A stretch of 64,000 nucleotides of DNA. Origin: Edaphobacter sp. GTDB taxonomy: Bacteria > Acidobacteriota > Terriglobia > Terriglobales > Acidobacteriaceae. The stretch is from assembly GCA_025462755.1 (NCBI GenBank), contig JAOAPF010000447.1:22328-86327 (forward strand). Direction: 5' to 3'. Positions within the stretch are counted from its first letter, which is position 1; each line of letters opens with the position of its first letter. This document shows positions 1 to 64,000 of the stretch, one piece after another. The notes below the pieces were generated by a model. It saw only the letters and a list, made by a program, of their open reading frames with translations, was not told the DNA's origin and did no database searches. The translations under genes and the position numbers were made by a program.

Positions 1-301
1 ACTTTGGTGCAGAGGAGGTCAGCTCGGCTCGCGTGACTCGTGTGGGAGCGGTGGAGTTGATAGAACGGCGCGTTCGGTGATGCGTTGATTGGTGTCGCGT
101 GTGGACCTGGCTTGGAGCAGCGGTATGTCTGTGGGCGCCATGCGCCGGCTCGGCGCTGTGTTTCCTGTGAGTTGGAGTCGTTGGGCCGGTCCTGGTCTTG
201 TGGACGGTGTGGTGCGTTGACTTCGCCACGCTGTTGGCGGGGAAAAAGTACACGGCTGCGAGCGCCAGAAAGGCTGAGATGGGGGCGTTCGAACGCATCA
301 T
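1..301 (-). CDS. N-terminus of a secreted His/Thr-rich protein, truncated by the window edge
   Basis: Reverse-strand translation from ATG at 301 is open to base 1: MMRSNAPISAFLALAAVYFFPANSVAKSTHHTVHKTRTGPTTPTHRKHSAEPAHGAHRHTAAPSQVHTRHQSTHHRTRR... Signal-peptide-like start followed by a low-complexity H/T/R/P linker. Not in the ORF track because it runs off the edge. Confidence 0.55.
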   Translation of the reverse strand, partial: MMRSNAPISAFLALAAVYFFPANSVAKSTHHTVHKTRTGPTTPTHRKHSAEPAHGAHRHTAAPSQVHTRHQSTHHRTRRSINSTAPTRVTRAELTSSAPK

Positions 302-427
302 GATTTCGGAGGCGCGGAACGCCAGAGCATTTTCTACACTAACCGTTGGCTCGCTGCAGGGTAAGTGATCAGGTCGGTTCCGTGTACTGGTCGATTAACA
401 CTGCGACGTTAACCTGAGCAGCAGAGA

Positions 428-2050
428 TTATTTTTGCTGGCTTGCCCAGGTCTGGAGGTCGGCGGAGGTTTGGAGACGGTCTTGTAAAAGTGCGTCCAGC
501 AGGGCGCGAGTGGAGACGGCGGCGAAGGGTTGGTCAAAGTACGCGGGGGTCTTCTGGTTCGGAAGCTTCACGATGTAGGCAGGGCGCGGATCGAACTCGC
601 CGCCGTGGCTGGCTGCCTCGTCTTCGTCTGTCCAGGTCATGGAATCTTTCCAGATGAAGCTTGTCCGCCAGGAGTGGTCGCCCATCACGATGATGGTTGC
701 GGTATCCCAATCGTTATTCCTTTCGAGGAGCTGACGCATGTGAGCGAGGTAGCGGTCGGCCAGAGCGAGATTGTCGATGTAGGAGGTGTGCTTGGTGCTA
801 AAGACTTTCTTGCTCCGATCGTAAAAGCCGTACGGGTGAGGGATGGGCATGTGCAGGAAGAGAAAGTTAATGGAGGGATCGGTCAGGTAGGCGTCGCCCG
901 CTGCGAGGAGTTTACGGTAGTCGGTGGAGTGCTGGCGAATGTCGCGGGACTCGTCGCTGGGTGCGCCCGGGCCGCGGCCGAAGAGATGTTTGGTGTCGAG
1001 CCAGAGTCGGCGGAAGGGTCGGAAAAGGCCGACAGCAAGAGAACGATTCGGCGACAGGTTGGCTGGCGTGGATTCGCGGTAAGTCCAGAAGCAGTGATCG
1101 AGGACCTCCGGCATGATGCGGCAGTAGGGGTTGTACCAGCCGGCGATTCCGGTGACATAGCCGGCGTCAATCGCATCCTGAAAGACGGTCTCGTGTTGCT
1201 GGAATGGCATCCACTTGCCGGTTGAGGGATCTTTGAGAGAGAGAAGAAAGCCGCGGGCAGAGATGTTGACGGCGTTGGAGGGGAGGCCCGTGAAGAGTGT
1301 AGGAACGATGTAGCGGGTGTATTCGCCGCCCGGGACGACGTGAGTGAAGACGGTCGATTGCGCGGCCAGTTGATCGAAGGCTGGAAGTTTGAGGCCGGAG
1401 AAGCGGCGTTCGTACAGCTGCTGGTACGAGAGTTCGTCGAGCAGGAGCCAGACGATGCGCTGACGCGGTTGCGTGGAAGCGAGTTGGGGCTTGTGCAGCG
1501 TGGGAGCAGGGTTGAGATTGCGCGCCTGCAAGCCACTCCAGACCAGCTGCGCGAAGATGAGCACACCGGTGAATGCGAAGATGCCCAGGATGGCGGCGGC
1601 CGTGCGCTGGATCTTGTCAAAGCGCGGAAAAAACGTTTTCCAGCGAACCGCGATCGCAATCAGGGCGGTGAGGCAGACGCTCGCGACGAGATAAGTGAGC
1701 CAGTCGGGAACCTCGGTCCCGGAGAAATTGGCGACCGTGTGGAGAAGAATCGATGGCAGCGCGAGAAGAAAGGCGGACCAGATGATGACACGAAGAGGGC
1801 CGGGCCGTTCTGCAAGATAAAGCAACGCAGTAAGCAGCAGCGAGAGGGTGATGACGTAGACGATAATCGGAATGATGACCGAAGAGGCCGAACCGATAAG
1901 GTGATAGACAAGATCGTGATCCGTGGCGATTAGAGGACCGGTGAGGTCAAGCAGATACAGATTGGCGAGGCCAAATGCGACCATGGCCGGATGGGTGAGC
2001 GGCCGCACAGCCTGTTTTCTTTCAGGACGGGGTAAACAGGATGCGAACAT
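428..2050 (-). CDS. Membrane-anchored sulfatase / alkaline phosphatase superfamily protein
   Basis: 540 aa ORF with N-terminal TM helices, then WLLLDELSYQQLY, FTHVVPGGEYT and IIVMGDHSWR motifs typical of the AlkP/sulfatase fold. Confidence 0.75.
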   Translation of the reverse strand: MFASCLPRPERKQAVRPLTHPAMVAFGLANLYLLDLTGPLIATDHDLVYHLIGSASSVIIPIIVYVITLSLLLTALLYLAERPGPLRVIIWSAFLLALPSILLHTVANFSGTEVPDWLTYLVASVCLTALIAIAVRWKTFFPRFDKIQRTAAAILGIFAFTGVLIFAQLVWSGLQARNLNPAPTLHKPQLASTQPRQRIVWLLLDELSYQQLYERRFSGLKLPAFDQLAAQSTVFTHVVPGGEYTRYIVPTLFTGLPSNAVNISARGFLLSLKDPSTGKWMPFQQHETVFQDAIDAGYVTGIAGWYNPYCRIMPEVLDHCFWTYRESTPANLSPNRSLAVGLFRPFRRLWLDTKHLFGRGPGAPSDESRDIRQHSTDYRKLLAAGDAYLTDPSINFLFLHMPIPHPYGFYDRSKKVFSTKHTSYIDNLALADRYLAHMRQLLERNNDWDTATIIVMGDHSWRTSFIWKDSMTWTDEDEAASHGGEFDPRPAYIVKLPNQKTPAYFDQPFAAVSTRALLDALLQDRLQTSADLQTWASQQK

Positions 2051-2155
2051 GCAACGGACCGTTTCAGATCAGGATAGAGATGCGGCTCCGCCCAGGCACA
2101 CGAACAGCCGGGTGTTGCAAGCAGAGTATTGGGCGTTCTCTCCGATGTCAACGGG

Positions 2156-2410
2156 CTAAAACGGGCGGGACTGCGGAATGCCCTTGGGAGTTTTGACGAA
2201 GAGGTTTTTGAGACGGCGACGAAAATAAAATAGCGCTCCGGAGAAGACCGCACTGATCCCCTGAAAGATCAGGAGTCCCGAACCGGGATCGACATAAGCG
2301 TGGGCCTGGCGCTCAAAGGTGAAGCTGAGTGCAATAAAAAGCGTCAGCGTAATCGCGAAGTATTTCACATTGTGCGTCATTGGTGCTCCCCCAGTGGAGT
2401 TCGTCTGCAT
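2156..2410 (-). CDS. Small membrane protein with YVDPGSG motif
   Basis: 84 aa; hydrophobic N-terminus, AYVDPGSGLLIFQ motif, TM segment, basic C-terminus; same strand and just upstream of the AlkP-like gene. Confidence 0.6.
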   Translation of the reverse strand: MQTNSTGGAPMTHNVKYFAITLTLFIALSFTFERQAHAYVDPGSGLLIFQGISAVFSGALFYFRRRLKNLFVKTPKGIPQSRPF

Positions 2411-2619
2411 TGGACGACCCTACTTGGATTGAAGACGCGGTTTCCGGAGAAAAGTTTCGGCCGATTATATTTTTGATGTCGCTGTTTTGTCTTTTTCGTG
2501 TCATTGAATTCCCAAATCCGGACGAATTAAATCAAACAATTCCGCATGTCCCCACATGGCCCCGGAAGACCCGCGGATTCCATCGTCTTCCCCGCTTCCA
2601 GCTGTTTGATTTTCGACCC

Positions 2620-5600
2620 ATGGCCCGGCATGTACGATGGCTGCACCTATTAATCTTTGCAGTGCGGAGAACTAATTTGCGCGTCGCTTCGTCTACCGGC
2701 CACTTTTGCACCCGATTTCTTCCTCTGATCATCGCAGGCCTGGCTACCGTGTGTGTGGCCGCTCCCTCCAGCGAGAAACCTCATCTGCTACAGCGTCCGG
2801 CATTGAGCCAGACACAGATTGTGTTCAACTATGCGGGCGACCTCTGGAGCGTGGATCGCAAGGGAGGTCATGCCACACGGCTGACAGTTGGCGTGGGAAT
2901 TGAGACCTCGCCAATATTCTCGCCGGACGGAAGCACCATAGCGTTTACGGGCGAGTACGACGGCAACACCGATGTGTTTACCATTCCGGCTACAGGTGGC
3001 GTGCCGCATCGTGTGACCTACCATCCCTCACTCGACACAGCGGTAGGCTGGTCGCCGGATGGAAAGCAGATCGTCTTTCGTTCAGACCGCCAGGCGAGCA
3101 GCCGGTACACACAGTTGTATGCAGTCCCCGCAGCAGGCGGATTTGCGAAGGCGTTGCCGCTGCCGATGGCGTTCGAAGGACAGATCTCCAGCGACGGCGC
3201 AAGCATAGCGTACTCGCCACTCGGACCTTCGTTCAGTTTCGACTACAACCGGTATGTTGCCTGGGGAAACTACCGCGGCGGCCGCGCCAGTACGATCCGG
3301 ATCACCGGCCTGAAGGATCTTGCGAGCACGGAGATTCCGCATGAACCGGCGTCGGACCTCAATCCTGTGTGGGTCGGAAAGATGATTTACTTTCTCTCCG
3401 ATCGTAATGGCCCGATGACGCTGTACAAATATGACCCAGCGACGAAGGCAGTGACCGAGTGCCTGAAGAACGCGGGCAAGCCGGACATTCACTCATTGTC
3501 CGGCGGCCCCAGTGGTCTGGTGTACGACCAGCTAGGCGAAATCTATCTCTACGACACCGCCAGCGGTCAATCGCACATGGTGCCGATCGATGTGACGGGC
3601 GATCTGCCCGAGGTGAGGGCGCGCATCGAGAACGTGAGTACGCAGATAGATCATGCCGGCATCTCACCCACTGGCTTGCGCGCCGTCTTTGAAGCGCATG
3701 GCGAGATCCTGACGGTCCCCGCGAAGAAGGGGCCGACGCGCGATATTACGAATACCCCCGGCGTGATGGAACGGAGTCCTGCATGGTCGCCCGATGGGCA
3801 GTCGCTTGCTTATTTCTCCGATGAGTCCGGGTTATACGCGGTCCATGTCTCGAGCCAGACGGGGAGCGGAGAGGTGAAGAAGTTTCCGCTCGCGAAGGAG
3901 CCTGCGTATTATTTCGATCCGGCGTGGGCCCCCGACTCGAAGCTCCTGGCGTTCCGCGATAACCGGCTGAAGCTGTGGATGCTCGACACCGGCACTGGCA
4001 AGCTCACCCATGTGGGCGAAGATGACTACTTCCAGACAGACAAGCGCGACATCGCCTGGTCGCCGGACTCAAAGTGGATTGCTTACTCTCAGATTGTCGC
4101 GAACCATCTGCATGCGCTGTTTCTGTATTCGGTGGAGACTGGCAAGTCGACCCGGTTTGCTGCGGACTCAGCCGATTCGCGTTTCCCCACCTTCGATCGT
4201 AACGGGAAGTACCTGTACTTCACCGCGAGTACGAACACTGGAGGAGCCACCGCAGGTCTCGATATGACAAGCGATCTGCTTTCGCTGTCGCGCAATATCT
4301 ACGCAGTTGTATTAGCTGCAGACCAGGCTTCGCCGATTGCGCCAGAGAGCGACGACGAAAAAACTCCCGCCGAGGCGCACGAGAAGGCGAAGGAGAACAC
4401 CGACGCAACACCAGCCGCCGACGCAAAGGAGGGAGAGAAGCCGCACCCCGCAGCTGCCAAGACTCCAACTCCCCCCAAGCCTGTGAAGATCGATCTTGGA
4501 GGAATCGAGAACCGCATCGTCGCACTGCCGCTACCGGCTGGCGATTATCTGGAACTGGTCGCGGGCAAGCCGGGCACACTGTACTTCCGTCAGGCTGCAG
4601 GCGGAAATCGATTCGCAGAGCGCGCAGCTACGCTGAGCCGGTTTGTCTTCGACACACGCAAAACAGAAAAATTGGCCGACCGAGTAGCAAGCTTCGATCT
4701 TTCTACCGATGGCGAAAAAATGCTGCTGGCACTGATGCCTGAAGGTATGGGCTCAGTTCGCGGTGCGGCCGCTGGCCCTGCTCCTCCAACTTACGTCATC
4801 GTTCCCGCGAATGCCCCAATCAAACCCGGCGAAGGCACAGTGTCGCTCGCCGATCTCCAGGTGCGCATCGATCCCACAGCCGAGTGGAATCAGATGTACC
4901 ACGAGGTGTGGAGAGTCGAGCGCTCGTACTTCTACGATCCCAACTTTCATGGCGTGAATACCGTGGAGGAGGAGAAGCGGCTTGAACCATATGTGCAGTC
5001 GATCGCCTCACGCAGCGACCTCAACTACATCTTCCAGGAGATGCTTAGCGGCTTCTCCGTCGGACATCTGCGCGGCACCGGTGGAGCAATTCCAGAGGCG
5101 AAGCGGGTTCCAGGCGGACTACTGGGCGCCGACTACACCATCGAAAATGGCCACTACTGCCTCGCTAAAATTCTTGTCGGAGGCATCTGGAATCCGGAGG
5201 AGAAGGCTCCATTAGCTGAACCTGGATTAAACGTGCACACGGGCGACTGCATCCTGGCTATCGGCGGCGCAGAGGTGAAGGCCGACGACGATATCCAGCG
5301 GCTGCTCGAAGGGACAGCAGGCCATGCGATCACGCTGCACGTTGCCTCAGCTAACGGCAGCAACGGGCGGGACATCACTCTAATTCCGATTCGCAGCGAG
5401 GCCGCTCTGCGCAACAGCGAGTGGATCGCAGACAACCAGCGCAAGGTAGATAAGCTCTCTGGCGGAAAGCTGGCGTATGTCTATCTACCGGATACCGGGG
5501 CCGGCGGATTCACCAACTTCAACCGCTTCTACTTCTCTCAACTGGACAAGCAGGGTGCAGTGATCGACGAGCGCTTCAACGGCGGCGGCCAGATGGCCGA

Positions 5601-6072
5601 CTACATCATTGAAGCGATGCAACGGAAGACGGTCGGATATTGGGCGTATCGCTATGGCGCGACGCAGAAGACGGTGAACGCGTCGATCCCTGGACCCAAG
5701 GTGATGATCGTCAATGAGGTCGCCGGCTCGGGCGGCGATGCGATGCCATGGCTCTTTCATCAGGAGAAGGTCGGCACCTTGATTGGCAAGCGTACATGGG
5801 GTGGCCTGGTCGGTATCGGAGCGATTCCGGTGCTGATGGACGGAGGCAACGTAACGTCGCCGAGCTTTGGCTACTTCTCGCCGGAAGGCAAGTGGCAGAT
5901 TGAGAACCATGGCACGGACCCCGATGTAGTGGTCGAGCAGGATCCGAAGGCGGTGAGCGAAGGGCACGATCCGCAGTTGGAAAAGGCGGTAAGTGTAGCG
6001 ATGCAGGAGCTCGCGCAGCATCCGGTGCAGGAAACGGCGAAGCCTCCGTATCCCAACTATCACAAAAAATAA
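2620..6072 (+). CDS. Tricorn-type protease (WD40-like/PD40 propeller, PDZ, S41 peptidase)
   Basis: PD40 repeats (TSPIFSPDGSTIAFTGEYDG, WSPDSKWIAYS), C-terminal S41 with GSGGDAMPWLF nucleophile region. ORF opens at 2380; a signal-peptide-like start at M81 (2620) is preferred. Confidence 0.85.
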   Translation: MARHVRWLHLLIFAVRRTNLRVASSTGHFCTRFLPLIIAGLATVCVAAPSSEKPHLLQRPALSQTQIVFNYAGDLWSVDRKGGHATRLTVGVGIETSPIFSPDGSTIAFTGEYDGNTDVFTIPATGGVPHRVTYHPSLDTAVGWSPDGKQIVFRSDRQASSRYTQLYAVPAAGGFAKALPLPMAFEGQISSDGASIAYSPLGPSFSFDYNRYVAWGNYRGGRASTIRITGLKDLASTEIPHEPASDLNPVWVGKMIYFLSDRNGPMTLYKYDPATKAVTECLKNAGKPDIHSLSGGPSGLVYDQLGEIYLYDTASGQSHMVPIDVTGDLPEVRARIENVSTQIDHAGISPTGLRAVFEAHGEILTVPAKKGPTRDITNTPGVMERSPAWSPDGQSLAYFSDESGLYAVHVSSQTGSGEVKKFPLAKEPAYYFDPAWAPDSKLLAFRDNRLKLWMLDTGTGKLTHVGEDDYFQTDKRDIAWSPDSKWIAYSQIVANHLHALFLYSVETGKSTRFAADSADSRFPTFDRNGKYLYFTASTNTGGATAGLDMTSDLLSLSRNIYAVVLAADQASPIAPESDDEKTPAEAHEKAKENTDATPAADAKEGEKPHPAAAKTPTPPKPVKIDLGGIENRIVALPLPAGDYLELVAGKPGTLYFRQAAGGNRFAERAATLSRFVFDTRKTEKLADRVASFDLSTDGEKMLLALMPEGMGSVRGAAAGPAPPTYVIVPANAPIKPGEGTVSLADLQVRIDPTAEWNQMYHEVWRVERSYFYDPNFHGVNTVEEEKRLEPYVQSIASRSDLNYIFQEMLSGFSVGHLRGTGGAIPEAKRVPGGLLGADYTIENGHYCLAKILVGGIWNPEEKAPLAEPGLNVHTGDCILAIGGAEVKADDDIQRLLEGTAGHAITLHVASANGSNGRDITLIPIRSEAALRNSEWIADNQRKVDKLSGGKLAYVYLPDTGAGGFTNFNRFYFSQLDKQGAVIDERFNGGGQMADYIIEAMQRKTVGYWAYRYGATQKTVNASIPGPKVMIVNEVAGSGGDAMPWLFHQEKVGTLIGKRTWGGLVGIGAIPVLMDGGNVTSPSFGYFSPEGKWQIENHGTDPDVVVEQDPKAVSEGHDPQLEKAVSVAMQELAQHPVQETAKPPYPNYHKK

Positions 6073-6077
6073 AAAGT

Positions 6078-6107
6078 GAGGATGCGGCCGAGTCACCCCG
6101 CATCCTC
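6078..6107 (-). terminator. Rho-independent terminator for the 6118-7499 minus-strand genes
   Basis: Perfect 10-bp stem GAGGATGCGG/CCGCATCCTC, followed on the minus strand by CTTTTTATTTTTT. Confidence 0.7.
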
Positions 6108-6117
6108 CTTATCCGCC

Positions 6118-6618
6118 CTATACATCCAACCCCGCGGCTATCGCGACGGAATGCGCCGCACTCTCGATCTGGCCTGGGTCTTTGGTGGAGATCGCCATCG
6201 CCAGAACAATGACAGACGAGGCGATGCTCACAGCCTTGTCGATCCTCTGGAGTCTGTCGAGCGCGTGATCTGCAGCTTTCGTCGCGAGAGCGATTTGAGC
6301 TACGGACTGATCTGCATTGGCCAACGTGATGTTTGCGTCTTGAATCGCGAAGCTCGTGGCAACGTTCATCAGGGAGTAGACGTAGCCCTGCAGCTGAACG
6401 ATCGCCGGGTCGGTGAGCTTGCTCCCCGCGGCAATGCCGTTCAGGCGAACCTGTCCGATCTCCACGGCGATGTCGTGAAACGATTGGGCCAGCTTTTGCA
6501 TCTGGTCGTCAGAGAGAGCTGTGGTAACCGGCGGGACGGGAGGTGGCGTCTTCGTGGCAGAAGCTGGCGTCTTCATGGCAGGAGCTGGCGTCTTGATGGC
6601 AGGGGTTGGCGTCTTCAT
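6118..6618 (-). CDS. Hypothetical protein with N-terminal KTP repeats
   Basis: MKTPTPAIKTPAPAMKTPASATKTPPP... start lies 2 nt after the upstream stop, suggesting coupling. Confidence 0.5.
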   Translation of the reverse strand: MKTPTPAIKTPAPAMKTPASATKTPPPVPPVTTALSDDQMQKLAQSFHDIAVEIGQVRLNGIAAGSKLTDPAIVQLQGYVYSLMNVATSFAIQDANITLANADQSVAQIALATKAADHALDRLQRIDKAVSIASSVIVLAMAISTKDPGQIESAAHSVAIAAGLDV

Positions 6619-6620
6619 GG
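6544..6620. repeat. 21-bp tandem repeat, about 3.7 copies
   Basis: TGGCGTCTTCGTGGCAGAAGC / TGGCGTCTTCATGGCAGGAGC / TGGCGTCTTGATGGCAGGGGT / TGGCGTCTTCATGG. Confidence 0.9.
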
Positions 6621-7499
6621 TTAGTTCGACCTCGATTGAATCTCGGAGAGTGCCGCCTTCAGCGATAGGGCAAGGGGCCTGACCTGTTTGCATATCTCAA
6701 CGACGCCTGCCTTCCCTGCTGCTTGCTGCTTCAGCTTGGCATGTAGCGCGGAGATGTCATCCATGACTTTGCCGTAGGCGGCGATGTTATCTTTGCGGGA
6801 TTGCATCGCTAATTTGTCGTGCGCGTATTGGCGCTGCACCAGGATGAGGGTAAGCCGTTCGGTGGGTTGCGCGCTCGCCATTGGCCCTTTATAGAAGTTG
6901 TCCAGGCTAAGCTCTTCATTGGAGAGCAGCAGCGCGTAGTCCACGGTGATCACTTTCTTGAGCGCCTGCGTGAGGGCCTGGATGGCCGGATCGTTCTGCT
7001 GGATGAGCTGCCCGAGCTGTTTTTCCCGATAGCCTCTACTGGCTGCATCAGCGAGAGATTTGAGGATACTCTGCGCGGCATTGCCAGCGGAGGCCGTATT
7101 TGCCGATAAACTGGAATTCGCTCCTGTAGCAGTTACATTTTTTTCGATCCTGGCGTCGTAGCCCATGGGCTCGTTGGAGGCTAGCTTGCCGAGGGCATCG
7201 AAGTAGTCCGCCAGAATGCTCTCGTCATTTGCGAGGTGGTCCGCTATCTCCTGATACGGCTTGCAGTCCTGGGCTTGTTGGGCCGGGGGACGCTCTGCCT
7301 GCGGCGTGTTCTCGAAGAGTGTGTTTTGGCGTGCGCAGGTTTCGGCAACGTCGTTGGAGACTCTGGGGAGAGAGACTCTGGCTTCGTCGGAGAGCTGCGA
7401 GAGGCCGGCTGCGTCGTCCAGGTTTACGCATCCGTTGGCGGCCAGAAGGAGCGCTGCACCTGCAACGATTCGCGCAGAGAGCCTTTGAGGGAGGAACAT
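6621..7499 (-). CDS. Putative lipoprotein, unknown function
   Basis: MFLPQRLSARIVAGAALLLAANGC lipobox-like signal; ORF extends to 7556 but M at 7499 fits a signal peptide. Confidence 0.6.
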   Translation of the reverse strand: MFLPQRLSARIVAGAALLLAANGCVNLDDAAGLSQLSDEARVSLPRVSNDVAETCARQNTLFENTPQAERPPAQQAQDCKPYQEIADHLANDESILADYFDALGKLASNEPMGYDARIEKNVTATGANSSLSANTASAGNAAQSILKSLADAASRGYREKQLGQLIQQNDPAIQALTQALKKVITVDYALLLSNEELSLDNFYKGPMASAQPTERLTLILVQRQYAHDKLAMQSRKDNIAAYGKVMDDISALHAKLKQQAAGKAGVVEICKQVRPLALSLKAALSEIQSRSN

Positions 7500-7573
7500 C
7501 GAGACCTCTTTTCCGGAGAAGCCTTGACTGTATTTGAAGCTGGGGGATTTTTCCACTCAAGGGAGGGATTGCT

Positions 7574-8017
7574 TCAGCTCTTTGCAGGAGTTTCGGTGTG
7601 CGCCTGAACCAGCCACTTCGTGGTGCCGGGTTGGCGGGCCCACACCGTGGTTGAGTTGTTGTCGTAGTTCTTTCGCTGGGGTTTGTCCTCCGTGCCGCAG
7701 TTGAAGGTATTGACGACGTGATACGCGGTGAGGGCGGAGTCGGGTGAGAGGATGCGAACCTGGAGATCGCGGAGTTCGTACGACTCGATTTTGCAATGTT
7801 TCAGGTTAACCAGCAGAGCATCGACCGCCTGGATGCGTTCATCCACTTCGATGAAATCTTTCGCGAAGAGACGGCGCACGGTGGCGAAGTCGCCTTCGGC
7901 CATGGTGGTCCAGAGGTGCTGCTCGAGATTGACGATTTCGATCGGCGCAGGGGTGGGTGCCGCGGTTTGAGCAGAGGAATATGTAGCAAGCGCAAAAAGA
8001 AGGAGGAGGGGACGCAT
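7574..8017 (-). CDS. Secreted NTF2-like (DUF4440-like) protein
   Basis: Signal peptide plus LEQHLWTTMAEGDFATVRRLFAKDFIEVD...TTKWLVQAHTET, typical of NTF2-like folds. Confidence 0.65.
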   Translation of the reverse strand: MRPLLLLFALATYSSAQTAAPTPAPIEIVNLEQHLWTTMAEGDFATVRRLFAKDFIEVDERIQAVDALLVNLKHCKIESYELRDLQVRILSPDSALTAYHVVNTFNCGTEDKPQRKNYDNNSTTVWARQPGTTKWLVQAHTETPAKS

Positions 8018-8059
8018 GACGCTATGGTAGCGTCATGCCCTCCTCCGTGTGCACTGGAA

Positions 8060-8467
8060 TTACTTGGTTCCGGCTGCGGTGTTTGGGGTACCTACTTTAC
8101 GGATCGAAGCGTCAACGATGGCATAGAGCAGCTGGCCGTGATCGCTGCGGGCTTTGGCCTTGATGTATTCACCAGCGCGTTGGCCAGTCGCGGCGTCGTC
8201 GGGGAGACTGAGGCCGCGAGTGTGGGCCGAGATTTCGGCGAGTTCCTGGACGATATCGAAGAAGTTTTCTTCGTTTTTGCCGGAGAGTTGCCAGCAGGCG
8301 GAGACGGTGCAGGTGAGGATCTGTTCGGTCGTCCAATTGTGGGGCTCGTTGGAGTCCGCTGGTGGAGTGATGACGGTGACGGGAGACTTCGGCTGCTGCT
8401 GTGCGGTCGCGGTTAGAGTAGCGGCAGCGAGAGTGAGGCAAAGGGCGATTTTATTGACTGAGCGCAT
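8060..8467 (-). CDS. Hypothetical secreted protein
   Basis: 135 aa with signal peptide (MRSVNKIALCLTLAAATLTATAQ). Confidence 0.5.
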   Translation of the reverse strand: MRSVNKIALCLTLAAATLTATAQQQPKSPVTVITPPADSNEPHNWTTEQILTCTVSACWQLSGKNEENFFDIVQELAEISAHTRGLSLPDDAATGQRAGEYIKAKARSDHGQLLYAIVDASIRKVGTPNTAAGTK

Positions 8468-8485
8468 GTGGTCGTTCCTTTAGGG

Positions 8486-8902
8486 TTAGTAGGGGTTCCG
8501 ACGGTAGTAGTTGTCTTTGTTGCGTTTGTTTTGGGCAGATTGGCCTATCACTGCGCCGATGCCGGCTCCGGCAGCTCCGCCGATGACCGTGCCTTTGAGG
8601 CCGCCCCCAAACAGCGCGCCGAGTGCCGCGCCGCCGGCTCCGCCGATAAGGGCTCCCTTACCGGGGCCGATGCCGCCTTGGCGATTATCATTGTGGTAAC
8701 CGGGATTGTTGTCGCGGCGTGGGTTGTAGTTGTTGTTGTAACGGGGGTCGCGATTGCTGTAGTAGTCGCCACCGCGGGCGCCGTTGCGCATGCCGTTGTA
8801 GTAAGCGTTGTCGTTGTTATGGTGGTTCTGCGCGGCCACAGGAACAAAGCTGGTCGCGACCAGGAGGGGAATTATGAAAACCGCTTTTCTAAACCTGCTC
8901 AT
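8486..8902 (-). CDS. Glycine-zipper secreted/outer membrane protein
   Basis: Signal peptide, N/Y/R-rich segment, then GKGALIGGAGGAALGALFGGGLKGTVIGGAAGAGIGAVIG glycine zipper. Confidence 0.65.
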   Translation of the reverse strand: MSRFRKAVFIIPLLVATSFVPVAAQNHHNNDNAYYNGMRNGARGGDYYSNRDPRYNNNYNPRRDNNPGYHNDNRQGGIGPGKGALIGGAGGAALGALFGGGLKGTVIGGAAGAGIGAVIGQSAQNKRNKDNYYRRNPY

Positions 8903-9098
8903 CTCAGATTAGATGCGGTTTTTTGGGGTAAGAAAATTCGAGAGTACGCCTTCCATTCCTGAGGAAATATGCTGCAAAGAAACCCTTTTATTTCCACCGT
9001 TTTGCAGTTGAGCTTTTTGGCGTGTCGAAATCGGGAGCTTTGTGGAGGCTCCGGCGCGGTTTCTGCGTCTTAGTACTATCAGTTGTGCAGGAGGTGTT

Positions 9099-9770
9099 GT
9101 GAGACGAATCGCGTTGTTATGGCAAGTTTCCGGTGTCGTGGTGGCTGGAGTAGTGATGTCCGGACAAGTAGGGCTCGCGCAGCAAGCGACAACGCAGCCG
9201 ACGGCAACCAAGCCGAAGTCGAAGACTGCGGTGAAACCGGGAATGGCGGTGTGGTCCCCGGACGTGCAAAAGACGCTCGGGGTAACGGCGGAGAACTTCA
9301 ATGCGGAGGGACTGAACAAGCTGACCCCGGCGCAGCTCACCGCGCTCCTCATTTCTGCGCGGCCCGATCCGAGAAAGGGTTTGCTCACCTGTCCGGCGAG
9401 CGGGGCGATACCGGCGGGAAGGGTCAAGGTGCTCGTGACCGTGGCGGGGGACGATCCTACGGGAGCGATTGCCGCGGCGATTCGTCAGGCAGTGGCATCC
9501 CTCAACGCGGTGGACGTGGTGGACTCGGCGTCAACTGCGGACCGCGCGCTACATGTCGTGGTCCAGGAACAGACCGTCAACAAGCGTACGATCGGATTTA
9601 CAGCTTCTTATCTGACGGCGACTCCGTGCAGCGAGGAGATCGGTGGCAGGAAGACGGATGTGGAGTTGAAGGGAACCCTGGGGACGTATTCCAACGCGAA
9701 GGGGCCCGGCCTCGCTAAGGATCTGGCGGCGATGTTGGATCAGGAGCTCCAAGAGCTGCGGACGAAATGA
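9099..9770 (+). CDS. Hypothetical secreted protein
   Basis: ORF 9042..9770; GTG start near 9099 gives VRRIALLWQVSGVVVAGVVMSGQVGLAQQ signal peptide. Confidence 0.5.
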   Translation: MRRIALLWQVSGVVVAGVVMSGQVGLAQQATTQPTATKPKSKTAVKPGMAVWSPDVQKTLGVTAENFNAEGLNKLTPAQLTALLISARPDPRKGLLTCPASGAIPAGRVKVLVTVAGDDPTGAIAAAIRQAVASLNAVDVVDSASTADRALHVVVQEQTVNKRTIGFTASYLTATPCSEEIGGRKTDVELKGTLGTYSNAKGPGLAKDLAAMLDQELQELRTK

Positions 9771-9771
9771 C

Positions 9772-10335
9772 TCAGCTCACGCCTTTTTTCGGATCCCATG
9801 AACCCTGAAGCTTGCGGATCATGATGATCTGACCTGTGTGGTACGCGTTGTGCGCGCCAATATTAGCGATCGTGTGGGCGATCGCCGCAATCTTTGCGTC
9901 ATCGGCGCCTTCCACGAGCTGCTCTATTGCCGTGAGATTCTCGTCGAGTTTCTTGATCGTCTCGGGCCAGTTGGTGGCGTCGAATTTATTGAAGGTTTCG
10001 GTATTGTCGGAGGTCGTGGGAACCTTTTCGCCTTTGAGCTTCGCCAGCGTTGCGCTGTTCCAGTAGAGGAGGTGGTAGGCAATCATGCCGACCGAGTGAT
10101 CTTCGGGGGCGGGATTATTGGGGCCTTCGGATTTAGGGATCCAGCGGGCCTGCTCGGGCGTCATGCCGGCAACGGCGGTGTTCACCGGAACGAACCACTC
10201 GGCTTTGTTGTGGGTCGAGCGGAGTTGGGCGAGCAGCACAGACTTCAACGTTGGAGGCGGCCCGGCCGGCTTGGGTGCCTGTGCAACGGCGACCGGGGAA
10301 AGAAGAAGGGTCAGGAGGAGGGGTTTGATTCGCAT
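9772..10335 (-). CDS. Secreted DinB-like protein
   Basis: Signal peptide MRIKPLLLTLLLSPVAVAQ; MIAYHLLYWN, HTIANIGAHNAYHTGQIIMIRKL metal-binding DinB-like pattern. ORF opens at 10398. Confidence 0.75.
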   Translation of the reverse strand: MRIKPLLLTLLLSPVAVAQAPKPAGPPPTLKSVLLAQLRSTHNKAEWFVPVNTAVAGMTPEQARWIPKSEGPNNPAPEDHSVGMIAYHLLYWNSATLAKLKGEKVPTTSDNTETFNKFDATNWPETIKKLDENLTAIEQLVEGADDAKIAAIAHTIANIGAHNAYHTGQIIMIRKLQGSWDPKKGVS

Positions 10336-10467
10336 GGCGTCATCGTTCTCCTTAGCTGGCAGTTGTTGCGCAACCGGTTTATCGCGCAACGTAAGCATAC
10401 AGACTACGAGGCTCTACAGAACCGAAAACAAACAGAAGGTCTGAAAATGGAGTCTTGCCCTACGTGC

Positions 10468-10515
10468 GAATGCCCCATCGTGGATCCGCTGTTCACGGGC
10501 GGCGATGGGGCATTC
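10468..10515. repeat. 13-bp perfect inverted repeat
   Basis: GAATGCCCCATCG (10468-10480) and CGATGGGGCATTC (10503-10515), 22-nt loop; no T-tract on either side. Confidence 0.75.
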
Positions 10516-10530
10516 CGGTTTCATCGTGAT

Positions 10531-11256
10531 TTACGAACGTCGAGAGAGCGATCTCCGAAGCAACGGCAGCGCAGCAATGCCCAGGCCGAACAGCGAGAGC
10601 GTCGCGGGTTCGGGCACCGGGCCGGGAGTTGGCCCGCCACCCGTGAGAGTCGCGTCGTAGCCGACAGTGAACGCGTAGTAGAACTCGAAGTTGGGCGTGG
10701 TAAACGTGATGGTGTCGAAGGAGCCATTGAACTGGACGAGACCATTGCCCTCAGTGCCGCGAACGACTGAGCCGAGGGAGGTCAGAGCGCTGCCATTGAA
10801 CTCGGCCGACGGACCACCGCCGAGAAGGTTGAACGGTTGGCCGCTCTTCGAGGAAAAGTCAAAAGAGGCAGGGATTGTGGGCGTACCGAGGCTCCAGATC
10901 GCGAAGATGGGATCGACGACGATCGAGGAGAAGGAAATGGTTTCGGTGAGGGACGATCCTCCCTCGATTTGAATGGTGGGCGTATGCGGGGGCGCGTTAC
11001 CGACAAGGCCGCCAGTAAAGGTCGATGCCGGCGTCCAGCTGGGGACGTTGGTGAGGCCACTCGTCTGGCCCGAGTAGGTAACGTTGATGCTGCCGACAGT
11101 GCCGGAAGCGGAGCCTGGGTTACCGGGGGTGGCGGTGGACCAATTGGCCCATGCGATCGTGTCGGCGTGCGCCAGCGCAGAGGTGGTGACCGCGCAGGCA
11201 GCGAGAAGAAGTGCGGACACTGGACTTACAAGCAGGCGGGGTAGCTGCATAGTCAT
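10531..11256 (-). CDS. PEP-CTERM sorting-domain protein
   Basis: Signal peptide; C-terminus VPEPATLSLFGLGIAALPLLRRSLSRRS. Confidence 0.8.
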   Translation of the reverse strand: MTMQLPRLLVSPVSALLLAACAVTTSALAHADTIAWANWSTATPGNPGSASGTVGSINVTYSGQTSGLTNVPSWTPASTFTGGLVGNAPPHTPTIQIEGGSSLTETISFSSIVVDPIFAIWSLGTPTIPASFDFSSKSGQPFNLLGGGPSAEFNGSALTSLGSVVRGTEGNGLVQFNGSFDTITFTTPNFEFYYAFTVGYDATLTGGGPTPGPVPEPATLSLFGLGIAALPLLRRSLSRRS

Positions 11257-11479
11257 TCTCCTTTAATGTCCCAAACGAAGTGCCTGGGAGGTTGTTTATA
11301 ACCTGACAGGAGAGATGTCAATTGAATTTTGGATGACTAAGTCCGGACAGGCGAAGAGTTGCGACTGTTGTAACGGGACTTGCATGCAACCATTTGCATA
11401 GAGCATCACAGGCGGTACAAAGACAGGAGTTAGAGCGATGGTGTTGGAGGACTTGCTATTGTATGGGTCGCTGATAGCG

Positions 11480-11515
11480 AGGCCCATTCACCTTTTTTGC
11501 TGGATGAATGGGCCT
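11480..11515. terminator. Inverted repeat, possible terminator
   Basis: AGGCCCATTCA/TGAATGGGCCT perfect 11-bp stem with 14-nt loop. Confidence 0.4.
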
Positions 11516-11593
11516 TCCAGGAGTCTCATTCACATTTTTTCGTAAAAGAGAACACCAGGTTACTGAGTGAATCCTATTCGCAGCTTTTACGAA

Positions 11594-13297
11594 TCATTGC
11601 ACCGTGAGGTTGACCACTGTGGTCTGCGTGATCGTGCCGGAGGTGGCTTTGACGGTGATTGCCGACGTTCCCGCCGGCGTGGATGGCACGAACACATCGC
11701 TCGTGCTGGAACAGCCCGTAATAAAGCCGGCCGACAGGATGAGGACGCCGAACAGACCGAGCAGACGGATCGAGCGTTGCTGGATGAGTGATCGGCGCCG
11801 AGGGAAAAGTAGGAGAGCCCCGAAGGGGAGGAATAGGGCGACGGCGATTTTGTCTATCGAGCTTCCGTGAATCGTAAAGGGCCGCACGCACGCGATCTTT
11901 TTTACAGTGCCGATGGTAAGAGTGGTCGTGGCCGGTGCGCCGGCGGTCACAGCCAATGATGTGGGCGAGAAGCTGCAGGTCGCCGCCTGTGGCAGACCCG
12001 TACAGGCCAGGGATACAGCGCCGCTGAAATTGTTGGTCGGCACGGCGCTGATAATGAAAGTGGCCGATGATCCAGCGGGAACGGTGGCGGTAGAGCCTGA
12101 TGCGCTGAAGCCGAAGGTCGCTGCACCGGTGGCCGAGGGGTTGGTGTTGATCGAGGCGAGCAGCCCGTGTTTTTCTCCGGTCAATCCTGCTGCGAAGTAG
12201 AGCGTGTTGAGATTGCCACCATTGGTTGGAGAGGGTGCGGTGAGCCCGAAGAAGAGCTCCCACAGACTCGCGTAGACGAGCGTCTTGCCGGTGCCATCGG
12301 CTAACTGACCGACGTAGGCGAAGGTTTTAGGATCGTAGGCATTGATGATGCCGTCGCCGAAGTTGCCGACGAGCAGATCTCCGCCAAAGATGCCGAAGGT
12401 TGTGGGAGCAATAGCCAATCCCCACGGCGCGTTGAGGTTGCCGCCCGGCGTGATAGCGTGAGCAACGAAGTTGCCATTCGTGTCGAAGACATTCACCATG
12501 CCGTCGCCGGGAGCGATCGTGGGTCCGCCTGTCGTCGCACGGAGCGCGTAGGTGACAAAGACCTGCGTTCCGATGACATGGACCGAGTACGGGACGTATC
12601 CCGCAGGCAGCGTGGTATCCGTGAACGAGCCGGCGAGTTTCGCGGCAGCGAAGTTGCTGTCGTAGACCTCGATCGTGGCGCCTTTGCCGAAGTTCGCCGC
12701 AAGGATGTAGGTGCCGTTGGTGTTGGTCGCGAGAGCCAGATCGGTATAGACCGCACCGGCGGCGCTGTTGTTGATCGCGACTTGTGCGACCGCGCCCGCA
12801 GTGCCGAGCTTGTTGTTCCAGCCCGTGATGACGCCATCGAGCGAGGCAAAAAGGAAGGTCGCCTTGGTGCCGTTGGGAAGCAGGAAACCGGTAGCGGCGC
12901 CGGTCGAGGCGGCGCCCGTAGGTGAGCCCGTAGCAGTAGTGCCGCCGCTGGCCGCGGGGATGCTGATCTTGAATGCAATCGCCGGGGTAGCTGGCGGGGT
13001 GAACGGCGGGAAGTTGGTGGGCGAGACAACGTAGTCAAAGCCGGTCCCTTGGGTGTTGATCCAGAAGGTGGCGTTCGTGACACCCCATGGATTGATGAAA
13101 TTCGCGTCGGTGATGGTGGCGGGGACCGAACCGTCGGAGATCAGGTTAGTGACCGTGTAGGTGCCCGCTGTCTGGGCTGCCGCAGGGATCGCGATTGCCA
13201 GCAGAGATCCGACTACGAGATGGCGGCGACGGGATTGTCTCTGCGTCGAAATGTTGGTGGGAGTTGAAAACTCGGAATAGCCTGACGCGTCTGGCAT
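11594..13297 (-). CDS. TIGR03118-family-like secreted protein with C-terminal TM/Ig-like tail
   Basis: YTVTNLISDGSVPATITDANFINPWGVTNA...LVGNFGDGIINAYDP pattern; tail LFLPFGALLLFPRRRS ... GFITGCSS ... TTVVNLTVQ. Confidence 0.7.
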   Translation of the reverse strand: MPDASGYSEFSTPTNISTQRQSRRRHLVVGSLLAIAIPAAAQTAGTYTVTNLISDGSVPATITDANFINPWGVTNATFWINTQGTGFDYVVSPTNFPPFTPPATPAIAFKISIPAASGGTTATGSPTGAASTGAATGFLLPNGTKATFLFASLDGVITGWNNKLGTAGAVAQVAINNSAAGAVYTDLALATNTNGTYILAANFGKGATIEVYDSNFAAAKLAGSFTDTTLPAGYVPYSVHVIGTQVFVTYALRATTGGPTIAPGDGMVNVFDTNGNFVAHAITPGGNLNAPWGLAIAPTTFGIFGGDLLVGNFGDGIINAYDPKTFAYVGQLADGTGKTLVYASLWELFFGLTAPSPTNGGNLNTLYFAAGLTGEKHGLLASINTNPSATGAATFGFSASGSTATVPAGSSATFIISAVPTNNFSGAVSLACTGLPQAATCSFSPTSLAVTAGAPATTTLTIGTVKKIACVRPFTIHGSSIDKIAVALFLPFGALLLFPRRRSLIQQRSIRLLGLFGVLILSAGFITGCSSTSDVFVPSTPAGTSAITVKATSGTITQTTVVNLTVQ

Positions 13298-13545
13298 AGT
13301 GGACTCACTCTTCTCTTCCTGCCTCTGGCGCGCAGAAAGTTGGCCTCAAATGTTCTTGAGGTTGAAGAGTAACGAGTTCGCCTGTGTGGTGTTGTCAGAG
13401 AATTGTCATTGCCGCGTCATTTAATCGCATCAGTTTTGTCTCCCCGCGCGAGACATCCTCGACACACAGTTGGCGCAGCAAGAAAATGGCCCATCTTAGC
13501 AACGTCGCTAAGATGGGCAAGGCAGTCAGAGAGAAAGGGGGAAAC

Positions 13546-14049
13546 TCAAAAAGCAAGCAGGCGATCGAAGAACGAACGATAGCGCCGCAAAGCTTGTCGC
13601 AAATCTTCGGTGGAGACGTTGTCTCCCCGGTCCCACTGATGTTCCAGCTCAGCCCGCTCCGCGGCAAACTGCTCCGCGATGCGTTTCACGATGGTAGCGA
13701 CCAGGCCATCGGCCTGCTCCACCGCCGCGCGCGGCTCATCGACAAAGCCGATCTGCACCTTGTCCCACCGTCCACGAAATTCATTGAGTTCGTTGTCAGG
13801 AAAGAGCTGTCCGGGCCGATCGTTCTGAAGCTTTTGATCCGGCACGATGTCACGTGTTCCTTCGACCGTGCGCGTGCCGGTCGCATCACTTGCTGTTTCG
13901 CGATCGCGATTCGCCTCGAGATCACGTCGCTCCTCGATTGCTTCCGTACCGGTAGAGGATCCCGTATTTTGAAACTGCGACCTGGGTGTTGCAGGATTCG
14001 CGATCTCTGCGGTGGTCAGTTTTGGTTCATCTCGAATTTCGCCGATCAT
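13546..14049 (-). CDS. Hypothetical protein, paralogue of its neighbour
   Basis: C-terminal STEDLRQALRRYRSFFDRLLAF parallels STEDLRKAMVHFRSLFDELLGE of the 14046..14603 ORF; 4-bp ATGA-type overlap. Confidence 0.6.
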   Translation of the reverse strand: MIGEIRDEPKLTTAEIANPATPRSQFQNTGSSTGTEAIEERRDLEANRDRETASDATGTRTVEGTRDIVPDQKLQNDRPGQLFPDNELNEFRGRWDKVQIGFVDEPRAAVEQADGLVATIVKRIAEQFAAERAELEHQWDRGDNVSTEDLRQALRRYRSFFDRLLAF

Positions 14050-14603
14050 GCTACCTCCTTGTGGGTTACGCCTGGCTCACCAAGCAGTTCATCGAACAGG
14101 GAACGGAAGTGCACCATCGCCTTCCGAAGGTCCTCAGTACTTGCTTGGCCCCTGCCATGACGCACAACAATGTCGTGAGCGGCACGATAGTTACCGACCG
14201 CACTGGGATAATGGACCGAAATATCATCAGCGCGTTGATTGAACTCGCTCATGGGATAGCCGCGTGCGTTCATGACTTCCGTGACGAGCCTGTCCGCTTC
14301 GTTCACTGCACCTTTTGGATCGTCCACAAACTTCTTCTGCACGAACGTCCATTGCTGCACATATCGTTCTCGCTCCGTCGGAGGCAGGCTGCGAAGTTCG
14401 AAGTGGGACACACGCTTCTCCCTTGCGGCAAGCACCGTTTCGGCGCGCTGCGGGTCTCCATGCTGATGCACGAGGCGATCATATTCGGAACCGAACTGTT
14501 GCTTCAGGTGTTCGGTCTTGCGGCGCTTGCTGACGAGAAAGAAAGCAACAACGGCCAGAACTGCGACGACGACGATAATTGCGGTCACGATTTTTGGGTC
14601 CAT
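14046..14603 (-). CDS. Hypothetical single-TM protein, paralogue of its neighbour
   Basis: MDPKIVTAIIVVVAVLAVVAFFLVSKRRK TM segment followed by a charged domain. Confidence 0.65.
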   Translation of the reverse strand: MDPKIVTAIIVVVAVLAVVAFFLVSKRRKTEHLKQQFGSEYDRLVHQHGDPQRAETVLAAREKRVSHFELRSLPPTERERYVQQWTFVQKKFVDDPKGAVNEADRLVTEVMNARGYPMSEFNQRADDISVHYPSAVGNYRAAHDIVVRHGRGQASTEDLRKAMVHFRSLFDELLGEPGVTHKEVA

Positions 14604-14825
14604 AGTTTCCCCCTCGTTGCGTAGATGCGGGAACCTTGGCGCACGTTGTGCTCAGGCCACAGCGCTGGCATTGACAATTTGCTGCCGTGAAGGTGCCTCC
14701 TCTGAAGAAAGACAAGGCACTGAGAGACATAGACAAATCAACCGGGAAATCATAATCGGCTAGGCACCCGGCCCGGCTAAGGTTGGCTGCAGTGACGCGT
14801 GTTGCCGCCGCAAATATCCTGCGAA

Positions 14826-15272
14826 CTAGGGTTTGATGGGAATTTCCGTATGGAGTTGGACCAGCCATTTGCCGCCGCGCCGCACCCAGGTAGTCGTTGC
14901 GTTGTAGTTGCTTGCGATGTGCGACTCGCCGCAAGTGATCTCGCTCGAGCCGCTATAGGCGATCACGGCGGCGTCTGCTGACAGCATCCGGGTCTGATGG
15001 TTGCGTAACTTGAAGCTCACGATGGTACACGTGTTGAGATTTGCCATAAGCTGTTCGCGAGTCTGGATAGTTTTCTCAACCTCGATATAGTCCGGCAACA
15101 GAAGTGACGCGAAGGCGCCCAGATCGTGAGATTGCAGCGCCTTCCACATCCCGATCTCCTGGATGAAGATGAAGTCCGGCTCGGAGTCGATGTCTTTCGC
15201 AGCTGTCGTCTGTTGGGCAGGGACCGGTGTCACGCTCGCGGCGAGCAGAGTAAGGATCAGGATTGGCCTCAT
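14826..15272 (-). CDS. Secreted NTF2-like (DUF4440-like) protein
   Basis: Signal peptide; WKALQSHDLGAFASLLLPDYIEVEKTI...TTTWVRRGGKWLVQLHTEIPIKP; aligns with the 7574..8017 product. Confidence 0.65.
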   Translation of the reverse strand: MRPILILTLLAASVTPVPAQQTTAAKDIDSEPDFIFIQEIGMWKALQSHDLGAFASLLLPDYIEVEKTIQTREQLMANLNTCTIVSFKLRNHQTRMLSADAAVIAYSGSSEITCGESHIASNYNATTTWVRRGGKWLVQLHTEIPIKP

Positions 15273-15330
15273 GGGTGGGAGTTTAACCCGAATGCCCTGG
15301 ATTGCATCCTACATTTCTGGAGGTTTGAAA

Positions 15331-15660
15331 ATGAAAGCTCTTCCGTGGATTATTGCTGGGGTGGGAATCGGTGTTGGTGTGACGATTCTGCTGTTCAACG
15401 ATTCAGAACCGGACTATGCGACCGGTTACAACGGGGTGGAACGCGCAGCCCGCAAGACCTTCAACTGGGGCACCAGGAGACAAGCCGAGGGCAAAGTGGG
15501 ATCGGTAGCAGGCGCGATCAAAGAGGGTATAGGCCAATTTACCGGCAACGACCAGCTGGCCGACGAAGGCGCGGCGGATCGAGTCATCGGGAACGTGAAA
15601 GATGCCGCGGGAAAGGTCGGGCACGCGGCAGGCGAGACGATTCACGATTTGAATCGCTAG
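15331..15660 (+). CDS. CsbD-like protein
   Basis: MKALPWIIAGVGIGVGVTILLF ... EGKVGSVAGAIKEGIGQFTGNDQLADEGAADRVIGNVKDAAGKV. Confidence 0.75.
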   Translation: MKALPWIIAGVGIGVGVTILLFNDSEPDYATGYNGVERAARKTFNWGTRRQAEGKVGSVAGAIKEGIGQFTGNDQLADEGAADRVIGNVKDAAGKVGHAAGETIHDLNR

Positions 15661-15730
15661 CCAAAAGACAGCTACCTGTGGTGGAAAGTATCCGATCAGC
15701 CAGCCAACTGACGGGCGTTCCAGCCTTCGT

Positions 15731-16279
15731 TCATACCTGAGCTGCACGACCAGGAACGCTCCGACTCTCCACCGCCCCGGATTTCAAAAACAGCGAACGA
15801 AGTTTATGGTCACCCATCACTCGCCCAAGCTCCCTGAACGCAAAGAGAGGAACGAACGCGCAGAAGACCACGAGCGACCGGCCCAGCAAATCGTTTATCT
15901 CGATGTCGTGCACGACAGTTCCAGAAGGCAGGCCGTGAATCAGGCGTTTGACGAACTCCTCAACGAAGTGGAAGGCGAAGACGAGCAGGCCAAACACAAT
16001 TGACTTGTAGAACACCGCCAGGTACAGCGGTTTGCCTTCGCCTTTCCTTCCGAGGTGCGCCCACTCTCCAATGAGAATAATCTTCGCGATGATCAGTGCA
16101 TTGATAATCGAGAACGTGTAATTCAGATAGTTGATCTCGTACTTTTTCAAGAGCAGCATGGAATAAGTCGAAAGCGCACAGAAAAAAAATCCCAGATACA
16201 GGGATATCCAGGCGAAGTCCTCAAGTTCGTGCGCGGCCTTCTGCTTGAAACCAGGTGCTGTCGGATCCTTGTTGGTCAT
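15731..16279 (-). CDS. Hypothetical multi-TM membrane protein
   Basis: 182 aa with several hydrophobic helices. Confidence 0.6.
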   Translation of the reverse strand: MTNKDPTAPGFKQKAAHELEDFAWISLYLGFFFCALSTYSMLLLKKYEINYLNYTFSIINALIIAKIILIGEWAHLGRKGEGKPLYLAVFYKSIVFGLLVFAFHFVEEFVKRLIHGLPSGTVVHDIEINDLLGRSLVVFCAFVPLFAFRELGRVMGDHKLRSLFLKSGAVESRSVPGRAAQV

Positions 16280-16362
16280 TCGCGTTCTCCTGTTCTCCGG
16301 AGCGTCTAGAAGGGGTATGGGGGAATTGTAGACCTTTGCTCCCCAACGCGAACGCCACCCGC

Positions 16363-17277
16363 CTAAGTGATGGTGTACAAGGGTGCAAACTCCGGAATCC
16401 CGGCCGTTCTCCCAGCAATCCAGCGCAGCACGTACACCTCAGTCGGATCGGTCAGCGTGTGGGTCAGCCCGTTGGGGAAAACTTCAAGAATCGTGTGAGC
16501 CGCCAGGTCGCGGTAGTAGTCGATGTCCGGTTCGACCATCACGCAATCCACGCCGCCGACCGTGAGCTTATCGCCTTCGTGAAACGTCAGCTGCACATTA
16601 GCCTCGCCGAACTGAATCTGCTTCCAGCTCGCCGTAGCCCCAGGATGAAACAGTCCCGGAGCGTGTTCCACCGCGAACTTCCCCGCAGCCGCTGCCGCCT
16701 TCACCTGATCGATAAGCCCCACATCGCACCACGCAAAAAACCGATCCTGCGCCGGAGCATACGGAGCGTCCCAGCGGATCTGCTTGATATAGTCCAGAGG
16801 CGTTCCCTGAGGCAGCGCAATATCGCTCATCGCCTCGCACAAGTTCAAAAGACACGCGAGAGGCTCTTCCGCTTCCAGCAGAGTATCGTAGCGCTGCTCC
16901 CCGGCAGCGTTGTCCGTGCCCGCAGCCAAAAAGGGATACTCCACCTTCGCCGTGTCCCATCGCGCCGCGACAAAGCTGAACCCCGGGTCGTTCGCTATCA
17001 GCATGATATCCAGCGTCCTCGTATACGAGTTCGACAGCTTCACCGGCTGGTAGCCTGCCTGCTTGTACCCCTCGCAGAAGACCACGACGGTGTAGTTATC
17101 GAACAGGTTGTCATAGAACGGCAGCCCGTTGAAGATAATCTCGTTTTGCGTGTAGTAAGCCCAGACGTGCTGCGTCTGCTTGCCATCGACAATCTTCACC
17201 AGAAATTTAGCAGGCTTGAAAAAAAGTTGCCGCGTGCCATCGAAGATGCGGAGACGCAGTGTGCTGGTGTCGGCCAT
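16363..17277 (-). CDS. Hypothetical protein
   Basis: 304 aa uninterrupted ORF, no recognised motif; the antisense ORF has low-complexity composition. Confidence 0.6.
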   Translation of the reverse strand: MADTSTLRLRIFDGTRQLFFKPAKFLVKIVDGKQTQHVWAYYTQNEIIFNGLPFYDNLFDNYTVVVFCEGYKQAGYQPVKLSNSYTRTLDIMLIANDPGFSFVAARWDTAKVEYPFLAAGTDNAAGEQRYDTLLEAEEPLACLLNLCEAMSDIALPQGTPLDYIKQIRWDAPYAPAQDRFFAWCDVGLIDQVKAAAAAGKFAVEHAPGLFHPGATASWKQIQFGEANVQLTFHEGDKLTVGGVDCVMVEPDIDYYRDLAAHTILEVFPNGLTHTLTDPTEVYVLRWIAGRTAGIPEFAPLYTIT

Positions 17278-17371
17278 GCTTCACCTCATTGAGCCGAAAC
17301 CACAATAGCATCCCCGCCAGCAATAGCGGGAGCCCGTTCCTCCGCAGACAACTGGCGGGCCCCTGTGAGTA

Positions 17372-17968
17372 TCACCGAATTTCGTCTCTATTTGCGCCTG
17401 ATTGGCCTTGAATTGCGCCTGATTGCCCTTGAGTTGCGTTTGATTGGCCCTCGGGCGCCATGGCAATTCCCAGCTGCTCCATCATCGTCATCAGGTTCCA
17501 GGTCGACCATACCTCTGCGATCTTTGAACCCTCGAGGCGGTTGATAGAAATGCCGTCGACGGTGGCTTTTTTGTTAGTCGGTGGCATGCCGAGGAACTGG
17601 CCCTTGTGGGTGCCCGTCCCTGTCCAGTGCACCACGACCTCGTTCCGTTCGGCGATAGTGTCGTCAATCGTGAACGTCAGGTCGGGGAAGCCGTTCCGGC
17701 AGTTCTGTATGTGGTTTTTGATGTTCTCCGCTCCCGAAGTAAGAGAAGGAAACACAGGGTCGTGGTAGCGGCAATCGTTTGCGACGAGCTCCGAGACAGC
17801 GTTCAGGTTTCCCCGGCTCCAACACTCGTCCATGAATCTCTGCACGATCTGCTTGTTGTCTGTGGGTTGCATGTCACGTGAAGACTCAGCGCGTTGCGTG
17901 TTACGCGAAGACTCAGTTGATTGCATGTTGCGTGAAGACTCATTGGGTTGCATGTTCGGTGAGGACAT
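17372..17968 (-). CDS. SnoaL/NTF2-like protein with repeat-encoded N- and C-terminal extensions
   Basis: Core IVQRFMDECWSRGNLNAVSELVANDCRYHDPVF...VVHWTGTGTHKGQFLGMPPTNKKATVDGISINRLEGSKIAEVWSTWN; flanked by ESSRNMQ and GQS(N/G)A repeats. Confidence 0.7.
   Translation of the reverse strand: MSSPNMQPNESSRNMQSTESSRNTQRAESSRDMQPTDNKQIVQRFMDECWSRGNLNAVSELVANDCRYHDPVFPSLTSGAENIKNHIQNCRNGFPDLTFTIDDTIAERNEVVVHWTGTGTHKGQFLGMPPTNKKATVDGISINRLEGSKIAEVWSTWNLMTMMEQLGIAMAPEGQSNATQGQSGAIQGQSGANRDEIR
17392..17454. repeat. 21-bp tandem repeat x3 (C-terminal coding)
   Basis: TTGCGCCTGATTGGCCTTGAA / TTGCGCCTGATTGCCCTTGAG / TTGCGTTTGATTGGCCCTCGG. Confidence 0.9.
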
Positions 17969-17970
17969 AG
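17866..17970. repeat. 27-bp tandem repeat, about 3.9 copies (N-terminal coding)
   Basis: GTTGCATGTCACGTGAAGACTCAGCGC / GTTGCGTGTTACGCGAAGACTCAGTTG / ATTGCATGTTGCGTGAAGACTCATTGG / GTTGCATGTTCGGTGAGGACATAG. Confidence 0.9.
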
Positions 17971-18159
17971 TGAGTCCCCCTTTCTATGGCCCGGAATTAT
18001 AGGCCGATTCGATCACCGCTAGCGGAGGAAAACTCGCGCCCGAGCACGAACCCTGCCCCGGCCAAAAAACGGGGCCGAGATCGCGCACCCGAGTTTACGC
18101 TCTGGAGAGACTCCGGATGACTCTGAATAGCCATGCGAGCTAACGGCAGATGCGCGATA

Positions 18160-18300
18160 TCAATTGTTCTTGTCTGTTGACGTCAAGGTATCGTGTGGTT
18201 TCCGATGTTTGAAGAACCATCCGTTCGAGGCGGTCGAGAGGAAGCCAAAACCAACGAGAAGAATCACTGTAATCAGAACTCCCACAGCGAACATAATCAT
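18160..18300 (-). CDS. Small single-TM protein (46 aa), absent from the ORF track
   Basis: MIMFAVGVLITVILLVGFGFLSTASNGWFFKHRKPHDTLTSTDKNN; AAGGGGG Shine-Dalgarno-like sequence just upstream on the minus strand. Confidence 0.45.
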   Translation of the reverse strand: MIMFAVGVLITVILLVGFGFLSTASNGWFFKHRKPHDTLTSTDKNN

Positions 18301-18565
18301 GCTGCCCCCTTGGTCTTAGCTGTTCTGCGTCAGCACGCAGGAATGGCCAATCAAACCTGAACTCTCAGGAAACACACTACGCTTATCGCTTCAGAGCGAA
18401 ATACCCCATAGGGGGCAGGTGAATGGGCGTAGGTGCAAGGATGGTGCAAACATCCGCCAAGATGGGACACCCGTCCGCCGTGGTTCGGTCAGATGCGGTC
18501 CACCCGCCGGCGGAAAGTGGTGCCTAAGGTATGCTCTCCAAGGAAAGGGAATATTGCTGACAGAC

Positions 18566-19018
18566 ATGACGACGAACACACGCGAAGAGATAAGGATTGG
18601 GCAGTTGGCGATTCGCTACCTGGTCGAAGGCAAGGACTCCGGAGGCTCCGTCGCCATCTTCGAGCTCGACGTCCCCGCCGGAGCGAAGGTGCCCATCGCG
18701 CACAGTCACGACGCCTACGAGGAGACCATCTACGGCATCGAAGGCGTCCTCACCTTCACGCTCGAAGGCCGCAAAATCGAAGTCGGCCCCGGCGACGCGC
18801 TCTGCATCCCTCGCGGAGCGGTCCACCGCTTCGACAATCTTCACTCTGCCAACTCCAGAACGCTCGCAATCGTCAGTCCCGGCATCCTCAGCCCGGATTA
18901 CTTCCGCGAAATCGCCGCCGTCGCCAAAGCCGCAGCCACGTCTACACCGCCAGCCCCGCCCGATCCCAAAGCTCTCGCCGAAGTCATGCGCCGCCACGGC
19001 CTCACCCCGGCTCTCTGA
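18566..19018 (+). CDS. Cupin-domain protein
   Basis: VPIAHSHDAYEETIYGIEGVLTFTLEGRKIEVGPGDALCIPRGAVHRFDN cupin motifs; ORF opens at 18419 but MTTNTREE at 18566 is a better start. Confidence 0.8.
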   Translation: MTTNTREEIRIGQLAIRYLVEGKDSGGSVAIFELDVPAGAKVPIAHSHDAYEETIYGIEGVLTFTLEGRKIEVGPGDALCIPRGAVHRFDNLHSANSRTLAIVSPGILSPDYFREIAAVAKAAATSTPPAPPDPKALAEVMRRHGLTPAL

Positions 19019-19244
19019 TGCTTCGGGTTGGCGCGTGGGCGCAACTGACCACTCGTCGATCAAGACAATGACACTATGAATGGGTCGACCATCGATATCT
19101 CGGCGACACCAGCGGTGAAGCTAAGATGATGAGGATGCAACCGTGTGCATTGTTTTGGGCCAGATATGGTCATTATCCGACCCGCGGGCAAACTAATGCG
19201 GTTTGCTGTTACCCTTCTCCATAACCATTCATGGAGGAGTTGGC

Positions 19245-21634
19245 ATGGAACTAGAGACTGCGTTGAGGCTGGCGCGTGCAGGTAGATCGTTGCTGTTTTT
19301 AGGAGCCGGCTTTTCTTGCGATACACCCAACGCGGGGACTGGAAAAATGCGAAGCGGTCAGGGCTTCTCGAATCTCCTTGCCAGCAAGGTTGACCTGCCA
19401 GAGGGAACTGGCCTCATGGATACGTCTGAAGCTTACCTTGAACAATATGGGGCAACCGCACTGGTGGGAGAACTAATGTTAGAGTTTTCCGCTATAGATT
19501 TGCTCCCACATGAAAGATTCATGGCTTCTGTACCGTGGAGACAGATTTATACGACTAACTATGATGATGTGGTCGAGAAGGCGTATAAGAACCGTGGATT
19601 TACCGTCAGATGGATAAATTCGAATATGCCGGTATCTTCGGTATTGCATGGGGAACCAGTCTGTATCCATTTAAATGGGTCGGTTTTGGGTTTGAACGCG
19701 ACGCTTCGCAAATCAGACTAACCGATTCTAGCTACCTCACTTCGGCACTAACCGATTCAGACTGGGCCGTTCGGCTTCGTCAGGATATAGATGCAGCGCA
19801 GGCAGTGTTTTTTGTTGGTTATTCCACATACGATATCGATATTGCGAGGTTGCTGAATTCTAAGCCTGCGATTCGCGAGAAAAGCTTTTTTGTTGTGGGA
19901 TCTTCACCGACGGCCATCCTAAAACGCCGTATCGAGAAATTTGGTTTCAATACTGAGATGACTGCAGAGGCATTTTTCTCGGAAATCACAAAAGATGAAT
20001 ACGCTCCAAAAATCAAAACGTCGCTTCCTGAGATTTGCATTCGAACCTATCAACCAATCCCTGCGAGGATTCCGTTCGCCGACAGGGATGTCTTTGATCT
20101 ATTCATGATCGGTCGGCTCTCGGAAGGCTTCGTCTTCGATTCAGTAAGTGGAAAGATAAAGTATGTCTTACAGCGAAAGGCCCTGGCACGGGTTCTCAAT
20201 CTTCTAGAAGCTTCTCCCGCGGCGGTAGCAATTCATTCCTCACTAGGCAATGGCAAAACTGTTTTTCTTGACATGGTGAAAGCCATTGCAGCTACTTCCG
20301 GATTCACAGTCGTCGAATTGGTAAAGCAGCGAGACGGCCTGTTTGAGGAGCTAAATGAAGTCTTGAAAAGAGACGGAAAGCTGCTTCTAGTGATCGACAA
20401 CTATGGTGATTGGCAAGAAGCGATCCGCTTCATCGGCATGCACCATAAAAAGAATATTTCTATTCTTCTCGCGGCCCGAGCAAGCACCAACGATGTACTG
20501 GCTACACGCATTCAAGGATTTTTGAACCTCGGTGAATTGAATGAGGTCTCGCTAGATAAGCTGATCGATAGTGATCTGCTTGAAATCGTGCGATTCATGG
20601 ACACATATGGATTTTGGGGAGACAAGGCTAGTTGGTCAGAAGATCGAAAGCTCAGACATCTTTCGAATAATTGCGGGAGGGAATGGCACGCTATCCTCAT
20701 CGAGCTGTTCAAAGCGCCTCAAATCAGAGATCGTCTAGATAGCTTGATCCACGCTATTCAGGCAGAAACTAATTTCAATACGATATTGATCGCCATCCTC
20801 GTGTTGGCTATCATTGACCACCCTGCAACGAGCGACATCCTAACGGACCTATGCGGTGAAAGCACACTAACAATCGGATTTCGCCAGAATGCGGTCATTC
20901 GAGAGTTGATCGATTTTGAATCCGATGAAGTAAAGTTGAGGTCCGCTGTGACTGGAGCCTTCATCCTGAAGAGAGTAGCCGATCCAGAGCTTGTATTGGA
21001 AAGCCTGAAACGGATTACTAAAGCGGCGGATCAGGCATCCTTAGTATCTCGTGAATACTTTGCCATCCTCGCTGCGTTCACTCGTTTTGGTAACGTTCAG
21101 AATTTCTTCCCGGAAGAAGACGGTATCTCGTATGTGATTCGGTACTACGAAGCTATGAAAGAACTGAGGCAATGTCGTCGCTATCCGCTCTTCTGGCTTC
21201 AGTATGCGATTGCCTGCTTATTTCATCATGATTTTGCGAGGGCTGGTACTTACTTCGCATCCGCATACTCCTTTGCGAAACGGAACAATTTTCGCACTTT
21301 CCAGATTGATAATCATTACGCACGGTATCTGTTACTCAAGAGTATTCATGACGGGAATGCTCTGACTGCCATGGATGCATTTAGGAATGCGCAGAAATTG
21401 ATAGTCGAACAAATGAAAAATGAACGACTGCACTATCCCTACCGGACTGCACTGTTAGTTGGCGACTGGTTTGACGCTTTCGGCGACCAATTAACTGCGG
21501 AACAGCTTCAGGAGGTAAAACGCGCTGCGAGCTTCATTGCTGCGCGCATTTCTGAGCTGCCGGAACTGAATCAGCAACACAGAGACGTTGTTGAATGTTA
21601 CAGGCGGATGCGGCTGATCATCGATAAGATGTGA
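19245..21634 (+). pseudogene. Frameshifted SIR2-like + STAND-like NTPase + helical-repeat protein (antiphage-type)
   Basis: ORF 19203..19721 carries LLFLGAGFS, IYTTNYDDVVEKAY, CIHLNGS; ORF 19610..21634 carries RLTDSSYLTS, VFFVGYSTYDIDIARLL, P-loop-like AIHSSLGNGKTVF, LLLVIDNYGDW and a helical C-terminus. GGAGGA RBS 6 nt before ATG 19245. The frames join if one A is added to AAA at 19710-19712. Confidence 0.8.
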
Positions 21635-21731
21635 TAGTCACCCTTCGTGACAAGAACGAGCGCAGGCTAAACCCATTCCTCTTTTCTCGTAAGCCGGTTA
21701 CCGCACGGCTGAAGCCTTTACTTAAGCAACA

Positions 21732-21782
21732 CTATTCCAGAAGCGTTCCCTCTTCGGGGATGACTACAGGCAGCGCGACAAC
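21732..21782 (-). pseudogene. Remnant of a gyrA 3' end
   Basis: Minus-strand VVALPVVIPEEGTLLE-stop versus intact gyrA ...[23 protein letters not shown]-stop; 15-bp identity AAGCGTTCCCTCTTC (21741-21755 vs 21982-21996). Confidence 0.65.
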
Positions 21783-21919
21783 ATTCCCAAAACGGGAATC
21801 CCTAAAAATAAATCCGGAAAAAGTGGCGTGTTTTCGAGCCCGAAAAATGACCGTCAACTTACCAGCGTTTCACCAGCAACCCACCACAAATTCACCATCG
21901 AAAAACCACGTTCTGCACA

Positions 21920-21952
21920 CCCGTTTTTGCCAAAACCCCCAGCAAAAACGGG
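21920..21952 (-). terminator. gyrA terminator hairpin
   Basis: CCCGTTTTTGC/GCAAAAACGGG perfect 11-bp stem, 11-nt loop, about 20 nt after the gyrA stop. Confidence 0.55.
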
Positions 21953-21972
21953 GTAAACCGCCCCAGAAAAAA

Positions 21973-24849
21973 TTACTGCAAAAGCGTTCCCTCTTCCGGT
22001 TGGATCTTCGCTTCTTCGGGCGGGATGACGACGGCAGCAGCCACTTTGTCCTGCGGTTCGAGGTCGAGCAGCTTGACCCCCTGGGTGCTGCGCCCCGCAG
22101 CCCGGATGGATTTCGTGTCGATCCGGATGATCTTGCCGAACTGGCTGATGACCATCAGCTCGCTGGTCTCGTCCACCAGATTGATACTAGACACCTTACC
22201 CACCTTCGGCGTCGCCTTCATGTTGATGACGCCCTTGCCGCCGCGCGACTGCAGACGGTACTGATCCACATCCGTCCGCTTGCCATAACCGCTCTCCGAG
22301 ACCGAAAGAATGAGGCAAGGCGTAAGCCCAAGCTGCTTGTCCAGCTTCTCCAGCTTCGCCGCCGTCTCTTCCGAGATCGCCGGCGCGCTCAGCTCCGAAG
22401 GATCGCCCGACAACTCAAGCGGAGTAACCGACGCAGAATCTGCAACTTCGTCGATCGCAGCTTCCACCTGATTCGTCAGTCCTTTCTGCGCCGCCCGCTC
22501 CAGCCGCTGCTTATTCCGCGCCTCATTCGAAGGAGTTACCGCCGCCCCAATCAAATAATCGCCCTTGCGCAGCGAGATCCCGCGGTTCCCCGTAGCCGGA
22601 CGCCCCATCGGCCGTAAGTCCTGTTCATTGAACCGTATAGCCATGCCATCATGAGTCGCAAGAAAGATGACCTGCTGCCCATCCGTGACCCGCGCCGTGA
22701 TCAACTCATCATCCTTCTCGATGTTGATCGCGATGATTCCACGGGACATAACGTTCGAGAAGTCCTTCAGCGCAGTCTTCTTCACCGTGCCATTCCGCGT
22801 AGCAAAAAGGATGTACTTGTTCTCTTCCTCTAAGTCCCTGACAGGAAGGATAGTTACGACCTTCTCCCCAGGCTGCAGCGCAACCAGCGAGGCCATAGCC
22901 TTGCCCTTCCCCGCCGCCCCAATGTCCGGAACCTCATACACCTTAAGCCAGTACACCCGCCCAGTGTTAGTAAAACAAAGGAGATAAGCGTGAGTCGAGT
23001 CAATAATGAGCTGCGCAACAAAGTCCTCTTCACGCGTCTTCATCCCAAGCCGCCCAGTCCCCCCGCGCCTCTGCTGCCGGTAAGTGGAGATAGGTGTGCG
23101 CTTGAGGTAGCCCGTATTCGACACGGTGACCGCAACCTGCTCATCCGTAATAAGATCTTCCAATTGCAGCTCAGTAGTCTCGTCAATAATTTGCGTGCGG
23201 CGAGCATCACCGTACTTATCCCGAATCTCCGTAAGCTCCTTGATAATCACCTTGCGCAGCTTCGCGGGTGAAGCAAGGATCGACTCGAACTCCGTGATAT
23301 TGTCGCGAACCTCGGCCAGTTCTTTGAGCAACTCGTCAATGGAAAGCTGTGTAAGCCGATAGAGCTGCAGTTCCAGGATTGCGTCGATCTGCTTGTACGA
23401 GAGAATCAACGTGCCGGTGGCCGAGAAAGTCATGTCCACGCCGTACTTCTTTGGATCCAGCGTGATACCGCGCAGTTCCGTGCCACGAAGATTGATGCGT
23501 TTGCTGGAGAAGTAGCCAAAGAGATTTTCGCGAGCATCCGGTCTTGACGCGGATTGCCGAATGATCTTGATGACGTTGTCGAGGTGATCGAGCGAAATCT
23601 GGTAACCGAGAAGGATGTGCTCGCGATCACGAGCCTTGCCAAGGAGGAACGCCGTCCGGCGGCGCACGACCTCGACCCGGTGGTCGAGGAAGGCGCGGAT
23701 AGCCTGGTCTAACGGGAGTTCCTTCGGCTGGCCATTGTGGACAGCGAGGAAGATCATCGAGAACGACTCCTGCATCTGGGTGTGTTTGTGGAGCTGATTG
23801 AGGACGATCTGGTGCTCGGCTCCGCGCTTGAGGCCGATGACGATGCGCATGCCGTCGCGGTCGGACTCGTCGCGGAACTCGTCGCGAGCAATGTCGGTGA
23901 TGACGCCCTCGTTGACCAGTTCGGCGATCCGCTCGATGAGCTTGGCCTTGTTGACCTGGTAGGGGATCTCCGTGACGATGATGGCCTGGCGTCCACCCGA
24001 GATGTTTTCGATGGAGGCCTTGGCGCGCATCATGAAACGGCCGCGGCCAGTGCGGTAGGTCTGGGCAATGTTCGTCTTGCCCACAATGTAGCCGCCGGTG
24101 GGAAAGTCGGGACCCTTGACATGCTCGAGGCAGAGCTCAAGGTCGGAGCGGGTTTCCGCTTTGTCCTTGGAGAGAAGCGCGATGCAGGCGTTGGCGACTT
24201 CGGTGAGATTGTGAGGCGGAATGTTGGTCGCCATCCCGACGGCGATGCCGCTGCTGCCGTTGATGATGAGGTTGGGAATGCGCGCCGGGAGGACTGTGGG
24301 CTCAAGGGAGGACTCGTCGTAGTTAGGCGCGAAGTCGACGGTGTCGGAGTCGATGTCAGCGAGCATCTCGCCGGCGAGACGGGTGAGACGGGATTCGGTG
24401 TAACGCATCGCCGCGGCGGAGTCGCCATCGACGGAGCCGAAGTTGCCCTGGCCATCGACTAAGAGATAACGAAGGCTGAAGGGTTGGGCGAGGCGAACCA
24501 TCGTGTCGTAGATGGCGGAATCGCCGTGGGGATGATAGTTGCCCATGACATGGCCGACGACCTTGGCGGACTTGGTGTACTTCTTGTTGAACTGGAGGCC
24601 CATCTCCTGCATGCCGTAGAGGATGCGGCGGTGAACGGGCTTTAGGCCGTCGCGGACATCGGGCAGAGCGCGGCCTATGATAACTGACATGGAGTAGTCG
24701 AGATAGGACCGGCGCATCTCCTCTTCAATGTTGATGGAGAGCATGAAGGCGGCGCCACGGCCCTGGACGTTGTTGCCGGGAGGTCCGTCAGGATTTTCGG
24801 GAGTATTCGGGGGAGTGAGGGGTAGTTCGGGGTTCTGATCGTCTGCCAT
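21973..24849 (-). CDS. gyrA: DNA gyrase subunit A
   Basis: [70 protein letters not shown]-terminal QRRGGTGR beta-pinwheel motif. Confidence 0.97.
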
Positions 24850-24920
24850 GGTTTATAGCTCTATTATAGAGGGTTTTTGGTTGTGCAGAGGGCTGGAACA
24901 GAAGGGTGAGAGACGACACA

Positions 24921-24944
24921 AAGGGCGCTCCGAAGAGCGCCCCT
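24921..24944 (-). terminator. Intrinsic terminator downstream of the TonB receptor gene
   Basis: GGGCGCTC-CGAA-GAGCGCCC stem-tetraloop, with TTTGTGT on the minus-strand side. Confidence 0.6.
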
Positions 24945-24966
24945 TTTGCGGTTGGTTGATGTTGGG

Positions 24967-27900
24967 TTAGAAGGTGATCTTGCCCGAAAGCTGCATTGTA
25001 CGAGCGTTGTTGAGGAACTCCTTCTCAGGGTGATTGAAGGCGGAGCTGGTGACGGTCTGATAGTTGTAGCTCGCGGTGTAGCTGGTCGCGTTGACGTTGT
25101 CAACGGTTCCGGGGATGTACTGTGGATGGTTGAGGACGTTAAAGGCTTGCGCGCCGAACTGGAACGAATAGTGTTCTTTCACCGTAATCCGCTTGAAGGC
25201 CGAAAGATCGAAGTTGTTGATCGGACGGATGGGAAGCGTGTTACGTGCGCTGTTCGGCAGAGTGCCAAGGCCTGCCTGGACATAGTATGCGTTGGAAGGA
25301 GTAAAGGTCGTCCCGGAGATGGCGCCCGCCGTGTATCCAACGGTGTTGCCCGTGCAGCTTGTCACTACTGTTGAAGTGCCATTTGCCACGCCTTTGCCGG
25401 TAATAAAAGTGGGGCCAGAAGTCGCAGTGGCGTCGCAAGCAAACGCCGTATTGATCTGGCGAACAGAACCGGTGCCGGTTCCCTTCACTCCGTTCGGGTT
25501 GATGATGGCACGGGAGATCGCGGAGCCGCTATCGCCGTTCAGATTGGAGTTGACGCCAGACAGGACGGTTGCGTACTCAGGCGACTCATAAGTGTAGATG
25601 GGCGCGACCTGCCAGTTGCCGACGACGTTGCGCATGAGGAAGCTGTTGGAGTGTTTGTAGTAGGGCAGATCCCAGAGCGCCTCGAGAGTGATGCGGTTCG
25701 TGCGGTCGAGTGCGGAACGGCCATAGTCGCACGAGATGCACTGCGAGTTCTGCTGACGGCGAGGAGTGAGCACGGTGGCGAAGACCTCGGCGGTTGCATC
25801 GTCCATCGTCTTCGACCAGGTGTAGGAGAGGTTCATCTGCAGCCCGCCCTGGAAGCGCCGGGTGAGATTGGCAACCAGACCGTTGTAGTTCGACTGAGAG
25901 TAGGGCTGATAGGAGGTGATTGTTGTGCTAAAGCCGGCGGTCGCCCACGCGGGCACGATGCGCGAATTAGCCTGGATCGCAGCGAGGGTTGTCGCGCCGC
26001 TACCGGCTCCGACGAGCGTGGTGGAACCGTTGACCACGGTCCCGAGTTGGTTCGTGGTTGTGGCTTTGGGCTGGACGTTAATTTGATCCTGGGTCGCAAG
26101 GTGAATGCCGCGGGTCCCGACGTAGCCGATCTCAGCGGTATAGGCGGACCCGATCGTTCGCTGGATCGTCAGAGTGTAGGTCTCGGCGTAGGGCAGAACC
26201 TGATCCGGCAGGAGAGCCGAGGTAGATTTACGCTGTAACGCAAGACCCGCAGGAGTGTTGGGGAAGGTTACCGTACCGGATCCTGTTCCGGCGGGCAGGC
26301 CGCCATTCTTCAGGAAGTTCGGGGAGCTGTAAGCCGCTTGGCCGGGATCATTAACATTGTTGGTGGACGAATATTGCGGCGGGAAGGAGAGGGTTCCCAG
26401 GTTGTCGAAGAGAACATCGTATGCTATGCCGAATCCAGCGCGGATAGAGGTCTTCGAGTCTGGCGCCCAGTTGATGCCGAAGCGCGGCGCGAAGCTGGTG
26501 TAGGTTGGCTGGGGAGCGTGGAAGTTGACGAGACCCGGAAACGAGGCTGCACTGTTGAGCTGCTGGGCACGCTCGCCGACCGGGACCGAGGTGAACTCCC
26601 AACGGAGGCCAGCGTTGATGGTGATGGTCGGCGTCATGCGCCACGTGTCGTTGCCGTAGAAATAGAGCGCGGTCTGGTCGCCATAGTAGGTATGATTGCC
26701 AGTCGAACGCTGCCCGAAACCGTTGACATCCGGTGCGAGATCGTGAAAGAAATCGTCGGAGTTTGACCACTGATAGTCGCCGCGAGCGCGCTGGGTGAAA
26801 CCCTGTGGCGAGATGTACTTGCGGCCGTCGAAACCGAACTTCAGGCTGTGCTTGCCCTTCACCCAGCCGATATTGTCCGTCACCTGGTAGAGGTTCTGGA
26901 TGGTGAACTGAGGGGCGTTGCCATCCGGTCCGACGCTGAGAAAGCCCTGATCATAGAACTGGAGGTTGGGGAAGGAATCGAGGCCAGGATAGGAGAAGTT
27001 GCCTGAGGTAAGCGTGTTGCTATAACGGTTGTATCCGAGACGGAACTCATTGGTGAGGTTGGGAGTGAAGGTGTGGTACTCCGAGAGAGCTATGAGATGG
27101 AACCTAAAGGGCTGGGTCGTGAAGAAGGTCGGAAGGTTAGCAGCGGTGTCCTCTGATCCCTGCGTGTTGTAGATGTAGCGGCCGCGGATGTTGTCCTTCG
27201 GGCCCAGGGTATAGTCCATGCTGGTCGTCAAGGCGTCGAAGTTGGAGAAGGTAGGCGTGTTAACCAGATAGTTGCCGAGGGGGATGTTGGTAGACCCAGG
27301 CGCCCCAGTGACGGTGAAGGATTGGGGTCCCTTAGAGTTGAAGCAGGCATTGTCGTTGGCGCTAGTGACCTGCGCGCCACCAAAGGCATTGGCCGCAGGC
27401 ACGTATTTGGCGTATTGCTGAAGGTTGTTGGCGCTGAATCCATAGCTGGCTGCCAAGCTGTTGAGTTGGGAGAGGCCGGCGGCGGTGGGAGTGCAAAGAT
27501 AGTAGCTCGCGGCCGTGCCGATGGTATTGCGCTCAAAGTTCCCGAAGAAGAAGAGCTTATCTTTGAAGATCGGCCCGCCAACCTGACCGCCGTAGCGGTT
27601 GTTATCGTAGCGCGGGTTGGGGACCTTGCCGCCGGCGATTCCGCTGGCTGCGTTCAGGTTGCGATTCTGGAAGTACTCATAAAGAGTGCCGTGGAACCGG
27701 TTGGTGCCGGAGATGACGTCGGTGTTGAATTGACCGCCCGACGAGTGGCCGAACTCTGGAGAGAACTGGTTGGTGATGAGGGTGAAGTTGCCGACGGAGT
27801 CGTTGGGCACGTAGACGAGCGGACCGGTGACTGCCTTGTTGTTGTTGTCAATTCCCTCAATCGTGAAGTTGTTGTTGCGCGGACGCTGGCCGCCGATCGA

Positions 27901-28428
27901 AGGTCCGACACCGATGCCGATACCGCCGGTTGAGGCGACGCCGGGGCTGAGCAGCGACGTATTGATGACGCCGAGACCGACCGTGGCGGTAGGCAGGCTC
28001 GCCAGTTCCTCGGTGGAGAATGTCGTGGTGAGGTTCGTGCTCGTGGTGTCGAGAACCACACCCGCCTCAGCGGAGACTTCGACGGTGGTGTTGGCACCAA
28101 CCGAAAGGGTCACCGGGATGGTAGCGGTCTTGTTGATGTCCACCGTCACGCCATGAAGCGTGTAGGACTGAAAGCCCGAGGAGCTGACCGCGACATCATA
28201 CTTGCCGGGAAGCAGGTTGCCGGCGCGGAATTCTCCATCGGCCCCGGACTTGACCGAAACCGCAACATGAGTGTCCTCATTGGTGATCGTTACGTTCGCA
28301 TTCGAGACGAATGCTCCCGAGGGATCTTTGACCGTGCCGACCAGGTCGCCACTCGTAATCTGACCGAAAGAGACGCTTGCAAACAAAGCCATCGTGATGA
28401 CGGCAACAAACAGGGATATACGACGCAT
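24967..28428 (-). CDS. TonB-dependent receptor with N-terminal carboxypeptidase regulatory-like domain
   Basis: Signal peptide, GDLVGTVKDPSGAFVSNANVTITNEDT, RPRNNNFTIEGIDNNN, C-terminal barrel ending SGKITF. ORF opens at 28452. Confidence 0.85.
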   Translation of the reverse strand: MRRISLFVAVITMALFASVSFGQITSGDLVGTVKDPSGAFVSNANVTITNEDTHVAVSVKSGADGEFRAGNLLPGKYDVAVSSSGFQSYTLHGVTVDINKTATIPVTLSVGANTTVEVSAEAGVVLDTTSTNLTTTFSTEELASLPTATVGLGVINTSLLSPGVASTGGIGIGVGPSIGGQRPRNNNFTIEGIDNNNKAVTGPLVYVPNDSVGNFTLITNQFSPEFGHSSGGQFNTDVISGTNRFHGTLYEYFQNRNLNAASGIAGGKVPNPRYDNNRYGGQVGGPIFKDKLFFFGNFERNTIGTAASYYLCTPTAAGLSQLNSLAASYGFSANNLQQYAKYVPAANAFGGAQVTSANDNACFNSKGPQSFTVTGAPGSTNIPLGNYLVNTPTFSNFDALTTSMDYTLGPKDNIRGRYIYNTQGSEDTAANLPTFFTTQPFRFHLIALSEYHTFTPNLTNEFRLGYNRYSNTLTSGNFSYPGLDSFPNLQFYDQGFLSVGPDGNAPQFTIQNLYQVTDNIGWVKGKHSLKFGFDGRKYISPQGFTQRARGDYQWSNSDDFFHDLAPDVNGFGQRSTGNHTYYGDQTALYFYGNDTWRMTPTITINAGLRWEFTSVPVGERAQQLNSAASFPGLVNFHAPQPTYTSFAPRFGINWAPDSKTSIRAGFGIAYDVLFDNLGTLSFPPQYSSTNNVNDPGQAAYSSPNFLKNGGLPAGTGSGTVTFPNTPAGLALQRKSTSALLPDQVLPYAETYTLTIQRTIGSAYTAEIGYVGTRGIHLATQDQINVQPKATTTNQLGTVVNGSTTLVGAGSGATTLAAIQANSRIVPAWATAGFSTTITSYQPYSQSNYNGLVANLTRRFQGGLQMNLSYTWSKTMDDATAEVFATVLTPRRQQNSQCISCDYGRSALDRTNRITLEALWDLPYYKHSNSFLMRNVVGNWQVAPIYTYESPEYATVLSGVNSNLNGDSGSAISRAIINPNGVKGTGTGSVRQINTAFACDATATSGPTFITGKGVANGTSTVVTSCTGNTVGYTAGAISGTTFTPSNAYYVQAGLGTLPNSARNTLPIRPINNFDLSAFKRITVKEHYSFQFGAQAFNVLNHPQYIPGTVDNVNATSYTASYNYQTVTSSAFNHPEKEFLNNARTMQLSGKITF

Positions 28429-28850
28429 CGAGCCTCCAAAAAAAATCTCCACTGATCGTGGGAGGCCAATGGGGAAATGACTTGCCCGGGAATTTCCTTA
28501 TTTTCAAATCAGTTAGTTGGATTACGGGTTGGCAATCGTAGGGCCAAAACCCGAAAAATGCCAAAAATCATAGGATACCTATAATATTCAACAAGGTAAG
28601 CCACTTAGATAGCAGGTTTAGAGAGTTAGGCGATATCGAACTTATATGAATTCCTGTAGATAATCCCGCGAAAGTTGCATGAAAATGGACATCTCCCGCG
28701 CGATTGCACGTTCCCGCTGAGCCAAGGACCTCCTGACTCACGCCAGACTTGGAGCCAAATAGGCGGAGTTGATCTCTGAGCAGCGACCCGCGAAGCTCTA
28801 TCCCGGCCCTCCACACCAGTAGGCGAATTTGAAGGCCCTGCACAAAAAAA

Positions 28851-28874
28851 TGGTGGAGACCGAAGTCTCCACCA
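28851..28874 (-). terminator. Intrinsic terminator
   Basis: TGGTGGAGAC-CGAA-GTCTCCACCA with TTTTTTTGTG on the minus strand. Confidence 0.8.
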
Positions 28875-28897
28875 CAGTGTTATAGCTTGCCAATTGT

Positions 28898-31800
28898 TTA
28901 GAAGTTGATCTTCAGGGCAAACTGCCCGAAGCGACGCTCGTCATTCGCGCCACCGAAGAGGCCGATACCGCCCTTGGACGCCGTGATCGGCACCGGCACG
29001 CCGGGGCCAACGTTGGCAACGTCATCCAGCGATTCCTGAATGAAGAGATTGTGATGGTTCAGCAGATCGAATCCCTCTGCGCGAAACTCCACATTGATCT
29101 GTTCATGGATTGGAAAGATCTTGCTGACAGAAGCATCGAACGTCCACGCTCCCGGTCCGCGGAAGCTGTTACGAGCGACCATGGTTGGAGGGAAAGGGCC
29201 CCAGTCGGAGATTCCATCCGGAAAGACCTTAGGATTTGGGTTAAGCGCTGGATTTCCAAAGCTCACCGCTGCCGGAAGGTTGCCGATGTGATAGCTGTTC
29301 GCGCCCCCGCCAGTGACACCAGCGGGTATCTTCGTAAAGGTGTGCTGTGAAATAACTCCGGCCGCCGGCGTATACCGCGCCACCTGATAGCCACTGTTAT
29401 TATTCGTGCTGTCGAAGTAGGAGAATGGCACACCGGTACGGACCGTATAGATGCCCGTCACCTGCCAGCCGCCCACCGTCTCATTGATTAATTTGTTGCT
29501 TAGCTTCGGCGTCCGGTACAGCGGCGCGATCACCAGGCGCTGACGAATATCAAGGTCCCCACTGCCACGGTCGAATCCCGGATTGAATGGCTGCAAATAT
29601 CCAAGGCCGAACGCATTGTTCGTCTCTGAGAACGTTGTGCTCAGATCATCCAGTTGATGCGCAACCGTGTAATTGGCGACCAGGCTCAACCCGGTATTGC
29701 GGTAATTCGTAGTCTGGAATTGGACGTTGATCGACTGATAGTACGAGTCGCCATTGGAGCCCCGGTTATTGATATTGGAGTATTGGTTGTTGAGTCTTGT
29801 CAGTGTTGGAGCGCTTCCACCGACGGTCAATGGGTCGCCGAGCAGCACATTCCCGCCGCCCTGCGTATTGATATTCTTGATGTCATACAGATGGAGCCCG
29901 CGCGCGCCCGCATACTGGAGTGATACCAGTGTGTTGCGCGCCAGTTGCCGATCGATTGCCGCGTCCCAGAACTGCGTCTGCGCCGTCCGAATATGCTCAT
30001 CCACATTCCTCAGACTGGTGGGCGGCAGCGCAACGTTACCGGAAGCACCCGCCAGCGGACCCTGGTTCGAAGTCGTGATCTTCGTATTGTTGATCACGAC
30101 CACGGCGTAGGCCGGGGGATTCTGAATCACGTTGAAGGTTACATTGCCGAAATTACGCTCATAACTGATGCCGTAACCGCCGCGAAACGACGTCTTGCCG
30201 TCCCCGAACAGGTCGAGGGCAAAGCCGATACGCGGCGAGACAGTACCGTACGACGGGCTCCACAGCGAGCCGATAGGACTGGTCGGAGCGGTAAATACCT
30301 GGCCGGTCCGAACGCTCTGGACGTAGCTCCCCGAGCCGTAGTAGAAGTTGGAGTCCAGATTCTGATGGTTGTTATGCTGGACACCAAAGTACTCATAGCG
30401 CAAACCATAATTGAACGTAAGCCTCGGCGTGAGCTTGAAGGAATCCTGTGCATATACCGCCCAGTCGTGGAAGCGATTGCTCCGCGCAAAGACCGGCGGT
30501 ATCGCCGGCAGGTTAATCGAACACGCGGGCGTCTGAGCCAACGTGCCAGTGTATGGGTTCAGCACGCAAGGCAACGCGCCCTGAGCATTTACTGCAGCTG
30601 AAAACTGGAACAGATTTCCGGTTACCAGTCCATTCAATCCGTTCGTCCGGTTGGTGCCGATCTGCTCTGCCGCCTGCGCGTACGCTCCATAAGCGTTATT
30701 GGCCTGCATGTACACGATCTGCGCGCCAAACTGCATGGAATGTTTTCCTTTTTGCACATTCAGGTCCTGATTGACCTGGATGGTGTTTTGCGGTCCGCCA
30801 AAGGGAAGGCCACCATTCGCGGGGTTGAAGTCGTAAAAGCCAGGCAGCTGAATGAAGAAAGATGTTCCCGGCAGCTGCGCATTGGTTGAAACAGTCAGCG
30901 TCGGCACATTCTGCAGACTCGTGTTGTACGTCAATGGAGAGTTGAATCTGCTGAAGCTGAGCTTGGTCGTTTCGGTCAGGTAAGGATTGAAAACGTGGTT
31001 CGCGCTCAGAAGATAGGCCGTGGCGAAGTCCGCCGAGGCCACGTTGTATTGATTGTATGGCGATGCAAACGCCGATCCGCTCTGATCGGCTTCGTTGTAG
31101 TTGGCATAGCGGAAGAAAATCTGGGTGCGGTCGCTCAGGTTGTAGTCAAACCGCCCAACGACGTTGTAGGTATTTTGCGGAAGACTGCCGCCGGTGTTGG
31201 TTGCGGCGGGATACGCCACGGTACCGAAAGCCGGCGTGGTGGCGGGAACTCCTGCAATTCCAAGCTGGCCGGCAGTGTATGTATTTGTGAAGTTGAAGCT
31301 CTTTCCGCCACCGTATTGCGCAAAGAAAGCCTGCGTGTTGGGTGCGGTAAGGGCGAGGAACTGGGGCGTGGGAACCGCTGCAATGCTTATCGCGGTACTG
31401 CGGACGCGAATCCACTCCGTGCTGCCGAAGAAGAACAGCTTGTCCTTGAGAATTGGGCCGCCAACCGCGAAGCCAAACTGGTTGCGTGTGTACTTGCCCT
31501 TGGGAAGACCCTGCTGAGCATTGAGGACAGTGTTCGACGTGTAGGCGGAGAGACGATTGAACTCCCAGACAACGCCGTGAAATGCGTTGGTTCCGCTCTT
31601 CGTGGTCACATTGACGATTCCGCCGGAGGCCCGGCCGTACTGGGGTTCGTAGTTACTGGTCTGGACGCGAAACTCCTGGGTGGCGTCCTGCGGAATGTAC
31701 ACGCCGACGTTATCGGCGAAGGCGCTGATGTTTTCAACGCCATCCAACAGAATTTCAGTGCCGCTGGATCGCTGTCCGTTGATATTGAAGCCGACACCTC

Positions 31801-32398
31801 GCGTAGTCGCGTTCTGTGAGTTTCCGTTCGAAGCGTTTCTCGAATCGCCGCTGTTGGTGCTATCGCCGGCGGATACGTTGCCCGCAAGCGCCACCAGATC
31901 ATATGGATTGCGGGTGAGGCTCGGCATCTGTGCAACCTGGGTTGCGTTCACGATCTGCGATAGTTCCTGTGTCTGCGTGTTTGCCTGCGCGCCACCCTCA
32001 GCGGTCACCTCGACGGAGGTGTTCTCTTGCGTCACGGACAGCTTGGCGTCCAATGTCACCTTGGCCGCGACCGTGACCTCAACCCGAGTGGTGGAGGGAT
32101 GAAATCCAGCGCCCGTTACGGTCACTTCATACTGGGCTGGTTGCAGGCCCGTGACAACGTAGGCGCCCGTTCCGCTGGTGGTTACGGTACGAACTGCATT
32201 TGTGCCGAGGTTCTTAACCGTGACGGTTGCATTAGGCACAACCGCGCCGGTAGGGTCGGTAACGGTTCCCGAAATCTGCCCTGCCTCCTGTCCCCGCGCC
32301 GCCGAACCAAATGCAAATATCGCTAGAAGCACCATTCCAACGAACAGCGCAGTCTTATGCCGTAGGCAATCGCCTAGCATTCTGTATTCAGTTGACAT
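28898..32398 (-). CDS. TonB-dependent receptor with N-terminal carboxypeptidase regulatory-like domain
   Basis: GQISGTVTDPTGAVVPNATVTVKNLGTNAVRTVTT, NINGQRSSGTEILLDGVEN, barrel ending FALKINF. Confidence 0.85.
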   Translation of the reverse strand: MSTEYRMLGDCLRHKTALFVGMVLLAIFAFGSAARGQEAGQISGTVTDPTGAVVPNATVTVKNLGTNAVRTVTTSGTGAYVVTGLQPAQYEVTVTGAGFHPSTTRVEVTVAAKVTLDAKLSVTQENTSVEVTAEGGAQANTQTQELSQIVNATQVAQMPSLTRNPYDLVALAGNVSAGDSTNSGDSRNASNGNSQNATTRGVGFNINGQRSSGTEILLDGVENISAFADNVGVYIPQDATQEFRVQTSNYEPQYGRASGGIVNVTTKSGTNAFHGVVWEFNRLSAYTSNTVLNAQQGLPKGKYTRNQFGFAVGGPILKDKLFFFGSTEWIRVRSTAISIAAVPTPQFLALTAPNTQAFFAQYGGGKSFNFTNTYTAGQLGIAGVPATTPAFGTVAYPAATNTGGSLPQNTYNVVGRFDYNLSDRTQIFFRYANYNEADQSGSAFASPYNQYNVASADFATAYLLSANHVFNPYLTETTKLSFSRFNSPLTYNTSLQNVPTLTVSTNAQLPGTSFFIQLPGFYDFNPANGGLPFGGPQNTIQVNQDLNVQKGKHSMQFGAQIVYMQANNAYGAYAQAAEQIGTNRTNGLNGLVTGNLFQFSAAVNAQGALPCVLNPYTGTLAQTPACSINLPAIPPVFARSNRFHDWAVYAQDSFKLTPRLTFNYGLRYEYFGVQHNNHQNLDSNFYYGSGSYVQSVRTGQVFTAPTSPIGSLWSPSYGTVSPRIGFALDLFGDGKTSFRGGYGISYERNFGNVTFNVIQNPPAYAVVVINNTKITTSNQGPLAGASGNVALPPTSLRNVDEHIRTAQTQFWDAAIDRQLARNTLVSLQYAGARGLHLYDIKNINTQGGGNVLLGDPLTVGGSAPTLTRLNNQYSNINNRGSNGDSYYQSINVQFQTTNYRNTGLSLVANYTVAHQLDDLSTTFSETNNAFGLGYLQPFNPGFDRGSGDLDIRQRLVIAPLYRTPKLSNKLINETVGGWQVTGIYTVRTGVPFSYFDSTNNNSGYQVARYTPAAGVISQHTFTKIPAGVTGGGANSYHIGNLPAAVSFGNPALNPNPKVFPDGISDWGPFPPTMVARNSFRGPGAWTFDASVSKIFPIHEQINVEFRAEGFDLLNHHNLFIQESLDDVANVGPGVPVPITASKGGIGLFGGANDERRFGQFALKINF

Positions 32399-32662
32399 AA
32401 TCCTTCTCCAAATTTTCTGTCGCTCTGCGAGCTCGAGCGGCTGGTCCCCAAAGATGCGGACGCTACGAAAGCCTCCGCGACGGCATTACGCCAATACGCA
32501 ATTCACGCGCCAAACTTGCGCTCATGCAAATAAAGCACCAAGCACACAAAAGGTGTAGAACCAACCACAAAACCACCAAAAAAGCTATGAAAAAGTGGAG
32601 AGAAGACGGTGATTTTACAACTCACCATCATATTGTGTGCCTGTCTCCATCTCGGATCAAAC

Positions 32663-32692
32663 TAGTCTGATATTTCGCTTGATATCGGACTA
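32663..32692. promoter_or_regulatory. Operator-like dyad
   Basis: TAGTCTGATAT-TTCGCTTG-ATATCGGACTA (one mismatch in 11-bp arms) between divergent receptor genes. Confidence 0.4.
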
Positions 32693-33294
32693 ACTCTGTC
32701 GTATATTCAGGCCACCGAGTTTATGGAACACATAAACTGCCTGTGCTATTCGACTTGCCCGACAAACGGGTCCAGAGGAATTGGCTAACTGCGATCGCAA
32801 GCGCAAAGCTGCTAAAGAAACATGGGACAAACGGTATGAATCCGCATCGGAAAGGAGCCAGGCTGAGACGCATGACAGAGACCGTGGTCGATCTCCGTTA
32901 AGTTATAGATTTGAACGATATCCCTTCGAATATCAAGAACTTGGGACGGACATTAATTTTCCAGGGACGAATCCGGCGCGATCAGGGACCAATGGACAAC
33001 CGTGCCGCAGCGACACCGGGTAAGCAGCGAATCGCATATTGAAATTGGAATTGTTGCCCAGATTCAGCAGAGCGAAGGGGTTGTTTAAAGCGAAGGTTGG
33101 CACCGTTGGAAGGTGCGTAGTTCGAGCCCTTCAACTCGGCTCAAAACCTTATTGCATATCAGGTAGGAACTTCAAGTTTTCGCATGGCCTCGGCCATCAA
33201 GCGGAACTTCGAAGGCTAGCGGTCAAGGACGAAGCATGCTTTCTCGACGATTTCCTTGATTTGGTGGTAGCTGAATTCTTTGGAGGAGCAAAGT

Positions 33295-35919
33295 ATGACG
33301 CAAGTGATGCAAAGAACAATGGCGGGCAAGAAAATGAATGGGGCGATCCTTGGCCGAACTCGCGGGTGGATCGCGGCGGGAACCCTGGCAGCATATTCGG
33401 TCATCGGCGGAACCAAGTCCGCCCTGGCTGAGAAGGAGAGGACCGACCCGGCGGCCGCGACGGCAGCGGAGGCGACGCTGCCGCTGAAGAAGTTCGACAT
33501 TTCCCCCGGGCCACTGGACGGCGCAATTGAGGCCTATAAGAAGGCTACCGGACGAACCGTGAAGGTTGTACTCCCAGCGGGGACCCTGGCCGGATTCAAC
33601 TCGCAGGGACTGGTCGGGCTCTATCGCGAAGACGAGGCGCTGCGCCTGCTTCTGGATGGGACGGGGTTGAACTATCGCGTGGAGGATGCCACGACGATGG
33701 TCGTGGGGGTGCAAGCGAAAGACACCGTGTCTGTAACCGATCCCGTCACTAATTCTGTCTCGCTGACGAAGTTTACCGAGCCTCTCCTGACCACCGCGCA
33801 GAGCATCACGGTAATTCCGCAGTTTGTGGTGAAGGACGAAGGAGTGACGACGCTGCGCGACACACTGCGGAATGTACCAGGTATCAGCCTCGCCGCCGGT
33901 GAAGCGGGAGCGCAGGGCGACAATCTGACTATTCGCGGCTTTACCGCGCGGAACGACATCTTTCTCGACGGGATCAGAGACTTCGGCAGCTACTATCGCG
34001 ACACGTTCAACTATGAACAGGTGGAGGCACTAGAGGGGCCAGCGGGAATTGAGTTCGGACGCGGATCGACCGGCGGTGTGGTCAACCAGGAGAGCAAGGT
34101 CCCGACGGTGCAGCAGTTCGCCCATGTGGAGGCGATGTTCGGCACCGACAAGACACGAAGAGTTACAGCAGACCTGAACAGCAGTGAGTGGAACGCAATG
34201 GGTGGCACAGCGTTTCGATTGAACCTGATGGAACAGGAGAGCGGCGTCGCAGGAAGAGACTTCGCTGATATTCGCCGCTGGGGCGTTGCACCCTCTGTAT
34301 CGATTGGCCTGAACACAAAGACACCGGCGACGTTGAACTACGTTCATCTCCAGGAAAACGACACACCCGACTATGGATTGCCATGGTTCAACAACGCAGT
34401 GGCGCCAGGTCCGATCCGGCACAACTACTATGGGTTTCCGGACGAGAACTATCTACAAACCAACGACGACATTCTTACGCTGAAGGTAGAGCATGAGTTT
34501 TCGCCGGGCGTGAATCTCCACACGATCGCGCGGGCAGCGAACTACCCGCGACAAGCGCAGATTACAGAGCCGCAGATCTGCTCAAACGCTCCGGCGAGCG
34601 TTCCCCTCGGTGGAGTAGTAGCCTCGCTCCCGACCTCCGCGGTGAATACAGCGCTTCCCTGCCCTTACACGGCTTCGAGCGATCCAACCACCATCGTCAT
34701 AAATCGAAATCAGATCCAAACCAAAAGCGTTGAGAGCGATCTGTGGGACCAGACAGAGGTAACCGCACGCTTCAAGTTGCTCGGGGTTAAGAATTCACTG
34801 ATGGCTGGTGTCGAGGGCGGGCAGGAAATCTCAAATCCCATCCGTTCCAGCTACACGATCAACAAAATCAACACCGTGCCTTCAACGCCATTAGTGGATC
34901 CGAATCCGCACCAGCCGTTTTCCGGGACCGGATATATCACGTCCATCGTGCATACGAAGTCGGAGAGCGTCGGCGTCTACTTTGTCGACACCGTGAAACT
35001 TGGAGACCTCTTCGAGATAAGTGGCGGTGTGCGGTGGGACCGCTTCGACACCGGATACAACCTGTGGCAGCCGACACCGCCGAAGGGTGGCGTAGTCACT
35101 GCGCCTGTCGCACCCATCAGGCGCGTGGATCAGCAGCCGAGTTACCGTGCCGCCTTCGTCTATAAACCGTCGAGCCACGGCAGCCTGTACTTCGACTATG
35201 GCACGAGCTTCAATCCCGGCGCAGAGTCGCTGAGCCTGAGCGTCGGGCTGGCGAACAGCTCGGCGGCACCGGAAGAGAACGAAACGTACGAGGCAGGAGT
35301 GAAGTGGAACTTCCTGAACGAGCGGCTAATGGCCGAGGGCGCAGTCTTCCGAACCGAAAAGGACAACGCGAGAGAGACCGATCCCACGAACGCGAACAAT
35401 ATCGTCGCGGCAGGAAATCAGCTGGTAAGAGGCCTGCAGTTCAGCCTGGTGGGAAGACTGCCGCAGGGGATGGACGTCGTTGCCGGCTATGCATACCTCG
35501 ACAGCGCGGTGGTCTACTCGAAGTTCTTCCCAACTTCGGTGGGATATCCGCTGGCGAATGTTCCGAAGCAAACGTTCAATCTATTCATCACGCATCGGCT
35601 ACCGTGGCGAGTGAACGCAGGGGTGGGTGGGAACTATGTAGCCAGCAGAACCGCGAGTTCTACCGTGCCGTTTGTTCCGACCGGCTATGCGCCGAATCCA
35701 AACGGTCCCGGCTTCATTGTGACCAGCGTGGCCATGAAGCAGGTCCCAGGTTACTGGATCTTCGATGCGATGTTAAGGCGGCCAATATCGGAGCGTCTGG
35801 AGTTGCAGGCAAACGTGAACAATTTGCTGAACCGGTCCTACATTGACCTGCCGCATCCGAGCCACCTGATTCCAGGTGCGGGAGCGAATGCGCTGATCGG
35901 GATCAACTTTAAATTCTGA
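33295..35919 (+). CDS. TonB-dependent siderophore receptor with STN domain
   Basis: FDISPGPLDGAIEAYKKATGRTVKVVLPAGTLAGFNSQGLVGLYREDEALRLLLDGTGLNYRV (STN), plug VPGISLAAGEAGAQGDNLTIRGF, C-terminal IGINFKF. Confidence 0.88.
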   Translation: MTQVMQRTMAGKKMNGAILGRTRGWIAAGTLAAYSVIGGTKSALAEKERTDPAAATAAEATLPLKKFDISPGPLDGAIEAYKKATGRTVKVVLPAGTLAGFNSQGLVGLYREDEALRLLLDGTGLNYRVEDATTMVVGVQAKDTVSVTDPVTNSVSLTKFTEPLLTTAQSITVIPQFVVKDEGVTTLRDTLRNVPGISLAAGEAGAQGDNLTIRGFTARNDIFLDGIRDFGSYYRDTFNYEQVEALEGPAGIEFGRGSTGGVVNQESKVPTVQQFAHVEAMFGTDKTRRVTADLNSSEWNAMGGTAFRLNLMEQESGVAGRDFADIRRWGVAPSVSIGLNTKTPATLNYVHLQENDTPDYGLPWFNNAVAPGPIRHNYYGFPDENYLQTNDDILTLKVEHEFSPGVNLHTIARAANYPRQAQITEPQICSNAPASVPLGGVVASLPTSAVNTALPCPYTASSDPTTIVINRNQIQTKSVESDLWDQTEVTARFKLLGVKNSLMAGVEGGQEISNPIRSSYTINKINTVPSTPLVDPNPHQPFSGTGYITSIVHTKSESVGVYFVDTVKLGDLFEISGGVRWDRFDTGYNLWQPTPPKGGVVTAPVAPIRRVDQQPSYRAAFVYKPSSHGSLYFDYGTSFNPGAESLSLSVGLANSSAAPEENETYEAGVKWNFLNERLMAEGAVFRTEKDNARETDPTNANNIVAAGNQLVRGLQFSLVGRLPQGMDVVAGYAYLDSAVVYSKFFPTSVGYPLANVPKQTFNLFITHRLPWRVNAGVGGNYVASRTASSTVPFVPTGYAPNPNGPGFIVTSVAMKQVPGYWIFDAMLRRPISERLELQANVNNLLNRSYIDLPHPSHLIPGAGANALIGINFKF

Positions 35920-35944
35920 GCTTTTGACGAATGTAGGAGAGTAA

Positions 35945-36625
35945 ATGCTGATTACGATTCCCGATGTGTTGACGGTCGGTGAGGTGGCTCAGGCAAGAGC
36001 CGCGCTCGACGCTGCCGAGTGGGTCGATGGCAAAGTGACAGCCGGATATCAGGCGCAGACCGTCAAGGAGAACCTGCAACTCCCCGAGGGACATCCCGTG
36101 ACAGTGAAGCTGGGCGAAATGGTGCTGGCGGCGCTGGCACGCTCCCCGCTGTTCATGTCGGCGGCGCTGCCGCTGCGCGTGTTTCCCCCGATGTTCAACC
36201 GGTATACCGGCGGCGGACACTTCGGCACCCATGTAGATACGGCGATTCGCGCGACGGCAACAACCGGACAGCGAATCCGAACAGATATTTCGGCCACGCT
36301 TTTCTTGTCGGCCCCGGAGGAGTATCAGGGCGGCGAACTCTTTATAGAGGACACCTATGGCATGCATTCGGTGAAACTGCCGGCCGGGCATATGGTCTTG
36401 TATCCGGCGACGAGTCTCCATCGCGTTGCTCCAGTGACACGAGGTGCGCGGGTGGCTTCGTTCTTCTGGTTGCAGAGCATGATTCGAAGCGATGGAGACA
36501 GGACGCTCCTCTATGACCTGGACACTGCGATTCAGCGACTGGCGGCAGAGGCTCCGGGCAATGCAACGGAAGTCCAGTTGACCGGGGTTTACCACAACCT
36601 GCTGCGACGCTGGGCAGAGATGTAA
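35945..36625 (+). CDS. Fe2+-dependent PKHD-type dioxygenase (PiuC/YbiX-like)
   Basis: [78 protein letters not shown]. Confidence 0.88.
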
Positions 36626-36714
36626 ACCGTTGGTCAATGAACTCCCAATTGCCGTCAGCCGTTCGGAACCAACTCGATAGAAGACCACTAGTCACACCCG
36701 GCGATGCTCCGCAG

Positions 36715-38361
36715 TCAGTCACAGTCTGCCGCGACCTCCTCCAAGCGCGGGCAAACGGTTGCAACATAACGGCTGAATGCCTCATCGCCACGAGCCTTCG
36801 CAAGTCCCTGCAGTTGCCCGATCTGCATCGGCGCAAGTTGGTTCGAGGGTACACACCCGAAGATTCTTACATCGGCGGCAAAGCGCTGTGGCGCATCCGG
36901 AAGGCTGTCGCGGCCGCTCATGCGAAACGACATCGGCGTCAATGGACCGAATATCAGCGGCCGTGCCAGCTCTGGCCAGCGTTCGAGCTCTGGTTCCACG
37001 CCTGCAGCGCGAGCAAACAGTATGGCCATCGTGTCGGTGAGCACCGTCTGTGGAGTGCCGCGGCGTGCACGATATGCCGCAACACCCGCTTCGAGCTCCT
37101 CTTTCGAAGGCGCGGCGATGGCTCCGCTCATGGTGTACGCAATCCAGCGCGCCTGCAGCTCAAGCACCGGATAGTACGGGCCAATCTGCTCGTACAATCC
37201 GACAAATGCCAGCCCCCGAAGGTCCGGGTGGAAGGTGAAGCTATAGAGATCGATATGCTGCGCATCGACATCCAGGGTTCGTCGCAGGTCATCACCTAAA
37301 AACGGCAGATCGAGATGGTAGCCGGTACCGAAGATAATGCCGTCAAAGTCCTCGGCACTCCCATCCATGAATCGCACCGTCCTGCCGTCCACAGACTCGA
37401 TCCACGGTTTGATGGAGATACGCCCTTCAGCGACAAGCGGCAGAAAAAACTGGCTCATCGTGATGCCAGCCTTAAAGACATCGTCCGCTGGTTTGGGCGC
37501 TCCAAACTGCTCCGGACTCCCCGCCACTGTAAGCACGAACTGTTTGAAGCCGGCGCCAACTGTGGAGATAGGAAACCACTCTTTGCTCAGCGCCGAGAAG
37601 CGGGTGAAGGCCATGTGGTCCAACGGCACTCCGTTCACAAGCTTCGGCAGAACATAGCGCTGTCTGCGATTCGTCACAACAACGCGCGCAGCCCCCAGAC
37701 CGGCCAGGTCGCTCGCGATCTCAACCGAACTGATTGCGCATCCGCCGACCAGCACCCGCAGACCGCGATAGTCCTCGGGACGCTTGTACGAAAAAGTGTG
37801 ATTGACGCCAGCCGTCCCTGAAAACGTCCCCAGCCCCGGCACATCGGGAATCGTGGGCTTATGGTAGCGGCCCGTCGCAACCACGACCTGGCCAAATCGC
37901 TCCTCGCCGGCGTCCGTCCGGATAATCCAATCATCCGCATCTCGGCGAAGTTCGCGCACCGGTGTCTTCAACCGGGTACACCGAGTGAGATCGAACATCT
38001 TCGCATAACGTTCGAGATACTCGCCCATCGCCTCATTCGTCGGGTAGGTGGGCGTGCCGGCCTCATGCGGCAAATCGCTGAAACACGTCATGACCCGGCT
38101 GGTATTCGTGCGCATAGCCGGCCACACACCACTGTGCTCAGGATCGGCGCTCCACTGCCCGCCAATTCGACTACCCTGCTCAAACAGAACCGGCTCGAAT
38201 CCTTCCGAATTCAGGTACCGCGCCGTAACCATTCCGGCAGGGCCTGCCCCAATAACCGCTACCTTTTCCATCGAAACACTCCGCTGCTCGGCCCGGAGAC
38301 CGACTACGCGTTCATTCGCGCCTGATGGTTCAATTGGGCCCGGTTGTGTATTGTCGGCCAT
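36715..38361 (-). CDS. Flavin-containing monooxygenase
   Basis: VAVIGAGPAGMVTARYL FAD motif; GGCAISSVEIASDLA NAD(P) motif. ORF opens at 38388. Confidence 0.85.
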   Translation of the reverse strand: MADNTQPGPIEPSGANERVVGLRAEQRSVSMEKVAVIGAGPAGMVTARYLNSEGFEPVLFEQGSRIGGQWSADPEHSGVWPAMRTNTSRVMTCFSDLPHEAGTPTYPTNEAMGEYLERYAKMFDLTRCTRLKTPVRELRRDADDWIIRTDAGEERFGQVVVATGRYHKPTIPDVPGLGTFSGTAGVNHTFSYKRPEDYRGLRVLVGGCAISSVEIASDLAGLGAARVVVTNRRQRYVLPKLVNGVPLDHMAFTRFSALSKEWFPISTVGAGFKQFVLTVAGSPEQFGAPKPADDVFKAGITMSQFFLPLVAEGRISIKPWIESVDGRTVRFMDGSAEDFDGIIFGTGYHLDLPFLGDDLRRTLDVDAQHIDLYSFTFHPDLRGLAFVGLYEQIGPYYPVLELQARWIAYTMSGAIAAPSKEELEAGVAAYRARRGTPQTVLTDTMAILFARAAGVEPELERWPELARPLIFGPLTPMSFRMSGRDSLPDAPQRFAADVRIFGCVPSNQLAPMQIGQLQGLAKARGDEAFSRYVATVCPRLEEVAADCD

Positions 38362-38411
38362 TCTAATGCATCGATACGAAGTTCTCACCCCGCAGCCGCA
38401 CTCGAACGGGA

Positions 38412-39902
38412 CTACTGCATCGGCACGAACTTTCCCTCACACGTGAACGCAGCCCCTTTGGCCGCCGGGTCCGAAGCCGACTTCCACGGGACCACCTTAA
38501 TATCCGTCGCGCTGAAGTCGAGATTGGTTCCCAGCGGCCCCACTGTCACCGTGGCAAAGTGCCCATGCACTTGCTGCGGCGTGATTCCGTTGACCCGCAC
38601 GCCATCAAGCGTCACCTCCGTGCGATGCTCGTCATTCAACCCGGCAATCAGCACATCCCCCGGCGTCGTATCGAGCACATTGCGAATCGTAATCGCCTTA
38701 TAATCCGGAATCCGGTCGCCCGTATACTTCGGATCCTCATAACCTTCGGTCGTCTGGTTCGTGTAGTAGGGACTGATGGCAATGGGATTCTTTACGCCCC
38801 GCATGCAGATGTTCTGATAAGTCAGATCGTGTACCGGCCCTCCGCGCGTCACGTTGCTCTTGATACGGATACCGCTCGTTGTATTGTCCTCGGTCAAACC
38901 GTCCACCAGCAGATAGCTGTCGCCGCTATAGGTCTCGCTTCCGATCGACATACCATGGCCCGAGTAGAAGTGGTTGTCGAGCACGCTCATGTGCGTTGTG
39001 CCCGTCTTTACGGCAATGTTGTCATCGCCGTTATCGATCCAGCTATGCGCCACCGTCACGTTGGTCGAAGACCCGGGATCGATCCCGTCGGTATTCCGCG
39101 CGTCCATTCCTTTAGTCGTCGGGGTCAGCAGATGAACGCCCCACGCCGTAAAGCCATTGGTCTGGTTAACGCTAACGTGGAAGTTCGTCGAGTTGTGCAG
39201 CGTAATCCGGTACAGCACCAGGCCATCAGCATGGCTGGCGACGATCATCCGCGTCGTAAAGTATCGCTCATTCTTGGGCTCTGCCTTGCGCGCCATCTCC
39301 CACCAGCTATAGTCCTTGCCCAGAAGCTTCGCGTAGCCACGCCCGTCGATGACTCCGTCGCCCATAATGCCAACGTCTTTGGCATCATTAATACTGATGA
39401 ACGGCCTGCATCCTCCGCGGGCCGGCGCTGGACGCTGTGGCGCAGGGAATACTGCCGGCGGCGCGCCCATCGCAATCGTGCCGCACAGCCCGGGGGTCGC
39501 ACCCTCCGTTTTTACTTCATACGCAGCAGGATCGCGCGACCCGAACAACGTCACGCCTTCATCGATCAGCAGCGTCACGCCCGTTCGCATCTCGAGCGGC
39601 CCCGACAGAAACGCGTTGTTGCCATCTGCCGGCTTCAACTCCACCGCCATCCCAGGCTTACACTTGTCCAGCGCACTCTGGATGCGGGCAGTATCGAGCT
39701 TGCTCTCATCCGCCTCAGCGAGCTTATCGCCCACCGCACGAAGCTGCGCCGGAAGTTGAGTACACGATGCGGGAATCTTCGGTTCGGTCACTTGCCGGGT
39801 GTCCTGCGCTCTCACCATTCGCGCTATTGGGAACAACAGCAGCGTGATGACGATCAGCCATCTCCCATCCTCGACACACACGCCAAACCGATTCCATATC
39901 AT
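38412..39902 (-). CDS. GH28-like polygalacturonase / pectate-lyase-fold glycosidase
   Basis: NTDGIDPGSSTNVTVAHSWIDNGDDNIAVKTG, GHGMSIGSE, GIRIKSNVTRGG motifs of GH28. Confidence 0.88.
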   Translation of the reverse strand: MIWNRFGVCVEDGRWLIVITLLLFPIARMVRAQDTRQVTEPKIPASCTQLPAQLRAVGDKLAEADESKLDTARIQSALDKCKPGMAVELKPADGNNAFLSGPLEMRTGVTLLIDEGVTLFGSRDPAAYEVKTEGATPGLCGTIAMGAPPAVFPAPQRPAPARGGCRPFISINDAKDVGIMGDGVIDGRGYAKLLGKDYSWWEMARKAEPKNERYFTTRMIVASHADGLVLYRITLHNSTNFHVSVNQTNGFTAWGVHLLTPTTKGMDARNTDGIDPGSSTNVTVAHSWIDNGDDNIAVKTGTTHMSVLDNHFYSGHGMSIGSETYSGDSYLLVDGLTEDNTTSGIRIKSNVTRGGPVHDLTYQNICMRGVKNPIAISPYYTNQTTEGYEDPKYTGDRIPDYKAITIRNVLDTTPGDVLIAGLNDEHRTEVTLDGVRVNGITPQQVHGHFATVTVGPLGTNLDFSATDIKVVPWKSASDPAAKGAAFTCEGKFVPMQ

Positions 39903-40257
39903 TTGGTCCTACCTCCAGTTCTGCTGAGACAACCTAGCACAATCAACAGGCGAAGGTCACGACATCACGGAATGTGACTGCGATCGAAATCATTTGCGTC
40001 GAGATCGTCTTCATCAACCAGCAGCGTAGGCCATATCAATAGGGCGAGAGATGACAGTGCAATCAATATCTGCAACGCAGGATGCAGAGCATGAGACATA
40101 GAGTGCCTCTTTCTTCGGAGCGCTGCGTACCTCTCCTGACACTCCCTGCATCGGCGCCGTTGCGCCTTGTCTTCAAGATCGAAGTATTTTTTTTTCAGTG
40201 GCTTCCGCTTTAGGAAATATCGTCCCTCAATCCCACAAAAGTTGTACCGAAAAAGCG

Positions 40258-40288
40258 AAAAGGCCACCCGGCAACAGGGTGGCCTTTT
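40258..40288. terminator. Strong bidirectional intrinsic terminator
   Basis: AAAAGGCCACCC-GGCAACA-GGGTGGCCTTTT, perfect 12-bp stem. Confidence 0.8.
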
Positions 40289-40503
40289 CTTTAGGGAGAA
40301 TAGTTCCAACGGAGGCAAAGCCATCAGAACTTTCTGGCGAAATACTAAGTTTGGCAAAATCACGTGTCAAGGCCAAAACTCGTCCGCTGTAAGTCTTTGG
40401 TGAAGAGATAGTTACGGGGGTTACTGAAGGGTAAACATGGGGCTAAATATTCGCTTTCTATTCGCTTTAAGCGGTCCGACCATATATCAAAAGGCTATCG
40501 TTT

Positions 40504-40525
40504 CAGCCGGTTAGACCCCCGGCTG
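40504..40525 (-). terminator. Hairpin after the stop of the 40551-41672 gene
   Basis: CAGCCGG-TTAGACCC-CCGGCTG. Confidence 0.4.
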
Positions 40526-40550
40526 CACCGTCACCAGTGCATAAATCCCA

Positions 40551-41672
40551 CTATCCCCGCGGGTTGGCGCCCGATCCATCCGACTGGATCCTCGCCGGAC
40601 GCCCGCTCAGATCGATTCGCAGAAACTCCGGTTCGGTCGCCGCCGGCTTGCCCTGCATCACGCGAATCGTGGCGCGCGCTCCCCCGAAAAACAGCGCAAG
40701 CACCACCGCCGCCACCGCCCCAAGGCCGCAGAAAATAAGAATGCTGGTCAGCAGGCTCACCGTCTTGCGGACCTCGGAGTGAAACTCCGGAGGCATCGGC
40801 TTATTCCACGTCACCTCATTGCGCAGGTGAATGTTCTCCACTATCTCCTGCGCCTCTGCCGGCTTCCACGCACCCGTCGTGAGCAACACCAGCGGACCTT
40901 CGCGCCGCAGCTTCACCGTTCCAGCCGATGCACCCTGCCGATTGATCTCGCTCTCAATCTGCCGCCCATGCTCTCCTGCGATCTGCGGCGTCGGATAGAG
41001 CAGCATCGTCAACGTGCCCTTGCCTTCATACTTCGCCGTCACTGCCTCGGCGGCTTTGTCGAACCCGATGACCTCCGGCGGCAGCGCTCCACCAATCGCC
41101 TGATACTCCACCGGCCCCAGCGCATATTTCACCGTCTCTCGCTTCAAACTTTGCGCGGGCAGATACGTCGGCAGCAGCGGAGGCATTCCCTTCGTTCCAC
41201 CAACCTTCGGCAGCCCAACCTGCACCGTCTTCAACAACGCAGCAGCCGCCTCCGGATAAAGTTTCAGATTCGACACCACCACCGATACGCCACTCAGCAT
41301 CACGTGGTCCGCGCTGTTCTTCTTCAGATAGCTGTACGCCGCATACGCCCCGGTCGCATCGTCAAACTGGTACACCGTTACCGTGCCACTCGGGACACTG
41401 CCATGCGCAACCGGACTTTGCGCATCTCCTCGCTCATACCGCCTGATCCCATCTTCCACCAGGATGGGCGCATCCGCCCCACTCCACGACGGAGCACCAT
41501 TGCCCGCATCATGGTTCGGCCCCGTTCGCAACGACTCCGGCAGCAACGGCGCAGGCGGCATCGCCAACATAGTCTTCGCTTCCTGCGCCTGCAGCGACAC
41601 AGCCGATGCACCCACCAGCACCATACCCAACAACACCCGCGACATCATCCGAATCCGAGAAGAAACTCCCAT
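40551..41672 (-). CDS. Hypothetical secreted/membrane protein (DUF6599-like)
   Basis: Signal peptide, RYERGDAQSPVAHGSVPSGTVTVYQFDDATGAYAAYSYLK, C-terminal TM. Confidence 0.6.
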   Translation of the reverse strand: MGVSSRIRMMSRVLLGMVLVGASAVSLQAQEAKTMLAMPPAPLLPESLRTGPNHDAGNGAPSWSGADAPILVEDGIRRYERGDAQSPVAHGSVPSGTVTVYQFDDATGAYAAYSYLKKNSADHVMLSGVSVVVSNLKLYPEAAAALLKTVQVGLPKVGGTKGMPPLLPTYLPAQSLKRETVKYALGPVEYQAIGGALPPEVIGFDKAAEAVTAKYEGKGTLTMLLYPTPQIAGEHGRQIESEINRQGASAGTVKLRREGPLVLLTTGAWKPAEAQEIVENIHLRNEVTWNKPMPPEFHSEVRKTVSLLTSILIFCGLGAVAAVVLALFFGGARATIRVMQGKPAATEPEFLRIDLSGRPARIQSDGSGANPRG

Positions 41673-41775
41673 ACAAAAGTCAGACTACACCAGCGCGAGA
41701 ACGTAAGCCTAGCCGTCCCCGGAGCTGCCTCCAGGCCCGTGCCCACACCCGCTTCACGGAAAAAAGCCAGCGTCG

Positions 41776-44169
41776 CTATTTCGTGCTCGCCCGCTCCGCC
41801 GGAGGCCGCGTCCCGCTCAGCCCCCCCGCATACTTCGCGACACCTTTATAGAGACTCTCCGCCACGCGCTCCCGATACTCCGGCTCCTGCAACTGCCTCG
41901 CGTCCTTCTCATTGGTCACAAACGAGATCTCCGCCAGAATCGACGGCATGTTCGCTCCAATCAGCACAACGAACGGAGCCTTCTTCACCCCGCGATCCTT
42001 CAGCCCGGCGTTCCCCTTCTGCAATCCGCCGTACAGGCCCTGCTGCACATCGCCGGCAAACTCCCGCGACTCTTCGATCTTGTCCTTCAGCGCGATCTTC
42101 TTCACCAGGTCGCTCAACTGATGGATCGACTGATCCGATACCGCGTTCTCGCGCGCCGCCGTCTCCAGCGCATCCGGCGACGACGTAAAGTTCAGATAGT
42201 ACGTCTCCACCCCACGCGCGCTCGCATCCGGCGACGAGTTCGCATGGATCGAAAGAAACAGATCCGCCTGCGCCTTGTTCGCAATCGCCGTCCGCGTCTC
42301 CAGTGGAACAAACGTATCATCCGACCGCGTATAAATAATCTCTGACCCGAGCCGGTCATGTAGCAGCTTGCCCAGCCGCAGCGCCACATCGAGCACCACA
42401 TCCTTCTCTTCAATGCCATCCGCACCCAGCGTTCCCGAGTCATGACCGCCATGCCCGGGATCGATCACGATCCGCCCAATCTTCAACCCCAACGCCCGCA
42501 CCAGCGACGTCTCGCCATCCGCCGTAGGCACAGCCGCCCGCGCCGGAAGTGCGTCCACATCGACCGCCACCTTTCCCTTCCTGCCCTTCCGCGCGCTCGA
42601 ACTCGAAGTTGAATTCGTAGCTGGAGTAGCCGGAATATCAGTACCAGCCAGCTTGCTGCTCCCTACTCCCTCATCCCTACTCCCTGCTCTTGGAACCACC
42701 GCCGAAATCGGTTGTGAGGTCGGCTGCGTCGTCGCCTCCACCCTCCCCGGCTGCGCACTCAACGCCGCCACATCGAACGAACTCCCCGCCTTCACCGCCG
42801 TCGTATTCGGAACCGTCGGAGCCGCCGCCGCCACCCGTTGCATCGGCACACTCACCACCGGCGCACCCGGCTCCGCCTTACTCCCCCCGTGAATATCAAT
42901 GATCAAGCGATACGGATTCGGCAGCAAAAACGCCGAGTACTCCGTCACATCGTTCACATCCAGCACCACGCGTGTCATATCGTTCGAAAACTGCGCCGCG
43001 CGAATCTTCTTCAGGAACCCATCATCCGTCACGGCAAAACTCTTGCCCACCAGCTCCTGCGCCAGCCGCGTCCCATGCAAATCGAAGTAGATGCGATCCG
43101 GATTCGGCACCCGCGCCGCCTCATACGTCACATCGTCGCCCAGGTCGATCGCCACGCGCGTATAGTCCGGCGTCGACCAGTGTCGAATCCCCGTTACCTG
43201 CGCCATCTGCCCGTGCCTTTTCCCCGAACCCTTCGCCACATGCAGCGGCCCGGCATTTCGAACTGCAGCCGCCTGAACCGAAGCATCCTGAACCGGACCC
43301 TCCTGCACCCCCGCACTCGACGCATCCAGAGCCGCATCCACCGGCACCGAAGTCCCTCCCCTCCCCGTCTCCGCCCCATCGACGCTCGCTCCCACAGGAG
43401 CACCCTTCACCCCGCGCGCCTCTCCCGTAGTCGGCATCGGCGCAAAAGACGAAGCCCCGCTACCCTCAACCGGAGTCTTCTCCCTCAACCCAGCAGACAC
43501 AGAAACAGCAGCCCCTGCCGAAGCAGAAGCATCATTCAAATCCGAAGCCCTGCCAATACGCCCTCTACTTCCAACTCCCTCTTCGCTACTCCCTGCCTTC
43601 AAAGAAGCAATCCCCGCCTTTGCTTCCTCCGCCTGCGCACTCCGCGGATACTGCTTCACCAGAAGCGCATACCTCTCCTTCGCCGCCGCCGCATCATGCA
43701 GATCGTTCTGATAAATCTGCGCCTCTGCCAGCAGCGCTCCCACCCGCAGCGAGCTCGCCGGATACTGCATCCGCAAAAACTCATACTGCCCCACCGCCGC
43801 CTTCAGCGACTTCGCATCGTGCAGACTCCTCCCCTGCTCCGCCAGCAACTCCGCCACCGCATTCACGCTGTCCGGAGCGTGCGCATCCCCCGGCGCATCA
43901 TGGTAGACCGCCCGAAACCCATCCATAGCCCGCGTATAGTCCGCCCGCGTCCGCGCCCCCGCAGAAATCCCCTCCAGCATCTCCAACCCCCGCTCCGCCT
44001 GCTCCCAGGGCGTCAGTTCTACCTTGCGTTGCATCACCGTCTTTGCCCTCAGCGCAGGCACCGCACAGCCCAGCACGATCGCGCAACCCAGCATCGCCGC
44101 GCAACCCCGACACCACCAGCAATTCCGCATTGTCGTTCTCAGGCCCATAGGTCGCTTCAAAACCGGCAC
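41776..44169 (-). CDS. N-acetylmuramoyl-L-alanine amidase with tetratricopeptide-like region and AMIN domain
   Basis: AMIN-like TRVAIDLGDDVTYEAARVPNPDRIYFDLHG; catalytic RIVIDPGHGGHDSGTLG, FLSIHANSSPDASARGVETYYLN. Confidence 0.92.
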   Translation of the reverse strand: MPVLKRPMGLRTTMRNCWWCRGCAAMLGCAIVLGCAVPALRAKTVMQRKVELTPWEQAERGLEMLEGISAGARTRADYTRAMDGFRAVYHDAPGDAHAPDSVNAVAELLAEQGRSLHDAKSLKAAVGQYEFLRMQYPASSLRVGALLAEAQIYQNDLHDAAAAKERYALLVKQYPRSAQAEEAKAGIASLKAGSSEEGVGSRGRIGRASDLNDASASAGAAVSVSAGLREKTPVEGSGASSFAPMPTTGEARGVKGAPVGASVDGAETGRGGTSVPVDAALDASSAGVQEGPVQDASVQAAAVRNAGPLHVAKGSGKRHGQMAQVTGIRHWSTPDYTRVAIDLGDDVTYEAARVPNPDRIYFDLHGTRLAQELVGKSFAVTDDGFLKKIRAAQFSNDMTRVVLDVNDVTEYSAFLLPNPYRLIIDIHGGSKAEPGAPVVSVPMQRVAAAAPTVPNTTAVKAGSSFDVAALSAQPGRVEATTQPTSQPISAVVPRAGSRDEGVGSSKLAGTDIPATPATNSTSSSSARKGRKGKVAVDVDALPARAAVPTADGETSLVRALGLKIGRIVIDPGHGGHDSGTLGADGIEEKDVVLDVALRLGKLLHDRLGSEIIYTRSDDTFVPLETRTAIANKAQADLFLSIHANSSPDASARGVETYYLNFTSSPDALETAARENAVSDQSIHQLSDLVKKIALKDKIEESREFAGDVQQGLYGGLQKGNAGLKDRGVKKAPFVVLIGANMPSILAEISFVTNEKDARQLQEPEYRERVAESLYKGVAKYAGGLSGTRPPAERASTK

Positions 44170-44569
44170 ACATCCCCAAGTTTAAGAGACCCCACCTCCC
44201 GAATGTGTGTGAAAAGAACCCTCGGTACTCCCCCCGATACCCCCACCCTGAACCCACCGCCGGTCCTGCAACCCCGGACCCGGCGTCACTTCCCATGCAA
44301 CTCCTCATGGATATCAGTAGGCCCAGCCTTCCCCTCCAGAAACGCCTTATCAGTTCCCGCAGCTAGTTGCATATTCTTCTCCATCGTTGCTCTCTGCTTC
44401 TTCACGCTCACCCCTCAATCCGGTGGTGCGGAGCATGTACGTCCAAAGTCCCCGCCTGTACCGTCGTCTCGCCCTCCGCCCTCAGGCGGGCATGCGACAG
44501 ATTTAGCGCACTCAAAACCCCCTACAGTCGCGGCGTATCTCTGCGAACCCCTGCTGTAGACTTTCACCC

Positions 44570-44737
44570 ATGGTAGACATCGATCTCATCGTGCAGACCC
44601 TCCGGCAACACGGCCATCGTGTCGACAGCGTCATCTCCGTCCCGGAAAACGCCGGCACCTACGAACTGATCATCGACGGAAACACCCTCAACCTTGAAGA
44701 AGCCCGCCACCTCCTCGAGCAAGACGAAGCGAAATAG
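44570..44737 (+). CDS. Small hypothetical protein (55 aa), absent from the ORF track
   Basis: MVDIDLIVQTLRQHGHRVDSVISVPENAGTYELIIDGNTLNLEEARHLLEQDEAK. Confidence 0.65.
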   Translation: MVDIDLIVQTLRQHGHRVDSVISVPENAGTYELIIDGNTLNLEEARHLLEQDEAK

Positions 44738-44763
44738 CAATCTGGAGCGAGACTCGTATGGGT

Positions 44764-44853
44764 GCCATCCTTTGCAGTCTCACCGCCACTGGCCCGGGTG
44801 TCCCATCCTTTGCAGTCTGACCGCAAAGGGTAGGTTATCGAGCGCAGCGAGAC
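44764..44853. repeat. REP-like two-hairpin element, CCCATCCTTTGC family (one complete and one partial unit)
   Basis: GTGCCATCCTTTGCAGTCTCACCG... then GTGTCCCATCCTTTGCAGTCTGACCGCAAAGGGTAGGTTATCGAGCGCAGCGAGACCG. Confidence 0.75.
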
Positions 44854-44883
44854 CGCTTTCCTGGCTTTGTAAGTTGAATGGAA

Positions 44884-44953
44884 AGCCACAGAACCGGGTG
44901 CCCCATATCTCGATTCTGAGATGTGGGCATCGTGCGAAGCACGACCGCACTCC
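44884..44953. repeat. 70-bp direct repeat, copy 1 (two-hairpin element)
   Basis: AGCCACAGAACCGGGTGCCCCATATCTCGATTCTGAGATGTGGGCATCGTGCGAAGCACGACCGCACTCC. Confidence 0.95.
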
Positions 44954-45101
44954 TCCCTCCACTTCGAAAGCACAATCGAACCCAATCCAGGACATCTTCA
45001 GATGTCACTACCAACAAATTTAGGAATTGTCATTCTGAGCGCAGCGAAGAACCCCCGCATTTCGTTCGAAGCACCACAACTGCCGGGTGCCCCATCGACC
45101 C

Positions 45102-45171
45102 AGCCACAGAACCGGGTGCCCCATATCTCGATTCTGAGATGTGGGCATCGTGCGAAGCACGACCGCACTCC
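45102..45171. repeat. 70-bp direct repeat, copy 2
   Basis: Identical to 44884-44953 over 70 bp. Confidence 0.95.
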
Positions 45172-45215
45172 CTATACAAACCCGGACCCCTGTTTTGCGA
45201 ACACCGGAATAGTCC

Positions 45216-48131
45216 CTACCCCAACAAACCCCCTACCACCTCACTCGCCCCCTGCAGCGCCGCATCCAATGACCCAACATCACTCCCACCAGCCTCCGCC
45301 AGATCAGGCCGCCCACCACCCTTGCCCCCAACCTTAGCCGCCAGCGTGCCAACAATCTTCCCCGCCTGCACCCGCGAAGTAAGGTCCTTCGTCACCCCAA
45401 CAATCAACGAGACCTTCCCATCCACCGCCGCCCCAAGCACCACCACACCACTCCCCAGCTTCCCACGAAGCGAATCCACCAACTCCCGCATCTGCGCCTT
45501 CTCCAACCCATCCACCCGCTGCGCCAGCACCTTCACACCCTTCACCTCAACCGCCGAAGCGCCAGCATCGGACAAAGCAGCCGAAGCCGACTTCATCCGC
45601 ACAGCATCCAGCTCCCGCCTTAGCTTCTTCATCTCCTCTTCCTGCGCCGCAATCCGAGCACGCAAAGCCTCCGCCGGCGTCACCGTCTCCGAAGAAGACC
45701 CAACCAGCGATCCCACAACGCGAGCCACATCAAAATCCCGCCGGAACTCATGCAGCGCGCCCGTCCCACTCACCGCCTCCACCCGACGCACGCCCGAAGA
45801 CACCGACCCCTCCCCAACAATCTTGATCACGCCAATCTCGCCCGTAGCCCCGGTATGAATCCCCCCGCAAAGCTCCGTCGAAAACTCGCCGATCTTCACC
45901 ACCCGCACCCGCTCGCCATACTTCTCACCAAAAAGCGCCATCGCCCCCAGCTCATTCACGGCAACATCGATCGGCACATCCACCAGCGTCTCCACCTTCG
46001 TATTCCCCATCACCTGCCGGTTCACAATATCCTCGACCTCCTGCAGCTCCTCCTCCGCCACCCCCGCAAAGTGCGAAAAATCAAACCGCAATCTGGCCGC
46101 ATCATTCAGCGACCCCGCCTGCTTCACATGCTTCCCCAAAACCTCGCGCAGCGCCGCATGCAGCAGATGCGTCCCCGTATGGTTCCGCGTCGTCGCCACC
46201 CGCGTCGCCGCATCCACCACGGTATCCACGGTATCGCCCACCGCAATCGTCTGGTTCGCCCTCACCTTATGCGCAAAAACCCCCTGCACCGGCTTGGTCG
46301 CGCCACTCACCTCAGCGACCACCGCGTTATGGTCCCCCCCCGTCCCTCTGGGTACAGTCAACCACCCCACATCCCCAACCTGCCCACCCGAGTCCGCATA
46401 AAAACTCGTAGCATCGAGCACGACCTCACCCAACTCCCCAGCCTTCAACTCCGGCACACCAATCCCATCCTTCACCAGCGCCAAAATCCGAGCCCCATCC
46501 ACCCGCAGCCCGGTGTACCCCTCAAACTCCGTCTTGGGCAACTCCCGATAAACCGGCGCCGCCGACTTCTGTGACCCACCCTTCCAACTGGCCCGCGCCC
46601 GCTGCTGCTCCTCTTCCTTGGCCTCCTCAAATCCCTCCATGTCGAAAGCAAAGCCACGATCGCGTGCCGCATCCATCATGAAATCGAGCGGCAGTCCATA
46701 CGTCTCGTACAAATGAAACGCCACTTTACCTTGAAACTTACGAGTGAAATTCCTTGAATGATTGACCTTTTCAAAGTAGACGTTCCCCTGCTCGGCTCCA
46801 AAATAATCCTGAAGAAACTGGTGAACGTTGGCCATCGTAAATTGACCGATGGAGTCCATCTTCGCTTTGAAAGCTTCTCCGAACCCCGGCTTCGCCTCAG
46901 CTTCGATCTCTCTCAACGCATCCGAGTACAGGAAATTGGATGCCTCTTCTTGCGACGTAAGTATGCGCTCCATTTCCGTCACCGCGGTCGATAGCACCCG
47001 AGCAAACTGTTGTTCCTCGGCCAGCACAACCTTCGCCACCCGCTCCGCCGACTCCTTCAACTCCGGATAAGCCACCTGCATCTCATCCCGAACCGCAAAC
47101 ACCATCTCATGCATAAACGGCTTCTCCTGCCCCAGCAGCCGTCCATGCCGAATCCCGCGCCGCAAAATCTTCCGCAGCACATACCCTCTGCCATCATTCG
47201 CAGGATTCACCCCATCCGAAATCAGAAACGTAGCCGCCCGGGCATGGTCCGCAATAATCCGCAGCGAAGCCCGCGACCTCTCATCCACCTCATGCTCCGG
47301 TTCCACCTTATGCCCGGTCAACTCCTCCGCACGCTTGATCAGCGGAGTAAACAGATCCGTCTCAAAGTTCGACAACACACCCTGCAGCACCGCCGCAACC
47401 CGCTCCAACCCCATCCCCGTATCGATCGAAGGCTTAGGCAGCGGCGTCAGCGTCCCATCGCTGCTCCTATCGAACTGCATGAAAACCAAATTCCAGATCT
47501 CAACATACCGCTGCTCATCCAGCGGAAACGGCTTATCAACTCCCGGCTCCTCCGCCGCCTCGATCCCCAGGTCGTAAAAGATCTCCGAGCAAGGCCCGCA
47601 AGGCCCCGTATCCCCCATCTGCCAGAAGTTATCCTTCGCCCCCATCCCGAAGATGCGCTCCTTCGGCGCCCCGGTCTCAATCCAGAACTGCTCCGCCTCA
47701 TCATCCCGCGGAACTTTCTCATCCCCTTCAAAGATCGTCACGTAAAGTCGGGCAGGATCAATCCCGAACCACTCCTTCGAAGTCAGAAGCTCCCACGCAA
47801 AGCCGATCGCGTCCTTCTTGAAGTAGTCTCCAAACGAAAAATTCCCCAGCATCTCAAAAAACGTATGGTGCCGCCGTGTAAACCCGACGTTCTCGAGATC
47901 GTTATGCTTCCCCCCCGCCCGCACGCACTTCTGCGAGCTAGCCGCCCGCGTATAGTCCCGCTTCTCCAACCCGAGAAACACATCCTTGAACTGATTCATC
48001 CCCGCATTGGTAAACAGCAGCGTAGGATCATTCGCCGGCACCAGCGAAGAAGAGTGCACCCGCCGGTGCCCCTTACCCTCAAAAAACCGCAAAAAATCTT
48101 CCCGAATCTGATTCCCCGACCTATAGTTCAT
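45216..48131 (-). CDS. alaS: Alanyl-tRNA synthetase
   Basis: [96 protein letters not shown]. Confidence 0.97.
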
Positions 48132-48164
48132 AGAACGTAAGTTTATCAGTCAGGAGCGAGCTCC

Positions 48165-48629
48165 ATGCGCGCAATGCCCTTCGCAATCTTCTTCCTGTTA
48201 CTGTCGGTGTCTGGCCCGTGCATCGCGCAGCAGGAGCCGTGTGGGCTACGCAAGATGATGGAAACCACAACGCCCATCTATCCACCTATCGCAAAGGCCG
48301 CCCACGTCGAAGGCAGCGTCATCATGCTGGTCAACTTCAAGACAAGTGGTGAAGTACAAAAGATAGACATCGTAAGTGGCCCTAAGTTGCTGCAAATGGC
48401 TGCCACAACCTACGTTCAAGGATGGCACGCCAACGAATACACCGGACCACGCACCTGTCCAATCGTTGTCAACTTTCGCATACTCCACGAAGGAGATACA
48501 ACAACTCCAGCGTTCGTCCGACTAGATCTGCAACATGTCACACTGAACTCAATCCCTATCGTTCTGTACACCACCTACTCCTATTCGATCTCAGCGAATA
48601 CGCAGCAGCCAGATCCGAATGGATACTGA
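48165..48629 (+). CDS. TonB C-terminal-domain-like secreted protein
   Basis: Signal peptide then YPPIAKAAHVEGSVIMLVNFKTSGEVQKIDIVSGPKLLQMAATTYVQGW. Confidence 0.75.
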   Translation: MRAMPFAIFFLLLSVSGPCIAQQEPCGLRKMMETTTPIYPPIAKAAHVEGSVIMLVNFKTSGEVQKIDIVSGPKLLQMAATTYVQGWHANEYTGPRTCPIVVNFRILHEGDTTTPAFVRLDLQHVTLNSIPIVLYTTYSYSISANTQQPDPNGY

Positions 48630-48680
48630 CCGACCCGAGACCGTCACGTAATATCCGCCAGCCGCAGAAGACCGAGCGGC

Positions 48681-49094
48681 TCAGAACCAGGTCTTGCTCT
48701 TGTAGAACTCGTACTCTTCGCCGAATGCCTCAGCCAGCACCCGCTCTTCTCTACGTGCCCTCACTATCTGCATCGGCACGATCACCAACGCCACCACCAA
48801 AGGACCCCATGGCGATAGGAAAAGCGACAGTCCCACGATGAACAATCCTCCAAACAGATAAATCGGATTGCGAATGCGCGAGTAAAGTCCCGTCGCTACC
48901 AGTCGGCTAGCCTTCGCCTTCACCGAAAACGAACTGCCAAGCTGCCACCGAGCCAGCACAAACAACGGAAAAGAGATACCCACAAGCACCGCTCCAATCA
49001 TCTTCGCTGTGCTCCAATCAACCTCCGGCGCATAGACCAGCAGGCTCGCTACGATAACAATGATGACTGCAAGCGTCAGCAAATTTGATTTCAC
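48681..49094 (-). CDS. Isoprenylcysteine methyltransferase-family membrane protein
   Basis: Multi-TM; LVATGLYSRIRNPIYLFGGLFIVG, RREERVLAEAFGEEYEFYKSKTW. GTG start near 49094 preferred over 49145. Confidence 0.78.
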   Translation of the reverse strand: MKSNLLTLAVIIVIVASLLVYAPEVDWSTAKMIGAVLVGISFPLFVLARWQLGSSFSVKAKASRLVATGLYSRIRNPIYLFGGLFIVGLSLFLSPWGPLVVALVIVPMQIVRARREERVLAEAFGEEYEFYKSKTWF

Positions 49095-50056
49095 TGGCCA
49101 TCCTCCTCTTTCAGTGTAGAGGAGCCACCCACTCCAGGCCGCCACGTAATCCCCTCCAGCCGCAGCACCTCATCCCGCGTCGCCCGCAATCCCGCAAACT
49201 CCCCCCGCCACCGCACCATCTCCATGCAGCACACCAGAGCATCGAACGCATCCTCACTCCCCATCGCCTTCGCCATTACGCCACGAGACAGCCCCACATA
49301 CGCCGCATCCGATTTTTTCTTCGCCAGCAAATACTCCCGCCGAGCCACAGGATTACTCTTCTTCACCGCACCCGTCAGCAAACGTGTATACATCTCCACC
49401 ACCAGCGACTGCGGCTTCTTTCCGTCAAACGAAGCCGACTCAAACGGCCAAACCCGAAACCCCGCCTCCCGCAGCCTCAGCAAAAACGGCATAGCCCGCA
49501 GACTCCCCGTCCCCACGCTCCCGCTCCCGCCGATCTGAAACGGCGACTTCGGCGTAATCCCCTTCACCTTCGCCGCCCGCTCCGGATCGCCCTCCAGCAT
49601 CTTCGGCGTAATCTTGTTCTCCATATCCGTCGACCGCATCGATCGATGCAGCCCCACCCCGCAAAACTGCTCCGGCCGTTTATGCGGCTTCCCCCAGAAC
49701 CGCTCATCCCGCGCAACCTCCTCACACTCCCGCGCCAGCCACCGCTCCCCCTGCCCATCCGCCACATGCCGCCAGAAATCAAACACGGTCGCACACCCAT
49801 GCTCCGCCAGGAACCACGCCGGAAAACTAAAACAACAATCGAGCCCCACCACCATCCGAGGAGTCTCCCGCGCCCTCTCCACCAGCCACGCAAACAGCTC
49901 CTCCCGCGTCCGCCCCGACTCCAGCGTCACCTTGGCAGTAGAAGCCGTCCAAACCCCCGCCCAGATCTTCTTCCGCTGCCCCGGCCCCTTATCGCCCGAC
50001 CAATCCACCGCCACCACCCGTTGCAAACCGCCATCCGTCATACTTCCATCATCCAC
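49091..50056 (-). CDS. DUF429-like protein
   Basis: VVAVDWSGDKGPGQRKKIWAG...VVGLDCCFSFPAWFL; DAFDALVCCMEMVRW. Confidence 0.6.
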   Translation of the reverse strand: MDDGSMTDGGLQRVVAVDWSGDKGPGQRKKIWAGVWTASTAKVTLESGRTREELFAWLVERARETPRMVVGLDCCFSFPAWFLAEHGCATVFDFWRHVADGQGERWLARECEEVARDERFWGKPHKRPEQFCGVGLHRSMRSTDMENKITPKMLEGDPERAAKVKGITPKSPFQIGGSGSVGTGSLRAMPFLLRLREAGFRVWPFESASFDGKKPQSLVVEMYTRLLTGAVKKSNPVARREYLLAKKKSDAAYVGLSRGVMAKAMGSEDAFDALVCCMEMVRWRGEFAGLRATRDEVLRLEGITWRPGVGGSSTLKEEDGQ

Positions 50057-50124
50057 CCGCGGGGAACTTTTTCCGCTCCCCCACCGTTATCCTTCAAGGA
50101 AAGAAATAAAGGAAAGGAAACCTG

Positions 50125-50316
50125 ATGCTCAACCTCCTGCTCTTCTGCATTCTCATGGTCATCTGCTGGCCTCTCGCGCTGGCCGCACTCCTGCTCTATC
50201 CGCTGATCTGGCTGATCCTGCTTCCCTTCCGCCTGGTCGGCATCGCTGTCGGCGGCGTCTTCGAACTCATCGCCGCGCTCTTCGCCCTCCCCGGCCGCAT
50301 GCTGCGTGCCATCTAG
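50125..50316 (+). CDS. Small hydrophobic membrane protein
   Basis: 63 aa almost entirely TM, ahead of the S4 gene. Confidence 0.55.
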   Translation: MLNLLLFCILMVICWPLALAALLLYPLIWLILLPFRLVGIAVGGVFELIAALFALPGRMLRAI

Positions 50317-50346
50317 ACCTTCCCGCGCAGCCGCAGCCAAGCGAAA

Positions 50347-50739
50347 ATGAATAACATGATCGGAACCCGCATCGACAAATGGCTCTGGGCCGCCCGCTTC
50401 TTCAAGACCCGCGAGCAGGCCTCCAAAGCCTGCGACATGAACCGCATCCTCTCGAACAACCAACCCGCCAAGCCCGCCCGCGAGGTCCATGTCGGCGACA
50501 TGCTCCACATCAAAAACGAAGGCGGCAAGTTCGAAGTCGAAGTGCTCGCCCTAAGCCAGCAGCGCGGCCCCGCCTCTGTCGCCCAAACCCTCTACCGCGA
50601 AACCGAAGCCAGCAAAGAAGCCCGCCGCAAAGCCGCCGAAGAGCGCAAACTCCTCGGCCCCATGGCCTACACTGCGCCATCCAAACGCCCGTCCAAACGC
50701 GATCGCCGTCTCATCCACAGCTTCCGCGGCGATTACTGA
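50347..50739 (+). CDS. S4-domain RNA-binding protein (HslR-like)
   Basis: TRIDKWLWAARFFKTREQASKACDMNRILSNNQPAKPAREVHVGDMLHI. Confidence 0.85.
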   Translation: MNNMIGTRIDKWLWAARFFKTREQASKACDMNRILSNNQPAKPAREVHVGDMLHIKNEGGKFEVEVLALSQQRGPASVAQTLYRETEASKEARRKAAEERKLLGPMAYTAPSKRPSKRDRRLIHSFRGDY

Positions 50740-50750
50740 GAAGATAGGTC

Positions 50751-50790
50751 CTGCCGGACGGGTTCCCTTGCGCGGGAGGCGGTCCGGCAG
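50751..50790. terminator. Hairpin between convergent S4 and recX genes
   Basis: CTGCCGGAC ... GTCCGGCAG. Confidence 0.45.
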
Positions 50791-50799
50791 AACAAGACC

Positions 50800-51420
50800 T
50801 CATTCCTCATCATTCTGTTTCGCATAAGTATCCGAATCCCCCGCCCGCTCCTCCCCCTCCGCAAACACCTCCGCATCCGACCCCCCCGCCTCCATCCCTT
50901 CCGTCAACTCCTCAGGCAGCTCCCACTCTCGCAGCACCTTATAAATCGCCCGCGAAGAAAACCCTGCCCGCAGCAGCCGGTTCATCGCCCGCACCGTCTC
51001 CTTCTGCGCATTCGCCCCACTCGGCTGCTTCATCCGTTTCCGCGCAATATACTGCCGAGCCAGCGCCACCTCGTCGACATCCTCATACGCTGTCTCTAGC
51101 GCCGTCGCCACCAACTCCTTCCCCACGCCCTTCTGCATCAGGTCCTGCTGCACCCGCCTGCGCCCAAACTTCTCATGCTCCTTCCGCACCCGCGTATAGT
51201 CTTCCGCAAATCGCTCATCGCTCAAATACCCCAGCTCCTTCAGCCGAGCCACCACCCCATCCATCGCCCGAGCTCCCGCCTCGCCCTCCTCCGCACGCAG
51301 CTTCATCAACCGGCGAAGATCGCGCTCCGTGCGCATCCGCCGCGCCAGAGCACCCACGGCATATTCGAACAATGCCGCCTCACCCACTGGCTCCCGCTTC
51401 TTCGGCCTCGCAAACGCCAC
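50800..51420 (-). CDS. recX: RecX-family regulatory protein
   Basis: FEYAVGALARRMRTERDLRRLMKLRA, LGYLSDERFAEDYTRVRKEHEKFGRRRVQQDLMQKGV. Confidence 0.85.
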   Translation of the reverse strand: MAFARPKKREPVGEAALFEYAVGALARRMRTERDLRRLMKLRAEEGEAGARAMDGVVARLKELGYLSDERFAEDYTRVRKEHEKFGRRRVQQDLMQKGVGKELVATALETAYEDVDEVALARQYIARKRMKQPSGANAQKETVRAMNRLLRAGFSSRAIYKVLREWELPEELTEGMEAGGSDAEVFAEGEERAGDSDTYAKQNDEE

Positions 51421-51655
51421 ATCTACCTCTCTCTGCTGAACTATCAGAAAAACAGAAACTCTCGTCTGCTACGCGCACCGAAAAACGCTTCGAATTTGTA
51501 TGTGCTCTTTATCCTTACTCTTTTGCCTGCTTAGGAAGCAGACTTCTGCAACATGGACGAGGCGCGCAATCTCTATATCATGGCAGAGTCTACGCTACCT
51601 TTTGGAACCGAAAATGCATCCAACTTCTATCGTCCTGTCACAAGAGGAGTCTTCC

Positions 51656-52297
51656 ATGAGACTTTCGAAGCTCTGGTTCAGCCTCGTCGCCATCGTCGTT
51701 CCCTCGCTCCTGTTAGTCTCGCCGGCATTCGCCGACACCTATAGCGTAGTCAACCTGGGAAGCGATGAAGGCCGACTCGTCTATGGAATGGATGCCTCCG
51801 GCAATGTGGTTATATCAGTCGACGCTGACGGCAACGGCAAATGCACTATCGTCGCCAACTGCTACAAAATTTTCGTCAATGGTGTACTGGCCTTTAGCAC
51901 CGATGCGCCGCCCGTCTTTACCATCGATGATGGAACACCATGCAGCCCCGCCGTGCCCCCCGGACTCACCGTGCTTCACGCCGTTTGTAACAATGGCCGC
52001 GAAGTATTTTCGGCCAGAGCCCCAGGGCAGATCTTCCCCGACCTGTACACCGGCCCCAATCTCGTGGACCTCTTCCCCGGTCAAGGCGCAGGCAACTTCC
52101 TCTATCTGAACTCAGAGGGCGACATCGTCTGGAACGACCCTCTCCGCGAATTCTGGTTCGAAGCCTTCGATCTAGCCTCGCAGGTGCCTGAACCGGGCAG
52201 CTTGTTCTTACTAGCAACAGGTGCACTGGCAGCCGTAGAAACCATACGTCGCCGCGCGCTACTCCGCACCGCAGTTACGGAACCACGTTCAGCGTAA
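51656..52297 (+). CDS. PEP-CTERM sorting-domain protein
   Basis: Signal peptide MRLSKLWFSLVAIVVPSLLLVSPAFA; C-terminus VPEPGSLFLLATGALAAVETIRRRAL. Confidence 0.7.
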   Translation: MRLSKLWFSLVAIVVPSLLLVSPAFADTYSVVNLGSDEGRLVYGMDASGNVVISVDADGNGKCTIVANCYKIFVNGVLAFSTDAPPVFTIDDGTPCSPAVPPGLTVLHAVCNNGREVFSARAPGQIFPDLYTGPNLVDLFPGQGAGNFLYLNSEGDIVWNDPLREFWFEAFDLASQVPEPGSLFLLATGALAAVETIRRRALLRTAVTEPRSA

Positions 52298-55200
52298 TCT
52301 CATTCGACTTCACCACCGCCTTCGTCGCCGGATCGACCCGCGACACTCGCACCGTGTACCGGCCCGGCCTGCTCAGATTCACCAGCCGAGCCAGGTGCGC
52401 CGTCTGCGCCGTCGACATTCCCGGCTGCACATAATCCACTGACCGGCCCTCCGTCTGCTGACGCACCCGCGCCTCGCGAGCGTACTCCGTTTCCTCCACC
52501 TCGCGGCCCGCCGCATTCCGCACGTCGATCCTGTACGAAAACTCCGGATTGTTCGTCCCCGGACGATGAGCAAACAAAATCTCATGATCCGACGTGTTGC
52601 TCAGCGTAATGACGATCCGTGCATCCGCCCCCACCTGCACCTCATCGCTCGGGGCGCTGATCTCAATCTGGAACGAAGCGCGGCCGTCTCCGTTCGGCGG
52701 CGGCTTGTCCTTCGGGATCGCCGAAGGCGCAGCCGGCAGAGGAGCAACAGGAGCCTCTGGTTCGGCCGCAGCCGGAGCCTTACCCCGCTTCGGAGCGCGC
52801 TCCACCGCAGCCGGCGGAGCCTCCGTCTTCTCCGGCCCCGACTTGTCCTCTTCCATCTCCGCAGGTCGCGACACTCCCACCCTCGTGTCGGACATCCTGG
52901 TGCTGGGCGAACTGATGCCGGACGAACCCGTCTGCGCCCTCGGCGCGACACGCACCCCAGGCGCCCCATAACCGCCTTCGGCATAGGCGTTCGTCTTCGT
53001 CCACCGGTCGCACCAATCCCCCACCGTCTCATACCAGAGCTTCGAGTTTTGCGGCTTCAGGATCCAATGCCCTTCGTCAGGAAAATAGAGCATCTTGCTC
53101 GGCACATTCAGCCGCTGCAGCGCAGTAAAAAGTTGGAATCCCTCCGATACATCCAGCCGGTAGTCGCGCTGCGAATGAATCACCAGCGTCGGCGTCTTCG
53201 CGTTCCTGATCGACAGCATCGGAGACCACTTGCGGAACGGATCCTGCGCCGCAGGCCTGTCGAAGTAGTTCCACGGCTGCGCCGGCATCGGGTCCAGCGT
53301 CGCCTTAGCCGGGCGCCCTTTGCCCCCAGCCACCACGCTGGGCTCGCGGAACTCCCACTCGTTGAACCAAAGTTCTTCGGTAGCGCCATACGCGCTCTGC
53401 GGATTGAACAGCCCATCGTGCGTCACGATGCACGCAAACCGGTTCGTATGGGTCAGAATCCAGTTCGCCATAAATCCGCCATAACTGGCCCCCAGCGCAC
53501 ACTCCCGCGTCTTGTCGATATACGGAAACAGCTTCTCCGCATAGTCCAGGCCCTTCATCAGATCGACATACGCCTTCCCGCCCCAGTCGCCGTTCACGCC
53601 ATCGACAAACGCCTGCCCATACCCCGTCGACCCGCGAGGATTCACCATCACCACGACATATCCGCTCGCCGCCATCAGCTCCGCATTCCACCGGTAGCTC
53701 CACGCATCGCCCCACGCCCCCTGCGGCCCCCCATGAATCAAAAACTTAACCGGATACTTCCTCGTCTCATCGAAGTTCGGCGGTCGAACAATGAAACCCT
53801 CCACCGGCGTTCCACCCGCGCCAGGAAAACGGAACGTTCCCTGTCCCGATAGATCAAGCGTGCCGAGCAACGCATCGTTCAAGTGGGTGAGCTGCCTTCG
53901 CGGGCTCGATCCCCCCACCTCCAGCGTTCCAAGAATCGAAAACTTCGCAATGTCGGCGGCCTGCTTTGCCTCCGCGGGCGAGCCCGCTTCCACGGCCTGC
54001 GCCTCTTCGGTTAAACCCGGGGCTATCGCGTTGATCTCGCCCGGCTGGTCAACGCTCATCCGCGTCGCAACCAGATTATTTCCATCAAAGCTGAGTTGCA
54101 GATCGGAGAACTCACCGTCCGTCGTAATCGGTTTGAACGGATTCTCCGGCTCGCCCTCAAACTGGTAGCGCAAAACTGCGGTTCGGCCCGCATCGCCGCT
54201 CGCAATGTAGACCGCCTTCGAATCCGGACCCCACACAAACTCGTCTACCCACCGGTCGAACTTGGGCAGGAGCTCCTCAACCTTCATCGTCTCCCGGTCC
54301 AACACCATCAAGCGGAACCGGTCGCTCTCATACCCGGCCCGCGCCTGCGACCGGAACGCCAGGTACTTCCCATTCGGCGAATAGGCCGGTCCATCATCGC
54401 TTCCCGGACTCAGCGAAGCCTTCAACGGCCTCGCCCCCGGAGTATCCAGCCGCAGCGTAAACACATCGTTATTCGTGCTCGCCGCCGGAACAAGATCAAC
54501 ATTGGTTACAAATGCAATCTCCTTCGAGTCCGGAGCCCACGCATATCCCACCGGCCCCCCAAGCGAGAAAGGCGGCGCCTCCGCATCCCCAATATCCTCC
54601 CGCGGCGTCAGATCGCGCACCGCGTTCCCATCCGTCGCCGACACCACCAGCACATGGCTCCGCTTCGGCCCCACATAATCATTCCAGTGCCGGTACAGCA
54701 GATGGTCCCAGGTCTGCGCCTTCACTGGATTGGCCGCAGCCTCAGCATCCTTTCTCTTGTCGCAGTTGTCCTCCTCCACCCACGAGGACCCCTGGCTGCA
54801 CTCCGGATACACCCGCGACGTAAACAGAATCCGCTGCGAATCCGGCGACCACACTGCCCCGCCCGCCTCCGTGCTCACGTTGGTCAACCGCCGCGGCGTC
54901 CCCAGCGTTCCCTGCGCTTCATTCCACAAGGCAAGATAGATCTGCGACGACGTCCCACCATCCTCCGAGACAAACAGCACCTGCTTTCCATCAGGCGAAA
55001 ACCGTCCGCCCGCTTCCCCCTCCTTCCAGAACGTTATCTGGTGCTCGGCCCTGCTTTTTTGTTTGTCATTGCGTGACGCACTTTGTGTGTCATTCCGCAG
55101 CGCAGCGGAGGAATCTGCTTCTCTCCCACTGCCATCCGCCATCGGCACCACCCAAAGGTGATTCACCCTCAAATTCTTCGCCAGGTCCACCTCCGTTGCC

Positions 55201-55385
55201 GAAAACATCACCCACTTGCCCGACGGAGAGATCTGCGGATCGCTTACCCGCTTCATCTTCTGCAGATCCGCAAAGGTCATTGGCCGTCTACCCGACACAT
55301 CACCCGCCCCCTGTGCCGAACCCCCGACCCACGCACCGGCGCATGCTGCGGCCAGCAGACCTGTGGAAACCAATCCATTCCTCAT
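52275..55385 (-). CDS. S9-family (prolyl oligopeptidase-like) peptidase with C-terminal beta-sandwich-like extension
   Basis: FLIHGGPQGAWGDAWSYRWNAELMAASGYVVVMVNPRGSTGYG; GASYGGFMANWILTHT; DEGHWI; then P/A-rich linker and RASFQIEISAPSDEVQVGADARIVITLSNTSD domain. Confidence 0.88.
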   Translation of the reverse strand: MRNGLVSTGLLAAACAGAWVGGSAQGAGDVSGRRPMTFADLQKMKRVSDPQISPSGKWVMFSATEVDLAKNLRVNHLWVVPMADGSGREADSSAALRNDTQSASRNDKQKSRAEHQITFWKEGEAGGRFSPDGKQVLFVSEDGGTSSQIYLALWNEAQGTLGTPRRLTNVSTEAGGAVWSPDSQRILFTSRVYPECSQGSSWVEEDNCDKRKDAEAAANPVKAQTWDHLLYRHWNDYVGPKRSHVLVVSATDGNAVRDLTPREDIGDAEAPPFSLGGPVGYAWAPDSKEIAFVTNVDLVPAASTNNDVFTLRLDTPGARPLKASLSPGSDDGPAYSPNGKYLAFRSQARAGYESDRFRLMVLDRETMKVEELLPKFDRWVDEFVWGPDSKAVYIASGDAGRTAVLRYQFEGEPENPFKPITTDGEFSDLQLSFDGNNLVATRMSVDQPGEINAIAPGLTEEAQAVEAGSPAEAKQAADIAKFSILGTLEVGGSSPRRQLTHLNDALLGTLDLSGQGTFRFPGAGGTPVEGFIVRPPNFDETRKYPVKFLIHGGPQGAWGDAWSYRWNAELMAASGYVVVMVNPRGSTGYGQAFVDGVNGDWGGKAYVDLMKGLDYAEKLFPYIDKTRECALGASYGGFMANWILTHTNRFACIVTHDGLFNPQSAYGATEELWFNEWEFREPSVVAGGKGRPAKATLDPMPAQPWNYFDRPAAQDPFRKWSPMLSIRNAKTPTLVIHSQRDYRLDVSEGFQLFTALQRLNVPSKMLYFPDEGHWILKPQNSKLWYETVGDWCDRWTKTNAYAEGGYGAPGVRVAPRAQTGSSGISSPSTRMSDTRVGVSRPAEMEEDKSGPEKTEAPPAAVERAPKRGKAPAAAEPEAPVAPLPAAPSAIPKDKPPPNGDGRASFQIEISAPSDEVQVGADARIVITLSNTSDHEILFAHRPGTNNPEFSYRIDVRNAAGREVEETEYAREARVRQQTEGRSVDYVQPGMSTAQTAHLARLVNLSRPGRYTVRVSRVDPATKAVVKSNEITLNVVP
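55050..55128. repeat. GTCATT/GCAGCGCAGCGGAG-type interspersed repeat inside the S9 peptidase CDS
   Basis: GTCATTGCGTGACGCACTTTGTGTGTCATTCCGCAGCGCAGCGGAGGAATCTGCTTCTCT; 28-nt core 55097-55124 matches 60999-61026 with 2 mismatches. Confidence 0.75.
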
Positions 55386-55614
55386 GGCGCCAGTCTAACT
55401 CCCACAACGAAAAAATCGGCAGCCTCGGTGATCATCGGTGTTAAGCCCGTGTGAAGTCTCAGTCCACCCTCCCGTCCGATCGAAATATATTTTCAAAAGT
55501 TGGCATATTTTTCGACCACAAAATTCACCACGCAAAAACCACACAAATCACCACGATTTACCATCAATTCACCACGTTCTGAAGCTCAAAAACCATAGTC
55601 AAATCGCCGTATCC

Positions 55615-57024
55615 TCAAACACTTGCGCTATACGCCCTCTCTCCCGCCACCACCCCGAATTTTTTATTTGCAACATCAGCCGGCAACTCCACCGCCACCG
55701 CAGCCCCATACGGATGCAGGTTGAACGCGCTGATCTCCCCGCCATGCTCATGAACGATCCCATAGCATACGCTCAACCCCAAACCCATTGATTCACAAGG
55801 CTCAAACACCCGTCCCGGCTGGGAAAACCCCCGCCCCGTATCACTTACAACCAAATGCACCCTCTCCCGATCCCCGCCACCCGAAACGCTCACCGACATC
55901 CGAATCACTTGCTCCTCCCCGGCGACCGCTCCCGCCACCCCAGTCAGCGACTGGGCCGCATTGTTCAGCAGATGCTCCATCATCTGCCGCAGCCGATCCC
56001 TGTTTCCCCGCACCACCGCGACTTCCAGCCCAGCCTCCACATCCAGTCGAACTCCCCTGCTTTCAAGCTCTTCAGCACACGCCCCAGCTAATTCCCGCAT
56101 CAGCCCCGTCACATCCACTGCCTCCTCGCTCTGCGCCGCCGGACGCGAAAACTCCAGCAGCGTCTCCACTGTCTGCCTCATCCGCAGCGCCTCCTGCACA
56201 ATGATCCCGGCATCCTCCCTTACTCGCCCCTCACTCGTCGTAGCCACGATTAACTCCGCAAATCCCAGCACCGCAGTCAGCGGATCGCTCAGCGCATGGG
56301 CCATCCCTCCAACCATTAACCCCAATCCAGCCAGCTTCTCCGCACGCACCAGTCTGTCCGCCAACGCTGCATTCTCCATCGCCCGTTCCACCTTGAACGC
56401 CAACGCCTCCATCGGCGCCAACGCCTTCGCCAGCGCACTTCGCCGGACGCCCATCAATCCGTCCGCCCCCACCGCCAGCGCACCCAGCATCCGGCCTCCC
56501 GCCGTCCATAGGGGAATCACAATTGCCCCGCTATGACTAGTCGGCAACGGTCCCTTGCCCAAAACCACCGCAAAGCTCTTACTCCCCACGCGCATCCCAA
56601 GCCCGCCATCCCCTCGGCTGACGCCGCCACTGCGCTCCGCTGCCACAACACCCTCTCCCCAGACCTTCAGCGACTGCACCATCGGATCGTCCATCCCGGT
56701 AGTCGCCGCCACTACCAACGGCCCCGGCGCATCCCGAACCAGCATCGCAGCCCGGCGAAACGGGCTCTTCTCCGCCACCAACCGCGTTACCCGCCCAGCC
56801 AATTCCAACCCGTCTCCCACCCCCGAGAGCCGCATATCCAGCTGCGAATAGGCCGTCAACTCCTCCTCCATCCGGCGCTCCCGACGTCTCCGCCCAGCAC
56901 GCGACTGCAGGCGAAACCGCAGCAGCCACAATGCACATGCAACCGCACTCCCCGCCGCCAACTCCGGCCACCGCGACGCGGCCAGCCTACTACCCATCTC
57001 CCTCATTCCGACCCACATCACCAA
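55615..57024 (-). CDS. Sensor histidine kinase
   Basis: GMAHALSDPLTAVLGFAELI H-box; LLNNAAQSLTG N-box; VSDTGRGFSQPGRVFEPCESMGLGLSVCYGIVHEHGGEI. Confidence 0.85.
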   Translation of the reverse strand: MVMWVGMREMGSRLAASRWPELAAGSAVACALWLLRFRLQSRAGRRRRERRMEEELTAYSQLDMRLSGVGDGLELAGRVTRLVAEKSPFRRAAMLVRDAPGPLVVAATTGMDDPMVQSLKVWGEGVVAAERSGGVSRGDGGLGMRVGSKSFAVVLGKGPLPTSHSGAIVIPLWTAGGRMLGALAVGADGLMGVRRSALAKALAPMEALAFKVERAMENAALADRLVRAEKLAGLGLMVGGMAHALSDPLTAVLGFAELIVATTSEGRVREDAGIIVQEALRMRQTVETLLEFSRPAAQSEEAVDVTGLMRELAGACAEELESRGVRLDVEAGLEVAVVRGNRDRLRQMMEHLLNNAAQSLTGVAGAVAGEEQVIRMSVSVSGGGDRERVHLVVSDTGRGFSQPGRVFEPCESMGLGLSVCYGIVHEHGGEISAFNLHPYGAAVAVELPADVANKKFGVVAGERAYSASV

Positions 57025-57176
57025 ACCTCCCGAATCGCGTCTATTCTTGGTAAGCAGTAGCGTGTCTTAGTAGTCTGTCTCCGCGGCGGCCCGACGTGCC
57101 GTTGGCAATATGGTTTAGCTGTGAGCAGGGCAACCACGAAGAAAATTGTCCCAGCCTCAACCTGGAGTTCTCGCCC

Positions 57177-58139
57177 ATGAAGCCACTCTCTCCAATCCGC
57201 ATCGCCGCCTCCGCGAGCCTGTATGCCCTAATCCTTTTTCAGCTATCGGCTACGCCCGCCCGAGCCTTCGCCGGTGTCGTAATTCCAGACGGAGCCGCAC
57301 AGGAGCCCGCCGGCTTCGGCCCCCTCGACCCCACTCCACCCACAGGCCTCACGCCCGACCAGATCATCCAGAAGTTCGCCGCCCGCGAGTCCGAGTTCGC
57401 CAAAGCCCGTGAGAACTACACCTTCCGCCAGACCGTCAAAGTCGACACCCTCGCCGAAGACACCAACCGCGTCGACGGCGAGTACCAGCAGGTCACCGAC
57501 ATCACCTTCAATCAAGCCGGCAAGCGCGAAGAGCACGTCGTCTTCGCCCCACAGAACACCCTCGAGCGCGTCATGATGTCCCCCGCCGACTTCCAGGACA
57601 TCGAACATCGCCTGCCCTTCATCCTCACCACCGAAGACCTGCCCCAATACGACATCACCTACCTCGGCCGCCAGCACGTCGACGAACTCGACACCTACGT
57701 CTTCAGCGCCGGGCCCAAAGTCATCGTAAAAAACCACCGTTACTTTCAGGGCAAAGTCTGGGTCGATCAGCGGGACTTTCAGATCGTCCTCGTCAACGGA
57801 AAATCCGTCCCCGACGACAAGCGCAAAGGCCACGAGGACCTCTCACCGCCCTACACCACTTACTACGAGCAGGTAGACGGCAAATACTGGTTCCCCACCT
57901 ACACCAAGGCAGAAGGCAACCTGCACTTCGCGGGCGGCGACGGCTACCTGGCGCAGGACGTCCACCTCCGCACCGTAGTCAAATACTCCGACTACAAGCA
58001 GTTCCACGCCACCTCGCGCATCATCTATAACGGCCAGGACATCACCAACAACAAAGCGCCCGAAGACAAGAACAACAAAGCACCTAACGATCAAGACAAA
58101 GACAAGAACAAGCAGCCGCCATCTACGCCTCCCCAGTAG
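57177..58139 (+). CDS. Hypothetical secreted protein
   Basis: MKPLSPIRIAASASLYALILFQLSATPARAFAG signal peptide; repetitive NNKAPEDKNNKAPNDQDKDKNKQ tail. Confidence 0.7.
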   Translation: MKPLSPIRIAASASLYALILFQLSATPARAFAGVVIPDGAAQEPAGFGPLDPTPPTGLTPDQIIQKFAARESEFAKARENYTFRQTVKVDTLAEDTNRVDGEYQQVTDITFNQAGKREEHVVFAPQNTLERVMMSPADFQDIEHRLPFILTTEDLPQYDITYLGRQHVDELDTYVFSAGPKVIVKNHRYFQGKVWVDQRDFQIVLVNGKSVPDDKRKGHEDLSPPYTTYYEQVDGKYWFPTYTKAEGNLHFAGGDGYLAQDVHLRTVVKYSDYKQFHATSRIIYNGQDITNNKAPEDKNNKAPNDQDKDKNKQPPSTPPQ

Positions 58140-58170
58140 ATGCTGCTGATGAGCCATCGTCAGCGAGTGG

Positions 58171-58226
58171 CCCATCCTTTGCGGTTTCATCGCAAAGGAT
58201 GGGTTATTCGCGCTAGGCGCGAACCG
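58171..58226. repeat. REP-like two-hairpin element
   Basis: CCCATCCTTTGCG-gtttcat-CGCAAAGGATGGG (58172-58204), then TTCGCGC-TAG-GCGCGAA (58208-58224). Confidence 0.85.
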
Positions 58227-58251
58227 TTCTCTTCTCTCCAGACATTGAGGC

Positions 58252-58518
58252 TTAGTTGGTCTCGCAGTGCGCATCGGGATCGGCATGCTGCTGCGTCATC
58301 CACCGGTCCATCAGCGTGCCCGCGCAGCGCGCTCCGCACAAATGCTTCACCCCCGCTGAATGCGCATGCTTGCCCTGCCACCGCGTCAGCTTAATCAGCG
58401 GCTGGTCCTCCTCCGGCTTCTCTCCCTGGAAGCAGTCCACCCACGCCAGCCACCAGTCTCCACCCTCGCCTTTTTTATCCCCGCAAATGTCGCACTGGTA
58501 ACTCTCGATATAAGCCAT
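58252..58518 (-). CDS. Small cysteine-rich hypothetical protein
   Basis: CDICGDKKGEG ... HLCGARCAGTLMDRWM, zinc-binding-like CxxC pairs. Confidence 0.55.
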   Translation of the reverse strand: MAYIESYQCDICGDKKGEGGDWWLAWVDCFQGEKPEEDQPLIKLTRWQGKHAHSAGVKHLCGARCAGTLMDRWMTQQHADPDAHCETN

Positions 58519-58554
58519 TCACTCTCTCCTCCGAGAGAAACTATCACACTGCCG

Positions 58555-60726
58555 TTACTTTGTGGCCATCGGCGCTGCCCCCGGCCCAACGCCATCCGCA
58601 AACGGCTCGCCCCAGATGTAGTGCTCAAACCAATGCAGGTTCTCCTCCATCACCGCCCGCTGCTGCTTCGGCTTATCAATCGGATGCCCAAACCCGTGAT
58701 ACAGCACCATCTTCACTGGCACACCCTTGTCTTCGAGCGCCTGCCGCAGCTCAAAACTGTCAGGCACCGGCACCCGCTTGTCACGGTCTCCCTGTTGAAT
58801 CAGCGTCGGTGTCTTCGCCTTCGCGATATACGAAATCGGCGACGTCTTCTTATAAATCTCCGGGTCATCCCATGGCGTAGCCTTCAGATACTGCCGCGTG
58901 AACGGAGTGATGTCCGTATTCACGTAGTACGTCGTCCAGTCTGAGATGCCCGCCCCGACCGACACCGCCTTGAAGCGGTCGCTCGCCGTCGTAATGAACG
59001 CCGAGATATATCCGCCCTCGCTCCAACCCATCGAGCCAACGCGGTCTTTATCCACAAACCCCTGCGCGATCAGATAATCCACGCCCGAGATCACATCAGC
59101 ATAATCCCCCACACCCAGATTCCGCACATTAAGCGCACGAAACTTGGCACCATACCCCGCCGACCCGCGATAGTTCGGCCGCAGCACCAGCGCGCCCTTC
59201 GCCACAAACAACTCGACCGGATAGTAACGATCAGCACTCACATTCGGCCGGTCCACACCCGTAGGCCCGCCATGAATCACCACCAGCAGCGGATACTTCT
59301 TCTTCGCATCGAAGTCCGCCGGCTTCTCCAGAATCCCCTCGACCGTCGCCCCATCACCCGACTTCCAGCTCACCACCTCACGCCGCGCCACCGTGTAGGC
59401 ATTCATTGCATCCGTCAGATGAGTCACCCGCACCGGTGCGCCGCTCCCCGCGGTCGAAGCGATATAAACCTCCGCTCCCGTATTCGGCATCGCCGCCGCA
59501 TACGCCACCTCGCCGAAGTCCTTCGTAAACGAAGCCCCATTCGCTATCAGATCATCCGGATAAGTCACCTGCTCCGCCGCACCCGTAGCCACGTTCAATC
59601 GGTAAAGATGCGACGCCGTCTTCTTTAGCGCGCCAAAGTAAATCCCCTTCTCCGACCACGCAAACAGATGAGCATCCTCATCAAAGTTCCCGCTCACCAC
59701 CCGCGGCGTCCCACCCGTCACCGGCACCACCGCGATCTTCTGGTTCGCATAGAAAAAATACTGCGCACCATCCGCCGTCACAAACGCCACCTCGCTTCCA
59801 TCCGGCGAGAGGTGCGGATCGCTGTTCGGTCCCGGCGTCGTCACCAGCTTCGTTACCTTCTTATCCGCAACCGAGACTACATAAACCGTCGTCGTCCCAC
59901 CATTCTTCAGCTCGCCATTCTTCGCGGCGGCAAACGCAACCTTTCCCCCATCCTTCGACCACGAAAATCCCTGCACGCTGAACCCATCGCCCTCGGTCAG
60001 CCGATGCGCCTCCGGCACGCCAAACGGAGGAGCCGGGGCCGCCGAAGCCGCCGCACTCGAGGTTGCAGACTTCTCCTTCGCCTCCTTAGCCGGAGCCGCA
60101 ACCGGAGCCGCCGTCACATCCACCGTCCAGAGATGGGTCATCCGCTCGTCTCCATCGATGACCGTGTACTCCCCGTAGCGTTCCACCCGGTCCTTCTGCG
60201 CCTTCGACAGCGGGTCTTTCGTCGTAAACGCGACCGTCTTCGAATCCGGCCCCCACTCGAACCCATCCACGCCGTCGTCAAGCTTCGTCACCTGCCGCGC
60301 CTCGCCCCCGGTCGGATCGATCACATAGATCTGCTTGCTGTCGGCCTTCGTCTCCGCAATCTGCCCTGGCCTGTCGGACACAAACGCAACCCAATGCCCA
60401 TCCGGCGACCACTTCGCTCCCGAACTCGACTTCTCCTCCGCCGTCAACCGGTGCGTATTCCCCGCACGATCCGCAATCCAGAGATCGCGCTCAAACGCAT
60501 TGTCCTTCCAGTTCGTCCGCGACACCTCATACACCACACGCTGTCCATCCGGAGACAACGCCGCCCCCGAAGCCGTCTGCATTTCAAGCGCCTGATCGAT
60601 GCTCGGCACGCGCGCCATGCCCTGACCTGCAGCAAACCTCCCCGGCAACAAAACCAGCGCAAGACCGAAAAGACAAGACGCACCGGCAACAGGAAATTTT
60701 GCTTTGGATAAATTGTGAGGAGTCAT
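58555..60726 (-). CDS. S9-family peptidase
   Basis: VVIHGGPTGVDRPNVSADRYYPVELFVAKGALVLRPNYRGSAGYG; GSMGWSEGGYISAFITT; HGFGHPIDKP. Confidence 0.9.
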   Translation of the reverse strand: MTPHNLSKAKFPVAGASCLFGLALVLLPGRFAAGQGMARVPSIDQALEMQTASGAALSPDGQRVVYEVSRTNWKDNAFERDLWIADRAGNTHRLTAEEKSSSGAKWSPDGHWVAFVSDRPGQIAETKADSKQIYVIDPTGGEARQVTKLDDGVDGFEWGPDSKTVAFTTKDPLSKAQKDRVERYGEYTVIDGDERMTHLWTVDVTAAPVAAPAKEAKEKSATSSAAASAAPAPPFGVPEAHRLTEGDGFSVQGFSWSKDGGKVAFAAAKNGELKNGGTTTVYVVSVADKKVTKLVTTPGPNSDPHLSPDGSEVAFVTADGAQYFFYANQKIAVVPVTGGTPRVVSGNFDEDAHLFAWSEKGIYFGALKKTASHLYRLNVATGAAEQVTYPDDLIANGASFTKDFGEVAYAAAMPNTGAEVYIASTAGSGAPVRVTHLTDAMNAYTVARREVVSWKSGDGATVEGILEKPADFDAKKKYPLLVVIHGGPTGVDRPNVSADRYYPVELFVAKGALVLRPNYRGSAGYGAKFRALNVRNLGVGDYADVISGVDYLIAQGFVDKDRVGSMGWSEGGYISAFITTASDRFKAVSVGAGISDWTTYYVNTDITPFTRQYLKATPWDDPEIYKKTSPISYIAKAKTPTLIQQGDRDKRVPVPDSFELRQALEDKGVPVKMVLYHGFGHPIDKPKQQRAVMEENLHWFEHYIWGEPFADGVGPGAAPMATK

Positions 60727-60965
60727 ACGCGACAGTGTCGCACACCGCCCCCAGCCCGCAAAAATTCACAACCTGCCTATCCCCACCCAAACTTTGTCAT
60801 TCTGCGTATCCTCGCTATCCACCCAAATTTTTGCCATCCTGAGCGAGGCATTCGCGCACCTTGCGAACGGCGAGTTCGAAGGACCCGCGATCGCCTTTGC
60901 TTGTGCGGTTGCCATTGCTTTTGCTTTTGCCGTGCCCGTCCTCTTCCACCCAAGCCAAAAGACCG

Positions 60966-61030
60966 TCATTTCGACCGAAGCTGCTCACGCCTTTGTGAGC
61001 AGCGCAGCGGAGAAATCCGCTTCTCTACCT
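60966..61030. repeat. GTCATT/GCAGCGCAGCGGAG-type interspersed repeat (intergenic copy)
   Basis: GTCATTTCGACCGAAGCTGCTCACGCCTTTGTGAGCAGCGCAGCGGAGAAATCCGCTTCTCT. Confidence 0.75.
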
Positions 61031-61129
61031 CCACCGTTCGCCAACCCCCACACCGCCCACCTACCAGTGCCTTCGCCCTCTTATCTGATCCCCGCAGGAG
61101 ACCTGCTGTCGTCCTTGTATTTCAACCCC

Positions 61130-61265
61130 GTCACCTCCCAGGAAGAGCACACCTTGAAGGGTGTGCCGAAAACCCAGTTACCTCCAGGAAGAGCACACCT
61201 TTAGGTTGTGCCGAAAACCCAGTCACCTCCCAGGAAGGGCACACCTTTAGGTGTGCCGAAAACAA
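61130..61265. repeat. 45-47-bp tandem repeat x3
   Basis: GTCACCTCCCAGGAAGAGCACACCTT(GA/TA)GG(G/T)TGTGCCGAAAACCCA, each with a GCACACC...GGTGTGC dyad. Confidence 0.9.
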
Positions 61266-61491
61266 GCCGGGCCGAAGGCCCACCGCTCTGCCGAAGGCCG
61301 GAGCGAAGCCCGAAGGGCGAAGCGACTGATTTAATTGCCTTTGCCTTTGCTTTTATTTTTTTTCTGCGTTTTCAGCCCAAAAATCGCATGTCAAGCCCCA
61401 GAACCGCCTAACTCAATGAAAAACAATAAGATAGAGTTGGCATTTTAGTTAGCCTCAATCCGCTATACTTTAAATAGTGGAAGAAAGATCA

Positions 61492-61514
61492 AGCCCCGGC
61501 CAAACGCCGGGGCT
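61492..61514 (+). terminator. Intrinsic terminator-like hairpin, intergenic
   Basis: AGCCCCGGC-CAAAC-GCCGGGGCT then AACTTGTTTATTT. Confidence 0.6.
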
Positions 61515-61520
61515 AACTTG

Positions 61521-61566
61521 TTTATTTGCAATATTTTGGACGCAAGCCCTTTATTTGGAATATTTT
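61521..61566. repeat. AT-rich 17-bp direct repeat, 29-bp period
   Basis: TTTATTTGCAATATTTT (61521-61537) and TTTATTTGGAATATTTT (61550-61566). Confidence 0.85.
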
Positions 61567-61643
61567 ACAGACCAGCACTACCCGCAAATCTTTGAAAGGA
61601 GAGAATTTACGCGCGGGCAATAGGGGGGGTACCCCCCGGAGGT

Positions 61644-62303
61644 CTAAGCCGCCGGCTCGCCCTCGAAATAGAGATACTTCCGCCAAGCCGCATCCGCGCT
61701 GCCGATCATCCGCATGATGTGCCGCGAAGTGTGCAGTGAAAACGGCCGAGGCTCGCGCTGCAGCTTCATGTCCGTCAACTCATGCAGCAACTGGTTTCCC
61801 TTGCGCCGGTTGCAGTTATGGCAGCAGGCAACCAGGTTCTCCCACGTCGAAAGACCGCCCCGTGAACGCGGAACAACATGATCCAGCGTCAACTCTCCCG
61901 CCGTCAGGACCACGCTGCAGTACTGGCACGAGTTTCGATCGCGCAGCAGAATATTCTTCCGGCTCAGCGCACGCGTCTGATGAGGAATCCTGCGGTACTC
62001 AAGCAAACGAATCACGCTCGGCATAGCAATCCGCATCCGTGCCGCATGCAGCACCGCGCCCTGTTCCTCCTCGGTCCGCGCCACGCCCTTCAGCACCAGC
62101 ACGAGCGCGCGCCGAGCCCCACAGATATTGATCGGCTCATACGACGCATTCAACACCAGTACCGGAGTCTGCATGGCGGGCTGTCGAAAGACGCCGACCC
62201 GCACATCCAACTCAGCAACCACGCGGCCCGATCCATGCCCCGCACCGTGCCCAAGGTGTCGCTTCCCGCTCATCCCCTGCTTCCGCATCTTCCCCGATTG
62301 CAT
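61644..62303 (-). CDS. HNH endonuclease
   Basis: [51 protein letters not shown]. Start uncertain (62303 or 62174); the ORF opens to 62552. Confidence 0.85.
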
Positions 62304-62373
62304 CTCCCAAACCCTCCGGTTCCAGCTACCGTTAGTACTTCGCGCCAAGCCGCCCGACTCACATCCATTCAAC

Positions 62374-63327
62374 TCATCCAGCATCCCAAACCGCGGTCTG
62401 CGAGGGCGCGTCCGCCGAAGCCGCATCCCAGGCCGCCACCATCTCCGGCTGCGCCCGCGACACCGTCGCCACCCAGACCTTGCTCGCTCCAGCCCGCCGC
62501 AGGACTCGCGAACAAACCCTGGCTGTAGCCCCGGTCGTATAAATGTCGTCAACCAGCAGAACCTCTCGCCCCTTCAGCGCCGAACGGTCCGCGACAGCAA
62601 ACGCACCCTGCAGGTTTCGCCGCCGCCCCTTCGGAGTCAACTCAAACTGACTCTGCGTGTCCTTCACCCTGCGAATCACGCCATGCGCCGCCTGCAGCCT
62701 CCACTCCGGCCGGCTCTTCTTCAACTCAGCAAGAGCAGCATCGGAAATCAGCACCGCCTGGTTGTAACCTCGCTCCCGCTCCTTCGAGGGAAACAGAGGC
62801 ACCGCAACCACGAGCAGATCGTTGCCCGCCTCAGCCTCGATCATCTCGATAGCTCGCGCGAGCATCCTGCCCAGCGGCCGGGCCACCGCGCTCATCCGCT
62901 CATACTTCAGCAGATGCACCATCTCCCGCAGCTCGTCCTGATAGACCGCGTACGCCACGGCACGCTCAAACTTCGGCGGCGCCATCCGGCAAGGCGAGCA
63001 CAACAAACCCTCCACCGGAAACTGCCCAGCAAACCGGACCCCCTCCATATCGAGCGCCTCCCCGCAACGCCCGCACAGCGTCATCGACTGGCTTTGCACT
63101 CTATCAATACATTGATCACAAACAGGAGAGAGATCAGCTCGCAGCAGCGGCCCACCACAAGCCCTGCAGTCAGTTGGATACAGCGTCGTTACAAGGTCAT
63201 CCAGCACCGCCCGAACCACCCGTCCCGGCCCCTGGAGCAAACGAGACATCGCGCGTTCTTGCACCGCCCCACCAGGCGGACCACCGGGTGGCCCCCCGGC
63301 ATCAAACCCGAGCGCATTGTCATTCAA
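62374..63327 (-). CDS. ComF-family phosphoribosyltransferase-like protein
   Basis: [20 protein letters not shown] zinc finger; [38 protein letters not shown]-binding motif. Confidence 0.9.
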
Positions 63328-63465
63328 GCATTCGCTGAAGACTCACCTCACTCGCCTGCGCTCCAGGTCCCTCGGACCGCGCCATACTCGCAGTATAAGC
63401 CTTCCGGCATCCGGGCCGTCAACAAATCTGAACCATGGGTGATGCGTCTGTGCTACACCTAGGCC

Positions 63466-64000
63466 ATGCTGAAAGCCGTCACATGGTGCGCCAAATGCCT
63501 CTTCCTTTACTTCCTCGTCGTGGTCGCGGCGATCCGATTCTCCTGGATTGTCACCACTCCCGCCTGGGCGTTAGCCACCCGGATGCACTGGACGCAACTG
63601 ACCCGCGTCGCCTTCGTCCTCAGCTACTTCCTGCCCATCTTCGCCGCCGCCGGATTTCTCGTCGGCCTGATCCCCTTCGGCAAACTCGGCAAGGCCCTTG
63701 GCGATCTCTCCCGCTCCTTCTTTCCTTCCGCATCTACAAAACTTGCACCCGAGCCCGACCCAGTGCCGCCGATACTCTGGGCCTGGTTACCGGTCACCCT
63801 TGCCTTCCTGACGCGCTTCGTAACCTGGCAGTCACGGAACTCGAGCGTCCTTGACCCACACCGATCGCCCGGCCGCATCGAACGCTTCTTCGGCCCGCTC
63901 TACGCGCAGACATCCGGCCTGCTCGACGACAGGTGGATCACCGACCGCTTCCTCTTCACCGGCCCCATGCTCTTCCTTATGGCCTGCGCCATTGCCGTAC
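63466..64000 (+). CDS. Hypothetical membrane protein, truncated by the window end
   Basis: MLKAVTWCAKCLFLYFLVVVAAIRFSWIVTTPAWALATRMHWTQ..., open to base 64000, with several TM segments. Confidence 0.6.
   Translation, partial: MLKAVTWCAKCLFLYFLVVVAAIRFSWIVTTPAWALATRMHWTQLTRVAFVLSYFLPIFAAAGFLVGLIPFGKLGKALGDLSRSFFPSASTKLAPEPDPVPPILWAWLPVTLAFLTRFVTWQSRNSSVLDPHRSPGRIERFFGPLYAQTSGLLDDRWITDRFLFTGPMLFLMACAIAV

Follow-up and report, generated by a model that had tools for sequence, protein, structure and literature searches.

A short palindromic repeat of Acidobacteriaceae appears to have landed repeatedly in frame in protein genes, encoding a disordered, apparently harmless peptide

Introduction

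A short palindromic repeat scattered between genes appears, from the sequences, to have landed repeatedly in frame within protein-coding genes, where it would be translated as a disordered, apparently harmless peptide. The case that we follow is a secreted peptidase in a stretch of 64,000 nt from Edaphobacter sp. (GCA_025462755.1, contig JAOAPF010000447.1), here called the window.

Rickettsia and Wolbachia supply the best-known examples of in-frame palindromic repeats, for which genome decay together with small populations is the usual explanation. A comparable process can now be described in free-living soil bacteria with large genomes. Closely related species show filled and empty sites, apparently recurrent hits on one loop and a marked preference for a single reading frame. 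Two old questions thereby become testable in culturable strains: how a repeat can move when no transposase is obvious, and what determines whether a protein can accommodate a selfish peptide. A literature search with the element sequence gave no match. We found no report of in-frame palindromes in Acidobacteriota, which is weak evidence as mostly non-subscription literature was covered.

Results

The following features of the window are used below.

52275..55385, minus strand: host gene, S9 (prolyl oligopeptidase) family secreted peptidase, 1036 aa
55050..55124, minus strand: repeat-derived in-frame insert of 25 codons, translated READSSAALRNDTQSASRNDKQKSR, residues 88-112
55089..55118, plus strand: full repeat unit core GTCATTCCGCAGCGCAGCGGAGGAATCTGC, a TGTC-tagged imperfect palindrome with T-rich tails outside it
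55065..55088, plus strand: truncated half-unit GTCATTGCGTGACGCACTTTGTGT, exactly 24 nt upstream of the full unit
60965..61026, plus strand: intergenic relative with a longer internal hairpin (GTCATTTCGACCGAAGC-TGCTCAC...GTGAGCA-GCGCAGCGGAGAAATCCGC)

The host gene has a signal-peptide-like N-terminus, a PD40 propeller (PF07676) and a Peptidase_S9 domain (Pfam PF00326, E=4.9e-53), and its catalytic motifs GASYGG, HSQRDYRLD and DEGHW are all intact. Structural matching of the model places its fold with S9 carboxypeptidases and acylaminoacyl peptidases, the top match being the S9 carboxypeptidase 8wt1. Preceded by the signal peptide and the conserved RPMTF motif, the insert is flanked by the strand NHLWVVP on one side and QITFWKEG on the other, and the protein reads ...VVPMADGSG-READSSAALRNDTQSASRNDKQKSR-AEHQITFWKEG.... 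The initial annotation had described this arrangement from the sequence, and the ORF translation gives the same reading: VVPMADGSG, 25 repeat-derived residues, then an open frame. Its span of 55050-55128 was right at the start and 4 nt too long at the end, which lies at 55124. In an AlphaFold model built with 36 orthologues (mean pLDDT 71.6), residues 85-110 have pLDDT<50, and this stretch comes after strand 72-81 of the first propeller blade. By this model the insert forms a flexible external loop of that beta-propeller blade; the suggestion that it might be a loop of the propeller was borne out in the model, where the loop is disordered.

The core in the window shows no difference from the consensus of 141 copies. 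The half-unit at 55065-55088 encodes most of the SASRNDKQK part of the insert, and the full-plus-half composite recurs elsewhere: a half-unit lies at exactly 24 nt in 11 of 140 copies, with other spacings scattered. The insert consists of a full unit of ~42 bp plus the 24-nt half-unit and is therefore almost wholly repeat DNA. A perfect match to the sequence GCAGCGCAGCGGAGGAATCTGC lies at 55097-55118 and one with 2 mismatches at 60999-61020; shuffles gave 0 matches. Recomputing the core match reported at 60999-61026 returned the same 26 of 28 bases. The 60999 copy was considered as the source of the insert and rejected, being a different hairpin variant.

In its own genome, the 18-mer core has 48 copies at <=2 mismatches, mostly intergenic, and the 30-mer core has 28 at <=3 mismatches; the controls (reversed, for the 18-mer) gave 0 in both cases. 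Across a class-wide sample of 299 genomes, matches were patchy and confined to 4 of 106 genera, which belong to a single family; the controls gave none. It is a repeat of Acidobacteriaceae that is most abundant in the Edaphobacter/Granulicella group. The consensus from 141 distinct copies is TTGTCATTCCGCAGCGCAGCGGAGGAATCTGCTTTT with T-rich outer flanks, and its TGTC tag is conserved at 98-99% per position; this census drew on selected loci and is biased to good matches, so perfect ones are over-represented. The unit of ~42 bp has a 7 bp stem beginning with AT, a 3-nt bulge, a 6-nt loop and the tail CTGC. Its outer arms covary: 119 copies have ATTCC/GGAAT, 9 have ATCCC/GGGAT and at least 2 have ATTTC/GAAAT. 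The basic single-unit hairpin is no more stable than shuffles (z = -0.6), so the palindromic nature of the repeat rests on stem covariation only, and a strong single-unit hairpin was dropped from consideration.

The intergenic relative at 60965-61026, whose 5' half is GTCATTTCGACCGAAGC plus TGCTCACGCCTTTGTGAGCA, does form a strong DNA hairpin (z = -4.0), and the same variant occurs at two other loci (L019, L026). The intergenic stretch also holds, downstream of it at 61141-61263 on the plus strand, a further type of short palindrome (GGAAGAGCACACCTT-n-GGTGTGCCGAAAAC) in three copies arranged head to tail; several repeat families thus share this island. A second palindromic family, CCCACATCTCAGAATCGAGATATGGGGCACCC, has two perfect copies elsewhere in the window (44896-44927 and 45114-45145, minus strand) and 22 copies in the own genome at <=3 mismatches.

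The nearest peptidase orthologue in the tree (G071/L062, 74% identity) lacks the insert and has the short loop VVPIDGSGAGRQERQVTF, reading VVPIDGSGAGRQERQVTFWKEGE; its genome has no copy of the repeat. Comparison with orthologues had been proposed as a check, and its outcome favored an insertion: the peptidase of this repeat-free genome lacks the 25 residues. The ancestral loop is short across the genus, for example VVPLKGGQERQLTFWKEGE in G001, and many other orthologues have a short loop too. Those with longer loops mostly hold recognizable copies of the window's repeat or of another repeat. Nine genomes besides the window have the element in this loop (G014, G017, G024, G028, G031, G065, G066, G075, G076), and its orientation and frame (KADSSAALRNDKQK) are identical in all carriers, the window included. 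The G031 element is a variant with another internal hairpin, and the loops of G014 and G065 hold two units. The second of these two (L036/L069) is flanked on both sides by GAGCGGCAG, possibly a 9-nt duplication made where the element inserted, and a 6-nt in-frame deletion inside it distinguishes the two strains.

Other repeats occupy the same site: SFDELRTGSS...SAQDDKQK in G034 and a third repeat, EPMSQKRDMGHP, in G006. Several unrelated palindrome families use one peptidase loop, which could mean that the loop is a genuinely preferred target and not just passively tolerant. The G009 peptidase has the element near the N-terminus, not in the loop. A match to the CCCACATCTCAGAATCGAGATATGGGGCACCC family in G017 (C60:21890-21921) lies between the ends of that genome's S9 peptidase gene.

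On a quick tree inferred with the loop removed, the ten carriers require at least five state changes, counted without regard to their direction, and the loop element is present in at least five lineages, the window included. Between lineages, the four-fold sites of the carriers' peptidase genes show 57-74% identity (95% between the sister strains G014 and G065), whereas the 30-nt element cores differ at 0-2 bases among peptidase carriers. The copies are therefore either young or homogenized by conversion with intergenic copies. Taken together, the sequences argue that insertion into the peptidase loop is recurrent rather than one event.

Parsimony is blind to gain versus loss, and much the same pattern would be expected from one old insertion followed by losses and gene conversion. 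The strongest competitor is accordingly a single insertion in the ancestor of the genus, with many later losses and with DNA kept uniform by gene conversion with intergenic copies. It would account for the loop, orientation and frame common to all carriers, and the E. lichenicola subclade has flanks that look common to its members (PAD-x-x-G-KADSS), as a single event there would leave them. Against it, the short ancestral loop is found in the nearest orthologue of the window gene and on many basal branches; the flanks vary by clade (ADGSGR|EADSS, GSHNA|KADSS, GGTP|DSS, GGGVGA|EADSS); and a different gene, PriA, has a clearly recent insertion in a single clade. We consider this history unlikely.

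Other genes hold in-frame copies as well. We called in-frame copies verified where Pfam or NCBIfam confirmed the host gene among the 141 copies of the census. A search for SAALRND peptides in other genes, a further check proposed at the outset, was positive, with verified in-frame copies in RecG, PriA, PepN and others. Copies in the ADSSAALRND frame are found in RecG (one site in G000, G014 and G024, a second in G012), PriA (G014), an N-terminal extension of PurF (G014, G017), a propeller/phosphoesterase protein (one common site in G017 and G010), PepN, TlyA and MnmG. The PurF copy, lying in a terminal extension, could in principle precede the true start. Copies in the SFRSAAEESA frame are found in GH57 (own genome) and a NuoG-like protein. 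Long ORFs over an element were not all taken as coding: those at L194, L195, L210 and L020 had no Pfam match and were rejected.

With the S9 peptidase counted, 9 of 11 gene-sites use the same one of five open frames (P about 1e-4, corrected for frame choice). The favored frame encodes KADSSAALRNDKQK, which at GRAVY -1.61 is the most hydrophilic of the five and the sole cysteine-free one.

PriA is the cleanest filled/empty case and, from the alignments, clearly a recent insertion in a single clade. Only the sister strains G014 and G065 have the element; nine other genomes, 91-97% identical in the helicase part, are without it, and in G024, for example, GVGAEG runs straight into KKHAHEH. Beside the element in the two sister strains (L313/L314), the linker of PriA has gained a tandem peptide repeat (NRTMHAQE/DTTLHAQE), with a copy number that is not the same in these nearly identical strains.

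One segment of MnmG is filled differently from genome to genome: by the window's repeat in G024, by a CCCACATCTC...GAGATATGGGGCACCC palindrome in G028, and in G063, G076 and G000 by insertions that are repeat-like. The segment, which follows EVVDLIVED (L312 in the own genome; L310, L306), varies strongly across the genus and is full of in-frame inserts that resemble repeats, a second hotspot. In the own genome (L312) its in-frame insert is HDAHLSAMKPREDGAP, and the CCCACATCTCAGAATCGAGATATGGGGCACCC family is in frame in MnmG of G028.

Discussion

The reading that we favor, and hold to be very probable, is that a copy of the TGTC-tagged repeat of ~42 bp lies in a surface loop of the peptidase as one outcome of repeated insertion and selective survival, and that its peptide is disordered and has no required function. 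Some copying activity would spread the repeat, with insertions recurring. Selection would remove most insertions into genes. Survivors would be those whose length is a multiple of three, that have landed in a terminal extension, a linker or a flexible loop, and that are read in the frame giving the very hydrophilic, cysteine-free peptide KADSSAALRNDKQK. The encoded peptide would then be a disordered, apparently harmless decoration with no required function.

As to the copying activity, Y1_Tnp genes are absent from the copy-rich genomes G014, G021 and G028 and present in the copy-free genomes G003, G035 and G036, and none of the 30 Y1_Tnp loci examined contains the element. Mobilization by RAYT was rejected on these grounds: copy number does not follow the presence of Y1_Tnp genes, and none of those loci holds the element. 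The resident Y1 (RAYT-type) transposases do not seem to be what copies the repeat.

The insert had initially been called tolerated or domesticated. Domestication would mean that the peptide is kept for a benefit to the enzyme, such as solubility, a substrate gate or oligomerization. Repeated hits on the same loop and the predominance of one hydrophilic frame are what it would lead one to expect. Many orthologues are without the insert, though, unrelated repeats (EPMSQKRDMGHP, SFDELRTGSS...AQDD) fill the same loop, and unrelated proteins bear the same peptide, all of which fits tolerance. Of the two terms we therefore keep the first, and domestication seems to us improbable, somewhat more so than the single ancient insertion. 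Chance resemblance, misassembly or a misannotated start can be dismissed even though the window's assembly is fragmented (553 contigs, 6% contamination), given zero shuffle and control matches, the same insert in the near-complete few-contig genomes G014, G065 and G066 and in the named isolate record E. lichenicola M8UP30 (L086), and its place downstream of the signal peptide and conserved RPMTF motif.

A broader version of the favored reading is that several palindromic families in free-living Acidobacteriaceae keep inserting peptides into the same permissive loops, in housekeeping proteins as well as secreted ones (S9 peptidase, MnmG, the RecG linker), across species, and here we see the chances as evenly balanced. 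If it is true, selfish DNA drives loop diversification on a species time scale, and selection for a hydrophilic peptide picks the frame.

The initial annotation compared the insert to Rickettsia palindromic elements (RPEs), and the analogy holds: copies are in frame in conserved ORFs, absent from some homologues and at a predicted loop site. RPEs occur between genes and in frame in conserved genes, at solvent-exposed positions, with different families at the same or nearby sites (PMC3767692), and WPE-like inserts occur in Wolbachia priA (PMC4224334). Like the Rickettsia and Wolbachia elements, the present repeat is an interspersed palindrome that is both intergenic and in frame inside conserved protein genes. 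Its site is a loop (here by AlphaFold prediction for one protein), and different repeat families occupy the same or nearby sites. The RPE-4/6/7 group has an ATGAC motif and extended copies with repeated ATGAC motifs (PMC3767692); the Acidobacteriaceae unit likewise ends in ATGAC on the gene strand, and its half-units repeat ATGAC, the sequence comparison being one of this motif (PMC3767692). The unit is ~42 bp in contrast to the 100-150 bp of RPEs, and the hosts are free-living soil Acidobacteriaceae rather than obligate intracellular Alphaproteobacteria (Rickettsia/Wolbachia). Filled and empty states mix within one genus here, whereas R. japonica orthologues share their inserts.

GTAG REPs with RAYT (REPINs) are similarly short interspersed palindromes, mostly intergenic with some intragenic copies, but the present consensus has no GTAG tag and no RAYT (Y1_Tnp) locus carries the element.

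The CGTC-tagged REP superfamily (Di Nocera et al. 2013) lists TGTC and CCTC as tag variants and has an 8-9 bp stem beginning with AT, a 4-5 nt loop and a short tail, mostly CCA (PMC3733652). Its members are transposase-free, have known intragenic copies, many in repair genes, and include free-living hosts; they are reported from five phyla, Acidobacteria not among them (PMC3733652). Our repeat shares the TGTC tag, the stem beginning with AT, the lack of a transposase link (Y1_Tnp being the class tested) and intragenic copies that include DNA repair and replication genes (RecG and PriA). It differs in its 7 bp stem, 3-nt bulge and 6-nt loop and in having a CTGC tail instead of CCA. Compared with their published descriptions, it appears to stand apart from all four CGTC families. 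The repeat appears to fit no described family; it behaves like the Rickettsia and Wolbachia elements, and in anatomy it is closest to the CGTC/TGTC-tagged REPs.
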